This document shows positions 1 through 64,000 of a stretch of 64,000 nucleotides of DNA, piece by piece. The first letter of the stretch is position 1. The number at the start of each line of letters is the position of its first letter. A program made the position numbers and the translations under genes. This DNA is from Psychrobacillus psychrodurans (GTDB lineage: Bacteria > Bacillota > Bacilli > Bacillales_A > Planococcaceae). Under the pieces are notes generated by a model. That model did not search any database and was not told the DNA's origin. It saw only the letters and a program-made list of their open reading frames with translations. Location: contig FOUN01000005.1 of NCBI GenBank assembly GCA_900114885.1, positions 124,001 to 188,000 on the forward strand, in the 5' to 3' direction.

Positions 1-294
1 TTTCATAGTAGATTCTTCGTTTGTTTCATTATACATCACAAAACCAGTTGGTAAGTCCTTCTCCACGTCCAGCCCTAACTCCTTAATCCTATCTTTGTCC
101 GATTCCTCTATCCATTCAACCTCATCCAAAACAAGATTTCTGGTAGAAAGTTCATAATTCTTTATTATTGCTAATTGTTTACCTGGCGTATCTGTTTCTT
201 TTGGTGTTTCCTCATCCGAACATGCTCCAAGTATAATAATACTTAACATAACTAGAATAACTTTGCTCCAACCCGATTTTTTAAATAAGTTCAT
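1..294 (-). CDS. Putative lipoprotein (3' part outside window)
   Basis: Open reading frame of 98 codons that starts at 294 and runs off the left edge without a stop. The start is an ATG preceded by GAGGGG about 7 bases upstream. The N-terminus has two lysines, a hydrophobic stretch and a lipobox (LGAC, Cys at about residue 25), so the product should be a membrane-anchored lipoprotein. The visible mature part is acidic and rich in Glu/Asp, with no family motif I recognise. It is transcribed in the same direction as the next genes. Function unknown. Confidence 0.8.
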   Translation of the reverse strand, partial: MNLFKKSGWSKVILVMLSIIILGACSDEETPKETDTPGKQLAIIKNYELSTRNLVLDEVEWIEESDKDRIKELGLDVEKDLPTGFVMYNETNEESTMK

Positions 295-368
295 ATCGTA
301 ACCCCTCTTCTTTATGTATTAAAATTTTTTTAAAACCCAATTACCTAAACATCTTAACCTATTTACAT

Positions 369-405
369 AAAAAAAGTAGAGCACCGATGTATTGGTTAGC
401 TCTAC
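369..405 (-). terminator. Rho-independent terminator of the SDR gene
   Basis: Inverted repeat GTAGAGC (376-382) / GCTCTAC (399-405), followed on the minus strand by a run of seven T residues. It lies 18 bases after the stop of the SDR gene at 423. Confidence 0.8.
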
Positions 406-422
406 CTCCTATATGAAAGATT

Positions 423-1208
423 CTAAATTTCCATATCCCAGCATTCTTGTTGAGCTTTCTTAGCTTGCTGTTCAGTTTCTTCTGGATGCATAGTGCGAAA
501 TTTATGATGATCTGCAGGTATGATATCTATCATTTTTTCAATCATATCTTTAGGATCAAATTGGTTTTCTAATTGTGCTTCTTGTTTTTGCATATCTTCC
601 TTGTTAGTAAAATTACTGTCTTCATTGTACCATTTATATTTTTCTTCTGCACTTCTATCATTGAATCCTGTATTATATGGTCCTGGGTTAATCGTTGCCA
701 CTTGCACTCCAAACTCTTTTAACTCTTTTTCCAGGGTCTTGGCAATTCCTTCGATTGCATGCTTTGTAGCAGTGTATGGACCTACATATGGTGTTGCTGA
801 TACACCTGCAATGGAACTCATAAATACAATCTTCCCACTGCCCTGACTTACGAATTTTTTAGCAGCAATTTGTACAGTTTCTAACGTAGCAAAAACGTTC
901 ACCTCAAACAATGCACGAAATCGATCCATCGGTACTTCTCCTAACGGTCCACCTTCATTGATAGCTGCATTTGCAACAAATATATCAAAATCATAATCTT
1001 CCATTTGTGCACGGTCACGTTCGTTCGTAATATCCATCTTGAATATTTCCATCTTTAACCCTAATTCATTGGCCTCTCGAAATAGGTCTGTTTTTTGAGA
1101 AGTGTTTTCTGTTGTAGCGATTAAACGATGACCCTTCTTAGCAAGTCCAATTGCTGCACCTCTTCCAAGTCCGCTTCCAGCACCAGTAATAAAAATAGTT
1201 TTGCTCAT
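423..1208 (-). CDS. SDR family NAD(P)-dependent oxidoreductase
   Basis: 261 residues, the usual size of a classical short-chain dehydrogenase/reductase. The Rossmann motif TGAGSGLG lies at residues 8-15, NAA at 80-82, the catalytic Ser at about 131-132 and YTATK (Tyr145, Lys149) after it. These define an NAD(P)H-dependent carbonyl/alcohol oxidoreductase, but the substrate cannot be read from the sequence. The ATG start has an AGGAGG site 7 bases upstream and the gene ends at its own terminator. It appears monocistronic, so context gives no substrate hint. Confidence 0.93.
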   Translation of the reverse strand: MSKTIFITGAGSGLGRGAAIGLAKKGHRLIATTENTSQKTDLFREANELGLKMEIFKMDITNERDRAQMEDYDFDIFVANAAINEGGPLGEVPMDRFRALFEVNVFATLETVQIAAKKFVSQGSGKIVFMSSIAGVSATPYVGPYTATKHAIEGIAKTLEKELKEFGVQVATINPGPYNTGFNDRSAEEKYKWYNEDSNFTNKEDMQKQEAQLENQFDPKDMIEKMIDIIPADHHKFRTMHPEETEQQAKKAQQECWDMEI

Positions 1209-1279
1209 AATTATTCCTCCTACTTAAGTGTCTTCTATTTTCTGTTCCCTACCAGAAATATATAAAACACTCGATTCGT

Positions 1280-2056
1280 CTAAACAATTAAACGAATGAT
1301 ATAGAAAGAATTGGTTACAGCTAAGCCTTGCTCTGTACTATTTTCATCAAATATTTTAGTTACTTTCGATAAATCCTCTTCCTTTAGCCTTTCGTAAATA
1401 GATGTCTTTTGACCAAAGCAACGTAACTTTAATACATCGATAGGAGAATGCAAATATTCTATACTTGTTACATGCTCCAGTTCAATGGAAGTGAAGCTAC
1501 TAATCTCCAATTGTTGATTTATTTTATTTAGTATTGGTGTACCAAAAGAGTAGTCAAATAGATTTGGAAAAATTAGAGGTAGTTCTTTTGCTGCTCCATC
1601 ACCTGGATGAAGTCCAAGAATTGATCCTCCCTTCATCACTACTTCTGTAAGGGCTGGATAAGCAGATGTAGGTCCCTTTCGAGTGTATGCACATTCAAAT
1701 TCATTTTTCTCAAAAGGTAATCCTTGTTTGCTATTTCCAACAATGAATGTAAGGTTCGACTTTTCATTCACCTTAGCAACTTCTAAGAAATTTTCAGTTA
1801 CATCAAATCCTACAATCTGTTTTGCAATCGAGCTACAAAATTTAGTAAAATCACCATGTCCACAACCAACATCTAGAACTCTTTTGTTTTTTATCATTTT
1901 TGATACTTCTTCATCAAAAATAGACTCTCCGCTGGGCTTAGTAATGCTGGAGTTCCAAGTATATTTATAAATACGCTGTAACTCTGAGAGCTGTTGATAC
2001 CACTCTATGGAATGTGGTGTTAACCATTCAGAAAAGGTCGTTGGATTATTTAACAT
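1280..2056 (-). CDS. Class I SAM-dependent methyltransferase
   Basis: 258 residues. Motif I of the class I methyltransferase fold (VLDVGCGHG) lies at about residues 60-68 and binds S-adenosylmethionine; an acidic residue at the end of the next strand (FDVTE) fits ribose binding. The start codon overlaps the end of the upstream YwaF-like gene by 11 bases and has an AAGGGGA site, so the two genes are very probably cotranscribed and translationally coupled. The methyl acceptor is not identifiable; a small-molecule methyltransferase is the default reading. Confidence 0.88.
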   Translation of the reverse strand: MLNNPTTFSEWLTPHSIEWYQQLSELQRIYKYTWNSSITKPSGESIFDEEVSKMIKNKRVLDVGCGHGDFTKFCSSIAKQIVGFDVTENFLEVAKVNEKSNLTFIVGNSKQGLPFEKNEFECAYTRKGPTSAYPALTEVVMKGGSILGLHPGDGAAKELPLIFPNLFDYSFGTPILNKINQQLEISSFTSIELEHVTSIEYLHSPIDVLKLRCFGQKTSIYERLKEEDLSKVTKIFDENSTEQGLAVTNSFYIIRLIV

Positions 2057-2756
2057 TTACACCCTCCCCTTGCTTGTTACGCTCCTTAAACAAAAGCCAT
2101 AAACAGCTAAATACAATAAACGCAACTAATTCTAGTGATAAAATATACCATGGATAGGGCCCTAAAAAGTCCAACAAACTTCCACCTCTTGGCTTTTCCT
2201 GTAAAAACATATAATTGCCTTCCACTAAAAAGTTTATAAAAAATAGGAATGGTAGCAATACATTTAACGTAATCATCGTCTGGATAACGCCTTTAAAGGT
2301 TGGCTTGTAACCTCTCACCCAAGTAAAATAAAGCGCGGTTAAAATGATTCCAAAATGCGTATAGAAAAAATGGAAAAACCTGAAATGAGGAAAGTTTAAA
2401 TCCAAAACAGGTGTTGCAACTGCCTGGATTGCTCCTCCAATACCAGCGAAAAAAACAAATGAATAAAGCTTCTTTTTTCCAGTCCAAAGCAAAACAATTG
2501 CTATGATCAAACTAATACTGCATAGTTCTAATGGTAATGAGTTACCCCAATCCCATCTTCCTGTTTGAACAAGCCATATATAATAACAACCATCCATTAT
2601 GAATAAAGTAAGAGCGAAAAATCGTTCCATGAATTGGACTTTCTGTTGTTGAATAGTCCATCTATTCCTATTATAAAATAAAAGAAGGATTAGAAAACAC
2701 AAGGTAATCATTGAAGTTATATGAACAGCTGAAAACATTTCAAATGCAGATTCCAT
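2046..2756 (-). CDS. YwaF-like TIGR02206 family membrane protein
   Basis: 236 residues, mostly hydrophobic with about six transmembrane segments. It has the hallmarks of the TIGR02206/YwaF family: MFSAVHI at the N-terminus, QTGRWDWGNSLPLELCSI in the middle and a FFHFFYTHFG stretch. The family is an integral membrane protein of unknown function in Bacillales. GGGGGAG stands upstream of the ATG. It is first in a two-gene unit with the methyltransferase. A decayed relative of this gene lies at 11097-11340 (see findings). Confidence 0.87.
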   Translation of the reverse strand: MESAFEMFSAVHITSMITLCFLILLLFYNRNRWTIQQQKVQFMERFFALTLFIMDGCYYIWLVQTGRWDWGNSLPLELCSISLIIAIVLLWTGKKKLYSFVFFAGIGGAIQAVATPVLDLNFPHFRFFHFFYTHFGIILTALYFTWVRGYKPTFKGVIQTMITLNVLLPFLFFINFLVEGNYMFLQEKPRGGSLLDFLGPYPWYILSLELVAFIVFSCLWLLFKERNKQGEGVNVK

Positions 2757-2830
2757 TTTCTGTCTCCCCCACTCTTAATCTACTCTATTATATTCGGCAC
2801 GAGCTTTTGAATTTCCTTTGAAAAAAATAT

Positions 2831-2865
2831 AAAAAAGCTACTGGTTTTCAACCCCAAGTAGCTTT
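2831..2865 (-). terminator. Rho-independent terminator after the GNAT gene
   Basis: Perfect 9-bp stem AAAGCTACT (2834-2842) / AGTAGCTTT (2857-2865), followed on the minus strand by TTTTTT. It lies about 45 bases after the GNAT stop. The terminator and its flank are similar in sequence to the one at 11386-11420. Confidence 0.8.
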
Positions 2866-2911
2866 CATCATTTGAATATAATTTTCACATTTTAGGCCAT
2901 TAAATAATTTG
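2866..2911 (-). pseudogene. Remnant of a GGDEF gene 3' end
   Basis: On the minus strand this stretch is closely similar in nucleotides to the last codons of the GGDEF-like gene at 11423 and to the spacer before its terminator. Its broken reading (NGLK..NYIQ) corresponds to NGRNNVKIKFQ there. It lies between the GNAT gene and the terminator at 2831, so only the tail of a former GGDEF gene survives. Confidence 0.5.
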
Positions 2912-3349
2912 CTAAATAGAAAAATAGTAATAGTAATTTGAATCTCTTATAAAACCAATTTTTTCGTAAAGTCTTTGTGCTGGAATGTTTTCCTTATCCG
3001 TCTCAAGTAAAATTCCTTTTGCATCTGTTTCATCTGCAAAATTAATGACCATTTTTATTAATTTTTCTGCAAATCCATTATTGCGTGCACTCTTTTTCAC
3101 ATATAGATCATTTAAGATCCATGATTGTTTCATACTTACGGAAGAAAATGATGGATATAACTGTACAAAACCAACTGGACTATTCTCATCATAGGCTATG
3201 AAAACTACTGATTCTTCTTTTACTAATCTTTCTTTTAAAAAAGCTCTCGCACCTTCAAGATTCGATTCTTGTTTATAGAACAATCTATATAAATCAAAAA
3301 GTTCCGTCAGTGAATCAAGCTCATTTAATGTAGCTCTTTGAATGCACAT
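2912..3349 (-). CDS. GNAT family N-acetyltransferase
   Basis: 145 residues covering a whole GNAT fold: N-terminal TLNELDSLTELF helix region, a central FIAYDENSPVGFVQLYPSF beta hairpin, and a variant acetyl-CoA loop (ARNNGFAEKLI) where the usual R/QxxGxG/A is present as RNNGFA. The C-terminal ENIPAQRLYEKIGF motif is typical. It transfers an acetyl group to an unknown amine. The ATG has AAGGAAG upstream. The gene sits inside what looks like a rearranged YwaF-GGDEF block. Confidence 0.9.
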   Translation of the reverse strand: MCIQRATLNELDSLTELFDLYRLFYKQESNLEGARAFLKERLVKEESVVFIAYDENSPVGFVQLYPSFSSVSMKQSWILNDLYVKKSARNNGFAEKLIKMVINFADETDAKGILLETDKENIPAQRLYEKIGFIRDSNYYYYFSI

Positions 3350-3418
3350 ATTTTATCTTCCTTTATTTAATTTTTATTGTATTTTACCATTTATTAACTA
3401 GATTTTGTTAAAAAATTA

Positions 3419-3607
3419 AATTTCGAAAGTTTCCAGTTGAATCACTCTTATTGCAAGCAGTTTAAAATCCCTTTTCTTCCATTGACGAGTTACGGACATC
3501 AATATTGGGGAAGCACTCTTTGATAATTCATCAGTACCTAAGCCGAGCAACAGCCGTATGTTATTTCATCACCAGCCATTTCCTTACGCAAACTTATACA
3601 GAAATCT
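3419..3607 (-). pseudogene. Decayed C-terminal fragment of PTS enzyme I (PtsI-like)
   Basis: Immediately after the aldolase stop, minus-strand translation gives KEMAGDEIT in one frame and then, after a frameshift, LLLGLGTDELSKSASPIL in another. These correspond in order and spacing to the enzyme I C-terminus (CGEMAGDE...LLLGLGLDEFSMSASSIL), where the Cys-Gly-Glu region is part of the PEP-binding active site. The catalytic Cys region is altered, the frame is broken and no start is present. It is a remnant and cannot encode a working enzyme. Confidence 0.6.
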
Positions 3608-4327
3608 TTACCACTCTAGCTCCACTAATTGTTTCATCGCTGATGATTTAGTTTCACCCGTTTCTTTGTCAATAAGGGATGAGTAAAGGTGTGGGATGAC
3701 AAGTTCTGCACCGTTTTCGAGACATATTTGTACAATTTCATGGACATTACTTAAGTCAATTCCACCTGTTGGCTCAATGATTTTAATACCTACTTTTGAT
3801 GCAGCCTGCGTCATTTCTGCTAATTCATCGAGATACTTTACTCCTTCGATCGGATAAAACTTAATGGACGGAATCCCCATTTCAGCAATCATCGTTGCGG
3901 CTAGTTCACAAGTAACCTTCTCGCGGTGAGCAGAACTCAATGGACCTGTGGAAATATATACTTGCCCAGGAGTGCCAGTTGGCTCAATCATCGAGTTGAT
4001 CAGAGGAACATTTTCTGTAGTTTGTTCCAATCTTCCAAGCGTATAACCCGATGCAGGGAACACTTGGTTGATGTGATCCGGTAGGGTTGCTACAGACACT
4101 TCGGCCACTTTTTTCCACATCGCTGGGTCTCCTGCACCCAACCCAACCGATACTGGGATATTATTTCCTTTGAATTCTTTTACTAATTGGATAGCAGCCT
4201 CTTCTGTCGGGAAGTTCTTGACCATCACTCCGACTAATACACGGTCTCCAGCAATTTGCACTAGTTCCTTTGCATTTTTTAAATCCTTCGCTAATACATT
4301 AAAAACAACACGATGTTTAAATGGCAT
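3608..4327 (-). CDS. dgaF: KDGP aldolase family protein (DgaF-like)
   Basis: 239 residues with the features of the DgaF/KDGP aldolase family (TIGR03581-type, related to EF_0839). These include VLVGVMVKNFPTEEAA, VSVGLGAGDPAMWKKV, a PTGTPGQVYISTGPLSS loop and IKFYPIEGVKYLDE with the likely Schiff-base lysine. In Salmonella DgaF cleaves 2-keto-3-deoxygluconate-6-phosphate to glyceraldehyde-3-phosphate and pyruvate; a related 2-keto-3-deoxy acid phosphate is expected here. The ATG has GGAG 7 bases upstream and overlaps the stop of the PLP lyase gene by one base. It is the last intact gene of the operon. Confidence 0.87.
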   Translation of the reverse strand: MPFKHRVVFNVLAKDLKNAKELVQIAGDRVLVGVMVKNFPTEEAAIQLVKEFKGNNIPVSVGLGAGDPAMWKKVAEVSVATLPDHINQVFPASGYTLGRLEQTTENVPLINSMIEPTGTPGQVYISTGPLSSAHREKVTCELAATMIAEMGIPSIKFYPIEGVKYLDELAEMTQAASKVGIKIIEPTGGIDLSNVHEIVQICLENGAELVIPHLYSSLIDKETGETKSSAMKQLVELEW

Positions 4328-5445
4328 TATCTCACTCCTCGAGCTAATATTAGTCTAATCTTCTCTGCAATTGTTTCTTCTTGTCCTTTAAGTAAAGGTC
4401 TCGGATCAACTGATAATATTCCGATATTCACATAGTGATGGCGTAAATAGATGGCTGGATTTCCTGATTCTAGAGCATGCAGTAATTCAGCTGCGTCCAT
4501 GCCTGCTTCCTTACTGTTCACCTCGATATTTGCCCGGTAAATTTCTCGTCCTGCCTCATCCTGTTTAATCATGCATGTTAAACCAGGAACCCCATTTAAA
4601 TCTTCACAAAGTGATTTCATTCTACTAATTTGAAGCTCGATATTTTCATCTTTGTGAGAATACTGTTTCAACGCCACCATCAAACCGGCAATTCCTTCTT
4701 TTCCAATCTTCATGGGACGTCCAATCCCCTTGTATTGCTTCCTACATGCTTCCATTAATACTTTTTTACCGCAAATAAACCCCGATGTTGGGCCTTCTAA
4801 TGCTTTACCACCACTGTATATAACGATGTCTGCACCCATCGCAATATACTTCTGAAAATCTTCTTCCGCAGCAGCATCCATAATAAAAGGAATTTGATAC
4901 TTTTTTGCAATCTCAATCATTTTTTCAATTGACTGCATACCTTTTTGAATAGCGTGATGAGACTTAATATACATAAGTGCGGCCGTATGTTCATTAATGG
5001 CTTCTTCGATATGTTCTGCTTCTACTTTGTTTGCTTGACCTACTTCTACTACTTTGCCTCCACCTAAACTGATCATTTGTGCAATGCTTGCTCCAAAATG
5101 AATTTGCTGTCCTTTTTGAACAATCACTTGATTTTTCAATCCATCTGAATATGGTAATCTTTCAATATGTGTCAGATTAGTACCAGCAATCACTGATGCA
5201 ACACTAATCGCTATTCCTGCTGCTGCACCACTTGTTGGACAGCCATCCTCAGCCCCTGTTACTTCAGCAATCACTGTCCCTGTTAGTTCCATAATTTCAT
5301 CTATATCTACATAATTCTGCGAGGCCTCTTTCAATGTTTGCGCAACTTCCTCACTCACAGCTGATGCTCCGAGAGCCGTCATTTTTCCACTCGCATTAAT
5401 CACCTGCTTTAAACCTAATCGTGTAAAAACATCCATCTTTTTCAC
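4327..5445 (-). CDS. dgaE: DgaE-like PLP-dependent ammonia lyase (SelA fold)
   Basis: 372 residues of the SelA-like fold-type I PLP family. The PLP lysine is Lys214 in SGGKALEGPTSGF and the ring-nitrogen Asp is Asp190 in FIMDAAAEED. DgaE of Salmonella converts D-glucosaminate-6-phosphate to 2-keto-3-deoxygluconate-6-phosphate plus ammonia, feeding DgaF, and here the two genes are adjacent and overlapping. The ATG has GAGGTG upstream. Unlike the Salmonella dga operon there is no mannose-type PTS beside it; the DUF4310-4312 set takes that position. The exact amino acid sugar substrate is an inference. Confidence 0.87.
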   Translation of the reverse strand: MKKMDVFTRLGLKQVINASGKMTALGASAVSEEVAQTLKEASQNYVDIDEIMELTGTVIAEVTGAEDGCPTSGAAAGIAISVASVIAGTNLTHIERLPYSDGLKNQVIVQKGQQIHFGASIAQMISLGGGKVVEVGQANKVEAEHIEEAINEHTAALMYIKSHHAIQKGMQSIEKMIEIAKKYQIPFIMDAAAEEDFQKYIAMGADIVIYSGGKALEGPTSGFICGKKVLMEACRKQYKGIGRPMKIGKEGIAGLMVALKQYSHKDENIELQISRMKSLCEDLNGVPGLTCMIKQDEAGREIYRANIEVNSKEAGMDAAELLHALESGNPAIYLRHHYVNIGILSVDPRPLLKGQEETIAEKIRLILARGVR

Positions 5446-5446
5446 C

Positions 5447-6106
5447 TCAGTCTAATGAAATTGGGAAAAATGCACCTAACAGCATTGCTCCTATTATTGC
5501 ACCACCTACAATTGGTTTTTTTCCAGCATAAAAAATTGCGGCTCCAACAATAGCTCCAACTCCGATTGGAATTGACGCCGATGCTGCGGAAATGATGATT
5601 AAAGGTCCTAAGAACCTTCCCGATGCATTCCCCGCCCCCATCATTACGTCTGCACCAAAAGTGGAATTAGATTGCCCCACTGTAAATTTACGAATTACTA
5701 TGACTGTATAACCAATTGCAAGTCCTAAAACTGCTCCAGTAAGTAAAGATAGTGTGAAGTTTTCAAGTGGTGCAGTGATCCCTGAAGCTAGAAGTAGAGC
5801 TGGTATTCCAATTCCTATTCCCGTTTGGATAGCTCCGCCAATATCTAAAATCCCAACAAGAGAACCCTCTAGAATACGTGCAAATAGGAAACTAGCTCCA
5901 AATGCTGCTGCAACTCCATAGCCCCCTCCTTGTAGACCTACTTCAAGCATCGCAACAATCGCCACATCATTAAATGCCCCAATTTTATATACATAGTACA
6001 TATGTGTACCAGCAAATACTCCTGAAGACAATAGGGCTACCAAAAGTGGAAATGACCAATCTGCATACCAAAAACTCTTCATATTAATTTCATTGTTCCC
6101 ACCCAT
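5447..6106 (-). CDS. DUF4310 family membrane protein
   Basis: 219 residues, Gly/Ala/Ile rich with about six hydrophobic segments. Characteristic elements are YADWSFPLLVALLSSG near the N-terminus and GLQGGGYGVAAAFGAS. It corresponds to the TIGR03580/EF_0832-type protein that occurs only in this cassette. The start is an ATG with GAGGTG upstream, directly after the stop of the DUF4311 gene, and the stop lies 1 base before dgaE. It is probably one of two membrane subunits of a transporter, but no transport has been shown for the family to my knowledge. Confidence 0.87.
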   Translation of the reverse strand: MGGNNEINMKSFWYADWSFPLLVALLSSGVFAGTHMYYVYKIGAFNDVAIVAMLEVGLQGGGYGVAAAFGASFLFARILEGSLVGILDIGGAIQTGIGIGIPALLLASGITAPLENFTLSLLTGAVLGLAIGYTVIVIRKFTVGQSNSTFGADVMMGAGNASGRFLGPLIIISAASASIPIGVGAIVGAAIFYAGKKPIVGGAIIGAMLLGAFFPISLD

Positions 6107-6892
6107 TTACTTCACCTCATATCCGATTAATTTGTGTAAATCGATCAACCATTCAGGTGCTTCTAGATTAAATCCTTGGAGAAAAGCAATATCAAATCCT
6201 CGGAAAAACCCACTTAATACAAACAGTAAAATTACAGAAACCAATAACGTCTTCGTAATCTTGTTCCAACCGCCGTCATCTACACCTTTACCTATTAATA
6301 TCCCTAAAACAACACCTGGAACTGCATTTCCCATGACCAAATGTGCTGCTCCACCGAAAATTGTTCCCCAGATTCCAGATCGTTTACCAGAATCCAAAGC
6401 TGCTAACCAGAAGATAACTGGCATTACAGGGTTGATAAGCAAGTTCGCCGCAGGTACTAATACTTTTAGTGCAATTGCTTGCAGTGATTCAGGAATTGCC
6501 GATGCTGTTGAATTTAAGAATGAAACAACGAGTATCCCGATAATAGCTCCCGTAATTGCCATCTTCTTCGGATTATGCAATGTATCCTCTGGACGTTTTC
6601 CTTTTCTCATTAATAATGCAGCTGCCCAGTTTGGTATGATTCGATGATCCACATCCTGCGTGAATGCACCAGCACCAACAGAAGATGCCCAAGCATTAAA
6701 AAAGAATCCTAAACCAAAAGAAAAATGTGACGCAGCATCCCCCGCACATGCATTTAGCTCTCCCAGAGTCCGAAATGCGCCCATACCTTGTGAACTTGGA
6801 GCATGAAACATCCGAGCTGCACCAGCACCAACACCAAAGCCAACAAATCCTCCAATGATGATTGACTTAATGATAATCACTAGTAATTCCAC
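6107..6892 (-). CDS. DUF4311 family membrane protein
   Basis: 261 residues with about six to seven membrane segments and a glycine-rich N-terminus (GGFVGFGVGAGAARMFHAP) followed by GELNACAGDAASHFSFGLGFFFN. This is typical of the TIGR03579/EF_0833 family. The start is GTG with AGGAGG 7 bases upstream. It lies between DUF4312 and DUF4310 genes in the order seen in other cassette-bearing genomes. It is probably the larger membrane subunit of the proposed uptake system. The conserved acidic, His and Cys residues in the N-terminal third are unusual for a simple channel. Confidence 0.87.
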   Translation of the reverse strand: MELLVIIIKSIIIGGFVGFGVGAGAARMFHAPSSQGMGAFRTLGELNACAGDAASHFSFGLGFFFNAWASSVGAGAFTQDVDHRIIPNWAAALLMRKGKRPEDTLHNPKKMAITGAIIGILVVSFLNSTASAIPESLQAIALKVLVPAANLLINPVMPVIFWLAALDSGKRSGIWGTIFGGAAHLVMGNAVPGVVLGILIGKGVDDGGWNKITKTLLVSVILLFVLSGFFRGFDIAFLQGFNLEAPEWLIDLHKLIGYEVK

Positions 6893-6907
6893 TATTCATT
6901 CCTCCTT

Positions 6908-7258
6908 TTATTTTGGAAAAAGACTTCCCATTGCGTGACTTTTTATATTATTTTTTTGTTCCACCTTGTTGAAATTGATTTCCTCTACATTCAAAAGAAA
7001 TAAATTTATCTTTACATCTAATACAACTCTGTATTTGCTTCTTTTTCGTGGAAAAAAGAAGAACAAAAAGCGTTCTATATACGAAAATTCTTTCGCCTCT
7101 ACAACGTCGACGTCAATAGGCTCAATCCGAATAATCATATTTCCCTTATAATCTTTCATAACTTTTTTCTGAATATTGCCTAGGGCAATGTTCAGTGCTT
7201 TTTCTTTCGAATCACCTTTGCCCTCGGTACGTACTTTTGTCTCAATAACATTTTTCAT
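6908..7258 (-). CDS. DUF4312 family protein
   Basis: 116 residues, soluble, no signal peptide. It contains EGKGDSKEKALNIALGNIQK and a middle strand-rich region (MIIRIEPIDVDVVEAKEF) that fit the DUF4312/TIGR03578 (EF_0831-type) family. A basic FFFPRKRSKYRVVLDVKI stretch could contact the membrane. Good GGGGG site before the ATG. It sits between the SFCGS protein and the two membrane proteins with short gaps, which suggests a cytoplasmic subunit of the same complex. Biochemical role unknown. Confidence 0.85.
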   Translation of the reverse strand: MKNVIETKVRTEGKGDSKEKALNIALGNIQKKVMKDYKGNMIIRIEPIDVDVVEAKEFSYIERFLFFFFPRKRSKYRVVLDVKINLFLLNVEEINFNKVEQKNNIKSHAMGSLFPK

Positions 7259-7262
7259 AAAA

Positions 7263-7622
7263 TTACCCCCTTATTTTTACTAACTCTTCTGTTAGTCTTC
7301 TTCCTAACTCTTCAGAGTCGTTAAACCCAAAACCAAGTACTCTTTTACCTTCCCTAAGAGCTGTTAACCCCTCTTCAATGGAACGCATACCGTATTGTGC
7401 TGGGTAACCATACTTTGACTGTGCTGTAATAGCTCCTGCTCCTCCACTGCCACAAAAAGAAATGCCCAAGTCTGCATTCTCTTCCTTCATCTTGTCACCT
7501 AGTTTCATATCAGCAGCCATTCCACTAATAACGATAGCAATGCCCCCTGCTGCCTCTACGCCTTTCCCAACATTTTGCCCTTTTCCCAATCGATCACCAA
7601 TCACAACAATAACTTTGCTCAT
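7263..7622 (-). CDS. Glycine-rich SFCGS family protein
   Basis: About 119 residues. The name-giving SFCGSGGAGAITAQ motif lies in the middle, preceded by a first strand (KVIVVIGDRLGKGQNVGKGVE) and GGIAIVISGMAADM. The single Cys at the head of a Gly-rich loop after a beta strand resembles, in layout only, the phosphocysteine loop of PTS EIIB proteins. It matches TIGR03577 (EF_0830 type). I prefer ATG 7622 with AGGAGG 8 bases upstream over the GTG three bases earlier. Always found with DUF4310-4312; likely a cytoplasmic partner of the membrane pair. Confidence 0.85.
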   Translation of the reverse strand: MSKVIVVIGDRLGKGQNVGKGVEAAGGIAIVISGMAADMKLGDKMKEENADLGISFCGSGGAGAITAQSKYGYPAQYGMRSIEEGLTALREGKRVLGFGFNDSEELGRRLTEELVKIRG

Positions 7623-7638
7623 CACACATTCCTCCTAT

Positions 7639-7980
7639 TTATTCTTCATTTAGTTTTGCAGCTTCAAAGTGAATTGATAAAAGATATTTTTCATCTTCAT
7701 GTAAATTACTAAGTTGCTTACAAATTTCACTTGCCATCTCAATAGACTCTGACGAGACTTCATTAAATATTTCTTTTTCCACCGACTGAATTGGTTCTTC
7801 ATTCGTTGAGCGATAAACCATTCCAGAAATATGTGAAACAAATGAAAGCCATTGAGGTACTGTCATGAGAACTTTTTTAGACTCTAAAAAATCTTTTGAA
7901 TAGGTTAAAACATCTATGCATAAATCTGGATTCCCGCTTTTACTGATTATCTCTTGCTCTTTTAAATTTTGTGTATTCAT
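7639..7980 (-). CDS. Single-PRD protein (TIGR03582/EF_0829-like)
   Basis: 113 residues that amount to a single PTS regulation domain: His50 in FVSHISGM and His104 in LSIHFEAAK are placed as the two phosphorylatable histidines of a PRD. There is no DNA- or RNA-binding domain. The start overlaps the amidohydrolase stop (ATGA), showing translational coupling. The cassette in other genomes carries such a stand-alone PRD protein. It may sense or relay phosphorylation to the operon regulator, which has its own PRDs; this role is an inference. Confidence 0.8.
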   Translation of the reverse strand: MNTQNLKEQEIISKSGNPDLCIDVLTYSKDFLESKKVLMTVPQWLSFVSHISGMVYRSTNEEPIQSVEKEIFNEVSSESIEMASEICKQLSNLHEDEKYLLSIHFEAAKLNEE

Positions 7981-9092
7981 AGTTGTACAACCTTCCCATC
8001 TTTCAGTACCATGTGTGGTTTGAGTATTTGACTCGCCTCTAGTTCTACTCCCATAGAGTCAGTTAATATCGTTCGTTGTTTTATCTTTTTAAAAATCGTG
8101 ATATCGGCTGTAGTCCCTAAAGCTAACGACCCTATATCACTTGCCCTTAGAGACCTTGCTGCTCTCGATGTAACCGTTTTTACAACTTCCATTAAGGGAA
8201 TCCCTAATTCCAACAACTTGGACATTGTATTCATCAGGCTACCAACAGGGTTTTGATAGTTTTTAAGATAGATATCAGTACTGGTTGTAAACGAATCATC
8301 GTATTTATCTCTAAACTTCATCAGAGTTTCATAGCTGAAGCTATCGGTGCCGTGTCCAATATCAAATAATATGCCTTTCTTTAAAGCCTCCATCGCTTCT
8401 GGGATCAGTAAACCTTCTGCATTTAAAATTCCATATTTTTTCCCATGAAATGCATGCGTCACAATGTCTCCTCTACGTAAAAGAGGAAAGATTTCTTCCA
8501 AATTTGGAGGTGGGTTTCCGATATGGACCATAATTGGAACGTTTATATGATCTGCTACCATACGAGCATGTTCAAGAGGTTTGATGCCTCTGTTTTTAAC
8601 AACACTCCCACTCATACGTGCTTTCAACCCCACGATGCTTGGTTCCTTTTCAAAAATCTCTTTCGCTTCTCCCAAACTCATTAAATCTTCCAGATTGGCA
8701 AGTTCAGATAAGCCGTTAGTTAAGCCTTTTCGTGATATATTAAGAAATGAAAGAACTTCCGTTCGACTCGGTTTAATTACTTTTTCCTTAAAAGTCGAGT
8801 AATCTGAATACCCGGAACTCCCAGCGTCCACTACTGTTGTAACTCCTTGCTCAATACCAACAAGATCTGCCTCAATCCCTAGTTCTGTGTGTTCTGTAAA
8901 GATATGCACATGCATATCGATGAAACCAGGAGAAACATAGCAGCCTTCAGCATCGATATATTTTACATTTGAAGAACTTATATCTTGAGGTGCTACTAAT
9001 AACCCGTCTCGTACACCAATTTCTTTCACTTCAATTGTGTCTTGTTCTGGATCTATGACAATCCCATTTTTTATGATGATTTCTTCTAGCAC
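7977..9092 (-). CDS. Amidohydrolase/deacetylase family metallohydrolase
   Basis: 371 residues of the amidohydrolase superfamily (dihydroorotase-like, TIGR03583/EF_0837 type). Metal ligands visible are HVHIF (HxH) near residue 60, a Lys in VGLKARMSG that may be carboxylated, His in IMVHIGNPP, His in DIVTHAFHG, and the Asp in LFDIGHGTDSF. The start is GTG with GGAGGTG 6 bases upstream, 14 bases after the regulator stop. It probably removes an acyl or ring amide from the imported compound before the PLP lyase acts; the substrate is not determined. Confidence 0.88.
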   Translation of the reverse strand: MLEEIIIKNGIVIDPEQDTIEVKEIGVRDGLLVAPQDISSSNVKYIDAEGCYVSPGFIDMHVHIFTEHTELGIEADLVGIEQGVTTVVDAGSSGYSDYSTFKEKVIKPSRTEVLSFLNISRKGLTNGLSELANLEDLMSLGEAKEIFEKEPSIVGLKARMSGSVVKNRGIKPLEHARMVADHINVPIMVHIGNPPPNLEEIFPLLRRGDIVTHAFHGKKYGILNAEGLLIPEAMEALKKGILFDIGHGTDSFSYETLMKFRDKYDDSFTTSTDIYLKNYQNPVGSLMNTMSKLLELGIPLMEVVKTVTSRAARSLRASDIGSLALGTTADITIFKKIKQRTILTDSMGVELEASQILKPHMVLKDGKVVQL

Positions 9093-9106
9093 AAGAACAC
9101 CTCCAG

Positions 9107-10927
9107 CTATTTTAAATAATGTAGTATTGCATAAATCTCTGCTTCGTGAACCTGTAATTCGTGTGTATCTAAAATTTTTTTTATCATTTTAATATTCTCT
9201 ACGTCATAAGTGTTGTTTATTGAATAGGAATAATTATCGTATTGTTTATCGAAATAGTAGCGATGGACCATTAAAGAAATATGCAGCATGAGTGCCTGCT
9301 TCTTTGACTCACTTATCTCATTTATAAAAGCTAACTGAACTTCTTGGTTAATCTCAAAACCTTTTAAGATAATTTCTTGGCTGATAAATTCATTATCTTT
9401 ATCACTAATTTTCTCCTCAGTACTTTCTAGCAAGTTATTAAATTGAAAATTTTTAAAACGAAGTAATTCCTTCACTTTACTTTTAATGTTTTCAATATCC
9501 CTCTTACTGGGAAGGGAATCTACGATTACTAACGGAAGAGCTGTTTCAATCGGAAAGACACTAATAATGAAATCGACCTCTTCTTGTATGCAAATTTCAT
9601 CTACTTCCATAATCGAGCAATTTTTAACGATTTCGATATCGTAAATTTCTCTTTCAACACGATTTTTAATAAGGCGTGCAACACCTTTTCCAGTAGAGCA
9701 AACATATAAAGTACGAATTTTACCTTTTTGATCAAATTTCTTTTCAAAAGAGACGATGAAATGGAGGACTATTAATGATATAAATGAATCAGGCGCTGAA
9801 ATTTTTTGAGGTGTAAGGTACAATTGGCATGCACTCTGTATGGTTGTGAATAGAGCTGAATATTCTCTCTTTAACTCTTTCGTAAAAGGATTAATCTCTG
9901 TAAAATTGATTTCACCTTTTTGGAAACGCTGAGAAAGATGAGCAAACAGATTATTAAACAATTTTGGATCCTTATGATAGTGAATACCTTGTATTTCACT
10001 CACATACTGAATTATTTCTTTTGTCACCTTTAGTATGTCGATTTGATTGAGATCATTATCACTTTCACCCGACACATAGCGGTATTCCTCTTCAAACAAA
10101 GGATACTGCATTTGTTGACACACCTTTTCCATTAGTTGAACTGTTAAATCATTGTGATCTGCTTTATTTAAAATCCGATAATCTTTCATCGTAAATCCGG
10201 CGTTCATACGAGTAATCGAGATGGTAAGTCGGAATAATATTCTCAATACCTCTGATTCATAGAGTACATGTTTGGGTGTGGAAGAAATTAACTCAGCCAT
10301 TTGCTTTTCAATAGTTTTATAAATTGGAAGTATATCCTTAATCATTTGCACCCCACCACTTAAATCATCTCGTCTTGTTACTCGACTCATAATTTTATAT
10401 ACATCATTATTCGTCAAATCAGCATGGATCAAATGTTCAAACAGCAGCCTTAGCGAAAGTTCTTCCCCTATTAACTTATAACCAGTCCCGCGCATTTTTT
10501 CTAACTCTATATTCCATGGTCGGAGCAATTCATCCATTTGTTTAATATCATTTAATGAAGTATTTCGACTTACATCTAGTTGTTCGGAAAAAGTAGCCGC
10601 AGTTACATATCCAGTGTTCACCAGCATATACAAAATCATTTTTCCTACTCTGGCCTCTTGGTTCAGATAAACATTATTTCTTTCAACTTCCGGTAAGGCA
10701 TGAATAATTGCTAATCGTTTTTCCTCGTCACAATCAAGCCAAATCCCTTTATTTGGTTGTGAAAATACTTTTCCTCCTTGCTCACAGAGCCATTTTTTCA
10801 CGTCATCCATTTCATATTTAATCATCCTCGTGCTTACATTAAACTCTTCAGATAAATCCTTCAGATATATAGGACCACTGGCTTCTAAAAGCTTTGTTAA
10901 TAACCTAAACCCTCTTATGGTTAGCAC
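9107..10927 (-). CDS. BglG/MtlR-type PRD transcription regulator
   Basis: 606 residues from the preferred GTG start (LTIRGFRLLTKLLE...), which has GAGGGTGGG upstream. A longer frame opens at TTG 10990 but has no ribosome binding site. The order is an HTH_11/Mga-like DNA-binding region (two HTHs, residues about 1-170), PRD domains in the middle, an EIIB-like domain (LYVCSTGKGVARLI with a Cys) and a C-terminal EIIA-like region. Such proteins are activators controlled by PTS phosphorylation. It is the first gene of the operon it probably controls. No matching intact PTS permease is in the window. Confidence 0.87.
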   Translation of the reverse strand: MLTIRGFRLLTKLLEASGPIYLKDLSEEFNVSTRMIKYEMDDVKKWLCEQGGKVFSQPNKGIWLDCDEEKRLAIIHALPEVERNNVYLNQEARVGKMILYMLVNTGYVTAATFSEQLDVSRNTSLNDIKQMDELLRPWNIELEKMRGTGYKLIGEELSLRLLFEHLIHADLTNNDVYKIMSRVTRRDDLSGGVQMIKDILPIYKTIEKQMAELISSTPKHVLYESEVLRILFRLTISITRMNAGFTMKDYRILNKADHNDLTVQLMEKVCQQMQYPLFEEEYRYVSGESDNDLNQIDILKVTKEIIQYVSEIQGIHYHKDPKLFNNLFAHLSQRFQKGEINFTEINPFTKELKREYSALFTTIQSACQLYLTPQKISAPDSFISLIVLHFIVSFEKKFDQKGKIRTLYVCSTGKGVARLIKNRVEREIYDIEIVKNCSIMEVDEICIQEEVDFIISVFPIETALPLVIVDSLPSKRDIENIKSKVKELLRFKNFQFNNLLESTEEKISDKDNEFISQEIILKGFEINQEVQLAFINEISESKKQALMLHISLMVHRYYFDKQYDNYSYSINNTYDVENIKMIKKILDTHELQVHEAEIYAILHYLK

Positions 10928-11053
10928 TCTTATCCCACCCTCTAGTTCTTTGGCTTTTCTACATATTCTCTGAGCGTCCGAGGTATTCAAAGGTCTGGCA
11001 CTTTAAATGACCAAAATAACCTGCGTTAAAAGTATTAGAAAATAAACAAAATT

Positions 11054-11068
11054 TGAACTATTTGTTCA
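11054..11068. promoter_or_regulatory. Small palindrome upstream of the PRD-regulator operon
   Basis: TGAAC-5-GTTCA lies about 130 bases upstream of the regulator start, in the only AT-rich spacer before the operon. It is a candidate operator, but short enough to occur by chance. The remaining bases to 11096 show no clear sigma-A pair. Confidence 0.25.
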
Positions 11069-11096
11069 TACTTATAATCTTAAGCCTTCATTGAAT

Positions 11097-11340
11097 TTAG
11101 ATAAAGGCAAATTTTTTTCCTACCGATGAGGAAAGAAATTGTTGATTTGCATCTTCCTCATAAATTACAAAGAAGAAAACCCTTCTCCAACGAGCAAGGT
11201 TTCCTTCTTTCTGTCCTTTTATAAAAGTCAATTGAGCTACCATAAAAAGTCGTAGAGGAATGCGCCAAAAAGTAAAGAAATGCTGTTCTAGGTTCAACGA
11301 GCTTTCATAATCCTATCTTCCTGTTTGAACAAACCATTTA
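11097..11340 (-). pseudogene. Decayed YwaF-like gene fragment
   Basis: Minus-strand translation from 11340 gives WFVQTGR, a stop, then DYESSLNLE. This follows WLVQTGRWDWGNSLPLE of the intact YwaF-like protein at 2046-2756. The base string around 11311-11335 is nearly identical to 2551-2577. Downstream the reading continues open for 66 codons but loses hydrophobic pattern and similarity. It lies next to a GGDEF gene and its terminator, mirroring the first locus. I treat the 66-codon frame as debris, not a gene. Confidence 0.5.
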
Positions 11341-11381
11341 ACTTAACCTTCTGCTAATATCCCTGTCCTAGTAGTAGAGAC

Positions 11382-11420
11382 AAAAAAAGTTACTAGATTT
11401 CTATATAATCTAGTAACTTT
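11382..11420 (-). terminator. Strong rho-independent terminator
   Basis: Perfect 14-bp stem AAAGTTACTAGATT (11386-11399) / AATCTAGTAACTTT (11407-11420) with a 7-base loop, followed on the minus strand by TTTTTTT. It directly follows the GGDEF-like gene. Confidence 0.9.
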
Positions 11421-11422
11421 CA

Positions 11423-12004
11423 TCATTGGAATTTAATTTTCACATTATTACGTCCATTAGATTTGGCTTTATATAACTCTTCATATGCTATAGAAAACAT
11501 TTCAGCTTCGTCCTTAAAGCTACCCCTTAAACCATGAACACCACCCACACTAGCAGTCACTTGAAAAGCATGCTGCTCCCAACAAAATAGTAAGCTTAAT
11601 TGTTCAACGGCGTCTCTTAAAGACTCTCCCAATTGAACAAACACTGCTGCACTAATATCGGTTAAAAAACAAATAAATTCATTTCCATCAGCATGAAGAA
11701 GTAACCCTTGTCTGTCGCTTGAAATTGTTTTAATACAATTTCTGACTTGTTGTAAGCAACGATTTCCTTCTATACAACCGTGAAAATCATTATAGCGTTT
11801 GAAATGGTCGAGATCGATTATACAAAGTGCGACTTGCAAATCTTCCCTACAATCACCCAGCACTTCTTTCATATACTCTGTCAAATGTTTGGGGTTTGGC
11901 AGCTGTGGCAATTCATCATTAACAACTTCTCCACTCTCATACTTTGAAAGGTCATCCACCATTTTTTTTTGAATAGTAATCTCATTTTCTAATTGTTTAT
12001 TCAT
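11423..12004 (-). CDS. Orphan GGDEF-like protein, degenerate active site
   Basis: About 193 residues (start MNKQLENEI). A frame continues to GTG 12022, but AGAGGTGG lies too close to it and about 14 bases from the ATG, so the start is uncertain. A short N-terminal coiled helix is followed by a GGDEF fold: LCIIDLDHFKRYND is the conserved metal/nucleotide region. The signature loop reads HADGNEF instead of RxGGDEF, losing the second Gly and the catalytic Asp. Diguanylate cyclase activity is therefore unlikely; a binding or scaffold role is possible. No sensor domain or transmembrane segment. Confidence 0.8.
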   Translation of the reverse strand: MNKQLENEITIQKKMVDDLSKYESGEVVNDELPQLPNPKHLTEYMKEVLGDCREDLQVALCIIDLDHFKRYNDFHGCIEGNRCLQQVRNCIKTISSDRQGLLLHADGNEFICFLTDISAAVFVQLGESLRDAVEQLSLLFCWEQHAFQVTASVGGVHGLRGSFKDEAEMFSIAYEELYKAKSNGRNNVKIKFQ

Positions 12005-12179
12005 TGTTTCTATTTTCACCACCTCTTTGCATTTTATAACCTACCATTAATTTAAAATTCTGTAGTAAAATTAGAATAATTTTTTATAAGAAAATACCCT
12101 AGGTTTTTGTTTTGAGCTTTTATTTATGACGATTATTAATCTAAATACCTCCAAGTTTGAATCGTAATTTATAAAAGTA

Positions 12180-13370
12180 TTACTCTCCTATTAATCTAAT
12201 TTGCTGAGCGACATTTTTTAAAAGAATATCCATCTCTGCATAGCCATGATATCTAACATACATAACACCTTTTCCTTTAGCTGCAAAGATTTCTTTCGTT
12301 TCGTCGTCCTCTTTAATTATCAAATAATCAAAGCTACTATGTTCTAGCTGTAATAACTTTTCTTTTCCTTCGAACATACCATGCCACTCTATCAAATCAT
12401 CTACAAGGTTTTCACTCATAGATGGAAAAATGATTTTATAGACCTTCGAATAAGTACTTGGCGAATACACGCCACTAGCATCTTTCCATTCTTCCCCATA
12501 GACGATACCATGCTCTTGTGCATCGTATTGAGTTGGAGCCATTATACTCCATTTATAGGTATAACTATTGCCTCTATCAATATCTCCTCGCATAGAATCT
12601 TTTTTTCTTACCATTTCAGTACTCTGTTCAATATCCGAAAGTCTCACGATAGGTACATCAATATCATTTATAGGCATTTCTAGTGTCTCTTTCATGCCAA
12701 GCTGAATATATGGAATAGCTGCAGTAACAATAGCTAAGACAATAAATACATTTGATATCAATAAATTAACCTTGCGCATCCTCTTCCAAGGAGCAGCATG
12801 ATCAATTGCATTACCTTCTTTTAGTTTATTTCTTAAAGAACGTATTCCAACTGCGGCACTTATTAAGCTATAAGTAAAATAAATAATTATAAATAAAGGC
12901 AGAGGTTGAATAATTTCACCTTCAACGAAGGATAAAGTAGGTGTGGAGTTAACAAATAAAAAAAAGTAGATTAATCCAATTAGTATTAATGTAATAATTG
13001 TTGCCAGTAAAGCACTATTAACGATCGTTTTTTCAAGAGCTTTGAGAGTATAGGCTTGTTCCTCAGGATCCGTATGTAATTCAGGGGCATTTAACTCAAC
13101 TGGAGATGAAAACACACTAAACATTCCATACCTTGTAACAAAAGACCAGTCACTTTCAGCATACATTTGCTGTTGCTCAAATGTAATCTCTTTATTATGT
13201 ATTGCATCTATCCTGTACCTTGTCTCTTTAGGCTTCTCTTTAATAAAATGCACAAATATTGATCCGACCTTTCTTAGATGCAACCCTTCCTTGGCCATAT
13301 CGGTAAACCAACTCTCATGCTCACCAATACGCCAATAATTACTCGGTCTCAGTTTTAGAACTACTTTCAT
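12180..13370 (-). CDS. DUF2812 domain membrane protein
   Basis: About 396 residues. The N-terminal 120 residues (LRPSNYWRIGEHESWFTDMAKEGL) are the DUF2812 domain. Three transmembrane segments follow (around 135-160, 172-192 and 210-232), then a roughly 160-residue C-terminal domain. I chose the ATG at 13370 because AAGG lies 8 bases upstream; the frame opens at GTG 13379. It overlaps the 3' end of the PadR gene, a pairing common in Bacilli where the PadR regulator controls the membrane partner. Molecular function unknown. Confidence 0.87.
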   Translation of the reverse strand: MKVVLKLRPSNYWRIGEHESWFTDMAKEGLHLRKVGSIFVHFIKEKPKETRYRIDAIHNKEITFEQQQMYAESDWSFVTRYGMFSVFSSPVELNAPELHTDPEEQAYTLKALEKTIVNSALLATIITLILIGLIYFFLFVNSTPTLSFVEGEIIQPLPLFIIIYFTYSLISAAVGIRSLRNKLKEGNAIDHAAPWKRMRKVNLLISNVFIVLAIVTAAIPYIQLGMKETLEMPINDIDVPIVRLSDIEQSTEMVRKKDSMRGDIDRGNSYTYKWSIMAPTQYDAQEHGIVYGEEWKDASGVYSPSTYSKVYKIIFPSMSENLVDDLIEWHGMFEGKEKLLQLEHSSFDYLIIKEDDETKEIFAAKGKGVMYVRYHGYAEMDILLKNVAQQIRLIGE

Positions 13371-13683
13371 CCACATCACCTTCTTTCAAAATTATTCCAT
13401 CATTAACTAACGCTGCTAACCGATTATATTCACTCTGCAGAGCTTCTTTCCCTTCATTTGTAATTGTGTATTTTTTTCTTCTACCATCATCCTCCGATAG
13501 AGTAATTAGACCAGATTTTTGTATACGGACAAGAACTCCATAAAGTGTTCCAGGTCCCATATTCACTCTTCCATGTGAAACCTCTGTTATTACATTCATC
13601 AGTCTATATCTGTCACTTGGATTCATTAGTGCTAATAACACATAGTACATTGCTTCCGTCATAGGACCACTGTTATATTCCAC
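13339..13683 (-). CDS. PadR family transcriptional regulator
   Basis: 114 residues with a PadR winged helix: TEAMYYVLLALM, then GPGTLYGVLVRIQKSGLI as recognition helix and wing, and DDGRRKKYTITNEGKEAL. The start is GTG with a perfect AAGGAGG 7 bases upstream. It lies directly behind a strong sigma-A promoter whose start region carries a 16-bp palindrome, so it very probably represses its own operon. Its gene overlaps the downstream DUF2812 gene by about 30 bases. The inducer is unknown; related proteins answer to antibiotics or membrane stress. Confidence 0.92.
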   Translation of the reverse strand: MEYNSGPMTEAMYYVLLALMNPSDRYRLMNVITEVSHGRVNMGPGTLYGVLVRIQKSGLITLSEDDGRRKKYTITNEGKEALQSEYNRLAALVNDGIILKEGDVDESSSKTETE

Positions 13684-13706
13684 TGCAAAGCCTCCTTAAT
13701 CATGCA

Positions 13707-13722
13707 AAACGATATATCGTTT
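13707..13722. promoter_or_regulatory. Perfect palindrome, likely PadR operator
   Basis: AAACGATATATCGTTT is a perfect 16-bp palindrome. It sits a few bases downstream of the -10 box of the promoter at 13729-13757, across the expected transcription start, and 24 bases before the PadR start codon. The position fits autorepression. Confidence 0.7.
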
Positions 13723-13728
13723 AACGCA

Positions 13729-13757
13729 ATAGTATTATTTTCCAGTATAGTTGTCAA
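13729..13757 (-). promoter_or_regulatory. Sigma-A promoter of the padR-DUF2812 unit
   Basis: On the minus strand TTGACA (13752-13757), a 17-base spacer, then TACTAT (13729-13734). It is the best sigma-A match in this part of the window. The rest of 13758-14071 holds no gene; only an AT-rich leader of the next plus-strand gene is visible. Confidence 0.75.
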
Positions 13758-14071
13758 AAAAGTTTTGACTATTCAATCCATTTAAAAAGTCCATTTCCAG
13801 AAAATACAATGTTGTTTTAGAGCCAGGTTCTGGGCTGATAAAAAAGATGCTATTTGACATAATGAGATTTTTTTTCTTAAGGCAACGTTAAAGCTAAAGG
13901 CTGATATATTGTAGAATGACATGCTGACAACCACATTACATCTTATTTAATTACTCCCACTTAAACTGGATATTTATGTTAAAATATAAAAAAGTTTGTG
14001 AAAGTTTACACTTAAATAAACGGGGCAGGTGAGATTAATTAAAGGATTGCAATTTTAGGGGGAGTTTATTG

Positions 14072-14653
14072 ATGAAAAAACGGAATTTTGTAATACCAAT
14101 ACAATTGTTAGTTGTATTCACACTTATATTTTTTATAAGTGGGTACAGGTTTACTGCGTTAAGTGCTGCCAAAAGTAATGATTTCCTTTCGAAAGATGCA
14201 AAGTTGATAGAACAATATGATACAGATTCATCCGTTATTTTTTTATTTAAGAGCGATGAAGCAGAGATGTACCAAACAGTACTATCTGAAAAGTCAGGTG
14301 TGCTTTTCCGCAGTTCGGCATCAACCAACATTCCGTATAGTTCTGATAAAATTCAAACAGTTGGAGGTATTAGCATTACCACTGGGAATGATGCAGCTAC
14401 CCTATTGAGTGTAATCTCATACGATGAAGAAGTCGCATATATTGAGGCTGGTATCGAGCCTATTGTAGAAAGAAAAGAGATACAGAATGGAGAGCGTATT
14501 TCTTTCTTGTATCCATTTAGTGAACAAATAGACTTTCTTTACCCAACTGCATTTAATAAAGACGGAAAAAAGCTTTATTATTACGGATACCCAAAAGATA
14601 CAACTGTATCTAACAGTGAAGATTTGAAGTGGCATAAAATAGAAGGACAATAA
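14072..14653 (+). CDS. Exported or membrane-anchored hypothetical protein
   Basis: 193 residues. Basic N-terminus (MKKR) followed by one hydrophobic segment at about residues 6-30, which may be an uncleaved anchor or signal peptide. The rest is soluble, with regions such as DSSVIFLFKSDEAEMYQTVLSE and LYYYGYPKD. I do not recognise a family. The ATG has AGGGGGAG 7 bases upstream; a TTG just before it is less well placed. It is followed by 165 bases with a small inverted repeat (14732-14739/14748-14755) and then another small membrane protein gene. Confidence 0.75.
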   Translation: MKKRNFVIPIQLLVVFTLIFFISGYRFTALSAAKSNDFLSKDAKLIEQYDTDSSVIFLFKSDEAEMYQTVLSEKSGVLFRSSASTNIPYSSDKIQTVGGISITTGNDAATLLSVISYDEEVAYIEAGIEPIVERKEIQNGERISFLYPFSEQIDFLYPTAFNKDGKKLYYYGYPKDTTVSNSEDLKWHKIEGQ

Positions 14654-14818
14654 TAAATATCTTCTCATTAACAGGGGCGTTGATTCAGAGGGATTGATGT
14701 CCTTTTGTAGAATTTGTTGAACTAAAGTAGCAGTAGTTTAAGAAGGAAAACTACTAATTATCTAGAATAAGTATCAGTAGTAACGATTTTGTGAACTAAG
14801 AATTGAAAGGGGATTGTT

Positions 14819-15064
14819 ATGTACAGGTTATTTGGACTTTTAATAATTAGTTTATCATTACTGACAGCCTCAATTGTATTTCAAGTTGCTATGGTAACAG
14901 GGAAAGATTTGCATACTATTTCTGTATGGCTAATTTTAATTGTTTTAATATTAGGCATATTATTGTTAGTTCCTAAAAGTAAGAGCCAAAACAATGAAGA
15001 AGTATTTGTATCAGATAAAGAGATAGAGACAGAATTATTAAATTTTAATACTAAAAATAAATGA
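14819..15064 (+). CDS. Small two-span membrane protein
   Basis: 81 residues with two hydrophobic helices (about 3-27 and 36-53) and a charged C-terminal tail rich in Glu, Asp and Lys. AAAGGGG stands 6-7 bases before the ATG. No family recognised. It may be functionally linked to the preceding anchored protein, since both are orphan membrane-associated genes on the plus strand, but the 165-base gap argues for separate promoters. Confidence 0.65.
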   Translation: MYRLFGLLIISLSLLTASIVFQVAMVTGKDLHTISVWLILIVLILGILLLVPKSKSQNNEEVFVSDKEIETELLNFNTKNK

Positions 15065-15096
15065 AATCGAAGGATGTGCTGATCAGGTAAAATCAC

Positions 15097-15117
15097 TGCA
15101 TGATCAATGCATTTTTT
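15097..15117 (+). terminator. Weak candidate terminator
   Basis: TGCAT-5-ATGCA followed by six T residues, 32 bases after the small membrane protein gene. The short stem makes this a weak call. Nothing else is seen in 15118-15325. Confidence 0.4.
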
Positions 15118-15325
15118 CGAGAACTAAATAAAAGTAGCAGCATTTTATTCTATTATCAGTAAATGTATTTTTGTTAATTCAATTGTAAATTTACTTGAAA
15201 TTAGAACTTCTATTGGTTTTGAACGTATGAAAGTTAAGGTTAGTTTAGTTGGCTGTAATTGAGAAGAAAACATTAAACATACCCATTGAATTAAGCTGCA
15301 GGTTAATGCAAGGAGGGACGTCATT

Positions 15326-15733
15326 GTGAAAGAAATGAAATCACCATCTATTCAACCTAACTTGAGAAAACTATTATCCTTGGCAACCTCGGAAAGGAAT
15401 ATCGAGAGAGAATATGGATTATATATCCAATCTCCAGTTCTAGCGTTGTATGGATATGACTTTGAAGATGAAGTTGTCGGTTGTATAGGAATAGAGCTTT
15501 TAGGCCTAAAACGTTGTGAAATAAAACATATTGCAGTCTCTCCAAACCATAGAGGACAAGGTATAGGAAGTAAAATGATTAGTTTTATAAAAGTTAAACA
15601 TTCATTAACTAGTATTTTTGCTGAGACCGATAAAGAGGCTGTGAATTTTTATAAGAATTGTGGATTTAAAATAAAGAGTTTAGGAGAAAAGTATCCAGGT
15701 GTGGAACGCTTCCAATGTATTTTAGAAAGTTAG
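15326..15733 (+). CDS. GNAT family N-acetyltransferase
   Basis: 135 residues with a clear GNAT core: VVGCIGIELLG strand, IKHIAVSPNHRGQGIGSKMI with the acetyl-CoA loop R/QxxGxG (RGQGIG), and FAETDKEAVNFYKNCGFKI at the end. The start is GTG with AAGGAGG about 9 bases upstream. The acceptor amine is unknown. It precedes the DUF523 gene by 79 bases and may or may not be cotranscribed with it. Confidence 0.92.
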   Translation: MKEMKSPSIQPNLRKLLSLATSERNIEREYGLYIQSPVLALYGYDFEDEVVGCIGIELLGLKRCEIKHIAVSPNHRGQGIGSKMISFIKVKHSLTSIFAETDKEAVNFYKNCGFKIKSLGEKYPGVERFQCILES

Positions 15734-15812
15734 TAAGTATTATGCTTATTCAACTGCCATGAATGAAATACCTTTATTAAGGAATGAGATTATATTGAAG
15801 GGATGTTAGTTA

Positions 15813-16271
15813 ATGATATTAGTAAGCTCCTGTTTAGCAGGGTTAGAGGTAAGATATAATGGAACTCACAGTCTAAATATTAAGTTACGTAAATTAGTGG
15901 AAGAAAATAAAGCTATTACAATATGTCCAGAATTACTGGGAGGATTTTCAACTCCCAGAGAACCTGCTGAAATAATAGGAGGAGACGGCGAAGACGTACT
16001 TGATGGAAAAGCTAATGTTATTGAGAAGTCTGGTAGAGATGTTACTGAAATTTACTTAAAAGGAGCTTATGCTACTCTAGAAAAGGCTAAAAAGATAAAT
16101 GCAACGATAGTTGTTCTAAAAGAGAATAGCCCATCCTGTGGTAGTTTAATGATTTACAATGGTGAATTTAAAGGGAAGAAAATTATTGGAAATGGAGTTA
16201 CTTCTGCTTTACTTAAAAGAAATGGATTACAAGTAATATCAGAAGAACAATTTGTTGAAAATTCCTTGTAG
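15813..16271 (+). CDS. DUF523 family protein (TudS-like)
   Basis: 152 residues spanning a full DUF523 domain. Cys7 (SSCLAG), Cys38 (CPELLGG) and Cys109 (SPSCGS) are the three conserved cysteines. In the family member TudS these coordinate a [4Fe-4S] cluster that removes sulfur from thiouracil. All three are intact here, so a desulfidase-type iron-sulfur enzyme is plausible, although the substrate may differ. AAGGGATG precedes the ATG. The gene ends before a hairpin shared with the convergent ribose operon. Confidence 0.88.
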   Translation: MILVSSCLAGLEVRYNGTHSLNIKLRKLVEENKAITICPELLGGFSTPREPAEIIGGDGEDVLDGKANVIEKSGRDVTEIYLKGAYATLEKAKKINATIVVLKENSPSCGSLMIYNGEFKGKKIIGNGVTSALLKRNGLQVISEEQFVENSL

Positions 16272-16295
16272 TTATTCTACTCACATCTTATTAAA

Positions 16296-16334
16296 ACAGC
16301 GTCCATAACCGATATTTCGGTCATGGACGCTATT
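16296..16334. terminator. Convergent terminator between DUF523 gene and rbsB
   Basis: Stem AGCGTCCAT (16298-16306) / ATGGACGCT (16323-16331) with an inner ACCGA/TCGGT pairing. T-rich sequence follows on both strands, TTTTAATAAG on the minus strand. It serves the rbs operon and probably the plus-strand gene. Confidence 0.75.
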
Positions 16335-16387
16335 TCTTATACTAGTTATTTGTTTAGTTTTTATTGTATGTGGAACCAAAATGCTTA

Positions 16388-17308
16388 TTATTTTTTGATT
16401 AATTCTAATTCGACTGGAATAGAAGCTTCTACTTTTTCACCTTTTAGTGATTTCATTGCTGCTTCTACAGCTTTTTGACCGATTAAATCTGGTTTTTGAG
16501 CTACTGTACCAGCAAGTTTACCGTCTTCTACTGATTTTACTGCATCCCCTGTAGCATCAAAACCAACTACTAGAATATCTTTTCCAGCTGCTTCAATTGC
16601 TTCCAGTGCACCTAGAGCCATTTCATCATTATGTGCAAAAACTGCTTTTACATCTGGGTTACCTTGCAAAATATTCTCCATAACTGTTAAACCTTCTGCA
16701 CGATTAAAGTTCGCTGTTTGTTTAGCAACAACTTCTAATTTACCATTTGCAATATTGTTAAATCCTTCACCACGATCACGAGCAGCAGAAGAACCTGCAA
16801 TACCCTCAAGTTCAACGACTTGTGCACCTTCTCCAACTAACCCAAGTAAATATTCTCCAGCTAGTTCGCCACCAGCAATATTATCAGAAGCAATATGAGC
16901 TACTACATCCCCACCTTCAGAACTGCGGTCAACTGTAATAACTGGAATATCAGCAGCATTTGCAGCTTCAACTGTTGCAACTACAGCTTCTGAATCTGTT
17001 GGATTAATAAGGATTAAATCTACCCCTTGTTGAATTAGATCTTCTACATCACTTGCTTGTTTTGCCGCATTATCTTGTGCATCTACAACAGTTAAAGTTG
17101 CTCCTAGTTCTTCTGCTTTCGCTTTAGCCCCATCGCTCAATGTTACGAAAAATGGATTGTTTAAAGTAGAAACAGATAAACCAATTTTGTAGCTTCCTTC
17201 TTTATCTGTTGAGTCTGATTCCTTAGAAGAACCTGGTGCCTCTGTTGAACATGCCGCAAGAACAAGCATAATCATCATCATTAATAAAACTAAATGTACT
17301 TTTTTCAT
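16388..17308 (-). CDS. rbsB: Ribose ABC transporter substrate-binding lipoprotein
   Basis: 306 residues. Signal peptide with lipobox LAAC (Cys at 20) anchors it outside the membrane. The mature part is a type I periplasmic-binding fold: YKIGLSVSTLNNPFF, DAQDNAAKQASDVEDLI, NPTDSEAV and IPVITVDRSS, then GFDATGDAVKSVEDGKLAGTVAQKP in the hinge region. The family binds D-ribose and passes it to RbsC/RbsA. It is the last gene of the operon, as in Bacillus subtilis. AGGAG before the ATG. Confidence 0.95.
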   Translation of the reverse strand: MKKVHLVLLMMMIMLVLAACSTEAPGSSKESDSTDKEGSYKIGLSVSTLNNPFFVTLSDGAKAKAEELGATLTVVDAQDNAAKQASDVEDLIQQGVDLILINPTDSEAVVATVEAANAADIPVITVDRSSEGGDVVAHIASDNIAGGELAGEYLLGLVGEGAQVVELEGIAGSSAARDRGEGFNNIANGKLEVVAKQTANFNRAEGLTVMENILQGNPDVKAVFAHNDEMALGALEAIEAAGKDILVVGFDATGDAVKSVEDGKLAGTVAQKPDLIGQKAVEAAMKSLKGEKVEASIPVELELIKK

Positions 17309-17323
17309 GATTAATTTCTCCTT

Positions 17324-18265
17324 TTATACTGTTTTTTTTCGGTCTAATAAAACCGCTACCAATATAACTGCACCCTTCACCACCTGTTGGAAGAAAGAGG
17401 ATACCCCAATAAGATTTAGGCCATTATTCAAGACGCCAATAATGAGTGCTCCAATTAATGTACCAACAATCCAACCTCGTCCACCAGTTAAACTTGTCCC
17501 ACCTAGCACAACAGCTGCAATAGCATCCAGCTCAAACATATTTCCTGCTGTTGGTTGAGCAGAGTTTAGTCTAGAAGTTAAAATTAATGATGCTAAAGCT
17601 GCTAGGGTACCTGTAAGCGCATAAACATAAACTTTTATACGATCTACTTTAATACCAGAAAGGCGAGAAGCTTCTTCATTTCCACCAACTGCATACACTC
17701 GACGACCAAATGTTGTCTTTTTAAGAACAAAATATAATACTCCAAATGCTATAGCCATTGTAATTACTGGAACCGGGATTCCAAAGAAATAACCTTTTCC
17801 TATCAGTTGGAATGATAAAGAATCACCTAGTCCTGAAATAGGTCTACCTTCTGTATAGACTAGAGTCAAACCACGATAAATAGTCATTGTTGCAAGTGTT
17901 GCGATAAATGGAGCCACATTCCCTTTTGAAATGATAATACCGTTTATTGCACCCAAAATTGCTCCAAGGATTAACCCTAAAAACATTGCAAGCATTGGAT
18001 CCATACCACTTGCTAAAAATCCAGCGGTTACTGCTCCTGTTAGCGCTAATATTGAACCAACTGATAAGTCAATTCCGCCTGTCAAAATGACGAATGTCAT
18101 CCCAAAAGCGATTAGTGCGTTAATAGATACTTGTCGAAGTACATTTAATAAGTTGTTTAGCGTTAAAAAGTTTGGACTCATTACACTAATTATGACCACG
18201 ATTAGTAATAAACCAATTACAGGTCCGAGTTTTTGTAAAAATGATTGTGAACTAGATTTGAGCAA
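17324..18265 (-). CDS. rbsC: Ribose ABC transporter permease
   Basis: About 313 residues with eight to ten membrane segments and the RbsC/AraH signatures [22 protein letters not shown] and [19 protein letters not shown], the loop that contacts RbsA. I choose TTG 18265 because GGGAGGTG lies 6 bases upstream; the frame runs up to ATG 18286, which has no site. This start overlaps the end of rbsA by 14 bases, implying translational coupling. It forms the transmembrane channel for ribose. Confidence 0.93.
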
Positions 18266-19748
18266 CTTTGTCACCTCCCGTAGCATAATGCATAATTTTT
18301 TCTTGTGTCATTTCATCTTTTGTTAAATCTGCTGTTATTTTTCCTTCATGCATGACAAGTACTCGGTCCACCATACCAATAACCTCAGGAAGTTCAGAGG
18401 ATATCATTAATATTGCTACACCTTTTTCCGCCAAAGCATTAATAATTGAATAAATTTCTTTTTTAGCTCCAACATCGACACCTCTTGTTGGTTCATCTAG
18501 TATAAGGATGTCTGGTTCTATTCCAAGCCATTTCGCTATAACAATTTTCTGCTGATTCCCACCACTTAGTGATTTCACAAATTGGTTTGGACCAGAAGTA
18601 CGAACTCCAAGGCGTTTTACCATTGAATCGTATAATTCTTGTTCTTTTTTTGCACCTACTACACCATTTCTAGAGATCTTATCAAAGTTGGTAATGCCTA
18701 AATTATCTTTCACAGAGAAATCAACAATCAATCCTTCCGATTTTCGATCTTCCGTTACAAACCCAAAACCTAATTTTATAGCTTTTGATGGATTCTGGAT
18801 TTTCACTAACTTACCATCTAAAAAAACTTCGCCTTTATTTAGTTTTTTATATCCAAATAAAGCTTGTGCTACTTCTGTTCGTCCGGCACCCATTAAACCA
18901 GCTATTCCTAAGACTTCTCCTTTTCGTAATTCAAAGGAAACATCTTCAAAATAACCGTTTCTCGTTAAACTCTTCGCAACCAGCTTTACTTCGCCAATTT
19001 TAACAGATCGTTCTGGAAAACGATTACCAAGCTCTCGTCCAACCATCATTTGAACAATTTCATCAAATGTTGTATCCTTCACTTTTTTAACTCCAACGTA
19101 TTGTCCATCTCGTAGTATCGTAATGCGATCACAGATAGCAAAAATTTCTTCCATTCTGTGTGAAATATATACAAACGAAACTCCTTTGGCTTGCAATGCT
19201 CGAATCGTCACAAAGAGTGTTTCTATTTCCCGATCTGTCAAAGCCGCTGTGGGTTCATCCATTACAATAAGCTCTGCATTGGACGATATTGCTTTTGCAA
19301 TCTCGATAATTTGTTGTTTACCAACGGAAAGTGAACGAGCTACCATTTTTACATCAATATCGAGTCCCAAACTTAATAGGATTTCCTTTGCTTGTTTATT
19401 CATTTCTTTTGTTTTTAAAACCGGGCTTTTTCCAAACGTTCTTTCGTTTCCAAGAAATAAATTTTCTGCTACCGTTAAATCAGGAAGTATGTTCAACTCT
19501 TGATGAATAACTGCAATTCCATGTTGTTCTGCTTCTTTTGGATTTTTAAAATCTACTATTTGACCTTTTACCTTTATATCCCCAGAGTCACGTGTATAGA
19601 TACCCGTTAATATTTTCATCAAAGTAGATTTACCTGCACCATTTTCACCCATTAGTGCATGAATTTCTCCCTTTTTCACTTCAAATTCAATATTACTTAA
19701 AACTGTATTTCCATTGAATGCTTTTGAAATTCCAGTCATTTCGATCAT
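18252..19748 (-). CDS. rbsA: Ribose ABC transporter, double ATPase subunit
   Basis: 498 residues with two fused ABC domains. Domain 1: Walker [10 protein letters not shown], signature LSVGKQQ, Walker [12 protein letters not shown]. Domain 2: degenerate P-loop MGAGRTEV, signature LSGGNQQK, Walker [11 protein letters not shown]. The variant second P-loop is normal for RbsA/MglA. It powers ribose import through RbsC. The ATG has TAGGTGA upstream and the gene begins 16 bases after rbsD. Confidence 0.96.
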
Positions 19749-19764
19749 TGCTATTCACCTACCT

Positions 19765-20154
19765 TTAGAATATGACGCCTGATTGTAAAATAATATTTGC
19801 ATAAGGAGTAGCTTCACCTGTGCGTATAATAACTTTTGAATTTCGTGTCATTACTTTAAACTCTTCATGTGAAATTTCTGTAGTTTTGCCAACTTTTTCT
19901 TGAACAATTTTATGTAGCTTTGTATTAGCATCTTTTAATTCTCTAGCAATAAAGGCACACTCAACTTGTACATCATCTAACACAGCCTCAAAAATTTCTG
20001 TAAAAGAGGGTTTGCCAATTACATAAGACAAATCTATACAACGAACTCCATCTGGAATCGGTAACCCACAATCAGCTATTGTAATTTGATCTGTATGGCC
20101 AAGCTTAGCAAACTCAGCAGCAAGCTCACGGTTTAAAATACCAAGCTTCTTCAT
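19765..20154 (-). CDS. rbsD: D-ribose pyranase
   Basis: 129 residues, full length for RbsD. Conserved MKKLGILNRELAAEFAKLGHTD carries the catalytic His20, and NTKLHKIVQEKVG and the C-terminal GEATPYANIILQSGV complete the active site. It interconverts beta-pyranose and beta-furanose ribose so that RbsK receives its preferred form. The ATG overlaps the rbsK stop (ATGA) and has AAGGAG upstream. Confidence 0.96.
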   Translation of the reverse strand: MKKLGILNRELAAEFAKLGHTDQITIADCGLPIPDGVRCIDLSYVIGKPSFTEIFEAVLDDVQVECAFIARELKDANTKLHKIVQEKVGKTTEISHEEFKVMTRNSKVIIRTGEATPYANIILQSGVIF

Positions 20155-21038
20155 GATTTAGATGCTCCTTCTAATCTTTTCTTCACATCATCATGTGCTG
20201 GCATTCCGCCTTGTGCTCCAAATTTCTCTACTGATAATGAAGCTGCTGCATTTGCGTATTGTACTGCACTCTCTAAATCTAGTCCTTGTGCAAGTGCATG
20301 TGCAAGAGCTCCGTTAAATGTATCCCCCGCTCCAGTTGTATCTACTACATCCGTTTTAAATCCTTCAACAATGACATGCTTTTCACCGTCAAAATAACGA
20401 GCTCCCTCACTACCTAGAGTTACGATTAACTTGTTTGGATACTTTTCTAAAACAGCTTCCACATCTAATCCAAAAATAACTTCGCACTCTGTTTCATTTG
20501 GAGTCAAATATGCAATATAATCCATAAATTCTTTTTGAAAGCCTCCTGCAGGAGCTGGATTCAATAAGACAGGTATATTCAATTCCGAACAAAGTTTTAA
20601 TGAGTATTCAATTACTGGAATTGGAATTTCTAACTGCATCATGACAAATTTACTTTGTCGAATCGTTTCTTTCATTTTTTCAATATGTTCCAGTGTTAAT
20701 GCATGATTAGCACCAGGTACAACGATAATCCGATTGTCTCCTTCAGATAGCAATATATTGGCTATTCCAGTAGCAGTTCCATCACTTATAATGACACCAT
20801 TTGTATTTACAGCATTTTTTTCTAGATTTTCAACAAGCTCTTTGCCAAAGCTATCAGTTCCTACGCTTGCAACCATTTGTACTTTGCTACCTAATCGCGC
20901 GGCGGCTACTGCTTGATTTGCGCCTTTCCCTCCAGGTACGGTCGTAAATAATTGTCCTAATACGGTTTCACCTTGTATAGGAAAATTATCTGTTTGTACA
21001 ACTATATCCATATTTACACTACCAATAACTGTAATCAG
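20151..21038 (-). CDS. rbsK: Ribokinase (non-AUG start)
   Basis: PfkB-family kinase: GGKGANQAVAAARLG, NPAPAGGF and the catalytic DTTGAGDTFNGALAH near the end. The first ATG (21011) would drop the conserved VIGSVNMD strand, but the frame is open upstream to encode LITVIGSVNMDIV, starting at CTG 21038 or ATT just after. An AAGGAG site stands 9 bases before the CTG, which overlaps the rbsR stop (CTGA). A non-AUG start giving about 295 residues is the best reading; the exact codon is uncertain. Phosphorylates ribose to ribose-5-phosphate. Confidence 0.87.
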   Translation of the reverse strand: MITVIGSVNMDIVVQTDNFPIQGETVLGQLFTTVPGGKGANQAVAAARLGSKVQMVASVGTDSFGKELVENLEKNAVNTNGVIISDGTATGIANILLSEGDNRIIVVPGANHALTLEHIEKMKETIRQSKFVMMQLEIPIPVIEYSLKLCSELNIPVLLNPAPAGGFQKEFMDYIAYLTPNETECEVIFGLDVEAVLEKYPNKLIVTLGSEGARYFDGEKHVIVEGFKTDVVDTTGAGDTFNGALAHALAQGLDLESAVQYANAAASLSVEKFGAQGGMPAHDDVKKRLEGASKS

Positions 21039-22018
21039 CGTAACTCACTCCTTGTTGTTCCGCGCACTACTAACTCCACTGGAACTTGAATAACTTTATC
21101 ATCTAGTTCAATATCTTCGATTTTTTTTATCAACATTCTCATAGCAATCGCACCCAATTTATAAATATCCTGTGCTACTGTTGTTAATCCAGGCGTCAGC
21201 ATTCCAGCTAGGGATATACCATCAAACCCTATAATTTGTACATTTGATGGGACACTTATCCCAAGGGAATATGCCGCCTTTAATGCACCAGCCGCTGATA
21301 CATCAGTGCTTGCGAATATCCCATCTACTCCTTCAATTTCAGTTAAAAACTTCTTTGCTATTCTTTCAGAATGCTCAAAGTTAAACGGGCATTCTATTAT
21401 ATGTGATGTAATATCCTTTCCTTCTATCGCCTCTAAAAAACCAGCAAGTCGATCATCAGCCGGTCCAAGTCCAGAAGGACCACGCATGAACACTATGTTT
21501 TGACAATTTTGCTCCAATAAATAGGAGGTTCCTAGCCTAGCTCCTTCTATATTATTTGAAGAAACAGTTGGGATTGAATCATGAATCATCCTGTCAAGTG
21601 CAACTATGGGGATATCTAAATCTTCATAATGACTTGCTTGTAACTGATTAGTCGCAACAATAAATCCAGCAACATATTTTTGCTTAAGCATTTCAATATA
21701 ATTTATCTCTTTTTCAGCTTCTTCATCCGAATTACATAAAATCACTGTATATCCATAAGACAACGCGACATCTTCGACCGCTCTAGCAAGTTCAGGGAAG
21801 AATGGATTCGTTATATCCGGTACGATTAGTCCAATCAAATTGGTTTGTTTTGTACTCAATGAGCGTGCAACTAGATTCGGCTTATAGCCCAATAGTTCAA
21901 TCGCACTTTGAACCTTCTTTTTTGCTTCCTCACTGATATATCCTTTTTTATTTAAATAACGGGATACAGAAGCAACTGAAACACCAGCCTCTTTCGCCAC
22001 ATCTCTAATATTCGCCAA
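21035..22018 (-). CDS. rbsR: LacI-family ribose operon repressor
   Basis: About 327 residues from TTG 22018 (ANIRDVAKEAGVS), the usual LacI-family start, with AAAGAGTG 6 bases upstream. The frame extends to 22108 through the operator and promoter, which is not plausible. HTH at residues 3-22 and hinge helix NLVARSLSTKQ, then a periplasmic-binding-like effector domain (NLIGLIVPDITNPFF to VELVVRGTT). First gene of rbsRKDACB. It should repress its own operon via the palindrome at 22042-22059. Confidence 0.92.
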   Translation of the reverse strand: MANIRDVAKEAGVSVASVSRYLNKKGYISEEAKKKVQSAIELLGYKPNLVARSLSTKQTNLIGLIVPDITNPFFPELARAVEDVALSYGYTVILCNSDEEAEKEINYIEMLKQKYVAGFIVATNQLQASHYEDLDIPIVALDRMIHDSIPTVSSNNIEGARLGTSYLLEQNCQNIVFMRGPSGLGPADDRLAGFLEAIEGKDITSHIIECPFNFEHSERIAKKFLTEIEGVDGIFASTDVSAAGALKAAYSLGISVPSNVQIIGFDGISLAGMLTPGLTTVAQDIYKLGAIAMRMLIKKIEDIELDDKVIQVPVELVVRGTTRSELR

Positions 22019-22041
22019 TTGTTTCACTCTTTTCATCTCAT

Positions 22042-22059
22042 TGTGTAACCGGTTACACA
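22042..22059. promoter_or_regulatory. RbsR operator
   Basis: TGTGTAACCGGTTACACA is a perfect 18-bp palindrome with the central CG typical of LacI-family operators. It starts one base after the -10 box, covers the transcription start, and ends 24 bases before the rbsR TTG. It could also be read by CcpA, but the central ACCGGT and the perfect symmetry favour RbsR. Confidence 0.8.
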
Positions 22060-22060
22060 T

Positions 22061-22090
22061 AATATACCAACGAATAACTTTAGCTGTCAA
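22061..22090 (-). promoter_or_regulatory. Sigma-A promoter of the rbs operon
   Basis: On the minus strand TTGACA (22085-22090), an 18-base spacer, TATATT (22061-22066). The repressor palindrome follows directly. Confidence 0.75.
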
Positions 22091-22212
22091 TAAGAAATTA
22101 GTTGGCACTTATCACCAACTATCGGACATTCTTTAAGTGGGTAAGAGTTTATACATTATTAAAGCTACAGAATAGACTATAAGTAATAAAACATTCTAAG
22201 GAGGTTTTTAAT

Positions 22213-22503
22213 TTGGCACGTAGAGGAAATGGAAAGCCCCGTTTTTGCGTGTTCCCCGGGTATAATTGGTGTGGACCCGGTTGTAGCGGTCCTGGTGCGC
22301 CGATAAATGACGTAGATACAGCTTGTAAAGCACATGATGATTGTTATAGAAGAGGAAATAATCGTTGTGAATGTGATCGCGAATTTCTCCGTCGGCTACA
22401 TCCTAAAATAAACAATAATACTCAAAAGGGTAGACATGCTCGAACGCTCTATAATTATATGAAATTGCAAACAACTTTTACTTGTAAAAACTCTAGATAC
22501 TAG
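22213..22503 (+). CDS. Small phospholipase A2-like protein
   Basis: 96 residues, start TTG with AAGGAGGT 8 bases upstream. It shows the PLA2 layout: calcium loop YNWCGPGCSG (17-26), then DTACKAHDDCY with catalytic His41-Asp42 and flanking cysteines, and CECDREFLRR with the supporting Asp55. Seven cysteines occur before residue 55. The closest named family is the parvovirus VP1-type PLA2 (PF08398), also found in Bacillales. There is no signal peptide although the fold is disulfide-rich. It may hydrolyse phospholipids; target and export route are unknown. Confidence 0.83.
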   Translation: MARRGNGKPRFCVFPGYNWCGPGCSGPGAPINDVDTACKAHDDCYRRGNNRCECDREFLRRLHPKINNNTQKGRHARTLYNYMKLQTTFTCKNSRY

Positions 22504-22642
22504 AGAAATTTAATTCGTAATCTATAAAGATAGCAAGCCCAATTATAATTCCTTTTGCTGGTTTTACTTAGCAATAAGTTTGTTTAGCTAGGACAAATTT
22601 GTTATTATTTTCACAGGCATATTATTGAAGGAGTCCTTATAG

Positions 22643-23386
22643 ATGAATCAAGAGCAAGTAGAACAGTTTCAGCAGATGAAAAAGAAAATGACACGAATGA
22701 TGCTGTTGTATAAATTTGCATTAAATGAGCTTGAAACAAAAATTGAAATTTTACGCGAAGAATTTCTAATGATCCATGAGTATAATCCAATTGAACATAC
22801 AAATTCTAGATTGAAATCCCCAGAAAGTATATTGAAAAAACTTAATAGAAAAGGTAAGGGTATCTCAGTAGAAAGCATCAGAGAAAATGTGAAAGACATT
22901 GCTGGCATGCGGATTACTTGTTCTTTTATTTCTGATATTTATCGGGTGTTTGACATGTTAGAAAAACAAAGTGATATAAAAGTATTGAAAGTAAAAGACT
23001 ATATCAAAAACCCAAAAAGCAATGGCTATAAGAGTTTACATGTTTTATTGGAAACTCCTGTTTTTATGTCGGACGGGAAGGAAATTGTGACAGTAGAAGT
23101 GCAAATACGAACTATTGCGATGGACTTTTGGGCAAGCCTTGAACATAAAATCTTTTATAAATACGACCAATTTGTACCAGAACAACTATTAATCGAGTTG
23201 AAAGAAGCAGCAGATTCCGCATTTGCACTAGATGAGAAAATGGAAAGATTGCATAATGAAGTTAAAATAATTAAAGGTGAAAATAAAATTAGCGAAGTAG
23301 ATGAGTTAACCAAGTTACTAAGCAATTCAAACCAACAAATAACCATTCCTCCCGCTTTTTTAGAAATGCTAGAAAAAGTTAAATAA
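22643..23386 (+). CDS. relP: Small alarmone synthetase RelP (YwaC type)
   Basis: 247 residues. A RelA/SpoT synthetase domain without hydrolase or TGS/ACT domains: NPIEHTNSRLKSPESILKKL, KDIAGMRITCSF, SNGYKSLH (G-loop) and EVQIRTIAMDFWASLEHK with catalytic Glu/Gln. Sequence runs close to Bacillus YwaC over its length, with an extra C-terminal tail of about 30 residues. It makes (p)ppGpp or pGpp from GTP/GDP and ATP, usually induced by cell-wall stress. It lacks the usual allosteric RelQ context and is monocistronic. A strong terminator lies 150 bases downstream. Confidence 0.93.
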   Translation: MNQEQVEQFQQMKKKMTRMMLLYKFALNELETKIEILREEFLMIHEYNPIEHTNSRLKSPESILKKLNRKGKGISVESIRENVKDIAGMRITCSFISDIYRVFDMLEKQSDIKVLKVKDYIKNPKSNGYKSLHVLLETPVFMSDGKEIVTVEVQIRTIAMDFWASLEHKIFYKYDQFVPEQLLIELKEAADSAFALDEKMERLHNEVKIIKGENKISEVDELTKLLSNSNQQITIPPAFLEMLEKVK

Positions 23387-23442
23387 AATGGCTAGTTTAA
23401 AATATTATTAATTTCAATAAAAAAATTGGGTAAAAAGACACC

Positions 23443-23480
23443 CAGTCCTTTACATTCAAAACCTGTTTCTAAGCTTTCCG
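23443..23480. repeat. Short intergenic repeat, copy 1
   Basis: This stretch (cagtccttta...tcaaaacctgtttct...tccgaag) closely resembles 37288-37331. Both copies follow a short GC-rich hairpin downstream of a plus-strand gene. Origin unknown. Confidence 0.45.
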
Positions 23481-23529
23481 AAGTGCTTTGGACAGACTTG
23501 TTGCTATATTATTACCAAGTAAATTTTTA

Positions 23530-23578
23530 GGGATGCTGGTTGTGACCTACGTCACAACCAGCATCCCCTTTTTTTTGG
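23530..23578 (+). terminator. Very strong rho-independent terminator
   Basis: Perfect 17-bp stem GGGATGCTGGTTGTGAC (23530-23546) / GTCACAACCAGCATCCC (23551-23567), then CTTTTTTTT on the plus strand. It ends transcription from relP. The following bases (about 23583-23615) resemble part of the structured repeat at 49691-49830. Confidence 0.88.
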
Positions 23579-23688
23579 TAATCTTATGGCGTTTGTCCCG
23601 CATTAACGGGCAATAGAATAGGTCCTGTTTTTGTTCATAAAAACGTGTGTAGTTTAAGAGTTTTTTGGATTATTCACCGACCGAAATA

Positions 23689-25866
23689 TTATTTTTTGTT
23701 TTTTTCCACTTCTTTCATAAATGCTTCTCCCTCTATATCTAAATTCGGAAGTATTTTATCTAACCACTTTGGTAAGTACCAAGCTGAGTTCCCCATTATA
23801 ATCATTACTGCAGGTACAATAGCCATTCTTACTACAAATGCATCGAATAGAACACCAAATGTGAGTGCTAAGCCCATTGATTTAATCATTGGATCTGGTG
23901 CTAACATAAATCCAGTAAATACTGAAATCATGATTAAACCAGCAGCTGTAACTACTCCGCCACTATCTCTCATCCCAGCTAAAACAGCCTCTCGTGCATT
24001 TCCTGTATGTGTATAAACTTCACGCATTCTACTAACTAAAAAGACCTCATAGTCCATTGCTAATCCAAACAAAATTCCTATCACAATTACTGGTAAGAAA
24101 CTTAATACTGGATCTGCAATAGGAAATCCAAATAAATCAATCAAGTTTCCATCCTGTACAATAAATACCGTAAATCCTAGGGTTGCACCTAATGAAAGTA
24201 TAAAGCCCAGAACTGCTTTTAATGGAACTAGAATAGATCTAAATACTAGTACCAATAAAACGAATGAAAATCCAATAATTAATAGGGCAAATACTGGCAA
24301 TGCATCACTCAATTTTTGTGATATATCAATATTTACTGCTGTAGAACCTGTAACCATTAATGTTATATGATCGGATTTTTCCAAGAAATCGGACCTTTTT
24401 CTAATATCATTTACAAGATCTTTTGTTGCTGAATCGTTTGACCCTGTCACTGGAGTAATAGAAATAAGATATAGCTCACCTGAAGGTCCAGGAATTGCAG
24501 GACTAACACTTTTTACATTTGATAAACCACTTAACTCTTCTATAGTATCATTTAACGCCAATTGTAAATTGGTAGTTTCACTTGAGGTTTTAGCAACTAC
24601 AAGTAACGTTGCATGATGGCCAGGTCCATAAGCTTCAGTTAGTAAATCATATGCTTTTCTTTCCGTTGTCTGTTCATTTTTCGAACCGTTATCTGGGAGA
24701 CCAAGTTCCATATGGAGCATAGGAGTCGCAATTATAGCAAGAACTACAATTCCAACAATCGCAACCTTCCACGGGTGTTTTGCTACAAAATTCCCCCATC
24801 TATCGGAAGTAGTTTGTTTTTTATCACTTTTGATTTTGCTTAATAAAGTATTTTTTCTATCTGGTCCTACTTTTTCGCCCATCATTCCTAAAAAGGCAGG
24901 AACCACAATAACTGCTATCAATATTGCCAATAGAACACAAAGTGCTGCAGAAAGACCCATCATAGTTAAAAATGGTATTTGTGCAACAGATAAACCTAAC
25001 AGTGCAATAATTACAGTTATCCCTGCAAACACTACGGCACTACCAGCTGTTCCAGTTGCAATTGCTACAGACTCTGAAACGGAGTATCCTTCTTTCCTTT
25101 GTTGTCTAAACCGAGTCATTATAAAGAGAGCATAATCGATACCTACTGCCAGTCCTAACATTGCAGCTAAGGTTATCGAAACAGAAGTGATATCTAAATA
25201 ATTTGTTCCAATCACTATCAATAATAGACCAATAGCTAATCCTATAACTGCCATTAAGATTGGCATTCCTGCCGCTAAGAAGGAGACAAAAGTAATTGCC
25301 AATATAACATAGGCTACAACTACTCCAATAGCTTCTGTGATTCCTCCAATTTCCAGTTCAGAAAATACAACATCACCAGCTAACTCCGTTTGAATTCCAG
25401 CATCACGAGTCTCTTTTATATTTTCAATAATATTGTCCTTTGATTTTTCCGATACTTTATCGGCTGCCACATCGTAAGCAACAACAGCATAACCGATTTT
25501 TTTATCTTTACTTAAATTACCTAATTCAACCGGAGTAACTACAGAAACAACATGTTTATCATTGTCTTTTATCGCTATCAATGTATCTGTAATTACTTTG
25601 TTAACCTCTTCGGAATCTAAGGTTTTATTTTCCGGTGCTTTTAATACTAACTGTACTTGACCACCTGTATTAGATGGAAATTCTTTTTTCATGAGTTGAA
25701 GCGCTTTTTCTGATTCTGTTCCTGGTATAGTCATTTCTTCCGAAAAATTTGGTCCCAAATTTAGTGCAAAGATTGCTATAACAATCAGAATCGCTAATGT
25801 ACTGCCGATTACTTTTTTGTTATTGTTTGCTGCCCATTTACCTAACTTGTAAAGATATTTTGCCAT
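23689..25866 (-). CDS. MMPL/RND family exporter (YdfJ-like)
   Basis: 725 residues with 12 predicted membrane helices in two halves, each with a large extracytoplasmic loop (about 40-170 and 390-520). The proton-relay motifs are present: GLAVGIDYALFIMTRF in TM4 and GLAMDYEVFLVSRMRE in TM10. The family moves lipids or lipophilic drugs out of the cell using proton force. Divergent from a TetR regulator across a 222-base spacer, which suggests drug- or lipid-inducible control. AGGAAG before the ATG. Confidence 0.94.
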   Translation of the reverse strand: MAKYLYKLGKWAANNNKKVIGSTLAILIVIAIFALNLGPNFSEEMTIPGTESEKALQLMKKEFPSNTGGQVQLVLKAPENKTLDSEEVNKVITDTLIAIKDNDKHVVSVVTPVELGNLSKDKKIGYAVVAYDVAADKVSEKSKDNIIENIKETRDAGIQTELAGDVVFSELEIGGITEAIGVVVAYVILAITFVSFLAAGMPILMAVIGLAIGLLLIVIGTNYLDITSVSITLAAMLGLAVGIDYALFIMTRFRQQRKEGYSVSESVAIATGTAGSAVVFAGITVIIALLGLSVAQIPFLTMMGLSAALCVLLAILIAVIVVPAFLGMMGEKVGPDRKNTLLSKIKSDKKQTTSDRWGNFVAKHPWKVAIVGIVVLAIIATPMLHMELGLPDNGSKNEQTTERKAYDLLTEAYGPGHHATLLVVAKTSSETTNLQLALNDTIEELSGLSNVKSVSPAIPGPSGELYLISITPVTGSNDSATKDLVNDIRKRSDFLEKSDHITLMVTGSTAVNIDISQKLSDALPVFALLIIGFSFVLLVLVFRSILVPLKAVLGFILSLGATLGFTVFIVQDGNLIDLFGFPIADPVLSFLPVIVIGILFGLAMDYEVFLVSRMREVYTHTGNAREAVLAGMRDSGGVVTAAGLIMISVFTGFMLAPDPMIKSMGLALTFGVLFDAFVVRMAIVPAVMIIMGNSAWYLPKWLDKILPNLDIEGEAFMKEVEKNKK

Positions 25867-25902
25867 TTAAAGCTTCCTCTCATCCTAATATTACCCTCCC
25901 TA

Positions 25903-25943
25903 TTAAAACAACGAGTTATTATTTATACATTCTGTTGTTTTAA
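25903..25943. promoter_or_regulatory. Inverted repeat, candidate TetR operator
   Basis: TTAAAACAAC (25903-25912) and GTTGTTTTAA (25934-25943) form a perfect 10-bp inverted repeat with a 21-base centre, in the spacer between the MMPL gene and the TetR gene. The wide spacing fits two half-sites or one site each for two dimers. Confidence 0.5.
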
Positions 25944-26088
25944 TGGCACAGAAATAGTATATTAAAGCTATTGAAAGATAACAATAAACAATGTTGAACT
26001 GCCTGTTATTAAAAGAACATTTTTTAAAACTACTGTCCAATTAAAGACATAATAAATTAATTTGAATAATAAGTAGGAGGAGAAATAC

Positions 26089-26619
26089 ATGGTAGGTATA
26101 AAAGGAAACCGAAGAACCCTATATAGTAAAAAAGTAATTATAGATGCTTTTTTACTGTTACTTCAGGAAAAAAACTTAAATAAAATTACAGTAACTGAGA
26201 TTTGTAAAGAAGCTGATATTAATCGCGGAACTTTTTATTCTTATTACAATGATCCGTTTGACTTAATGAGAAGTATTGAAGATGAAATGATAGAGAATAT
26301 GATGAGTAAAATAAATAATTCAGGAGACGACTCCCTTTATGGAGTTTTGAATTTAATAATTGAAAACAAAGAGTTCTGCAAAATCATTTTAAATGAAAAA
26401 AGTAGCTCTCGGGTATTTAATACAATTTTGAACTTTACTTATGAAAATTCAATCGCAGAAAAGAAAAAGTTACCAAATGCTAATGATACATATTTAGAAT
26501 ATTATTTCTCATTTTCAACAGGAGGAACCATCGAAGTAATACGAAAATGGTTAAATGATGATATGAAAATTCCCGTTGAAGAAGTTGTACAAATATTAGA
26601 AAGTATGTACGTTTCGTAA
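26089..26619 (+). CDS. TetR/AcrR family transcriptional regulator
   Basis: 176 residues. N-terminal HTH ITVTEICKEADINRGTFYSYYNDPFDL (about 34-60) is typical of the YcdC/YsiA-like TetR branch with the FYSYYND element. The C-terminal half (YLEYYFSFSTGGTIEVIRKWLND) resembles the TetR_C_33-type ligand domain. AGGAGGAG lies 8 bases before the ATG. Divergent from the MMPL exporter, which it probably represses. The sulfatase gene starts 110 bases downstream on the same strand and could read from the same promoter. Confidence 0.92.
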   Translation: MVGIKGNRRTLYSKKVIIDAFLLLLQEKNLNKITVTEICKEADINRGTFYSYYNDPFDLMRSIEDEMIENMMSKINNSGDDSLYGVLNLIIENKEFCKIILNEKSSSRVFNTILNFTYENSIAEKKKLPNANDTYLEYYFSFSTGGTIEVIRKWLNDDMKIPVEEVVQILESMYVS

Positions 26620-26729
26620 CTATTTCCTTTATTAATAATTGGACATCTCTCTAGACTAAATATCCATTACACCTCCTTCATTTTTCATAAGCTAAATAGA
26701 TAGACAAAATAAATGGAGGAGTTTTTAAA

Positions 26730-28538
26730 TTGAACAAATCAAATAAAGTCTTTTCAAGTTCTCATCAACATAAAAAGCGACCAAATATTCTTTTTATGAT
26801 TGTAGATGAAGAGAGATTTCCGACTGTTTACGAAACAGAGGCTATAAAAGAATGGCGAATGAAAAATTTAAAAACACAAGAGCTTTTGAGAAATAATGGG
26901 ATGACATTTTTAAAACATTATATTGGAAGTACTGCTTGTTCACCAAGCAGGGCAACTCTTTTTACTGGACAATATCCATCACTGCACGGTGTGACACAAA
27001 CAACTGGTGTTGCTAAAGGCGCATTCGATCCTGATGTATTTTGGTTAGATCATAATACGGTTCCTACTTTAGGAGAATACTTTCGTACTGCAGGGTATCA
27101 AACCTATTGGAAAGGCAAATGGCATCTTTCCGATGAGGATATTCTAATCCCTGGTACACATAATGCCCTACCTAGCTACAACACTAAAACTGGTGTATCT
27201 AATCGTGCACAAGAACAGCTTTATGAACACGCCAATCGATTGAACAATTATGGTTTCGATGGTTGGATTGGTCCTGAACCTCATGGGTCAAATCCTCGAA
27301 ACTCGGGATCTTCTGCTGGCGTCGGGATAAGTGGTCGGGATGAGGTTTATGCAGCCGAGGTCGTCGATTTAATTCATTCGCTTGAGAAAAATGCACATTC
27401 AGATGACAATCAGCCCTGGCTCATTGTGTCCTCCTTTGTAAATCCACATGATATTACTCTCCTTGGACTTTTCACTCGATTTAATCCCTCATTTAATTTT
27501 GAAATTGATCCGACTCTCCCTTTTGTTCCACCTGCTCCTACAGCTAATGAAAACCTACTCACTAAACCATCTGCTCAGTTGAGTTATCGAGATGTATATC
27601 AACAAGCACTACAACCTACCTTCGATTCACTACTTTATCGACAGCTTTACTATTCTCTTCAAAAAAAGGTAGACGATGAGATGTATAAAGTATTTCAGGC
27701 TCTTCATTCTTCTGTTTTTTATGAGGATACGATTATCGTTTTTACAGCAGATCATGGAAGCCTAACTGGAGCTCACGGTGGTTTATTTCAAAAATGGCAT
27801 AATGCTTATGAAGAATCCCTGCACGTCCCACTAATTATTCATAGCTCGAAGTTTTCTACTACAATGGAAACCGACATGATCACAAGCCATTTAGACATTA
27901 TCCCAACACTCCTAGGTCTCGCAAATATCGATGTTACCGATGCTCAAAATGAGCTCAAAAAAAGCCATACCGAAGTGCATCCATTGGTAGGACGAGATCT
28001 CTCCGAATTGCTAAATGGGAATAACAAATTCACTCGAGCAAACGAACCTATATATTTTATGACGGATGATGAAGTAACGAAAGGATTGAACCAATTTTCT
28101 GTAACTGGAAAACCATATGAATCAGTTATTCAACCGAATCATTTAGAAACGGTGATCTTGAAATTGCCTACTGGAAAAGAAAAAACAGAAGAGATATGGA
28201 AACTTACTCGTTATTTTGATAACCCTCAATTTTGGAGTAATCCTGGAATAGATGATAAAGAGATAAATCTGAAAGATTCCCAACCAGTTTCAGATACGAA
28301 GGAAGTTGCTATTTGTATAACAACAACTAAGCAATCCCCAGTCCAAGATCAGTATGAATTATATAATGTTACAAGGGACCCAATGGAAGAATGCAATCTT
28401 GCATTTCATTTAAATGAAACACCTGAGTCAAAGGTTATTCAGAAAATAATAGTAAATATTCTCCATGAACAATCCACTCAAAAAAGATTAACTCCAACGA
28501 GTGGAATTGTTCCAGGTATGCCAAGCTGTGATCACTAG
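26730..28538 (+). CDS. Sulfatase-family hydrolase
   Basis: 602 residues; start TTG with GGAGGAG 8 bases upstream. Alkaline-phosphatase/sulfatase fold: NILFMIVDEE metal site, then CSPSRATLFTG with Cys70, the Cys-type sulfatase signature CxPSR in which Cys is oxidised to formylglycine. Also YWKGKWHLSDED and FTADHGSLTGAHGG (metal-binding Asp-His). No signal peptide, so it acts in the cytoplasm. It could be an aryl or alkyl sulfatase or a phosphonate/phosphodiester hydrolase of the same fold. No formylglycine-generating enzyme gene is in the window. Confidence 0.9.
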   Translation: MNKSNKVFSSSHQHKKRPNILFMIVDEERFPTVYETEAIKEWRMKNLKTQELLRNNGMTFLKHYIGSTACSPSRATLFTGQYPSLHGVTQTTGVAKGAFDPDVFWLDHNTVPTLGEYFRTAGYQTYWKGKWHLSDEDILIPGTHNALPSYNTKTGVSNRAQEQLYEHANRLNNYGFDGWIGPEPHGSNPRNSGSSAGVGISGRDEVYAAEVVDLIHSLEKNAHSDDNQPWLIVSSFVNPHDITLLGLFTRFNPSFNFEIDPTLPFVPPAPTANENLLTKPSAQLSYRDVYQQALQPTFDSLLYRQLYYSLQKKVDDEMYKVFQALHSSVFYEDTIIVFTADHGSLTGAHGGLFQKWHNAYEESLHVPLIIHSSKFSTTMETDMITSHLDIIPTLLGLANIDVTDAQNELKKSHTEVHPLVGRDLSELLNGNNKFTRANEPIYFMTDDEVTKGLNQFSVTGKPYESVIQPNHLETVILKLPTGKEKTEEIWKLTRYFDNPQFWSNPGIDDKEINLKDSQPVSDTKEVAICITTTKQSPVQDQYELYNVTRDPMEECNLAFHLNETPESKVIQKIIVNILHEQSTQKRLTPTSGIVPGMPSCDH

Positions 28539-28602
28539 TTCGCTCTCGTATAATTTTAATCTTGTATTCCTTTTTTGCCTTTTGTAAAAAACTTTTTTAA
28601 AG

Positions 28603-28629
28603 TGTCACAAATCATTCTCCAGCTCCGTC
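28603..28629 (+). promoter_or_regulatory. ECF41-type promoter
   Basis: TGTCACA (28603-28609), a 16-base spacer and CGTC (28626-28629). These are the -35 and -10 elements described for ECF41 sigma factors. It lies 36 bases before the FAD oxidoreductase start, and the second gene of that unit is an ECF41 sigma factor, so the unit is probably autoregulated. Confidence 0.8.
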
Positions 28630-28664
28630 TTAAGTTATGAACTAACAGAGGAGGGATTCATCTT

Positions 28665-29942
28665 ATGGAAGGAACATGGGATGTTGTAATAGTTGGTGGT
28701 GGTTTGGCGGGTTATGTTGCAGCTAATTATTTGGCTAAAACAGGGTTGTCTATATTAATCATTGAAAAAGATAAAAAAGTTGGTGGTAGAGCTAGAACGG
28801 ATAAGATTAATCAGGAGTTTTTTAATCTGGGCCCACATGCACTTTACGCAAAAGGAAACGCTGTACCTATTCTTCAAGAACTCGGCATAGAACTATATGG
28901 TAAGTCACCAAAATTACAGGGATTATTAATAAATGACCAGGTGGAATATGCTTCTCCTTTTAACCCACTAGGAGTATTTACAACTGACTTTTTGAGCTGG
29001 AAAGAGCGTATGGAGTGGTTGAAGGTTTTATTGAAACTTAAAAGTACGGATATCGAAAAGCTTTCAGAGCAAACTTTTCAACTATGGATTCAACAATTAA
29101 CCAATTCGAAAAATATTCAAGCTCTACTCCTTATTCTCGGTAGGCTAGCAACCTACTGTCATGCCCCAGAGAAAGTAAGTGCAAGTGTTATAGTTGCCCA
29201 TCTACAGATGGTAATGAAGGGTGTACTTTATATAGACAAAGGATGGCAAACAATTATTGATCAGCTACACAACAAGGCGGTTTGCTCTGGAGTACAAATA
29301 CAAACAGGCATAATAGTTAATGAAATTAAAAGAGTAGACAATATTTTTAGGTTGTCTCTTTCTACTAAAGAGGAGTTAACATGTAAGTATTTACTGAGTA
29401 CAACCAGTCCTCAAGAGCTTATGAAAATGTTAGGTGAAAATATCACGCAAATGCAAATGGATTTCTTTACTAAGCTATTACCTATAAAGGGGGCTGCTTT
29501 AGATGTCGCACTAAGACAGCTTCCTAAACCAAATCGATTTTTTGCTATGGAAATAACGGAGCCTTTTTACTATTCTGTTCATTCAAATGCAGCTATTCTT
29601 TCCGAAAACAAAAATACTATCGTGCTTCACGTTTTCAAATATCTTCACCCAAATGATAATATAGATGGAAAAGTACTTAAATACGAGCTAGAGCAATTTT
29701 TAGAAAAAATACAGCCTGGCTGGCAAGAAAACAAAATTTCAAGCCGTTTTATGCCTAATATTACGGTGAACCAACGCTTACCTCAAATAGGAGATGAAAA
29801 AAAGTTACAGCGATCTAAATTGGAGATTTCCGGATTATATTTAGCAGGGGACTGGGTCTCATCTCATTCCATTTTGGCTGAAGGAGCAGTAAGTAGCGCG
29901 AAACAAGCTGCGGAAGAAATAATAGAAAAAGAGCAGAGGTGA
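28665..29942 (+). CDS. FAD-dependent oxidoreductase (amine oxidase/phytoene desaturase fold)
   Basis: 425 residues. N-terminal dinucleotide site VVIVGGGLAGYVAANYLAKTG followed by IIEKDKKVGGRAR and GPHALYAKGN, and the C-terminal FAD motif GLYLAGDWVSSHSILAEGAV. This is the layout of flavin amine oxidases and carotenoid desaturases. The substrate is unknown. AGAGGAGGG precedes the ATG. It is followed after 4 bases by the ECF41 sigma gene, and ECF41 loci usually pair the sigma factor with an oxidoreductase or related enzyme. No signal peptide. Confidence 0.9.
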   Translation: MEGTWDVVIVGGGLAGYVAANYLAKTGLSILIIEKDKKVGGRARTDKINQEFFNLGPHALYAKGNAVPILQELGIELYGKSPKLQGLLINDQVEYASPFNPLGVFTTDFLSWKERMEWLKVLLKLKSTDIEKLSEQTFQLWIQQLTNSKNIQALLLILGRLATYCHAPEKVSASVIVAHLQMVMKGVLYIDKGWQTIIDQLHNKAVCSGVQIQTGIIVNEIKRVDNIFRLSLSTKEELTCKYLLSTTSPQELMKMLGENITQMQMDFFTKLLPIKGAALDVALRQLPKPNRFFAMEITEPFYYSVHSNAAILSENKNTIVLHVFKYLHPNDNIDGKVLKYELEQFLEKIQPGWQENKISSRFMPNITVNQRLPQIGDEKKLQRSKLEISGLYLAGDWVSSHSILAEGAVSSAKQAAEEIIEKEQR

Positions 29943-29946
29943 TATT

Positions 29947-30846
29947 GTGCAAATTACCAATGAACTTTACCAACAGTATAAACGTTTATTGTTTTCTATA
30001 GGTTATCGTATGCTAGGATCTGTAGTAGAAGCCGAAGATCTTCTACATGAAGTTTTTTTAAAAGCCTATCAAGTTGAAGAAGACAAAATTGAAAACGTAA
30101 AAGCCTATCTTTGTAAGATGATGACAAACCGTTGTATAGATAGCTTAAAGTCTTCACGGTACAAAAGGGAAAAATATGTGGGCCCATGGAACCCTGAACC
30201 CATATTGTTTGAGGAAGCACATGCTCTTGATCCATTTGATAATGTTCTACAAAAAGAAGGTTTAAGTATTGCTTACTTAAGGATGATGGAGCATTTGGCA
30301 CCAGATGAAAGAGCAGCTTTACTATTAAGAGAAGTCTTTGAATTCTCCTATTCAGAAATTGCAAATGTCTTAGAGAAGAAAGAGGATAACTGCCGAAAAA
30401 TATTAAGTCGAGCGAAGCAAAAAATCTCTGGTATAGAAAGTGAAAGTCTAAACTTTGAAAATAACAAATCTATTATTAACCGATTTATCCATGCTTTTGA
30501 ACAACAACATATGAATATATTACTAGAGCTTTTATCCGAAAATGTTACCCTCTATTCTGATGGTGGTGGAAAAGTAAAAGCAGCTATACGTCCTATTCAT
30601 TCTTTACCGAGTGTATTGGCGTTTTTATATGGTATTGCGAAGAAGACCTCTACAGATTATTATTTTGAGATAAAAAATGTCAATGGTCAGCCTGCAATGA
30701 TAAATTATATGAATAGTAATTTACACAGTGTCATCAGCTTTTACATTGAGAGTAACAAAATTAATGAATTTTATATTGTAATGAACCCAGATAAATTGAG
30801 ACTTCAATTAGTGGATGATTTCTTCTCTCCCATTACGGAAAATTGA
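29947..30846 (+). CDS. ECF41-group sigma factor with fused NTF2/SnoaL-like domain
   Basis: 299 residues; start GTG with GAGGTG upstream. Sigma region 2 (LFSIGYRMLGSVVEAEDLLHEVFLKAY) and region 4 (LAPDERAALLLREVFEFSYSEIANVL) are followed by a roughly 120-residue SnoaL-like extension. The three ECF41 motifs are present: WNPEP (81-85, a variant of WLPEP), DGGGKV (205-210) and NPDKL (280-284). In this group the C-terminal extension controls activity instead of an anti-sigma factor, and none is encoded here. It probably recognises the promoter at 28603-28629. Confidence 0.93.
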   Translation: MQITNELYQQYKRLLFSIGYRMLGSVVEAEDLLHEVFLKAYQVEEDKIENVKAYLCKMMTNRCIDSLKSSRYKREKYVGPWNPEPILFEEAHALDPFDNVLQKEGLSIAYLRMMEHLAPDERAALLLREVFEFSYSEIANVLEKKEDNCRKILSRAKQKISGIESESLNFENNKSIINRFIHAFEQQHMNILLELLSENVTLYSDGGGKVKAAIRPIHSLPSVLAFLYGIAKKTSTDYYFEIKNVNGQPAMINYMNSNLHSVISFYIESNKINEFYIVMNPDKLRLQLVDDFFSPITEN

Positions 30847-30873
30847 ACCCAGACGATATTTGTTATAAAACTC

Positions 30874-30910
30874 AAAAACAGCTGGCTTCGGAACCATACC
30901 AAAGCCAGCT
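30874..30910 (-). terminator. Terminator of the EAL-FapA unit
   Basis: Stem AGCTGGCTT (30880-30888) / AAGCCAGCT (30902-30910) followed on the minus strand by GTTTTTGAGTTTT, 15 bases after the EAL gene stop. It may also slow plus-strand transcription from the sigma gene. Confidence 0.75.
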
Positions 30911-30924
30911 AATCATCAATAGTT

Positions 30925-32919
30925 CTATAATCTATCAGAATATTGAATATCAAACTGTTGTAACCGATAGTTAAATTGTTCTTCGGTAAGTGGATCATCG
31001 TAAAAGGGACCTTGAACTAATGTACATTTATGAACATGCAAGAATTCTATCTGTTCTTTTGTTTTAATGCCATCAACAAGTATATCGATTTTCATATTAT
31101 TTGCTAAACCTATTATTGATTGGAGAATTGCTTCTGCCTTTTGGTTGTTTCCAATGCTATTAATAAAAAACTTGTCAATTTTAACTTTGGATAATGGAAG
31201 ATTAACTATATAAGCTAGGTTCGAATAACCAGTACCAAAATTATCGATAACTATGCGAATACCTGCTTCATGGATATCATGTAAATGATTTAAAATAACA
31301 GAGGAAGAATAAATCTGTGAATTTTCCGTAATCTCAATTGCAATCTTATCTCTTGAAATGGAATGCTTATTTACTTGGTACAATAAAAACGACACAAATG
31401 AAGGTTCGTTTAATAAAGTGGAGGAAATATTAAAAGAGACTTCCTCTGAAAAATTATATATTTTTCCCCATTTAGTATATATGAATAATGATGTATCAAT
31501 TATATATTCCGTTAACATCCTTATTTGACCGGTTTCTTCTGCTACAGGAATAAACTCTTTAGGATGTATAACACCTAATTCAGGATGATTCCATCTAGTT
31601 AGCACTTCAATTCCCCTAATCTTATTGTTTAGAATATCTACCTGAGGTAGAAAAACAGGGTATATTTCTTTGTTAATAACTGCTTGTTCTATACTTTTTT
31701 CGATAATAAGTCTTCTGTTTAATGACTTTGACATTTCACGATTATATCTAATCCATTGATCACCTTTAATTTTCTTTGCTTCATACATAGCAGTGTCAGC
31801 AGCAGTGATCAAAGAATCTACATTATTACCATCCTCTGGGAATATACTAACCCCTAGGCTTGCGGACATATTCATTGGTGGTAATGCTGTGTTCTTAAAT
31901 GGCTTCTCGATGACCGCTAAAATTTGATAAGCATCACTTTGCACTTGAAATTCATCGATATATTCCGTGTAAAGAATAAATTTATCTCCTCCAAATCGAG
32001 AAAGAAAGTATTTACTTGTTAGTTCATCTTTCAGCCGGTTTGTAACTTCTACTAAAAACTCATCTCCAATGTCATGTCCATACGCATCGTTAATAAGTTT
32101 AAAATTATTTAAATCCAAAAAGAATATTACAAAAGGAATACTGTCAGCTATTTTATTTTCTAGATTTTTATACAACAGCAAACGATTAGGAATTTCTGTT
32201 AAGTAATCATGATGTGCAGTATCCCATAGCATTCTTTCTCTTACTTTTTTATCGTTGATATTATTAAAGTATACGGATATACCTCCATTTTCCTTTGGAT
32301 AGGAATTGACCTCGAACCAAGCATCGAATGGTTCATAGTATGCTTCAAAGCAGGTCTGTTCTCTTTTTTTCATTGTTTTAGTATAGTTTTCATCAAATAC
32401 TGTATTAATTGCCTCTGGAAATCTTCCCCAAATATCCTGCCCTAATAACTCCTTTTTTGAAGCAAACAACAACTTTTCTGCTTCCTTATTTATATAGGTA
32501 AACTTCCAGTTCTTATCCAAAGAAATAAAAGCATCTGTCATACTCTCTAAAACATCATAAACTTCCATTTGCTCATTTTCATTTTCACTAACATCTCTAA
32601 GGATAATAGTTGCCCCTATTATAATTTTATCTTCAAGTAACGGGGTGACTAGCATCGAAAAAGATTTTATTTCTGTAGACAAGGAACTAGCATAGGAGGT
32701 ATGAAAGTATGTCATTTTTCCATTTAACACATCTGTAATTCCATTGTATGCAGCTAATTCATCCAACTCATTTAACAATTTCAAATAATCGTTGCCTGTT
32801 TGAAGAGCAAAAGGGTTGTTAACATTCTCTTCCCATAACCGATTTACCTGAATGATTTCTCCATCTATATTAATAACTGCTACCTGATCAATATGCGAGT
32901 TTGTTATTTCAATGTCCAT
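30925..32919 (-). CDS. PAS-GGDEF-EAL protein with degenerate active sites
   Basis: 664 residues, no membrane segment. A PAS-like N-terminal part (1-110), a second PAS (115-225), GGDEF (235-395) and EAL (405-655). The GGDEF loop reads FGGDKF (310-314), with Lys for the catalytic Glu. The EAL domain has EVL at 438-440 for EAL, IDNFGTGYS (558-566, second Asp replaced by Asn) and VDGIKTKEQ in place of AEGVETxxQ. Both catalytic centres look impaired, so a c-di-GMP or GTP sensor/effector is more likely than an enzyme. AGAGGAG before the ATG; 28 bases after fapA. Confidence 0.88.
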   Translation of the reverse strand: MDIEITNSHIDQVAVINIDGEIIQVNRLWEENVNNPFALQTGNDYLKLLNELDELAAYNGITDVLNGKMTYFHTSYASSLSTEIKSFSMLVTPLLEDKIIIGATIILRDVSENENEQMEVYDVLESMTDAFISLDKNWKFTYINKEAEKLLFASKKELLGQDIWGRFPEAINTVFDENYTKTMKKREQTCFEAYYEPFDAWFEVNSYPKENGGISVYFNNINDKKVRERMLWDTAHHDYLTEIPNRLLLYKNLENKIADSIPFVIFFLDLNNFKLINDAYGHDIGDEFLVEVTNRLKDELTSKYFLSRFGGDKFILYTEYIDEFQVQSDAYQILAVIEKPFKNTALPPMNMSASLGVSIFPEDGNNVDSLITAADTAMYEAKKIKGDQWIRYNREMSKSLNRRLIIEKSIEQAVINKEIYPVFLPQVDILNNKIRGIEVLTRWNHPELGVIHPKEFIPVAEETGQIRMLTEYIIDTSLFIYTKWGKIYNFSEEVSFNISSTLLNEPSFVSFLLYQVNKHSISRDKIAIEITENSQIYSSSVILNHLHDIHEAGIRIVIDNFGTGYSNLAYIVNLPLSKVKIDKFFINSIGNNQKAEAILQSIIGLANNMKIDILVDGIKTKEQIEFLHVHKCTLVQGPFYDDPLTEEQFNYRLQQFDIQYSDRL

Positions 32920-32947
32920 CTGGCATAGCTCCTCTCGTTACTGCTTT

Positions 32948-35071
32948 CTACCTATATAAGCTTAAATTCCCATTTATATCTAAAGAGGCTACTATATTTG
33001 GAGTTCCTACTTTAAAGGTATGAATTCTTCTTCCTACTTGAATAACGGTATCAGCGTGAGCATAGTTGATGTGTATCTTTCCATTAGAAGGAACTTGAAT
33101 AGTCGTTTTACCACCATTTTCAGAACCAACATCATCTAGAAATATCTCATTTCCAGCACTTAAATTTCCTCCGCGACAAACCCCTTTAACAATGATGTTA
33201 TAATCTGCTTGAATATTACAATGGTATACACCTTGTCCTATTATATGAACATTCCCACTTGAATATAGAGTAGAATTAATGGCGTAGGGCACTTCTATAG
33301 CTACTCTTGGTTCAGGCGCCAAATAGTATGTTTCATACATTTCCTGCATCCAGTTTATGAACTGTTCTAATGTCTGCAACTGAATATTTTGATCTTTGGA
33401 GACATTGATAAAATGCTTATTTAAAGTATTTGAAAGAGATTTCCAATCCTCATCTAAGCTATTTTCATTATTATTTATTATAGTAATTAACTTTTTAGTT
33501 AGCTCGCTAAAGTCCATATATTTTTTTTCTAATAACAATCTGATAAGGTACGACAGTTTAATCGTTTCTTCTTTCGGATTACTTTCACGTCTTACCATTA
33601 GGATTTGATTGATCGCAGCTAAAATATGGTTTGAATATGTTAATATCTCAGAAAGTATTGGGATAAGCGAGGCAATCACATGATTTATCTTCCCGGCAGA
33701 TAGTTCACATGAAAATACGTTTTGCTCTATTTTCATTGAGTAATTAGACTGGACGATTGATCTATTAACTGTACCGTTTATATAAATTCTACCTTCCGCA
33801 TCAACAGCCATAGAGTCTAATACATTACCCGTTATTCTCACATCACCAGGAAATCGAATATTACCACTTTCCAAACCTACATCGCCATTATGGACATACT
33901 CTTTTATAACATCCATTTTCACTAACTTTCCTCTGGATTCAATAAATGGTCTTCCAGTAGCGATTGCAACTATTTGATCATCCTTTTGTACTGCTCCTTT
34001 TCCCACTTTTATAATCACATCAGATACAGGTTTAGGAGGTACAGGTTTATCAAACAAATCCTTTCCAGGCTTCCCTAATATTGAAGGTATTTTCTTCGCA
34101 ATCACTTCTCCAACTTCAACTGACAAAATAGTTTGACCTTCTCTATAGTCCACTTTTTCTAATTTATCACTATTATCATCTTCGCCCTTATCCTCTAGCC
34201 AACCCTCAACTAGAATTTCAATATCCCCATTTAATCCTTCAACGGGATATGTACCTTTTGCAATTATAGCTTCGCCTTCTCCGTTATTTAATGCTTCATG
34301 AATTGCCGAATGAATTATTCCATTTTCTATTTTTAATGATTTTAGTTGGGTTAGAACATCTTCTATTGAAATATCAGTAAAATAAGTTATATTTTCTTGA
34401 GCTCTAATAAAAAGATGTTCTTGAGGTTCTGTCTCTTCTAAATTTCTTATGATATTCTTTCCAGGATTAATCGATAGCGTCGCCATCATATTATTATCCT
34501 TTACTTCAATCCAAAAACTCGATGGAATTACTTCACCTTCTAGTTCAACTATTATTTTGTCTTTGCTAGTAACCAATTGAGGTTTCGTTAGTTTTTGACC
34601 ATTCACTAACACCTTCAAATTTTTATCTGCTTCTATTATTGGAAGCCGTTGAGCACTTTCTTGAACTATTACTTTATTATTTTGAATCCATACACCAAAA
34701 AGACGTTTATCAGTATGCACTGAATTACCAAACTTCGGTTTTTGATCTAACTTGAAGTTTATTTGTTTTTCTCCGTCATCTTCTACTAGTTGGGAGTCTA
34801 AAAAATCTTCAATGAACTCCTCTAAATTTTCATCTACTCCCTCAAAAGATGGTATATCTTCCAAACTAGTTGTTTTCTTTGCTATGCTGTCAGATGAAAT
34901 TCTAGTAATCTTCACTTCAGCTGGAAGCTTTCTTAGTCCAAATAGACTTTTGGAAGGAGACTGTATTACTTCCACATTAATATCCTCGATTGAACACTTT
35001 AGTATATTTAAAGCAGTTTGAACTGCTTCCTCAATAGTTTCTGCTTTTATATTAATAGAGTTTTGCAACAT
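32948..35071 (-). CDS. fapA: FapA family protein (DUF342, Jag-N domain)
   Basis: 707 residues. The first about 55 residues (TIEEAVQTALNILKC...SLFGLRKLPAEVKI) resemble the Jag-N domain. A FapA/DUF342 body follows with right-handed beta-helix repeats (GLESGNIRFPGDVRITGNVLDSM, then GNVHIIGQGVYHCNIQADYNIIVKG) and a coiled helical insertion at 470-590. The family is linked to polar or cell-envelope assembly and appears near flagellar and c-di-GMP genes. Here it is cotranscribed with a PAS-GGDEF-EAL protein, supporting a c-di-GMP-linked envelope role. ATG with AAGGAGG. Confidence 0.88.
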   Translation of the reverse strand: MLQNSINIKAETIEEAVQTALNILKCSIEDINVEVIQSPSKSLFGLRKLPAEVKITRISSDSIAKKTTSLEDIPSFEGVDENLEEFIEDFLDSQLVEDDGEKQINFKLDQKPKFGNSVHTDKRLFGVWIQNNKVIVQESAQRLPIIEADKNLKVLVNGQKLTKPQLVTSKDKIIVELEGEVIPSSFWIEVKDNNMMATLSINPGKNIIRNLEETEPQEHLFIRAQENITYFTDISIEDVLTQLKSLKIENGIIHSAIHEALNNGEGEAIIAKGTYPVEGLNGDIEILVEGWLEDKGEDDNSDKLEKVDYREGQTILSVEVGEVIAKKIPSILGKPGKDLFDKPVPPKPVSDVIIKVGKGAVQKDDQIVAIATGRPFIESRGKLVKMDVIKEYVHNGDVGLESGNIRFPGDVRITGNVLDSMAVDAEGRIYINGTVNRSIVQSNYSMKIEQNVFSCELSAGKINHVIASLIPILSEILTYSNHILAAINQILMVRRESNPKEETIKLSYLIRLLLEKKYMDFSELTKKLITIINNNENSLDEDWKSLSNTLNKHFINVSKDQNIQLQTLEQFINWMQEMYETYYLAPEPRVAIEVPYAINSTLYSSGNVHIIGQGVYHCNIQADYNIIVKGVCRGGNLSAGNEIFLDDVGSENGGKTTIQVPSNGKIHINYAHADTVIQVGRRIHTFKVGTPNIVASLDINGNLSLYR

Positions 35072-35216
35072 TTTTTAACCTCCTTCCACTTTATATATAA
35101 ATACCTATTTTCGTTTTGTGATTTAAAGATATAATAACACTATCTCCAAACAAAATAACAGGTCTATATAATCATTTTATTTACTAATTTGAATTTTAAA
35201 AAAACAACTTAAAATT

Positions 35217-35262
35217 AAAAGCAGTTCAAATTTTACTATGGAGTAAAATTGAACTGCTTTAT
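35217..35262. terminator. Long hairpin upstream of fapA
   Basis: AAAGCAGTTCAAATTTTAC (from 35218) pairs with GTAAAATTGAACTGCTTT (35243-35260) around a short loop, with T-rich sequence on both sides. It stands between the decayed insertion sequence and fapA. It probably insulates fapA from transcription through the remnant. Confidence 0.55.
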
Positions 35263-35297
35263 TTTTATATATACTTCGTAGCCGTTGTTTTCGTTAC

Positions 35298-35392
35298 GGC
35301 AGACGCTTTCATGGGGGCACGGGTCGAGCCTGTAGTCTCTCCCACGCACTTGTCCCCTAGGAGTCGCCGCCCTTCACTCCAAACAACTAATA
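35298..35392. repeat. Bacillaceae-type intergenic repeat, copy 1
   Basis: GC-rich element (tcgagcctgtagtct core and a ctcccctaggagtcgccg-like second half) that resembles 57332-57420 in order and sequence. It directly precedes the IS1182 remnant. Such elements are dispersed non-coding repeats in Bacillaceae chromosomes. Confidence 0.6.
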
Positions 35393-35394
35393 TC

Positions 35395-35709
35395 TCTTCT
35401 ATATCAAGTAAAGATAGTATCCGCATGATGTGGCTCGCTCAGGGATTTGAGCCAAGCTACCGTACCATCAATCGTTTCCGTATCCAGCCCGATATGAAAG
35501 AACTTATTCATCAGTGCTTCGTTCAGTTCCGTTGCCAGTTAGTAGAAGAGATGCTAATTGATCGAGCGGCGATTTTTATCGATGGTACAAAAATAGAAGC
35601 GAATGCCAATAAATTCACGTTTGTCTGGAAGAAGTCCGTTCAAAGGCATCATTCCATCTTTATTGGTCAGAAGGTATACCCTTGCCTCCATATTTCCAAA
35701 ATAAAGTGA
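35395..35709 (+). pseudogene. IS1182-family transposase fragment
   Basis: Translation from about 35395 gives MMWLAQGFEPSYRTINRFR, then DRAAIFIDGTKIEANANKF and TFVWKKSVQ, the well-conserved centre of IS1182 transposases. Only about 90 of roughly 480 residues are recognisable; the N-terminal third, most of the C-terminal half and both terminal inverted repeats are missing. The open frame continues to 35709 with unrelated residues. No functional element remains. Confidence 0.8.
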
Positions 35710-35864
35710 AAAACGTGAAATTGAGTTACTGACTTCACGTTTTTCAAGTTCATAGACTAGTTTTGTCCCAGCCACCTAACATATTTATTCTCACTTTTGA
35801 TTGTACACTTTTGCGAATGCAGAATAATAGCGAATACTAAGTTGCATCACAGCTACAAGCTATG

Positions 35865-36557
35865 CTATTGCCAGAGTCTCACAACTACTTTGTCATGTTC
35901 ATAGCGTTTAATAATTATACATATTTTTTGATACCATTCGTCACAAAGTGAATTTATTTCTATATATTTCTCAGTGTCTGTTGCAAGGGGTTCACCAAAT
36001 ACTATAAATGGATATTCTAAAATGGGATTGGTTATATCATCAACTACTATTTTTAAACACAATGCTTCTATAGATTCTTCTACTTCTTCCTCTTCTTCGT
36101 CCTCATCTGAATCTTCTTCTATTATTTCTTCATTATTCACTAGCGTACTTCCCAATAGACCCTCCTTAGGGTATAAGTTTAAAACACGCTCTTCCTTTAC
36201 TATTGCAACCTCTAGCACCTGAGAAAACGGAACATTTTCAATACTAAAATCTTCTACCAAAGAATCTCTTTGGAGTATATATAAAATATTATTTACATCA
36301 TCGATTAGCATTACATTTAACAAATTGTCCGAAATCAGTGATTGAGTATGCGGAATCTCCGCTAGCAACTCTTCACATCGCGCTCTATCTTCAGCGTTTC
36401 TCCTATTAATAGAACGTCTCCACTCTATGACTCCCCAAAAGAAGAATCCCAATGAAATGATTAGATATAGCCCAATTGCGTTTGTACTTTCTAATGACAG
36501 TGATAATGCGAAATAAACAACAAATAATAGAAATATAAATAGTATTTTCAATCTCAT
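35865..36557 (-). CDS. Two-span membrane protein with acidic linker, unknown function
   Basis: 230 residues. Two hydrophobic segments near the N-terminus (about 4-22 and 27-45) form a hairpin. A cytoplasmic domain of about 180 residues follows, interrupted by a Glu/Asp run (IIEEDSDEDEEEEEVEESIE). I do not recognise a family. The ATG has AAAGGTGG almost touching it; TTG 36551 (six bases downstream) would have better spacing, so the start may be there. Convergent to nothing; downstream is the IS1182 remnant. Confidence 0.75.
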   Translation of the reverse strand: MRLKILFIFLLFVVYFALSLSLESTNAIGLYLIISLGFFFWGVIEWRRSINRRNAEDRARCEELLAEIPHTQSLISDNLLNVMLIDDVNNILYILQRDSLVEDFSIENVPFSQVLEVAIVKEERVLNLYPKEGLLGSTLVNNEEIIEEDSDEDEEEEEVEESIEALCLKIVVDDITNPILEYPFIVFGEPLATDTEKYIEINSLCDEWYQKICIIIKRYEHDKVVVRLWQ

Positions 36558-36731
36558 TCCACCTTTAGAATTCTGTTATAAGAGATTCTATTCGCGAAAC
36601 TATGTCCTTATACTAAAATTAACAGACTTTCCGAGTGCAGATAATATATTGAAAAACACGATATGATGAAGCATTTTTTAAAAGTTGCATATAATGTACT
36701 ATTTTAACAATGAATAACGGAGGTGTTTACA

Positions 36732-37226
36732 ATGATTCATATTGTTCAACAAGGGGAAACACTTAGTCAAATAGCTAGAGACTACCGAACCCCTATAACC
36801 GAAATCATTAACGCTAACCAATCCATAAACCCAAATGTTCTTTATATTGGTCAATCCATTGTTATACCAGGTTACCCTGACCCAAATACGCTTCCATACC
36901 AAATTGAGGTTTCTATAAATAATCGCCTGCTACGATTACGAAAAGACGGTGTTATACAAAAAGAGTATCCTATAGCTGTAGGAAGAATATTATATAATAC
37001 ACCTGTTGGAGATTTTATCATTATAAACAAAGCGCCTAATCCTGGTGGACCATTCGGTACCATGTGGATGAGTTTATCTAAAGAACATTACGGGATTCAC
37101 GGTACCAATGACCCTAGTTCCATAGGTAATGCAGTATCACGCGGCTGTATCCGCATGCACAATAAAGACGTTGAAGAATTAGCACGTATTATCCCGATCG
37201 GAACTCCGGTTTCAATACGGCCATAA
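36732..37226 (+). CDS. L,D-transpeptidase with LysM domain (YkuD type)
   Basis: 164 residues from ATG 36732, which has GGAGGTG 6 bases upstream. A LysM module (residues 2-47, [18 protein letters not shown]) binds peptidoglycan, followed by a YkuD catalytic domain with His123 in GIHGTND and Cys139 in [11 protein letters not shown]. The catalytic pair is intact. Such enzymes form 3-3 peptide cross-links or attach proteins to the wall. No signal peptide is present, as in Bacillus YkuD, which is made in the mother cell and found in spores. Confidence 0.94.
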
Positions 37227-37287
37227 TTTAAAATAGAGAAATAACCAGTCAAGTTCTGGAAGAATAAAAAAAAACCAAGCAAACATG

Positions 37288-37331
37288 CCCGGTCCTTTAA
37301 GGTCAAAACCTGTTTCTATCGTTTTCGAAGG
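37288..37331. repeat. Short intergenic repeat, copy 2
   Basis: Matches 23443-23480: gtcctttaaggtcaaaacctgtttct followed by tttcgaag. It stands after an ACCAAGC/GCCCGGT imperfect hairpin downstream of the L,D-transpeptidase gene. The rest of 37332-37444 shows nothing distinct. Confidence 0.45.
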
Positions 37332-37444
37332 TCTTAGCCGTCACCTTCCACTTCATTCAATTAGTGTGAAGTACTCCACTAAAGGATTTAGTCTAGCTTA
37401 TCACTTTGATTTAGCGTTAAAGGAGAGGTTAATATAACCCAGTC

Positions 37445-39814
37445 CTACTTGTCGCGATTTATAACATAATCCAAAAAATGCTTTAAAAAAGCTGTATCTC
37501 GCGGTACATCATGTAATGATTCCATCGCAATACAATAATTTTCCCACATTTCTTTTTTTGCATCATTCACACCTAATATAGATACGAAAGTGGAGCTGTT
37601 ATTTTCTGTATCCTTACCAGTCGATTTCCCAAGTAAAGCTGTATCACCTTCCACATCAAGAAGATCATCCTTAATCTGAAACGCAATACCTGCATGACGG
37701 GCAAATTTTTTCAATGCATCTATTTCTAATTTACTAGTGTTTGCAAGAATTGCTGGCATTAGAATAGATGCCTCAAATCCTAGCCCAGTTTTGTAAAAGC
37801 ACATTCTATTTAGTTGTTCTAAAGACAATTGTTGGCCTTTTGAATCTAAGTCCATTGCCTGCCCCCTACACATATCCGCAGTTACTTGTGCGGAATATTG
37901 AATAAGTCGCAGCACAGCTTTTGAATCGAACTGGTCCAAAGTGGTTTGCTCTAGGATTGCCTTCTGGGTCAGGAAAAGGCCAGTTAACTCGGCAATAGAA
38001 ATAGTATAAACCTCATGAAGTGTTGGACGACCTCTGCGAAGCGCAGCATTATCTTGGGACGGAAGATCGTCAAAAATCAGAGAAGCTGTATGCATATATT
38101 CTAAAGATTTTAAGAGTGGTTCAAGTATTGAGCTATTTAAGCCATATGCGTTGACTCCCATAAACCACGTAACTATTGGTCTTAATCGCTTTCCTTCTCC
38201 TTGTAAGCTGTAGTTTGCAGCATCTATTATAGAATCAGCCATCTCATTAGTTTTCGGGATATCTAGTACACTATTAAGCTGACTACGTATAGCTTTAGCA
38301 GTTTCTATAAAGTCTTCCTGCCCTTGTCTGTCACTTTTCAAGCTTGTAATCATATGATCACGCAGCAGCTTGTCGAAGAAATCTACATCATCCGCTTTTC
38401 GTACCATCTCTTGAATTAGTTTATTGAATTTAGGACTCTCCGAGGCAAAAAGGTCCATTACCTCTTTGTATTTTTCCGTACCTGCTCGCTCCTTGAATCG
38501 TTTTAACCCGTTTATAGCCCGATCTAAAATAACTTCACGCGTCATTTTATCTGAATGATAAACTTGATGAATCAAATTAGAGATTACTGTCCAGTACATT
38601 TCAAATGGATTTATTAGGTCTGGCCGTGTATCGTGATACTTCAAGTAGTACGTATAAGGAGTTACCGCACCATCCTTCAGGTCATCAAACATATCTGCAA
38701 AATCGTCTGCCAGTTGATTGTAAATGCCATAAAAAAATGTACGGCTGTCAAATCCCTCATCTTCAGGAGCTCCAATTACGGAACGAACAATCAATCGAGA
38801 AGAAGCAGATTTTAGAATAACTGGTATATACAGCTCTTCGTTTGTATATTTTGCATTAGTTAAATCCTTGTCTCGATCCACTTCTTGAGAATTAAAAAAC
38901 ACATAAGATTGCTCAAAAAAACTATTTCTTGTCTCTGGTCTTTGATGCGCCTTAATATATTCAAAAGCTTCTCGAAGTTCTGTGTGAATATATCGGATTA
39001 ACTCTGCATTATTTCCAACCCAATCACCTAGTTCTGGCACTACTCCTGTAGTAAGTGTGCTACGTATCAGATAAGCGTATTGTTTTTCTTCTTCGTCCGA
39101 TAAAATTTCTGCATCTAGGAGATCGTCGATAAACGGATAGGTAAGCCCGTAGGAATAACCGAGCCTAATAGCTTTATCAAGCCTCTGTTTCCTATCTTCT
39201 ACAGTAACTTCTTCGTCCATCTCTTCATTCTCTTGCATAATTACTCCAGCAATGATTTTAATAAGTTTTCGCTGTGCATGCTCTGCATTCATTCCTGTTG
39301 GAATATTTGTGGATACATTTTTTAGTTTGTTGATCAACCATATGAAAGTCGATTCTACTCCTTCCTTCTGTGCAAGGCGATACAAAGCAGTCATACTGAA
39401 TAGCTCCCCATCATTCTTACGGTCTGCCGTCGTAGATGTGAGCTGAGTTTTTAAACTATCCACTATACTGCGGATTCGATTTTCAGTGTCTGGAGAGTTC
39501 AATGCTTTACCTAAATCTCGCATAAAAATATAGGAAATGCTTCGATTCAAATAACTATCTAATTTCCCTGTATAATTGAGCCACTTTATATAATTGTGAT
39601 ACCCGCTAGTATTAGTTTTTCCTTTCCCTCTTGAAAACAAGGAAAATATGGGATGACGGATATGTTTATGTTTCCACAAATGTATATCTTCCGTTAGAAC
39701 TTTCACATATGTCTTTTTTTGGGCCTGCGCATAAAGTGATTGGAAATAATGATTGGCCTTCTCCTCTGCTTGCTGGTAGCACTCATCGGCATTGATAATT
39801 ATTTTCTCTTTCAT
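37445..39814 (-). CDS. Double-length isoprenoid synthase (polyprenyl synthetase with N-terminal synthase-like half)
   Basis: About 789 residues from ATG 39814 (GGTGAG 7 bases upstream; the frame opens at GTG 39832). The C-terminal 260 residues are a trans-prenyl synthase: GEGKRLRP, FARM DDLPSQD, RRGRPTLH and SARM FQIKDDLLD. The Lys of the GKST element is replaced (DTENNSSTF), and the residue five before the FARM is Ala, which suggests chains longer than C15. The N-terminal about 480 residues carry YPFIDDLLDAE and, 140 residues later, QLADDFADMFDD. This Asp-rich spacing resembles a second class I isoprenoid synthase fold. Product unknown. Confidence 0.83.
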   Translation of the reverse strand: MKEKIIINADECYQQAEEKANHYFQSLYAQAQKKTYVKVLTEDIHLWKHKHIRHPIFSLFSRGKGKTNTSGYHNYIKWLNYTGKLDSYLNRSISYIFMRDLGKALNSPDTENRIRSIVDSLKTQLTSTTADRKNDGELFSMTALYRLAQKEGVESTFIWLINKLKNVSTNIPTGMNAEHAQRKLIKIIAGVIMQENEEMDEEVTVEDRKQRLDKAIRLGYSYGLTYPFIDDLLDAEILSDEEEKQYAYLIRSTLTTGVVPELGDWVGNNAELIRYIHTELREAFEYIKAHQRPETRNSFFEQSYVFFNSQEVDRDKDLTNAKYTNEELYIPVILKSASSRLIVRSVIGAPEDEGFDSRTFFYGIYNQLADDFADMFDDLKDGAVTPYTYYLKYHDTRPDLINPFEMYWTVISNLIHQVYHSDKMTREVILDRAINGLKRFKERAGTEKYKEVMDLFASESPKFNKLIQEMVRKADDVDFFDKLLRDHMITSLKSDRQGQEDFIETAKAIRSQLNSVLDIPKTNEMADSIIDAANYSLQGEGKRLRPIVTWFMGVNAYGLNSSILEPLLKSLEYMHTASLIFDDLPSQDNAALRRGRPTLHEVYTISIAELTGLFLTQKAILEQTTLDQFDSKAVLRLIQYSAQVTADMCRGQAMDLDSKGQQLSLEQLNRMCFYKTGLGFEASILMPAILANTSKLEIDALKKFARHAGIAFQIKDDLLDVEGDTALLGKSTGKDTENNSSTFVSILGVNDAKKEMWENYCIAMESLHDVPRDTAFLKHFLDYVINRDK

Positions 39815-39996
39815 ATCATTACTCACCTTCACTTCTCTTTTATACGTTTTTCATACTAAATATTATTCTTATTATAACATTCAACCTATTTATAACTTGT
39901 TTTAAACATCTGAATTTACTACTCTTTCTATTTCTATGAGTGAAATCATTGCTTCATAATAAAAAAAATAAAAAAACCAGGCAAAATGATTCCCGG

Positions 39997-40390
39997 TCCT
40001 CTTTCCTAGATATGCCGTTGATTTCCGCTCCGAACTGCGCTCCAATCAACCATGTACAAAAACTGATAATTGGAAGCAGGAACAACTAAATAAACGTGAA
40101 TTATATGATAAAATTTCCAGCAGAAATTAACGCTAGTAATAAGGGAAATCTTCTCGAGCATTACTCATTACTTTGATTGTAGTGCAAGGTCGCGACTCCT
40201 GCGGGATGAGGGAGTCAGATGAACCATCACAACATATCCCAATGGGCGATGATGGTTCCATCGCTTCCCCCGCGAAGGCCCACAGGATGTGGGGCACGAA
40301 GGCGTTGCCATACGAGGTGGCACTCTTAACCTTTGTACCATACCTGAAACGGAAGTCAGCGTTGAAAATGCCTTGAACCCAGTGTTCACA
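39997..40390. repeat. Fragments of Bacillaceae-type intergenic repeats
   Basis: The 649-base stretch between the isoprenoid synthase and the LLM gene holds no gene. It contains tttccgctccgaactgcgctccaatcaac (40020-40052) and a GC-rich block at 40185-40330 (gcgactcctgcgggatgagggagtca) that look like pieces of dispersed Bacillaceae repeats. Open frames of 67-73 codons in the GC-rich block exist on both strands and are not taken as genes. Confidence 0.45.
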
Positions 40391-40413
40391 GGTAAATTTT
40401 ATATAATATCTTT

Positions 40414-40440
40414 TAAAAAAAGAGAACGAAAATCGTTCCC
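40414..40440 (-). terminator. Terminator of the LLM oxidoreductase gene
   Basis: GAACGA (40424-40429) / TCGTTC (40433-40438) flanked by matching bases, followed on the minus strand by TTTTTTT. It lies about 42 bases after the gene stop. Confidence 0.75.
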
Positions 40441-40481
40441 TTAGAGCTACTCATATATATTTTTTTTACGAAAGAACTTTA

Positions 40482-41540
40482 TTAATTATTTTTACCTTCT
40501 GCTTCCCATCTAGCTATTTCCGCACGAACTATCGGTGCCACTTCTTTACCTAGTAATTCTATTGCTTTCATCACGTCTTCATGAGGCATTGAACCAACTG
40601 GTACATGAAGCATAAAACGTGTGATACCAACGTTTTTACGGAGAAATATAATCTTATCTGCTACGGTCTTTACATCTCCTACGTATAAAGCACCTTCCAA
40701 GCTACGTGCAGCATCAAAGGTTAAACGCGTATACGGACCCCATCCGCGTTCTCTGCCTAAAACGTTCATCGCTTGCTGTGTCGGCGGAAAAAATTTATCT
40801 ACTGCCATTTCGGTACTTTCGGCAACAAAACCGTGCGAGTGGGATGCAACTGTCAGCTTGGACACATCATGACCTGCTTCACTAGCAGCTTTCTTATATA
40901 GCCTCACTAGTGGTTCAAACTGTAATGGACTTCCTCCGATAATCGCCAGCACTAGTGGCAATCCAAGGAAACCAGCTCGTGCAACAGATTGTGGAGTTCC
41001 ACCACTTGCAATCCAAACCGGTAGAGGGTTTTGAACGGGACGCGGATATACCCCGCGATTCTGAATAGCAGCTCGATGCTTACCATCCCATGTAACCATT
41101 TCAGACTCCCGTATTTTTAATAGCAAATCTAACTTTTCTTCATACAGTTCATCATAGTCTTTTAAGTCATAGCCAAAAAGGGGGAAAGATTCGATAAAGG
41201 AACCACGTCCAGCCATGATTTCAGCACGACCATTAGAAATAGCGTCTAATGTAGAAAATTCCTCAAACACTCGCACTGGGTCATCAGAAGAAAGTACTGT
41301 TACAGCACTTGTGAGTCTTATTTGCTTCGTCCGTGAAGCAGCTGCAGCTAGAAGAACAGCTGGAGCAGAAGCCGCATAATCCTTTCGGTGATGTTCCCCT
41401 ACACCAAATACATCTAACCCAACTTGATCCGCTAATACAATTTCTTCAACAACCTCACGTATACGCTCAGCATGGCTAATTACTTTGCCTGTTTTTACAT
41501 CTGGTGTTGTTTCTACAAACGTTGTTATTCCAATTTCCAT
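40482..41540 (-). CDS. LLM class flavin-dependent oxidoreductase
   Basis: 352 residues of the bacterial luciferase-like TIM-barrel family (TIGR03858-type). Visible features are [56 protein letters not shown] (split across the family signature), FPLFGYD and [17 protein letters not shown]. It probably uses FMNH2 or F420-like flavin on an unknown small substrate. ATG with GGGGG 7 bases upstream. It stands alone between a terminator and the periodic repeat array upstream. Confidence 0.92.
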
Positions 41541-41679
41541 TTAATTTGCCCCCTAAATTTCTGCGGTTTCATGTTTTTTATAATTAGTCTGTCGGCATTA
41601 ATGATACCTTATCATTCTATTTATATTCAATTTTCCGGTTTTATTAGAGGTAGATATTTTTGGTTTAAATTACCACTCC

Positions 41680-41805
41680 GCAAGTACAGCTAGTTCAAGA
41701 GCAAGTAAATCCAGATTGAAAGAAAGTAAGTAAGGACACTCCGCAAGTACCGACTTCTTGAAAGCAAGTATTTAACAGACGAACGCAAGTAAATAGATTA
41801 AAATC
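41680..41805. repeat. 21-bp periodic repeat array (GCAAGTA units)
   Basis: Six consecutive 21-bp units at 41680, 41701, 41722, 41743, 41764 and 41785. Each begins with GCAAGTA (unit 3 has GAAAGTA) and is followed by 14 variable bases. The period equals two helical turns, so all constant heptamers face the same side of DNA. It lies between the end of nrnB and the LLM gene. The rest of 41541-41679 holds no gene. Confidence 0.85.
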
Positions 41806-41823
41806 CTTAGAATTGACAATTCA

Positions 41824-43011
41824 TCATGAATTGTCTCTTTTTTTCACTTCACTCATTAGGTAATCAACGAACAAGTCATCCCTTACCAAAGCTGCCTCAT
41901 AGTTTCTTTTTAGGAATCGCTCTCCTTCTTCAAAACTAGTAAAGGTTTGTCCTATTTCGGTTTTATTTTTTTCAAGTATCCAATCCTGATTATTTTTAGA
42001 ATACAAAATGAACGTATCATTTTTTCTATTCATATAAAATGAACCAAATGATGATTGTTTCAAATTATATTGATTTCTTTTTGCATCTTCTAGTATCGGT
42101 AGCAGATGGAAAGTGTCCAAAACAAATAACTTATAAGCTTCTTCTGTTAAGGTACATCCAGATGCTTTTTGATGTCCTCCGCCGCCGAACTGACCAGCAA
42201 CTTCAGATACATCAATATGATCATATATAGTACGAAGGGAAATTCTTTTCCCCCCCATAATTACTATCGCTATATAGTCGAGATGTGGATATTCTTTTCC
42301 TAGTTCATTGCCTAGCTCTGAATGGTAAGTTTCTGCATACACAATTCCTGCCAAATGTTCCCCTATGGTTGCTTGGACAATTTCTCTTTTCTTGCGACGA
42401 ATATAACGGTCAATCTTGTCCGCTTCCATTTTCAATATTTTCTTTTCAAATTCATCAAAATCAAAATGATCACTTGTACGAAGTCTCTCTAATATTTTTT
42501 CTTCGAATTCTTCCATCGATATTAAATAGAATAGTGAGTTAAGCGAGTGAGCTTGGTGGTTCTCATTCTTCTCCCATTCCCATGTATCATACTGTCTAAC
42601 TAATTCTACAAATTCTGTGAGTGCTGCAGTTGGTTCCAACAATTTATTTGTTACAAGATATTCATATAACAATGAAGTAGCTGAAGTTAATTTGCCTTCG
42701 TGATCTTCTACTAGAATATATCCCCACTCATAATCATTAAAGTGTAAGGCAGATTTGTGATGATCAATCAGTTGGACCTTCCCTTTTGCATTATAAAAGT
42801 CATTAAGCCTTTTTTCATTGTCCTCGTTTGGAGTCAAATCAGTTACAAATAAAAATGTATCTGGCTCATCATTTTCTAAAAAGTATTCAATCTCTCGATT
42901 AAGGGAGGAAATCGAATTATAACGCACCTTCACTTGCTCACCAAAAGCAAGCTTTGCTAAAATGCCACATCCGACACCATCTAAATCATTATGAGACAAT
43001 AATTTATACAT
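41824..43011 (-). CDS. nrnB: DHH-family oligoribonuclease NrnB
   Basis: About 395 residues from ATG 43011 (AGAGGTG 6 bases upstream; the frame extends to GTG 43020). DHH phosphoesterase: HNDLDGVGCG (DxD motif), LFVTDLTP, QLIDHHKSA (DHH motif) and the DHHA1 end FGGGGHQKASG. The length and motifs fit Bacillus NrnB (YngD), a 3'-5' nanoRNase that degrades short RNAs and contributes to pGpG turnover. A perfect GACAATTC/GAATTGTC hairpin overlaps the stop codon. Confidence 0.9.
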   Translation of the reverse strand: MYKLLSHNDLDGVGCGILAKLAFGEQVKVRYNSISSLNREIEYFLENDEPDTFLFVTDLTPNEDNEKRLNDFYNAKGKVQLIDHHKSALHFNDYEWGYILVEDHEGKLTSATSLLYEYLVTNKLLEPTAALTEFVELVRQYDTWEWEKNENHQAHSLNSLFYLISMEEFEEKILERLRTSDHFDFDEFEKKILKMEADKIDRYIRRKKREIVQATIGEHLAGIVYAETYHSELGNELGKEYPHLDYIAIVIMGGKRISLRTIYDHIDVSEVAGQFGGGGHQKASGCTLTEEAYKLFVLDTFHLLPILEDAKRNQYNLKQSSFGSFYMNRKNDTFILYSKNNQDWILEKNKTEIGQTFTSFEEGERFLKRNYEAALVRDDLFVDYLMSEVKKRDNS

Positions 43012-43178
43012 CCTTTTCACCTCTTGAATAGTATGGTTTTAACGTATGAAACTTATTAATTATACTGACCTTAAATAGCTTTATATTTATTTTACAGGTA
43101 AACTGTTGCATTAGTATTAAAAAACATGTATTATTTTAATAATTAAATATTCTCTTATTTCAAATACATTTGAAGTAA

Positions 43179-43348
43179 GGATAGAGGCGCGAAGACCATC
43201 AGTACACATTTGGAGGATAATGAGATCCTTTGATATTTGTGGAAAGGGGAATTTGCCGAAGTTGAAAGAATCTCATTTTTCTTGAAGCTGGTTCTGCTGT
43301 TGAATAAACACTGAATTGTCATATAGGAGACTATATGGAGGGCTATCT
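43179..43348 (+). ncRNA. Lysine riboswitch (L-box)
   Basis: The element opens with GATAGAGGCGCGAAG (43180-43194) and closes with GCTATC (43342-43347) as P1. Conserved inner pieces are GGAAAGGGGAATTTGCCGAAG (P4/P5 region) and the TGTCATATAGGAGACTATATGGAG segment. It senses lysine and reads through or terminates at 43379-43408 to control dapA. Signature elements occur in the expected order and spacing. Confidence 0.92.
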
Positions 43349-43378
43349 TACGCACGGAAATATTACTTTATTTCTATT

Positions 43379-43408
43379 GCAACAACGAGCCCTCGTTGTT
43401 GCTTTTTT
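43379..43408 (+). terminator. L-box expression-platform terminator
   Basis: GCAACAACGA (43379-43388) / TCGTTGTTGC (43393-43402) with a 4-base loop and TTTTTT, 31 bases after the aptamer. When lysine is bound this hairpin should form and stop transcription before dapA. Confidence 0.85.
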
Positions 43409-43416
43409 GCGTCTAC

Positions 43417-43519
43417 ATAACTTGACTAAACAACCGTCAAGTTATGCCTCCGGCGGATGTCATAGATTTTGAATTTCGCTAGTGTAATTTAAAATCTTTA
43501 CGCAATTACGCGGAGGCAT
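43417..43519. repeat. Large inverted-repeat element between L-box and dapA
   Basis: Two nested hairpins: ATAACTTGAC (43417-43426) / GTCAAGTTAT (43436-43445), and ATGCCTCCG (43444-43452) / CGGAGGCAT (43511-43519) with an inner GATTTTGAATT / AATTTAAAATC pairing. The second resembles dispersed GC-tipped repeat elements of Bacillales. It separates the riboswitch terminator from the dapA ribosome binding site and would lie in the dapA leader RNA. Confidence 0.65.
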
Positions 43520-43579
43520 AATTGATACCGCCCTTCTCCCTGAATTTTTAATAATATAACTAGAGGATGTGGAGAAGTT

Positions 43580-44467
43580 ATGAATTTTGGACAAATATTA
43601 ACGGCTATGGTGACTCCTTTTGATCATAATGAGGAAATAGATTTTCCAGCTACACGAAACTTAATAGACTATTTAATTGCCAATGGAACTGATGGTTTAG
43701 TCATATCTGGTACAACCGGAGAGTCTCCGACGTTAACAGAGGAAGAAAAAGTTAAACTGTTTAAATTTACAGTAGAAGTTGTGAATGGTAGAGTCCCGGT
43801 AATTGCTGGCACCGGCTCGTATAACACAAAAGCATCCATCGATTTAACAAGACAAGCAGCTGATGCAGGTGTCGATGGTATTATGCTTGTTGTTCCCTAT
43901 TATAGCAAACCATCACAAGAAGGATTGTACCAACACTTCCAAGCAATTGCTGCAGTTACATCTTTACCGATTATGTTATATAATATTCCCGGTCGGAGTG
44001 TTGTCAATATGTCAGTAGAAACCGTTGTAAGACTTTCCGATATTCCGAACATCGTAGCTATTAAAGAAGCTAGTGGGAATTTAGATACAATGGCTGAAAT
44101 TATTCAAAATACACCTGAAAATTTTTCACTATATAGCGGTGATGACGGGTTAACAATCCCAGTACTATCGATTGGTGGAGCAGGAGTTATTTCAGTAGCA
44201 TCACATGTTATTGGGAACGAAATGCAAACAATGATTGAAAAGTTTAATAGTGGCAATGTAAGAGAAGCTGCTAAGGATCATCGCAGTCTTTTACCTATCA
44301 TGAAAGCATTATTTGCAGCGCCAAATCCAACTCCTGTAAAATCGGCATTAAATTTAAAAGGAATTCCTGTAGGTGGTGTTCGCTTACCTATGATTCCTTT
44401 GAATAAAGAAGAGCTGAATTCTTTACAAGAAGTATTATCCACATTGCAACAAACCGTGAAAATATAG
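43580..44467 (+). CDS. dapA: 4-hydroxy-tetrahydrodipicolinate synthase
   Basis: 295 residues, full length. Schiff-base Lys162 in IVAIKEASGN, Tyr134 in MLYNIPGR, Thr45 in SGTTGESP and Tyr108 in VVPYYSKP are all in place. Condenses aspartate semialdehyde with pyruvate, the first step of lysine and diaminopimelate synthesis. The upstream L-box gives lysine feedback control. The ATG has GGAG about 6 bases upstream. It stands alone, outside an asd-dapG-dapA cluster, so it may be a second lysine-responsive copy. Confidence 0.95.
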   Translation: MNFGQILTAMVTPFDHNEEIDFPATRNLIDYLIANGTDGLVISGTTGESPTLTEEEKVKLFKFTVEVVNGRVPVIAGTGSYNTKASIDLTRQAADAGVDGIMLVVPYYSKPSQEGLYQHFQAIAAVTSLPIMLYNIPGRSVVNMSVETVVRLSDIPNIVAIKEASGNLDTMAEIIQNTPENFSLYSGDDGLTIPVLSIGGAGVISVASHVIGNEMQTMIEKFNSGNVREAAKDHRSLLPIMKALFAAPNPTPVKSALNLKGIPVGGVRLPMIPLNKEELNSLQEVLSTLQQTVKI

Positions 44468-44492
44468 CATTTTCAATTGTCTATAGAAAAAG

Positions 44493-44528
44493 AGGAAGAG
44501 CGAACTCAATTTAGAATTCGCTCTTCTT
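44493..44528. terminator. Bidirectional terminator between dapA and the DUF1456 gene
   Basis: GAAGAGCGAA (44495-44504) / TTCGCTCTTC (44517-44526), with TTTATT on the plus side and TTTTT on the minus side. It serves both convergent genes. Confidence 0.8.
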
Positions 44529-44530
44529 TA

Positions 44531-45040
44531 TTAATCTCTGTATTTTACAGCTAATCCTTTAAGGAATTTGCGTGCAAAATTATCCCCGCATTCCTTATAA
44601 TTACGATGCCCTGGTTTTCTTAAAATAGCACCTAGTTCACCTTTAGATACTATAATTCCGCCATCATCTAATACTTCCAGCATATCTTCCGTTGTTAACT
44701 GTAAAGCTACTTTTAGTTTCTTCAAGAGTATATTATTCACATGATCCTTCTGCTGTTCTGCAGGCTCTGGATTAGTAGATTGTGCCTGTTTTGGATCCTG
44801 TTTACCTCTTTTATGTATGATTAAACCATTCAAAAATGATTCCAACATCTTGTTGTTACACTTCATATGATTTTCATCTTCCACTACTTCAACATCATCA
44901 TCTTCTTTTGATTTAGTAAGAATTTTAAGTACATCTTCTTTTGTAAGTTCAACGCCACCTAGTTTAAAAATCTCTACCATGTCTTTGTTTTTAATATCTA
45001 GGGCATATCTTAATCTGATTAATATATCATTATTTTCCAT
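44531..45040 (-). CDS. DUF1456 family protein (YehS type)
   Basis: 169 residues with two copies of the DUF1456 repeat: ILIRLRYALDIKNKDMVEIFKLGG with MLESFLNGLIIHKRG, and LLKKLKVALQLTTEDMLEVLDDGG with FARKFLKGLAVKYRD. A Glu/Asp-rich linker separates them. The family is widespread, cytoplasmic and of unknown function. AGGAGG before the ATG. Monocistronic with a shared terminator to dapA. Confidence 0.92.
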   Translation of the reverse strand: MENNDILIRLRYALDIKNKDMVEIFKLGGVELTKEDVLKILTKSKEDDDVEVVEDENHMKCNNKMLESFLNGLIIHKRGKQDPKQAQSTNPEPAEQQKDHVNNILLKKLKVALQLTTEDMLEVLDDGGIIVSKGELGAILRKPGHRNYKECGDNFARKFLKGLAVKYRD

Positions 45041-45149
45041 TTATTAACCTCCTATAAACTATCTATATAACCAACATCTTCTCCATTTTACACGATTTCA
45101 ATTCCACTATGTTACTACCTTACAAATTTAACTTTTAAATTATTTTCAT

Positions 45150-45203
45150 AAAAAATAAATATGCCTGGTTTAACACAATTCAGAATTGCATTAGAACCAG
45201 GCA
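45150..45203 (-). terminator. Terminator of the chemoreceptor gene
   Basis: TGCCTGGTT (45162-45170) / AACCAGGCA (45195-45203), then TATTTATTTTTTATG on the minus strand. The proximal arm begins just after the stop codon. Confidence 0.7.
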
Positions 45204-45207
45204 CTTT

Positions 45208-46905
45208 TTATTCTGCTATTTTAGTTGTTTTAAATTTAGAAACTGCATCAGCAAGGTTCATAGCAATTGTCGCCAAATGTTGGGAGCTTGCTACCACTTC
45301 TTCCATTGAACCAACGGATTCCTCAGCGGACGCAGCTGTCTCTTCTACACCAGCAGCAGATTCCTCTGAAACGGAAGCAATTTCTTGAACAGATGCATTA
45401 ATCTGTTGGCTATTTGCGCTAACTTGGGCTAGATTCTTTGAAATCTGCTCTACTTTTTCTGTCATTGCATGAATACCAATTGTAATTTCTTTAAATTTTT
45501 CACCAGTACGTTGTATCTGATCTGTTCCATCTGTTACTTCTTTATAACCGTTCTCTAAAGTGGTAACTACTGATTGAGATTCATTTTGTATGGTTGCGAC
45601 AATATCGGTAATTTCTCCAACTGAATGGGATACTTGCTCCGCAAGCTTTCTCACCTCATCTGCTACAACTGCAAATCCTTTTCCATGCTCTCCTGCTCTT
45701 GCTGCTTCAATTGCTGCATTCAAAGCCAATAAGTTTGTTTGATCGGCGATAGATTGAATAACCTCAACTAGGGTTGATATTTCATTCGTCTTGTCGTCTA
45801 ATCCTTTTACTCGGTCCACAGAGCCTTTGACAATTCCATCGATATCTTTCATTTTATTAACGGATAGTTCCATTAACTGCTGTCCATCCTCCGCACCTAG
45901 TGTCACCAAGCGAGAATCTTCAACAATACCTCTACTCGATTCATCCGAACTTTGAATAGCTTGTGCAAAACCATCCATCATTTCAGAAATATCCGACGCA
46001 CTGGACGCCTGTGTCTCTGCCCCATTTGCAAGCTCATGCATTGTGGTCGCGATTTGCTCACTACCAACTTTAACTTGTTCTGCTGATTGAGATAATTGCT
46101 CGGATTGACTTGATAATGTATTGGAAGCCAAATGTATTTCAGAAATAACATTTTGTAAATCTTGTTGCATCTCATTTGTAGCATTGACCAACATTCCAAT
46201 TTCATCTTTTCGCTTCGTAATTAATGGTGACTTGGTTAAATCACCAGATGCAATTTCCACCAGTCTTTCTGCTACTTTACGTGTTGGATTTCCAATTTTG
46301 TTGCCCATAACAACACCAATGACAACAGCTACTATCAATGCAACAAATGTAATGACAAATACGATGAATCGATTCGTTTCAAATGCTGACTTGTTGATAT
46401 TATTCAGTTCCTCCGCAAGGGAGATATTTCTATCTTTTAATACTAGTAAACTATCTCTAGAAACCGCAAATGCTTCCTCACCCGCTCTTAGACCAGCAAG
46501 GGCATCATTATAGTTACCAGCATTAACTAATCCGATATTCGATTGAACTATAGTTGTAAATGCATTCCAATCTGTTTCAAATTTCGTAATGGCTTTTTCC
46601 CCATTCTCATCAAGTACTAGCCCCCGGTACTGCTCGATGAGTAACGACACTTCTTCCATATTCGTTTTTGCTGTTTGCGTCTTTTCAGGACTTTCATTTA
46701 ACACTGCAGACAGCATTTGTACCCTCGTATTTTCTGTTAAGCTTGCCATTTCAACTACAACCGTTAAAGGTATAACACGATTATGATACATTTCTTTCGA
46801 GTGTTGGTTAGTAGCACCAAGTGCTAACAATGACACACCTGCCACTACAAAGATGAATACCGTAATTATCAAATAAGTACTAATCAGCTTTCCTTTTAGT
46901 TTCAA
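45208..46905 (-). CDS. Methyl-accepting chemotaxis protein
   Basis: About 565 residues; TTG 46905 is preferred because GGGGG lies 8 bases upstream, while the frame runs up to 46935. N-terminal helix anchors the protein (residues 6-30), a four-helix-bundle sensor follows to about 185, then a second helix ([21 protein letters not shown]), HAMP and the signalling tip [37 protein letters not shown]. Methylation helices flank the tip, and no pentapeptide tether for CheR is seen. It senses an unknown ligand through a small 4HB domain. Consistent with a motile host. Confidence 0.94.
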
Positions 46906-47094
46906 CTTTGAAACCCCCTGTTCTTTATAACTCAAACTCTATTTCCTATAAAACCCTTTATAAACTTACGATTATCAACACATTCTCACAATAAGAAAAC
47001 TGACTCTCTATAACCTTATACTTGTTTATCGGATTATTTTAAAGTCTGTGAAGTGATCAAAAATCTATTTTTTTCAGCAATAAAAGAGTATAGA

Positions 47095-47131
47095 AAAAGT
47101 GCTTGGTTCTAATTGTGAACCAAGCACTTTT
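47095..47131. terminator. Terminator of the SRPBCC gene
   Basis: Perfect 15-bp stem AAAAGTGCTTGGTTC (47095-47109) / GAACCAAGCACTTTT (47117-47131). The minus strand continues TTTTTC. It lies 15 bases after the gene stop; T-richness on both sides may make it bidirectional. Confidence 0.85.
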
Positions 47132-47145
47132 CTATACATGTAAAA

Positions 47146-47568
47146 TTACTGTTGCTCCGCATGTCTTTTAAAGTTGTCTAAAATTGCCTGCCATCCTTCT
47201 TGCTGCATTTCAATCGGATTAGCCGTTTCAGCTTCAAATACTTCTACCACTTTCGTGTCGTTTTCTTCCGCGATGAAAGTGATTTGAACTTTTCTTCCAT
47301 CCTCTAATTTATAAGAAATGAACTCGTGGGTACGTACTTCATCATAAATGCCTCCAAAATCAAAACCAAAGCTTCCATCTTTCGCTTCCATTCTAGAAAC
47401 AAATTTCCCACCGGCTTTTAAATCATTTTCTGCGTATGGTGTATGCCATTCATCAGAAGCATTATTCCACTTCGTTATATGAGCAGGCACTGTCCAATAT
47501 TCCCACACTTTTTCAATCGGTGCATGTACAGTTGCTTCAATTGTTATTATCGAATGATTCGTATCCAT
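47146..47568 (-). CDS. SRPBCC/AHSA1 family protein
   Basis: 140 residues forming a START-like helix-grip fold: IITIEATVHAPIEKVWEYWTVPAHITKWNNASDEWHTP at the N-terminus, GGKFVSRMEAKDGSFGFDFGGIYDEV, and a C-terminal helix (EMQQEGWQAILDNFKRHAEQ). Such proteins resemble activator of Hsp90 ATPase homologues and bind small hydrophobic ligands in a cavity. Ligand unknown. GGGAGATGAG before the ATG. Confidence 0.92.
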   Translation of the reverse strand: MDTNHSIITIEATVHAPIEKVWEYWTVPAHITKWNNASDEWHTPYAENDLKAGGKFVSRMEAKDGSFGFDFGGIYDEVRTHEFISYKLEDGRKVQITFIAEENDTKVVEVFEAETANPIEMQQEGWQAILDNFKRHAEQQ

Positions 47569-47792
47569 TTTCTCATCTCCCTTTACTATGTTATCCTCTT
47601 TAGATTCGCTATTTCTATCATTTATTCCTGCATAGTTTTTCAGAAATCAATCGAATAAAAACAAATTGGCAGCAGGTGATGGCACTTTAATCCATAACTA
47701 AATAACACAACGTGAGCATTATAAATAACATTTACTTACTTTGTTGGACAACAATTAACAACTTTAATAAATTGTTATTTCTTAAAATTACT

Positions 47793-48200
47793 TTATATAG
47801 TTCCAGATTGCACTTTATAGTTTCTTAGAACCATACCATTTGTCTTCGTCATCCCTAACTTATCATAATAAGAAACTAAGTCATCATCACAACACAAATC
47901 AATCATATAGATGTCAGCAAGTTCTTTTAACATCTGGCTAACTAGTTCCTTACCTATACCTTTATTTTTATATTCCGGTAGAACCTCCAAGAATGGAATA
48001 TAGGCCGATAAAACTCCATCACTAATTGCTGTAATAAATCCAATTACTTTATTAGTATTATCATCAATCGCAATAATTACTTTATTGCTTTTATTTAACA
48101 GCAGTAGGTGGGTTTGTGGACTTGGTGGATTAGGCCAATCCACAAAAAAACCTTCTAACATATCAGTAGAAATATCACTGGTTGAGTTTTTGTATATCAT
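47793..48200 (-). CDS. GNAT family N-acetyltransferase
   Basis: 135 residues. GNAT core with VIGFITAISDGVLSAYIPFLEVLPEYKNKGIGKELVSQM (acetyl-CoA loop KNKGIG) and YMIDLCCDDDLVSYYDKLGMTKTNGMVLRNY. AGGAGATG before the ATG. The acceptor is unknown; the overall type resembles small YafP-like or YhbS-type acetyltransferases. Confidence 0.9.
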   Translation of the reverse strand: MIYKNSTSDISTDMLEGFFVDWPNPPSPQTHLLLLNKSNKVIIAIDDNTNKVIGFITAISDGVLSAYIPFLEVLPEYKNKGIGKELVSQMLKELADIYMIDLCCDDDLVSYYDKLGMTKTNGMVLRNYKVQSGTI

Positions 48201-48364
48201 AATATATCATCTCCTAATTTTATTTACTAATTAGATAGATAATACATATTAAAAGTAAAGTAACAAAATATGACCTCCCAATATTCTATGTAATACTATA
48301 TTGCATTTCTATTTTTGTCTTTGTACGTATACCTTACAAATATTATAGATTTAAATTCATAAAA

Positions 48365-48408
48365 TAAAAAGACGTAGCCACACCTATCTCGGTGAAGCAA
48401 CGTCTTCT
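48365..48408 (-). terminator. Terminator of the small acidic/basic protein gene
   Basis: AAGACGTAGC (48369-48378) pairs with GCAACGTCTT (48397-48406) with one mismatch, followed by TTTTTATTTT on the minus strand. It begins about 10 bases after the gene stop. Confidence 0.7.
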
Positions 48409-48415
48409 ATCCTAA

Positions 48416-48598
48416 TCAGCTATCTCCTTTCAATAAGCGATTTCTACGATTCTCTAATTCCTTAGCTTCAGTATCCCGGGCTTTCTGATCCCTAAGCAAT
48501 TGACCATTTACGCGAGGATCTTGTAATCTCATTGCACTCCGTCCCTCCGGCCCCACTTTTTTACTTACTTTCTGTATTTCCTTTACAAAAAACAGCAT
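48416..48598 (-). CDS. Small charged protein, unknown
   Basis: About 60 residues from ATG 48598, which has GGAGGGAGG 7 bases upstream; another ATG two codons earlier is too close to the site. The sequence is rich in Arg, Lys and Glu after a short hydrophobic start (MLFFVKEI) and contains GRSAMRLQDPRVNG and ELENRRNRLL. No family recognised. The strong ribosome binding site and clear terminator make it a likely real gene. Confidence 0.65.
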   Translation of the reverse strand: MLFFVKEIQKVSKKVGPEGRSAMRLQDPRVNGQLLRDQKARDTEAKELENRRNRLLKGDS

Positions 48599-48840
48599 GT
48601 CCATTCCTCCCTCCTATAAATTTATCAAAGAGGACAATACAACTTTTCCCCTCTTTATAAAATATGCAAACACCTAAGGTACACGGAGGGTATAAGCACA
48701 GTGAAAAGAATTTAATTAGATATGCATGGAAGGTGGATATTGTAACGTTGCTATGTCAGAAACAAACATGGAAATCACAACATTCACATTCGCTTGAATT
48801 ACACGAATGTATCTACCAGATAAAGTTGTTGAGTGCAAAA

Positions 48841-48874
48841 AAACGATCACATTTTTCGTTAAATGTGATCGTTT
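48841..48874. terminator. Terminator of the YgjP-type metallopeptidase gene
   Basis: Perfect 14-bp stem AAACGATCACATTT (48841-48854) / AAATGTGATCGTTT (48861-48874), followed on the minus strand by TTTTTTTG. It abuts the stop codon. Confidence 0.85.
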
Positions 48875-48875
48875 C

Positions 48876-49529
48876 TTAAAGAGACATCGAATTACTGTGC
48901 CTTGCTAAGTACTCTTCCTTGTCTTTATAATCTGGCATAATACTTCCAACGCGTCGCCAAAAGGATCGATCATGATTCATATGAGTTATATGACATAATT
49001 CATGGATTATCACATAATCGATTACTTCTATAGGAGCCATAGCAAGACGAAAGTTAAAGGTAATCTTTTTATCCGAACTACAGCTACCCCACTTAACTTT
49101 AGACTCAACTATTTCAATGATTTTAGGTTTAACTTTCAGCAGCTTTTGATATATTTTTATACGTTCCTCTACAATAGTCTTGCATCTATCCTTATAGAAC
49201 TTCTTGAGATTTTTCTTAAGAACCTCTTCATTTAAATCATTACAATCTATTAATTCGTGAAGAAATCTTTCTTTTCCAATGTACAAAAACTTTCCGTTAG
49301 CGTGATACTCTCTTGCCTTAGGTAATTCTCGAGCTGTTCTAATTTCATGGATTTTTTCTAGTATCCATTTTCCTTTGCTTGCTATTGCCCTATCAATCAT
49401 TTCTTTACTTGTGCCTTTTGGAACTTTAGCAGTAATGAAACCCAACGTATCTATATGAATAGACAGCTTCTTCCCATTTCCATACTGAACATTATATTCA
49501 ATGATATTATTTTCAAATTCAACTTTCAT
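48876..49529 (-). CDS. YgjP-like (DUF45) zinc metallopeptidase
   Basis: About 217 residues from ATG 49529, with GAGGGT 5 bases upstream; the frame opens 12 bases earlier at ATG 49541. The zinc motif is VIIHELCHITHMNHDRSFW (HExxH plus a distal His) and WGSCSSDKKITFNFRL precedes it, both hallmarks of the YgjP/SprT-like family. N-terminal beta-rich part KLSIHIDTLGFITAKVPKG. Cytoplasmic. Often encoded beside type I restriction modules, but no such genes occur here. Substrate unknown. Confidence 0.9.
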   Translation of the reverse strand: MKVEFENNIIEYNVQYGNGKKLSIHIDTLGFITAKVPKGTSKEMIDRAIASKGKWILEKIHEIRTARELPKAREYHANGKFLYIGKERFLHELIDCNDLNEEVLKKNLKKFYKDRCKTIVEERIKIYQKLLKVKPKIIEIVESKVKWGSCSSDKKITFNFRLAMAPIEVIDYVIIHELCHITHMNHDRSFWRRVGSIMPDYKDKEEYLARHSNSMSL

Positions 49530-49597
49530 AACTACCCTCATTTTTAATAATAAATTTTGCTGTTATTTTCGACTTTATTAATGTTATCAACGTATTA

Positions 49598-49650
49598 AAA
49601 GGTGTCAGCTCCCCATACAATTCAAAATTGTATGAGGGGCTGACACCTTA
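49598..49650. repeat. Long perfect hairpin element (AAGGTGTCAGC)
   Basis: AAGGTGTCAGC (49599-49609) pairs with GCTGACACCTT (49639-49649), with CCCCATACAAT/ATTGTATG inner pairing and a TCAAA loop. No T-run follows, so it is more a dispersed palindromic repeat than a simple terminator. Confidence 0.6.
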
Positions 49651-49690
49651 ACTCTAAAATACAAATAGTGCTTTGTATAAAGTGAAACTT

Positions 49691-49830
49691 CAATCAGTGG
49701 GGGTTTCCATCATCCCCCACTGATTGTAGGTTGAACCATTCGGGCGTTTACGGGCAGTTGTCTCCCACTTATGCTTTGTTGCTTAAACCAAGCCTTGAAG
49801 TGGGTGTATTACTGCCAGTTAATGCGGGAT
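49691..49830. repeat. Structured intergenic repeat
   Basis: CAATCAGTGGGGG (49691-49703) / CCCCCACTGATTG (49714-49726), then nested GGCAGT...CCCACTT...AAGTGGG...ACTGCC (49753-49816), ending with TTAATGCGGGATAAAT. A fragment of the last part recurs at about 23583-23615 as CCCGCATTAACGGGCAAT. It sits just after the DUF4256 gene on its 3' side. It looks like a dispersed RNA-forming repeat. Confidence 0.65.
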
Positions 49831-49834
49831 AAAT

Positions 49835-50401
49835 CTAAACTCTTAGAGTGCCTCTGAATCCCCTTGCAGCATAGTACGAGTCTGCTCCATTGTGGTACAC
49901 AAAAACAGTCTCGTAGCGACTATCACAAAATAGAGCCCCACCGAGTTTTCTTATATCATCAGGTGTTTGAACCCAACTCGACGTTTTCAAATCGAAATTT
50001 CCAAGTTTTTGCAACTCCCGATATTGTTCTTCCGTTAACAGTTCAATGCCCATCTCATTTGCCATATCAATAGCGCTATTTTCTGGTTTATGTTTTTTTC
50101 TTGACTCCAACGCTTCACGGTCGTAACAAACACTTCTACGGCCTTTAGGACTTTCTGCTGAACAGTCTATAAAAATATATTCGTCATTCTCTTTATCATA
50201 ACCAACAACATCCGGTTCCCCTTCTGTTTTTTCCATTTCATTAAGCGACCACAATTTGTCAGTATTTGTTTCTAGTTTTGTCTGGACACTAATCCATTCA
50301 ATCTCATCATGACGGTTCATATTTTTCTCAAAACGGCTTTTTAATACTGTGAGTAATTCCTCTCGTTGTTCTAGTGTCAACTCCGTATTACTCTTTTTCA
50401 T
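49835..50401 (-). CDS. DUF4256 family protein
   Basis: 188 residues, full-length DUF4256. Conserved pieces are ELLTVLKSRFEKNMNRH near the start, EGEPDVVGYDKENDEYIFIDCSAESPKGRRSVCYD, and GGALFCDSRYETVFVYHNGADSYYAARGFRG at the end. The function is not known. AAGGAGGA before the ATG. No operon partner; 273 bases upstream (50402-50674) show no gene, RNA or obvious promoter. Confidence 0.92.
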   Translation of the reverse strand: MKKSNTELTLEQREELLTVLKSRFEKNMNRHDEIEWISVQTKLETNTDKLWSLNEMEKTEGEPDVVGYDKENDEYIFIDCSAESPKGRRSVCYDREALESRKKHKPENSAIDMANEMGIELLTEEQYRELQKLGNFDLKTSSWVQTPDDIRKLGGALFCDSRYETVFVYHNGADSYYAARGFRGTLRV

Positions 50402-50674
50402 ATTAATTCCTCCTTATCTTTTTACTAGGTTTCGTACTATTACCCAACTTGATGGCACAGGTTTATTAAAAATATTTTAGGTTATTTCTGGACTATACAA
50501 CCAATTTTATCTAATCCATTCAGCACCATCTTATTCTTTCAAAAAAGGGGAATTAGCAAATTTTTTTATATTGTTACTCAAAAGTTAGTATAGCAATGTT
50601 TTTAGAAATATTCAGCTTACAAATCTAAATATATTCTAATTCTTTTCATCTGTTTTAATCATGGATCAATTGAT

Positions 50675-53017
50675 CTATTCTGTAATTAAACTATAAGCGG
50701 AAATTTTCTTTATTTTTAAGGATATTAACATTGAAATACAATAGGCTAGTATAAGGATGCTTGCACAAAGCATTAGAATAATGGGTAAATTAATAGTAAA
50801 CTCCATACGTTTAACCCCAGCGCTTGAAAGTAATACGGAAAGCATAGGATTAGTGAAAAAATAGCCAAGCACACCACCAATTGTAACACCTGTAAAAATC
50901 ACGGGTAGAAAACTGATGGATATTTGGTTCATCAGTTGAATTGTTGAATAGCCTATTGTTTTCATTACTCCAAATTCTTTCTTTCGCTTAATAATCATTG
51001 TTTTTATAACCAAATACAGAATCATCACAACAACTAGAACGGTAATTGTCAAAACCAGTAGCATAACTGCAAACACTGCAGCTGTATACATTCCGGTTTG
51101 GCTTTCTATATTTTCATCGATATCTAATGTTTCACCTATATAATTCCCGTACTGTTCCTGGACATTCTTCATAAAGTCTTTATTCGATACTCCGTCTAAA
51201 TAGACATAGAGTGTAGTACCTTTAAATTCTGATTGTAATTGTTGAATACCTTCCATTGTTAATGAAGATATCTGTCCTAAATTACCAATCGATTGACTAA
51301 GACCTGTTACTAAATAACTTACTGTTTCAGCCCCATATTCTACGTCAACCGTATCGCCAATTCCTTTATTGATTTGATTTGAAACTACCCAGGAGATAGC
51401 TATTTCGTTTTCATACTTTGGCTGACGCCCTTCATAAACGACATTATTCTCTAGCTGGGAATAATGATCAGTAACGTTTGTATAAACTGTTTGACCATCA
51501 ATATTTGTTTCAATTGTGTCTAATATATTCACTTTCCTTACATGATCGATTTGCTCAATGTCGCTTAAAAGATTTCTTATGTCTGCATCTGACTTAACAG
51601 CTATATATACATTTGCAGGTTCTGATCCAAATAAGTTAACGAATGCCGATTTGTCTGAAGCAATGTTGTAATACATCACTACTGAAAAAACTGTCGCAAA
51701 AGTTAGCGCCATAACTATTAAACTAATCATTATATTTTGTTTTGAGTTTACCAACATTGACTTTATAGCAAGTAGAAAATGAAGACCACCTTTAGCTTTT
51801 GCCAAAGGAATGTGATTTTTTCTAAAACTGTGTGTATGAACACCTCCACGAAGTGCCGCAACAGGTAGAATTTTTCTTATACGAAAAGCAGATAACAAAG
51901 TTACGACCACAACACAAATGGTTACAAAGAAAATACTGATTATGTTAACAATCATATCAAAACTTTGAATCCATATTAAACCAGAAATAGTCGAAATAAT
52001 ACCTCCAAACAAAGGCATTAAAGCATATGATAATGCAATTCCTACCACGCTCGCACTAAGAGCTATCATGATATATTGAAGTAGAATTGATGTAAAAATT
52101 TGCCGACTTGTATAGCCAATTGATTTAAGTACTCCTATATTTACCATTCCATCTTCAATACTATTAGAAACACGGAACTTAATGACAATTAGTGAGACCA
52201 GTACGATAATCGCAGAAAAAGCTACTAATATTGTAGCTATGATATTGATAGTTAATGTATTTACATTTTTAACTAATTCGATATCTAAACCAAAAATGTA
52301 AGTAGTGTCCTTATGTTGTGACTTCTTTACATTCTGAATAAATTCATTTTTTAACTGTGAGGATTTTGTTCTATCTTCCATCACTGCCGATATGATTAAC
52401 TCATCTGATTGATAGTCAAGTTCGTCTGCTAGTGTTTGATAGGAAGTCTTAGGTAACATAAATTTCATAACGCCGATGTTATTTGTACCCATTATCGTTG
52501 TTTCAAAAAATCCAGCAACTCGATACTCAAAGTCCTTGTCTTGATATGTGATTCTAAAGTCATCACCTAACTCATAACCACCATCCGTTTTAAAACTATA
52601 AGGTACAAATATATCTTTGGAACTTGAAGTATTCACCTTTTCGATTAACTTTAACGGTCCAATATTTCGATTAGTATCTGCATTAAAAATTACTGCACTG
52701 TTCGTTAATTCACCGTTACCAAATTTATAATTAGCAAGGTTCATATGGATAATCTCTTCTGTTTCGGTCTTTTTTATCCCAGAATAGTTCTTTAAAAAAT
52801 CTTCATGAGTTAAATGATAACTTGTTTGATCCATCACAATCGTTACGTGAGGATCTTTTAATTGCTCTGCTTTTTGATCAAAAAATGCATTTAGTTGAGT
52901 AACAACCATTAGACCAACATTAAGAAGTAGCGTAGCAACCAAAATGAATATACATAAAGAAACGGTAGCGGACTTACTTTTTCTAATATTCGCCATAGAT
53001 AGGTTCAAGATTTTCAT
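50675..53017 (-). CDS. ABC transporter permease (FtsX/MacB type)
   Basis: 780 residues with about eight membrane helices: one at the N-terminus (18-40), a large outer domain, three helices at about 255-380, one at about 430, a second outer domain, and three at 660-780. Two FtsX domains are present (INIIATILVAFSAIIVLVSLIVIKF and ITVLVVVMILYLVIKTMIIKRKK). Such permeases move or pull on lipids or peptides rather than small solutes. It starts 1 base after the ATPase gene, so the two form a pair. Confidence 0.92.
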   Translation of the reverse strand: MKILNLSMANIRKSKSATVSLCIFILVATLLLNVGLMVVTQLNAFFDQKAEQLKDPHVTIVMDQTSYHLTHEDFLKNYSGIKKTETEEIIHMNLANYKFGNGELTNSAVIFNADTNRNIGPLKLIEKVNTSSSKDIFVPYSFKTDGGYELGDDFRITYQDKDFEYRVAGFFETTIMGTNNIGVMKFMLPKTSYQTLADELDYQSDELIISAVMEDRTKSSQLKNEFIQNVKKSQHKDTTYIFGLDIELVKNVNTLTINIIATILVAFSAIIVLVSLIVIKFRVSNSIEDGMVNIGVLKSIGYTSRQIFTSILLQYIMIALSASVVGIALSYALMPLFGGIISTISGLIWIQSFDMIVNIISIFFVTICVVVVTLLSAFRIRKILPVAALRGGVHTHSFRKNHIPLAKAKGGLHFLLAIKSMLVNSKQNIMISLIVMALTFATVFSVVMYYNIASDKSAFVNLFGSEPANVYIAVKSDADIRNLLSDIEQIDHVRKVNILDTIETNIDGQTVYTNVTDHYSQLENNVVYEGRQPKYENEIAISWVVSNQINKGIGDTVDVEYGAETVSYLVTGLSQSIGNLGQISSLTMEGIQQLQSEFKGTTLYVYLDGVSNKDFMKNVQEQYGNYIGETLDIDENIESQTGMYTAAVFAVMLLVLTITVLVVVMILYLVIKTMIIKRKKEFGVMKTIGYSTIQLMNQISISFLPVIFTGVTIGGVLGYFFTNPMLSVLLSSAGVKRMEFTINLPIILMLCASILILAYCISMLISLKIKKISAYSLITE

Positions 53018-53018
53018 C

Positions 53019-53780
53019 TTACCACCCCATTTCTGCTAGAAAATGTTTAATCTTTTCATGCCGTTCTAGATTTTTTTGTTCACTGTATTCACCCAATTTT
53101 AAATCACCACAAATGACACCGTCTCGCAAATATAAAATTCGATTTCCACGTAATGCTGTTTTCATATCATGAGTGACCATGACAATACTTTGCCCGTTTT
53201 GATTTGCCTTTGTAAAAATATCTAACACACTTTCACTTGATGCTGAGTTTAATGCACCGGTTGGCTCATCAGCAAAAAGTATTCTTGGACTGTTAATCAA
53301 TGCACGAACAATTCCAACTCGCTGTGCCTCCCCACCAGAGAGTTGTGTCGGAAATTTAGACCATGCGTTTTCACTAATCCCTACTTGTATTAATAATTCT
53401 TTCGCTTTTTGCACGACTTCACGCTTATTCTTATTTACTAAAAGACCACTAGCCAGTACATTATCGAGGACACTCATATTATCTAGTAAATAAATCTGCT
53501 GAAAGACAAAGCCGCAATTGTTTCTTCGAAATATCGCCAGTTGATCGTTGTTCAATTTAGCTAAATTTTTACCACCAAAATCGATTTCACCTAATGTTGG
53601 TTTATCTATGCCACTAATTGCATACAGTAGAGTGGATTTTCCAGATCCTGAACTACCCATTATGATTGTAAAATCCCCTTCTATTAGACTAATATCTAGA
53701 TTTTTTAATACATGCTGTTGATTTCCACCGTTCGAAAAGGTTTTACATAGCTTCTCCGTTTTAATAATTACATTTGTCAT
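53019..53780 (-). CDS. ABC transporter ATP-binding protein
   Basis: 253 residues. Walker A GSSGSGKST (42-50), signature LSGGEAQR, Walker B RILFADEPTGAL and the H-loop VTHDM are all intact. LolD/MacB-like spacing. Works with the FtsX-type permease behind it. GGGAGAG precedes the ATG. A terminator-like hairpin and a direct repeat precede the gene (see 53837-53917), which implies its own regulated promoter. Confidence 0.95.
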   Translation of the reverse strand: MTNVIIKTEKLCKTFSNGGNQQHVLKNLDISLIEGDFTIIMGSSGSGKSTLLYAISGIDKPTLGEIDFGGKNLAKLNNDQLAIFRRNNCGFVFQQIYLLDNMSVLDNVLASGLLVNKNKREVVQKAKELLIQVGISENAWSKFPTQLSGGEAQRVGIVRALINSPRILFADEPTGALNSASSESVLDIFTKANQNGQSIVMVTHDMKTALRGNRILYLRDGVICGDLKLGEYSEQKNLERHEKIKHFLAEMGW

Positions 53781-53836
53781 GCTTTTAGCACTCTCCCTTT
53801 ATTAAGCTCATGTTTGTATTTTCAACTCAAAGAAAA

Positions 53837-53862
53837 AAGACCGTAATGTAGATTACAGTCTT
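53837..53862 (-). terminator. Terminator after the histidine kinase gene
   Basis: AAGAC-C-GTAAT / ATTAC-A-GTCTT (53837-53862), with TTTTTTCTTT on the minus strand. It separates the two-component genes from the ABC genes and lies at the likely start site of the ABC transcript. Confidence 0.65.
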
Positions 53863-53917
53863 ATCATACAAAATGAATTCTTATTAAATCTTTGTGCAAT
53901 TCTTAACTAATTCTTAA
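53863..53917 (-). promoter_or_regulatory. Response-regulator-type direct repeat and promoter of the ABC genes
   Basis: On the minus strand TTAAGAATT occurs twice, exactly 11 bp apart (53909-53917 and 53898-53906), the layout of OmpR-family sites. It is followed 29 bases later by TATGAT (53863-53868), a -10 element without a good -35. This suggests an activator-dependent promoter driven by the neighbouring response regulator. Confidence 0.55.
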
Positions 53918-53920
53918 TTC

Positions 53921-55186
53921 TTATGCTAGCATGATTTTCAGGACAACTGTAAAACCATCTTTTCGGTTGTAACAGCTAATTTGACCATACATATTCTCCA
54001 TGAAGTACTTAGATATATATAGACCAAGACCTGAACCATTCTTGCCACCGACATTTTTCCCACGATAATATTTATTGAACAGTAGAGGTAATTCTTCTTC
54101 TTCAATTCCCGACCCAAAGTCTATAATGTAGAGCTCAAGGTAGCCATGTTTGAACTCGGACTTAATAGTGACCTTTGTTCCTGCATATTTATATGAATTA
54201 CTTATAATATTGTCTAATACCTGCTGCATACGTAGTGGATCCGTTAAAATAATACAGTGTGGAATTGAATCATATACGATTTGGTGATCATAATTGACAT
54301 TTTCAATCATATCAACAAGCACTTCGCTCGATTCTTCGGATACCGTTAATTTTAATTGTTGCAGCTCTTCTAATGTGGCATGAAACATATCCGTAACAAG
54401 TAAGTCGATTTGATCAGCTTTTGAATAAATAGTATTTACTTGCTTGATCACCTTATCGTCTTTTACCTGCATAAGCATTAATTCACTAACCGCCTTTATT
54501 GAAGCAACCGGTGTTTTAATATCATGACTTAATGTGGCAACAAGCTCTTTTTTACTACGGTTGGATTCATACTCTCTTTGACGTGAAGCATCGAGTTCAT
54601 CACGCAACAAATCAAAGCTTTCCGTGAACGCACCAAAGTAATTGTTCTCGTTCATTTTTAAAGGCATCTCCAAATTACCTCTAGCCACATTCACTGCGAA
54701 ATATTGAAGCTGCTGAAAAGGTTTCAATAACGTTCTGTTAATATAGTAAAGATAAAATATACTAAATATCGCTAATAAACCGAAAATGAAACTTACGGAA
54801 ATGACGAGTTCCCTTTTCATTTGATCCATTAATTCTTGCTCATTATTACGGATAATTATCTTCCCTACAATTTCGTTATTTTGCTTCAAATCTATAAATG
54901 TATCTCTATTTTCTATGGCTTCGTATATATTGTTAAAATGATTTCCTGGTGTTTGATAAATCACGTTTTCTAAGTGATCTATAATAGAAAATGGTTGTTT
55001 TATGTCGCTATTATAAAAAGTTTCTTCACTAACTTGTCCCCAATTTTTTTCTACCGTTTTAACTACATCATTTATGGCTACAAGATCCACTTTTGGAATA
55101 TCTTTATTGTTAATAATAATTATGGAGAAAGTAATTCCTATAGCAAAAACAACCAAAATCATACACATTAGCAGCTTTATTTTCAT
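53921..55186 (-). CDS. Sensor histidine kinase
   Basis: 421 residues. Two membrane helices (about 6-26 and 126-150) flank an outer sensor loop of about 100 residues, then HAMP-like linker. Phosphorylated His221 in ATLSHDIKTPVASI, N box NIISNSYKYAG and G boxes DFGSGIEEEELPLLF and GSGLGLYISKYFME are present. It overlaps the response regulator by 4 bases. The stimulus is not identifiable; the neighbouring FtsX-type ABC genes suggest envelope stress or a peptide. Confidence 0.95.
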   Translation of the reverse strand: MKIKLLMCMILVVFAIGITFSIIIINNKDIPKVDLVAINDVVKTVEKNWGQVSEETFYNSDIKQPFSIIDHLENVIYQTPGNHFNNIYEAIENRDTFIDLKQNNEIVGKIIIRNNEQELMDQMKRELVISVSFIFGLLAIFSIFYLYYINRTLLKPFQQLQYFAVNVARGNLEMPLKMNENNYFGAFTESFDLLRDELDASRQREYESNRSKKELVATLSHDIKTPVASIKAVSELMLMQVKDDKVIKQVNTIYSKADQIDLLVTDMFHATLEELQQLKLTVSEESSEVLVDMIENVNYDHQIVYDSIPHCIILTDPLRMQQVLDNIISNSYKYAGTKVTIKSEFKHGYLELYIIDFGSGIEEEELPLLFNKYYRGKNVGGKNGSGLGLYISKYFMENMYGQISCYNRKDGFTVVLKIMLA

Positions 55187-55872
55187 CTGTTAGTATCCTC
55201 TAATACATATCCTGTTCCCCATACAGTTTTTATAAATTGCGGGTCCTTTGGATTAAGTTCAATTTTCTCACGTAAATGCCGAATATGTACATTTAGGGTC
55301 CCATCCCCTACAAAGGTATCTTTCCATACATTTTGAAACAGTTCATCTTTTGTGATGATACGGTTTTTATTTTTCGCTAAATAATACAAAAGCTTATATT
55401 CCATTGTTTTTAGTTGAATATCAATACCATCTACTCGAACACGACGAAGTCTCGTATCAATTTGGATCTGTCCGAACTCTAATACACCTTGTTGAATGCT
55501 AGAACTATTGCCATATCTTTTAAGTACCGCTTTTACTTTAGCTAATAAAATACTTAATGTATATGGCTTATGAATATAATCGTCGCCACCTATATTAAGC
55601 GCAATTAAAACATCATCATCACTAGAACGAGCACTTATAAATAAGATAGGAATCTGCGTTGTTTCACGCAATTTTTTACACAAATCAAACCCCGATTCAT
55701 TACCGAGATTGATGTCTAGAAGAATCAAAGACGGTTTATGTTCTTCCAAAAAACGTTCGCACTCTTCCGCATTTGTCACAAATGCTGTTTTGACTTCAAA
55801 CATATTAAAATATTCACAAGTTGTTTCTGCTAAAGCAATTTCGTCATCTACAATTAAACAATCTAATTTCAT
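55183..55872 (-). CDS. OmpR-family response regulator
   Basis: 229 residues. Receiver domain with Asp9-Asp10, phospho-acceptor Asp53 (LLDINLG) and Lys in HKPYTL, and a C-terminal winged helix (KTMEYKLLYYLAKNKNRIITKDELFQNVW, HIRHLREKIE). The position usually held by a Thr in the receiver is Ser (FISARS), a common variant. AGGAG before the ATG. First gene of the RR-HK pair and likely activator of the ABC genes. Confidence 0.95.
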   Translation of the reverse strand: MKLDCLIVDDEIALAETTCEYFNMFEVKTAFVTNAEECERFLEEHKPSLILLDINLGNESGFDLCKKLRETTQIPILFISARSSDDDVLIALNIGGDDYIHKPYTLSILLAKVKAVLKRYGNSSSIQQGVLEFGQIQIDTRLRRVRVDGIDIQLKTMEYKLLYYLAKNKNRIITKDELFQNVWKDTFVGDGTLNVHIRHLREKIELNPKDPQFIKTVWGTGYVLEDTNR

Positions 55873-56084
55873 CGTAAATCTCCTAGAAAAAGACTTTCCT
55901 ACTTGTTTAACAGGATATTTATAGTATACATTAAATTGAATTTAAGGGTGTAAATTTATGGATATACTTATTTAATAAAGAAGGAATTAAGTAGCAATAT
56001 AAAATTATCTTCTCCATTGAATACTGCATTGCCTTTCGCCCTATCTTAATCTCCATAATTCTCATACAAATCCCTAACATAAAA

Positions 56085-56128
56085 ACAACCCTTGAAATGC
56101 CTAAAATCAGACACATCCAAGGGTTTCG
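56085..56128 (-). terminator. Candidate terminator downstream of the Dus gene
   Basis: AACCCTTG (56087-56094) / CAAGGGTT (56118-56125), with GTTTTTATG on the minus strand. It is 130 bases past the Dus stop. The remainder of 55873-56257 holds no convincing gene; a 61-codon frame at 55931-56116 spans this hairpin. Confidence 0.55.
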
Positions 56129-56257
56129 ATAATAATTTTAACCCCAGACTGCTTCGGAATGTGTAGCCTGTAGGTGGGAATAAGGGGGATGGTGGTTTAA
56201 TACATCTTTAAAACAAAAGATAGTGAATAAAATAAATCACATGAGTTGAGAGTTACA

Positions 56258-57226
56258 TCAACCCTCTTCTCCAAAGTTATCAAGCAATGCACGCACTTCA
56301 TCCGTCGATTTTGTGTTCATCAATTGATTTCTTAGTTCGCCAGCTCCACGGAATCCTTTGACATATATTTTGAAGAAGCGGTGTAGTGCTGTGATGGAAC
56401 GTGGCAATTCTGCTGAATATTGATCTTGAAGATCCAGTTGTAATCTTAGTAGATCTAGATATTCTGAAGTACTATGCTCTTTCGGTTCCTTTTCAAATGC
56501 AAAAGGATTTTTAAAAATACCACGTCCAATCATAACCCCATCAACGCCATATTGGTGGACGAGCTTCAACCCAGTTTCCCGGTCAGGAATATCGCCGTTA
56601 ATCGTTAATAGCGTATTCGGCGCGATACGATCACGTAATTTTTTAATTTCCGGGATTAGCTCCCAATGTGCATCTACTTGGCTCAATTCTTTTCTTGTAC
56701 GTAGATGAATTGATAGATTAGCAATATCTTGTTCCAAAATATGTGTTAGCCAGTCCTGCCACTCCTCTAACTCCGAGTAACCAAGCCTCGTCTTAACACT
56801 GACAGGTAAACCTCCCGCTTTTGCTGCTTGTATAATTTCAGCTGCAACATCTGGACGTAAAATTAGGCCGCTTCCTTTCCCTCTCGTTGCTACATTCGGT
56901 ACAGGACAACCCATATTAATATCTATTCCTTTAAAGCCAAGTTCTGCCATGCCAATACTCATTTCACGGAAATGGTCGGGCTTGTCTCCCCATATATGTG
57001 CAACCATTGGCTGTTCATCTTCTGTAAATATCAAACGTCCACGAACACTTTTCTGTCCTTCCGGATGACAATAGCTCTCCGTATTTGTAAACTCTGTAAA
57101 AAATACATCCGGTCTACCTGCTTTACTTACGACATGACGAAAAACAACATCCGTCACATCTTCCATTGGTGCAAGTACAAAAAATGGTCGTGGTAAATCA
57201 AGCCAAAAATTCTCTTTCATATTCAA
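56258..57226 (-). CDS. tRNA-dihydrouridine synthase (YfjN type)
   Basis: 322 residues, start TTG 57226 with AGAGGA 8 bases upstream. FMN-dependent TIM barrel of the Dus family: [39 protein letters not shown] with catalytic Cys, and [15 protein letters not shown] and [13 protein letters not shown] binding FMN. Reduces uridine to dihydrouridine in the tRNA D-loop. It lacks the KR-rich C-terminal extension of DusB from the ribosomal region. It resembles the second Bacillus Dus, YfjN. Confidence 0.93.
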
Positions 57227-57331
57227 AGTTCAAATCCTCTCATCATGGTGTAATCGGCGAGTAAATATATAAATTAATTTCATTCAATCATACTAATTTA
57301 TGAAATCCCTATAGCATTGATTTCGACTTTA

Positions 57332-57420
57332 GGCGGGCGGTTTCCATGGGCGGCTCGAGCCTGTAGTCTATCACTCGTGTTGGTCCCACTGGAGTTGCTT
57401 CCTTCCCCTCCAATGTAACA
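57332..57420. repeat. Bacillaceae-type intergenic repeat, copy 2
   Basis: Same order and core as 35298-35392 (catgggcggctcgagcctgtagtct, then ggtcccactggagttgc and a ccttccc-ctccaat end). GC-rich in an AT-rich 447-base spacer. Non-coding. Confidence 0.65.
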
Positions 57421-57580
57421 CTCGTATATTTAAATTAAATAAGTAATTATGAAATCGACTTCTACAAGTCATTATTATAGTATAACCTAGCTTTTTAAAA
57501 TTATCTCCAAACATGTTTGCTAAAAAGTTCAATGTTTAAAATTTCACTATTACCTTGTTTTCTCCTTGAATGTAGAATTA

Positions 57581-57636
57581 AAAGCAGACGGTCATTTAGA
57601 GGTGCATATCGCCCTTCCAAACCGTCTGCTTTTTTA
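57581..57636. terminator. Terminator shared by both strands, downstream of the DinB gene
   Basis: AAAGCAGACGGT (57581-57592) / ACCGTCTGCTTT (57621-57632), T-rich on both sides. It lies just after the DinB stop. Its sequence is similar to the hairpin at 59448-59495, suggesting a duplicated terminator. Confidence 0.8.
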
Positions 57637-57673
57637 TTCCATCAAATATTTAGTTAGATAAAACCATAGTGTA

Positions 57674-58183
57674 TTATTTTGATAATGCGATTTTTATATG
57701 AGCTAAATGATGCTCTTCGTGCCAAGCTAATTTTGCAACTTTTGTTGCCACTGTTATTGTACCGTTTGTTTTGTGAGTAAAGGCTCGTTCTAATTGATCT
57801 TCAGTTAAACTTTGTCCTAAGTATACAATACGCTCATTTATCCCCTCTAACATTTTAATAGAACATTCTACAGGAAGCTCTGTATCTGGTTGAACAGCCC
57901 ACTTTTCCTCACTAAAACCAGGTACTACTGGATTCTCATTAGTTAAAGCTAGCTTCAAACGTTGGTACATGTTCAACTGTGAATCTGCAATATGATGAAC
58001 AAGCTGACGAATTGTCCATGCACCTTCACGATAGGTTTTGTTTAAATCCTCATCACTTAATGTATCAACAGTTTCCCTAAGTCGCACCGTATACGTTCTA
58101 ATATCCTGTAGCCATTCTTGAATATTTTCTAATGTTACTTTTTCAGGAACTTGTAATTCTCCAATTGGGTATCTAACATTCAC
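57674..58183 (-). CDS. DinB/YfiT family protein (putative bacillithiol transferase)
   Basis: 169 residues, start GTG with AAGGGGG upstream. DinB-like four-helix protein: YPIGELQVPE at the N-terminus, YREGAWTIRQLVHHIADSQLNMYQR in the core and AWHEEHHLAHIK at the end, giving the His-rich metal site (His64, His158, His162). The match in length and motifs is with Bacillus YfiT, a metal-dependent transferase proposed to conjugate bacillithiol. Substrate not known. Confidence 0.9.
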   Translation of the reverse strand: MNVRYPIGELQVPEKVTLENIQEWLQDIRTYTVRLRETVDTLSDEDLNKTYREGAWTIRQLVHHIADSQLNMYQRLKLALTNENPVVPGFSEEKWAVQPDTELPVECSIKMLEGINERIVYLGQSLTEDQLERAFTHKTNGTITVATKVAKLAWHEEHHLAHIKIALSK

Positions 58184-58338
58184 TTTTCAACCCCCTTTTT
58201 CCTATTCTTTATTTTTGATATTTACACTACTATATCAAGCGGCTTAAATGTTGTTAACATTACTAAACTAATAATCACCTATTATTGGAACTAAAAAAGT
58301 CGATTTCTCACTTGGAACTCCTTCTTTAACTTATGTTG

Positions 58339-59190
58339 CTAACATTCCATTCCTGCAATTCCAAAACCACCAGGTCCTGCATGGGTAGAAATCATTGCGC
58401 CAGCTTGCATCCATGTTACTTTCTCGAAACCTGTTTCATTTGCGATTTCATTCATTCTACTCTTAATACTCTCATCTAGTCCGATAGAGTAGATTAAATA
58501 CAGCTGTTTTCTATCAATTTCGTATTGATTTAAGTAATCTCGCATGAGCTTTTCCGCCACAATGTTCATACTCCCACGATATTTTCTAGTGGAAACAAGC
58601 TTTCCTTCTATTAACTCTATACAGGGCTTTATTTTTAATAATAACCCTCCAATATAAGCTACATTACTTACCCGTCCACCCGCTCTGAGAAAGTCTAAAC
58701 TACCGGGAAGGAAAGCCAATCTTGTTTTAGGAACCACAGATTCTATTTTTTCTATTAAGTGAACATGACTAATGGAAGGTTCTTCCTCGAGTAAAGTTGC
58801 CGCATATATCACGATTGCAGCCAATCCACCTGTAACGTTTAGTGCATCAATGAGAAAAAGATCTTCAAAACCTTCCGCGGCAATTAACGCACTCTGAAAG
58901 GACGCAGATGCTTTAGAGGTATATCCAATGTGAATAATAATGCTATCTGGAAAATCTATTCTAATTTTTGTAAACAATTCATGATACTCATGTACATTCG
59001 TTGCTGTAGTAGATGGTATTTTTTTTGTGCGACTATGATAATCAAAAACTTCCTCTACCGATAGCTCACCATCTAAATAATCCTTCCCATCCATGATGAC
59101 GTGCATGGGTACGACTTGAATTTGATATTTTTCAACCAGGTCCTTCGGTAAATCCGCTCCACTCTCTGTCGAAAAAATAATCCTTTTCAT
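58339..59190 (-). CDS. DegV family fatty acid-binding protein
   Basis: 283 residues. N-terminal STESGADLPKDLVEKYQIQVVPMHVIMDG, then the Ser/Thr region KIPSTTATNV, IHIGYTSKASASF, LRAGGRVSNVAYIGGLLLKIKPCI and the C-terminal THAGPGGFGIAG. Binds a fatty acid in a cleft and resembles the FakB component of fatty acid kinase. No FakA gene is nearby. ATG with AAAGGAATG upstream. Confidence 0.94.
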   Translation of the reverse strand: MKRIIFSTESGADLPKDLVEKYQIQVVPMHVIMDGKDYLDGELSVEEVFDYHSRTKKIPSTTATNVHEYHELFTKIRIDFPDSIIIHIGYTSKASASFQSALIAAEGFEDLFLIDALNVTGGLAAIVIYAATLLEEEPSISHVHLIEKIESVVPKTRLAFLPGSLDFLRAGGRVSNVAYIGGLLLKIKPCIELIEGKLVSTRKYRGSMNIVAEKLMRDYLNQYEIDRKQLYLIYSIGLDESIKSRMNEIANETGFEKVTWMQAGAMISTHAGPGGFGIAGMEC

Positions 59191-59447
59191 TGAACATTCC
59201 TTTCAACTAACGCAGCTGTCCTGCTGCGTAATTAGTTATTTATATATCCTAAATATACACTAGAAAGGGATATTATTCATTAAATAATCAGAAAATTTTA
59301 GCGAGTAATGGATTATCAACACTAATGTAGACATATAAAACAAGGTCTATTAAGCTTCTCTATAATGTAAAATCATCTATTCTTCTCAAACTAATTCTAC
59401 AATACTTACTTACCACCATTCATGATTTAAAACTAGTATAAATGTAA

Positions 59448-59498
59448 AAGCAGTCGGTTTAGATATGCATCATTGCACTTCTAAACCATCTGCTTAAT
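59448..59498 (-). terminator. Terminator of the BCCT/unknown gene pair
   Basis: AAGCAGTCGGTTTAGA (59448-59463) / TCTAAACCATCTGCTT (59480-59495) with two central mismatches, then TTTTACA on the minus strand. The surrounding 59191-59724 has no gene. The hairpin is related in sequence to 57581-57632. Confidence 0.6.
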
Positions 59499-59724
59499 TA
59501 ATTTATTGAATTAATGTTCCATCTATAAATCGTCCAAACCCTCATTCCACGGTTAACTAAAAGTCTTGAGACCAAATGTTCTTTTCACACTCTTTGCTCC
59601 CATTCTTTTCGAGTTACAATAAAGTTGTGATTCCCCTTATTCCCCTAAGTGTAGTAAGGAGAAGGGTTAGGAGGAGAAAATTAGGTTAATAAGTGTGTAG
59701 CCATCCGCTCCTACCTCGCTCGCA

Positions 59725-60387
59725 TTAGTCCATCACATTTAGTACATAACTCCACTTTTCATTGTCGGTTAATATGGACATTTCTACTTCTAAATTGCCA
59801 CCTAGATAAACATTCTGCCCTTGAATGGAAACAACCATTGCTTGCACGATTGGATCACTGTCATTTTTTTGATAGACATCGCCAATTCTAGGTGTATACG
59901 TTTCCGACAAATCGGTTTCTACCGGTTGTGATTCCAACTCCTCAGCCATTTCTGCATTCGGGTCCTGTAAGTCGATAATCGTCGCGCCATCCTCAAGTCC
60001 AGGAACCATCACCCAGTATTCATCGTGTCTGATTCCATTCGACAGATTACTAATCACGCCATTTCTTTCAACTGAGGATACGATTTCAATAGCATTGAGA
60101 TGGTGATGATCCAGCGAATCAGGTTTTGGATTGATCACTAAAATGTAATCACCGACTTTAGCCTTGACGTCCTTATTGAGTGTAAAACGTTTTTGATTGT
60201 AAGCAAAACTATCTAAGTGTTTAGGCTTATAGAAATCAATTTCTTTCGCCATAGCAAGCTGTTGTTTGAAATTCTCCAGGCGAATGAGGTGAATTGACTG
60301 TTTAAAAAATGCCTTTACTGAATACACTTTATGCAATTTATTTTGATAATAAACAAATTGGCCTTTACGTACGTTTACAAGCTTCAT
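59725..60387 (-). CDS. Conserved-looking protein of unknown function, paired with BCCT
   Basis: 220 residues, soluble. N-terminal part LVNVRKGQFVYYQNKLHKVYSVKAFFKQ and KVGDYILVINPKPDSL resemble small beta-barrel folds, and NGIRHDEYWVMVPGLEDGATIIDLQDP precedes a Glu-rich linker and a final YTPRIGDVYQKND domain. No family recognised. AGGTGG before the ATG, 40 bases after the BCCT gene and no terminator between, so cotranscribed. A regulatory role on the transporter is a guess from position. Confidence 0.75.
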   Translation of the reverse strand: MKLVNVRKGQFVYYQNKLHKVYSVKAFFKQSIHLIRLENFKQQLAMAKEIDFYKPKHLDSFAYNQKRFTLNKDVKAKVGDYILVINPKPDSLDHHHLNAIEIVSSVERNGVISNLSNGIRHDEYWVMVPGLEDGATIIDLQDPNAEMAEELESQPVETDLSETYTPRIGDVYQKNDSDPIVQAMVVSIQGQNVYLGGNLEVEMSILTDNEKWSYVLNVMD

Positions 60388-60427
60388 TTATCATTCCACC
60401 TCGCTGTAAAATATTGTTGATCTCCAA

Positions 60428-61903
60428 TCATTCGGTTCGTTTAATTGTTTTGTAAAACGATATGACCATTAGAATAAGAATAATAGAAAATGGGAGTGCT
60501 GCAATTATGAGCATATTTTGAAAACCGTCAAGACCGCCGGAGTACATAACAATTGCAGCCATCGCTGAGAGAATCAGGCCCCAAACTATTTTCACGACGT
60601 TTGATGGATTAAGTTGTCCTCCTGTACTAAACATACCGATTACGAATGTGGCTGAATCGGCAGATGTAATGAAAAATATCGCAATCACAACTATCGTCAA
60701 AAAAGATAGTATCATACCAATTGGGTAATGTTCATACATGCCGAATGTTACTGTTTCTGTAGCCAATTTGGACAGTTTTGCAATGCCATGTTGTTCTAAG
60801 TTCAATGCTGACCCACCAAATACAGCGAAAAAAATGAACGTCACAAGGGTAGGGGCGATTAATACACCAATTATAAATTGTCTAATTGTACGTCCCTTTG
60901 ATACACGTGCAATAAACATTCCAACAAATGGTGCCCATGATATCCACCATGACCAATAAAAGATGGTCCAGTCGTTAACCCAGTCCCTTTGAGCTTCGTT
61001 TACTGGCTTTAAATCGAAACTCATTTGTATAAAGTTGCCTATATAATTACCGATTGTCGTTACAAACATATTTGTAATATACATTGTTGGCCCTACGATA
61101 AATAATGCGAGCAGCAGTATAAGTGCGAGCCACAAGTTGATCGAACTTAGATATTTAATGCCGTTTCCAATACCTGTCCATGCGGATGCGATGAAAATGA
61201 CAGTGGCTACAACTAAAATAATTAGTTGAAACCAAAAAGATTTCGGTGCGTTAAATAAAAAGGTTAATCCACTGTTGATTTGGGCCGAGCCAAATCCAAG
61301 TGTGGAGGCAACGCCGACCACTGTAGCAAAAATAGCAAGTGTATCGACTACTCGGCCAACAGTGCCGCGCATCATTTTTTTGCCGAATAAAGGTTCAAGT
61401 GTTGCGCTGATCAAACCAGGAGCGCCTACACGGAATTTAAAATAAGCAAAGATTAGTGCAACTACAGCGTATAATCCCCAGCCGTGGAAACCCCAATGTA
61501 ACGAAGTGTATTGAAGCGATTCCAAAATCGCCTGCTCCGAACCCGGCTCCGCGTTTGGTGATTTTATAAAAGCATGGGAGATGGTCTCTGCTGTCGTAAA
61601 AAACATGAGTCCGATTCCCATACCTGCACTAAATAACATCGCAAACCAGGCAGGCAAGCTGAAATCCGGTTCATCATCATCTTTCCCCAGCTTTATATTA
61701 CCAAAACGTGAAAACATCATATAAATACAAAAACTGATTAGTGCAGCGATAACAAGTGTGTAAAACCATCCAAACTGATTGGAAATAAAATCGGTCACGG
61801 ATGCGGTAAATTCATTTAAATAATCGGGAGCAAGAGTTCCCAAAAGCACAATTGCAACACATATAGTAATGGCATACCAAAATACTTTTGTAATATGCAA
61901 CAA
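60428..61903 (-). CDS. BCCT family transporter (glycine betaine/choline)
   Basis: 491 residues, 12 membrane helices. BCCT signatures are GFHGWGLYAVVALIFAYFKFR, GMGIGLMFF, and the Trp-rich TM8 stretch FYWSWWISWAPFVGMFIARVSKGRTIRQF that forms the betaine box. It imports betaine-type osmolytes with sodium or proton. Start TTG; two tandem TTG codons with GGGGGAG upstream, the second (61900) better spaced. Similar to OpuD/BetL but without the long osmosensing C-terminal tail. Confidence 0.94.
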   Translation of the reverse strand: MLHITKVFWYAITICVAIVLLGTLAPDYLNEFTASVTDFISNQFGWFYTLVIAALISFCIYMMFSRFGNIKLGKDDDEPDFSLPAWFAMLFSAGMGIGLMFFTTAETISHAFIKSPNAEPGSEQAILESLQYTSLHWGFHGWGLYAVVALIFAYFKFRVGAPGLISATLEPLFGKKMMRGTVGRVVDTLAIFATVVGVASTLGFGSAQINSGLTFLFNAPKSFWFQLIILVVATVIFIASAWTGIGNGIKYLSSINLWLALILLLALFIVGPTMYITNMFVTTIGNYIGNFIQMSFDLKPVNEAQRDWVNDWTIFYWSWWISWAPFVGMFIARVSKGRTIRQFIIGVLIAPTLVTFIFFAVFGGSALNLEQHGIAKLSKLATETVTFGMYEHYPIGMILSFLTIVVIAIFFITSADSATFVIGMFSTGGQLNPSNVVKIVWGLILSAMAAIVMYSGGLDGFQNMLIIAALPFSIILILMVISFYKTIKRTE

Positions 61904-62138
61904 AACTCCCCCATTCTTTACTAATAACAGGGTGTGTATTCTTATCTATCTCTATGCATATGTATCATTCAAAAAATCCCCCGACCATTAGACCAGGGGA
62001 ACATAAAACACACTTCAGTATTCAACTAAAATCCGCTAAACCTATTGCCACCAAGTTATTTCAACATTATTAAAGCCACACACTCCACGTGCGTAATGAC
62101 TTAAGTCTTATACAACCACGCTAAAGGAATTTCTCTAG

Positions 62139-62247
62139 GGGGTGAATTTATCAATTTTTACCCCTTTCGCATGATAATTTACCCCTTTAGACAAGGCTTT
62201 ATCCCCGTGGGGTAAGTTTTGCTAAAGAGTTATACTCTTAGCAAAAC
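62139..62247. repeat. Cluster of GGGGTRAA motifs and a long hairpin
   Basis: GGGGTGAA (62139-62146), TTTACCCC (62157-62164), TTTACCCC (62178-62185) and GGGGTAAG (62209-62216) alternate in orientation. Immediately after comes GTTTTGCTAA / TTAGCAAAAC (62216-62225 and 62238-62247) as a near-perfect stem. The cluster lies downstream of the zinc-finger HTH gene. The rest of 61904-62138 has only a weak CCCC/GGGG hairpin near 61978-61998. Confidence 0.5.
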
Positions 62248-62251
62248 CAAT

Positions 62252-62767
62252 TTACATTCCATCAGTTTCTTTTTCTTCAATACCCATAATTAAATTTCTT
62301 ATCCAACCTGGTGCATTTGGCATGGACGTACCTTCTTCTAAACAACGTACGACTTCTTCTACATCTTCTTTTCTCCAGAACCTATCTCGAATATAACACT
62401 TGGTAGAACAGAAATTTGCTTGTGATACTCTACTTTCAAATTCCTTCCTACAGTAGTAGCACACTCTCTGATACGTAGTTGGATGGTTTTCCTCCCATTT
62501 TCTTTTACACTTCTGAGAGCAGTAAGCCTTTGGGCGTCCACCCGTGGGCTTTTCATTTATTCGAGCACCAAAATTCTTACAGAATTCTTTCGAATAAATA
62601 TAATCTTCTTTTTTCTTTTTGATCTCAGCACCATACCCATCAATCCCTTGTGCCTTACAAAAGTTTCTTACCTTATCTCTGGATAAATCTAAAGCAGCAG
62701 CGATACTTCGATAACCAATACCTATTTTACGCAATTCTATAATCTTTTCTTTATGTTCATCGGTCAT
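62252..62767 (-). CDS. HTH protein with FCS-type zinc fingers
   Basis: 171 residues from ATG 62767 (GGAGGT 7 bases upstream; earlier ATGs have no spacing). An N-terminal HTH (IIELRKIGIGYRSIAAALDLSRDKVRNFCKAQG) of the sigma-70 region 4/resolvase type is followed by two FCS-like zinc sites: FCKNFG...YCSQKCKRKW, in which one Cys of the first pair is missing, and VCYYCRKEFESR...FCSTKC, intact. Proteins like this are common on integrative elements and phages. Probably a DNA-binding regulator; target unknown. Confidence 0.82.
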   Translation of the reverse strand: MTDEHKEKIIELRKIGIGYRSIAAALDLSRDKVRNFCKAQGIDGYGAEIKKKKEDYIYSKEFCKNFGARINEKPTGGRPKAYCSQKCKRKWEENHPTTYQRVCYYCRKEFESRVSQANFCSTKCYIRDRFWRKEDVEEVVRCLEEGTSMPNAPGWIRNLIMGIEEKETDGM

Positions 62768-62835
62768 TTGCATTACCTCCATCAATTTATTGATGTTTAG
62801 TAATGCCCTTAAAAGACGAGGAAGTCAAGCTCACC

Positions 62836-63693
62836 TTAGAATAGTATTTCCAATTCTTTTTTTGTTTTTAGTTTGTAAAAAGCGATAATAACACTCGTAT
62901 AATATTGCATCATCCAATCGTACCAGATTTCTTTACTATACTCTCCTTTCTGATCAGCACTGTTATGACGAATATTATATCCATTGACAATGCCAAAGAT
63001 TAATTTGTCATGTTCATTCTTAGAAATTTCATACTCTTCATTAAGAATATTTTTTAAATCGTCACGTTCATTTTCTAATATGTCAGCTAATATATTTACT
63101 GCCTTTTTCTTCGCTTCAATATTTGAATCAAAACGATAGAACATAGAAGCAGCGGTAGATAATTGTTCAAATACTTGATTAGGCATACCCTTGCCATCAT
63201 AAGATAGTTGTTGTTTCAAAGTTTCATTCGGTAATCTCATTATGAAACCGTTTGTAGGTTCAATATAATATCCAGCATCATACATTTTTAAAATATTATT
63301 GATATGCTCTGCAAACTCCCCCCTAAGCTCTTCCTGCATTAGTTTTTTAGCTTTAAAATCATATACAGCTATATGATCATATAAGATTTCAATAACAGAA
63401 AATAGAATTTCTTCTGTATAATACTCAGCATGCTGATAAATCGGCCAGACTTCTGTATCTTGTAACCGTGTAGCAAAAAAGACTTCTGGATCAGGTGCTA
63501 AAGAAGGAGGCATTATCTGTTCCTCATCATTTGAAAATGGAATCGACTTCCATACCCCCTTTGTAGCACAATCGAAATAGTCTTTGTTTGAAAAATATTG
63601 GTATGTTTTAATAAAGTAGCTTTTAAGTTCATCCAACGATAACGAAAGTGAAGTTTTTATATGGCCGTTTCTTTCTGCATAGTATTTCTTCAT
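62836..63693 (-). CDS. Unassigned protein, possible defence-related gene
   Basis: 285 residues, soluble, Tyr/Phe-rich and mostly helical. N-terminal KKYYAERNGHIKTSLSL and the C-terminal IFGIVNGYNIRHNSADQKGEY are the most distinctive parts; the latter recalls the Arg-His motif region of Abi/HEPN-type proteins but is not a clear match. AGGGGAAG before the ATG. It starts 48 bases after the partial gene at the right edge and may be cotranscribed with it. Confidence 0.65.
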   Translation of the reverse strand: MKKYYAERNGHIKTSLSLSLDELKSYFIKTYQYFSNKDYFDCATKGVWKSIPFSNDEEQIMPPSLAPDPEVFFATRLQDTEVWPIYQHAEYYTEEILFSVIEILYDHIAVYDFKAKKLMQEELRGEFAEHINNILKMYDAGYYIEPTNGFIMRLPNETLKQQLSYDGKGMPNQVFEQLSTAASMFYRFDSNIEAKKKAVNILADILENERDDLKNILNEEYEISKNEHDKLIFGIVNGYNIRHNSADQKGEYSKEIWYDWMMQYYTSVIIAFYKLKTKKELEILF

Positions 63694-63741
63694 TTATCTA
63701 CTTCCCCTTTACACTGAAACATTATCTATTAAAGAGAGAAA

Positions 63742-64000
63742 CTAACTAATCTTTTTCTTAATTCTTTTGAGGTAATCATTCGAAAAATCAACACCTAAGC
63801 TATCTAATACAATGTTAAGTGAAGTTTGATCTTTTTTTTGACTTAGACCGTAGCTAAGTACCGCAATATAACCTAACAGATGCCTTACTTTTTCATTGTT
63901 TATTTCTAATAATAATTCACAAAATTCCTCTATTTCGATTAATACAAGGTCATTAATAATTTTATCCTCTTCCTCAGTTGTTTTGAGGTATTTATAGGTA
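63742..64000 (-). CDS. Hypothetical protein, partial at right edge
   Basis: Open minus-strand frame of 86 codons entering from the right edge and stopping at 63742. No start codon inside the window. Acidic and helical, for example LVLIEIEEFCELLLEINNEKVRHLLGYIAVLS, then GLSQKKDQTS and a basic end (RIKKKIS). No family recognised. Its short gap to the following gene suggests a shared transcript. Confidence 0.65.
   Translation of the reverse strand, partial: TYKYLKTTEEEDKIINDLVLIEIEEFCELLLEINNEKVRHLLGYIAVLSYGLSQKKDQTSLNIVLDSLGVDFSNDYLKRIKKKIS

Follow-up and report, generated by a model that had tools for sequence, protein, structure and literature searches.

A nine-gene cluster of Psychrobacillus psychrodurans, carried by a 64,000-nucleotide stretch of contig FOUN01000005.1 (here called the window), seems to encode a sugar-acid importer outside the described transporter families. 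The importer is probably powered by a phosphotransferase (PTS) relay, because the relay enzymes are placed beside the cassette in three separate bacterial lineages. On balance, we lean slightly towards reading the cassette as an operon for the PTS-coupled uptake of an N-acylated 2-amino-2-deoxy sugar acid. If this is true, a five-gene module without known EII domains, repeatedly provided with its own EI and HPr, would represent a new type of PTS permease, a role would be gained for stand-alone PRD proteins and for four domain families of unknown function, and the yhf operon of E. coli K-12, so far an orphan, would become testable; PTS permeases are generally regarded as falling into a few superfamilies that make up a closed set. 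Literature searches by family and locus names and by concept, with subscription journals mostly outside their coverage, found nothing on the mechanism of the cassette, and PMC11135667 and PMC2912369 only list EF_0838 or EF_0839.

Gene content and arrangement

Nine consecutive ORFs on the minus strand, at 3608-10990, matched the families named in a first-pass annotation of this DNA. They are separated by gaps of 0-15 bases or overlap by 1 and 4 bases, and the run of nine closely spaced genes described in that annotation was thus borne out by both ORFs and profile matches.

9107-10990, minus: regulator with HTH domains and PRDs, 627 aa from a TTG start; 9107-10927 from an in-frame GTG, the start used in the first-pass annotation
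7977-9092, minus: amidohydrolase/deacetylase (AH), PRK09237 family
7639-7980, minus: stand-alone single-PRD protein (TIGR03582)
7263-7625, minus: SFCGS protein (TIGR03577, PF14272), predicted RpiB-like fold
6908-7258, minus: DUF4312 (TIGR03578), putative accessory protein
6107-6892, minus: DUF4311 (TIGR03580), predicted all-helical, putative membrane protein
5447-6106, minus: DUF4310 (TIGR03579), putative membrane protein
4327-5445, minus: DgaE-like PLP ammonia lyase (profile match; phosphate-site arginines)
3608-4327, minus: DgaF-like KDGP aldolase (PF07071, TIGR03581)

Curated cut-offs were exceeded for TIGR03577, TIGR03578, TIGR03579, TIGR03580, TIGR03581, TIGR03582 and TIGR01437, and for the Pfam families PF14272, PF14187, PF14188, PF14189 and PF07071. 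The earlier assignment to TIGR03577-TIGR03583 therefore stands as far as TIGR03582 and fails for the last family, as the amidohydrolase scored 334 against a cut-off of 432 for TIGR03583. This protein was above the PRK09237 (NF006689) cut-off and has 8wzy and 2ics as relatives.

The order SFCGS-DUF4312-DUF4311-DUF4310 is kept in 91/92 cassette copies examined (88/89 when the re-fetched loci L103, L105 and L106 are excluded), and the arrangement is thus far from chance. The uptake module proposed earlier was supported and found to be separable from the enzymes, since it is present in L042, L045 and L097, where AH, DgaE and DgaF were not found within the fetched stretch. An ordinary EIIC lies inside the operon in three Enterococcus loci and in L044. 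No further cassette copies were found in the class of G358 (13 genomes) or the order of G472 (4 genomes). L014-L016 were rejected as DUF4311 members, being below the cut-off of the model, and the L015 sequence is an MFS-type protein. In control genomes, sub-cut-off profile matches were seen for SFCGS in Lactococcus lactis and for DUF4311 in E. coli. A single SFCGS-DUF4312 fusion, in L095 (Providencia), is given little weight.

EI and HPr genes in cassette genomes

The cassette had been described as having PTS-style control but "no intact PTS". The control is supported, whereas the second statement does not hold: a genome search found EI and HPr in P. psychrodurans itself, and the PRD protein and SFCGS could be A- and B-like parts. 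EI was present in 46/46 and 10/10 cassette genomes tested, which together are all 51 distinct ones, and HPr in 25/25 tested.

Within the fetched flank, EI is linked to the cassette in 9/87 loci and HPr in 18/87 (84 distinct loci), while 66/84 distinct loci have neither. Nine EI linkages were thus observed in 51 distinct genomes, with about 0.4 expected by chance, and the cassette-adjacent EI genes form three separate lineages in the EI tree. In Bartonella, a 671-aa HPr-EI fusion adjoins the cassette on two near-identical plasmids; in Paenibacillus, HPr and EI lie just upstream of it in eight loci, the EI belonging to an extra EI clade; in one genome of another class, HPr and EI are found just downstream. 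The Paenibacillus and other-class genomes have 3-4 EI genes including the linked one. When the plasmid collection was searched with the fusion, the best non-Bartonella match was a sugar-PTS enzyme, an EIIA-HPr-EI protein encoded next to ptsG in Caballeronia. The gene table of the 55.7-kb Bartonella plasmid, which may be incomplete, shows no further PTS transport gene. In Aeromonas (L020), an NPr-like HPr adjoins the cassette but is encoded on the other strand, and it was left out of the linkage counts.

Catabolic enzymes and the likely substrate

In Salmonella, uptake by the DgaABCD PTS gives D-glucosaminate-6-P (PMC9529869, used here alongside PMC8560693). The window cassette resembles dgaABCDEF in having a DgaE-like lyase and a DgaF-like aldolase. 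It differs in that dgaABCDEF includes a mannose-family PTS for D-glucosaminate, whereas mannose-family EIIA/B/C/D were not found in the window cassette, and in the additional amidohydrolase. The two shared enzymes also fall below the equivalog cut-offs, the lyase scoring 428.8 bits with NF047797, the model for D-glucosaminate-6-P lyase (cut-off 600), and the aldolase 276 with NF047796 (cut-off 300); both labels, like that of the amidohydrolase, call for caution.

The docked phosphate cluster of D-glucosaminate-6-P lyase has its counterpart in R304, R335 and R349 of the DgaE-like lyase. As these three arginines are kept in 78/78 lyases, the pathway substrate is probably phosphorylated, and the first-pass annotation was probably right on this point. 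The carboxylate arginine of the Salmonella enzyme (Arg226) is replaced by lysine in the window lyase and in 58/78, and the substrate may therefore differ from that of the Salmonella enzyme. The amidohydrolase probably serves in N-deacylation of the imported substrate.

The PRD proteins, SFCGS and the membrane components

Pfam recognised one PRD in the window regulator, and a second came out only when the PRD-protein profile was used (15 bits). Between the two PRDs lies a segment that by eye we take to be EIIB-like and that had no Pfam match, and the domain scan found no EIIA domain in this regulator. All regulators scanned have PRDs, and those of Bartonella and Klebsiella carry an EIIA domain besides.

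The stand-alone PRD proteins, which share 14-54% identity with the window copy, have only H50, R57, E97 and H104 invariant (65/65 rows); the two histidines are the canonical PRD ones, and the protein is not of a known EIIA family. The cassette is similar to PTS EII permeases and MtlR-type PRD regulators in these histidines, in the EI/HPr dependence implied by linkage and in the phosphorylated substrate implied by the lyase; in contrast to the permeases, its transport genes contain no EIIA, EIIB or EIIC domain recognisable by profile search. The PRD gene is directly upstream of the SFCGS gene, or fused to it, in 90/92 copies, and we propose that its product is an A-like phosphoryl donor. The sole PRD-SFCGS fusion (L101) is likewise given little weight and may reflect decay or error, as the neighbouring DUF4311 gene has a stop codon and a Shine-Dalgarno-like site is retained before the likely old SFCGS start.

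SFCGS had been suggested for a structural check against EIIA/EIIB folds. In Foldseek, its predicted model proved to be RpiB/LacAB isomerase-like and not EIIB, which is half of what the first-pass annotation would have taken to refute its transport proposal. Every one of the 13 matches at E<=0.001 is a sugar isomerase: 11 are chains that bear the name RpiB or galactose-6-P isomerase, and the other 2 belong to the uronate ketol-isomerase 4u8f. EIIB-lac 3nbm appeared only at rank 38 (TM 0.36). In the alignment with RpiB, Cys58, which is invariant in 69/69 rows, falls on the cysteine of the CGTG loop. SFCGS thus shares predicted fold and Cys loop with RpiB/LacAB, and differs in length (120 aa against 149 aa for E. 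coli RpiB, the C-terminal part of which it lacks), in its PF02502 score (14.0 bits, below the cut-off of 24.7) and in column 91. This column is equivalent to His99 of E. coli RpiB, which we take to be the second catalytic residue, and holds R 32, Q 8, A 8, N 7, E 6, K 5, S 2 and H 1 in the 69 rows. SFCGS is proposed as the B-like partner of the PRD protein.

DUF4312 is unlikely to be a phosphocarrier, because its alignment lacks an invariant His or Cys. The predicted DUF4311 model is all-helical with a moderate pTM of 0.60; this model had no match among solved structures including EIIC (best E 1.3), and a BFVD search gave none. DUF4311 is taken to be a membrane protein and proposed as a channel subunit, and DUF4310, taken to be a membrane protein from its hydrophobic sequence, is proposed as a second one. 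Homology between DUF4310 and DUF4311 was rejected on comparison.

Comparison with the yhf operon

In the yhf operon, a PRD protein (YhfY) and Cys-protein (YhfU, DUF2620) pair likewise precedes a membrane protein, YhfT. In single hhalign comparisons, the window PRD protein is related to YhfY (E 8.8e-10) and SFCGS to YhfU (E 7.9e-6), the cysteines of the latter two being aligned, and the order yhfY-yhfU-yhfT was found in 5/5 above-cut-off loci outside E. coli; a sixth YhfT match (L129) was below the cut-off and left out. PMC7513527 lists a DUF2620 gene. The two systems differ in their enzymes and in the membrane protein: homology of YhfT with DUF4310 or DUF4311 was rejected, as it is not detectably related to either and its score with the DUF4311 profile was no more than 1.8 bits. 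The eight yhf proteins of E. coli include no DUF4312-like one, a search of the 5 yhf stretches gave neither HPr nor EI, and the second PRD histidine is absent from E. coli YhfY.

A broader reading, which we hold tentatively and with some doubt, is that of an undescribed PTS permease superfamily with parts unrelated to known ones, the PRD protein being A, the RpiB-fold phosphocysteine SFCGS being B and DUF4310/4311 forming the channel, with the same A/B-like pair driving YhfT.

Proposed mechanism and alternatives

Gene content, gene order, residue conservation and the occurrence and recurrent linkage of EI and HPr are observations, and the SFCGS fold is a prediction; the phosphoryl transfers, transport itself and the substrate are inferred as follows. 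The phosphoryl group would pass from PEP through EI to HPr, and from HPr to both canonical histidines of the stand-alone PRD protein, which would thereby play the part of an EIIA. SFCGS, with its invariant loop cysteine, would accept the group, or aid the hand-over, in the place of EIIB. DUF4311 and DUF4310 would form the channel, with DUF4312 as an accessory, and the cargo would enter phosphorylated, to be deacylated by the amidohydrolase; the DgaE-like lyase would then take off ammonia and the DgaF-like aldolase cleave the keto-deoxy acid phosphate. The regulator would read the phosphorylation state of the same chain. Counted against this PTS-coupled reading were the non-EIIB fold of SFCGS, the lack of an EIIC match for DUF4311, the EIIC in four loci, the general occurrence of EI in these clades, the possible service of linked HPr/EI to the PRD regulator only, the 66/84 unlinked loci, the association of the PRD protein with the regulator in L045, L074 and L088, the doubtful L101 fusion, the lysine at the Arg226 position of the lyase, and the yhf stretches without HPr/EI and YhfY without its second histidine.

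It is also conceivable, if rather unlikely, that the system is PTS-regulated and not PTS-energised. DUF4310/4311/4312 would then be a permease of the secondary or some other type, PTS phosphorylation would be read by the PRD protein and the regulator, and the sugar acid would be phosphorylated by a kinase encoded elsewhere. A regulatory role of the PRD protein is favoured by its fusion to the regulator in L045 and, in L074 and L088, by its location next to the regulator and apart from SFCGS; the predicted SFCGS fold also suits this alternative. Candidate kinases exist: PfkB has 9 matches in the genome, including one within the window's ribose operon, and a PfkB kinase occurs in the E. faecalis locus L018, with relatives in L068, L069 and L099. 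However, profile searches found no kinase in the window cassette, and no kinase family is among the 25 most frequent of the 65 families matched by 57 of the 64 accessory operon ORFs. Furthermore, PRD and SFCGS genes stay together even where the regulator is at the other end (L056, L070, L072), and an extra EI and HPr for a regulator without cognate EII would be unusual.

SFCGS might instead be a metabolic enzyme, an isomerase or epimerase of RpiB type whose substrate is the sugar acid phosphate after import and whose catalytic base is Cys58. The uniform Foldseek result and the aligned cysteine speak for such an enzyme, which we consider unlikely: the His99 column is variable, the protein is short and misses the PF02502 cut-off, the DgaE/DgaF route works without an isomerase, as established for Salmonella, and L042, L045 and L097 keep SFCGS with the transport genes and PRD protein where the catabolic enzymes were not found. 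That the linked EI and HPr serve the regulator only, or reflect chance gene order, appears improbable. The regulators scanned carry PRDs, with EIIA added in Bartonella and Klebsiella, and a regulator alone would therefore need HPr; the Paenibacillus genomes tested also hold 2-4 EI and 5-7 HPr matches. Against this stand the excess of EI linkages over chance expectation and the three EI lineages involved.

Gene content and distribution of the cassette

The genes of the cassette belong to known families without a known function, and are arranged as follows.

3608-10990, minus strand: nine-gene cassette, in transcription order regulator, amidohydrolase (AH), single-PRD protein, SFCGS, DUF4312, DUF4311, DUF4310, DgaE-like lyase, DgaF-like aldolase

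Profile scans confirmed the family names proposed for the nine genes in the first-pass annotation, with the reservation that the lyase and the aldolase are DgaE and DgaF relatives falling below the cut-offs of the Salmonella-type equivalogs; AH fitted PRK09237 better than TIGR03583. Between the regulator and its upstream neighbour there is a terminator-like hairpin (11385-11421), in a region where such hairpins occur near chance frequency (7 found versus 4.5 expected). The cassette occurs sporadically, the pattern to be expected of a catabolic operon that can be transferred: SFCGS was found in 5 of 200 genomes of its own family and DUF4311 above cut-off in 7 of 398 genomes of the phylum, the own genome being counted in both cases, and DUF4310 in 12 of 398 genomes from the phylum of an Iodobacter genome. 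The window also includes a complete ribose operon (16388-22108, minus strand) in the order RbsR, RbsK, RbsA, RbsC, RbsB, the kinase being named by profile match and the others by eye.

A conserved five-gene module

When 84,980 species genomes were scanned with DUF4311, at least 501 relatives were confirmed, the best of which provided 79 loci. With eight further stretches and four plasmid-collection records, 92 SFCGS copies were examined; three of the further stretches (L103, L105 and L106) duplicate loci already in the set, leaving 89 distinct copies. SFCGS, DUF4312, DUF4311 and DUF4310 are consecutive in 91 of the 92 copies (distinct, 88 of 89), the sole exception, locus L020, being without a complete DUF4310. 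A PRD domain is located immediately upstream of SFCGS in 90/92 copies (distinct, 87/89), including the fused forms in L045 and L101, and the PRD protein is found beside the regulator in L074 and L088. As this order is kept while AH, DgaE and DgaF vary in position, none of them being found within the fetched stretches of L042, L045 and L097, the five-gene module is the part that stays together, and the enzymes are the pathway for its cargo.

In Vagococcus allomyrinae (L045:7030-9240) the PRD regulator and the stand-alone PRD protein are fused in frame (736 aa). L101:9134-9883 and L012 have a PRD domain and SFCGS within one ORF, and in the adjoining DUF4311 a TAG falls in frame where Trp is almost invariant. 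The L020 record, from Aeromonas caviae, carries DUF4310 and DgaF similarity in a single ORF (L020:9663-10274), and AH and DgaE were not found in it, which looks like an internal deletion. In an Enterococcus faecalis record (L018:15501-16243) the aldolase is split across two overlapping ORFs and missing from the gene table, and a Brevibacillus genome (L047) has two tandem copies of the five-gene module.

Linkage to general PTS enzymes

The lack of an intact PTS, put forward in the first-pass annotation, was not borne out, as EI gave one match and HPr three in the own genome (GCA_900114885.1). EI was present in all 46 genomes tested from the 79 loci and in 10 of 10 more (51 distinct), which is weak evidence for a PTS link because EI is common in these clades. 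HPr was present in 25 of 25 genomes tested, most of them picked for visible linkage. Stronger evidence is the linkage of EI and HPr to the cassette, seen over L021-L107 at 9 of 87 loci for EI and 18 of 87 for HPr. The nine EI linkages compare with about 0.4 expected by chance in the 51 genomes counted, which were author-chosen and not a random sample. Eight Paenibacillus loci include HPr and EI just upstream of the regulator; their EIs form one clade and may represent one event. At L102 (genome G358, same phylum as the window, another class), HPr and EI come after the aldolase and a HAD gene. Among eight Brevibacillus loci, five have HPr without EI, as do three more Paenibacillus loci and a locus labelled Anoxybacillus sediminis. 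A Pfam check of seven linked proteins returned HPr (L042, L052, L059, L068, L102) and EI (L043, L102), and the motif G-(L/I/M)-H-(A/S)-R-P-A is kept in every linked HPr listed.

Two near-identical Bartonella plasmids encode, just after the cassette, a protein of 671 residues that joins an HPr domain to a complete EI. For the 55.7-kb plasmid from strain HY406 the gene table, which may be incomplete, lists no other PTS transport gene. Outside Bartonella, the plasmid-collection protein that best matches this fusion comes from Caballeronia (55% identity, 845 residues, EIIA-HPr-EI by Pfam) and is encoded beside ptsG, and therefore an EI of the ordinary sugar-PTS kind adjoins the Bartonella cassette. 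EI was probably recruited beside the cassette at least three times, because the linked EIs form three groups at three places of the EI tree, which has long branches and open forks.

Given this linkage, a PTS-coupled importer is the best reading of the cassette. PTS coupling of some kind is very likely. Group translocation by the cassette transporter, in which the cargo would be phosphorylated as it passes, has about an even chance, and SFCGS may carry phosphate. Less likely alternatives are that the cassette is only regulated by the PTS or that EI and HPr serve the regulator only. The full reading of the cassette permease as a new PTS superfamily is tentative and rather doubtful.

The Bartonella plasmids (L017/L150) carry the cassette and the HPr-EI fusion on 56 kb together with a type VI secretion cluster, and their repA, parA and RelE/ParE-type gene are present as inverted duplicates. 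An EIIA-type domain follows the PRD in the cassette regulators of Bartonella (L017) and Klebsiella (L019); none was found in the window or E. faecalis regulator.

PRD protein, SFCGS and DUF4311

The PRD protein, proposed to be A-like, is the least conserved part of the cassette (14-54% identity to the window copy), and has four invariant columns, H50, R57, E97 and H104, over 65 rows (62 distinct). Its two histidines stand 54 residues apart, a distance similar to that in MtlR, whose phosphorylated PRD histidines are 230/289 and 342/399 (PMC8560693). In SFCGS, proposed to be B-like, Cys58 is kept in 69/69 rows (65 distinct), while the DUF4312 alignment has no invariant His or Cys.

The predicted SFCGS model is confident (pLDDT 93, pTM 0.88). 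At E<=0.001 it matched 13 PDB chains, all of them sugar isomerases: 11 bear the name RpiB or galactose-6-P isomerase, and the other two belong to the uronate ketol-isomerase 4u8f. An EIIB (3nbm) first appeared at rank 38, with TM 0.36; the EIIB-like fold anticipated earlier was thus not recovered, and the RpiB-like model points away from a classical EIIB. As to SFCGS being an isomerase, Cys58 is aligned with the CGTG-loop cysteine of RpiB, whereas the His99-aligned column has a His in just one of 69 rows. For DUF4311 the model is of moderate quality (pLDDT 79, pTM 0.60) and matched no solved structure.

A PRD protein (YhfY) is also encoded in the yhf operon of E. coli, along with a small Cys protein (YhfU, DUF2620) and YhfT, read as a membrane protein. 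Profile comparison related YhfY to the cassette PRD protein (E 8.8e-10) and YhfU to SFCGS (E 7.9e-6, cysteines aligned), and disclosed no link of YhfT with DUF4310 or DUF4311. The order yhfZ-yhfY-yhfU-yhfT occurs in five genomes of the window's phylum; in the alignment the second PRD histidine is Asn in E. coli YhfY and His in the other five. The 13-kb yhf stretches from these five genomes yielded neither HPr nor EI. Reuse of the PRD/Cys-protein pair with unrelated membrane proteins would be as expected of a phosphorelay pair, and is not proof of one.

Lyase site and substrate

In PMC9529869, phosphate manually docked in Salmonella D-glucosaminate-6-P lyase lies near Arg301, Arg332 and Arg346, and the lysine at position 213 of the chain sequence is numbered Lys-217. 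All 78 cassette lyases of sufficient length for comparison retain these arginines (Salmonella numbering) as well as the residues aligned with Lys213 and His163, and 77 of 78 retain His162; Arg226, near the carboxylate, is lysine in the window lyase and in 58/78. Since the phosphate-site arginines are kept and Arg226 is mostly lysine, a phosphorylated amino sugar acid is the probable starting point of the pathway, whose substrate is perhaps not glucosaminate itself. The same three arginines, compared by eye, are present in the PDB homologue 8t7j, of unknown role, so that this site is general to the lyase family. The presence of AH suggests that the external substrate is N-acylated. The Klebsiella cassette has an additional lactonase, and three Enterococcus loci (L018, L055, L099) have an additional ordinary EIIC and MupG-like hydrolase, joined in two of the three by a PfkB kinase.
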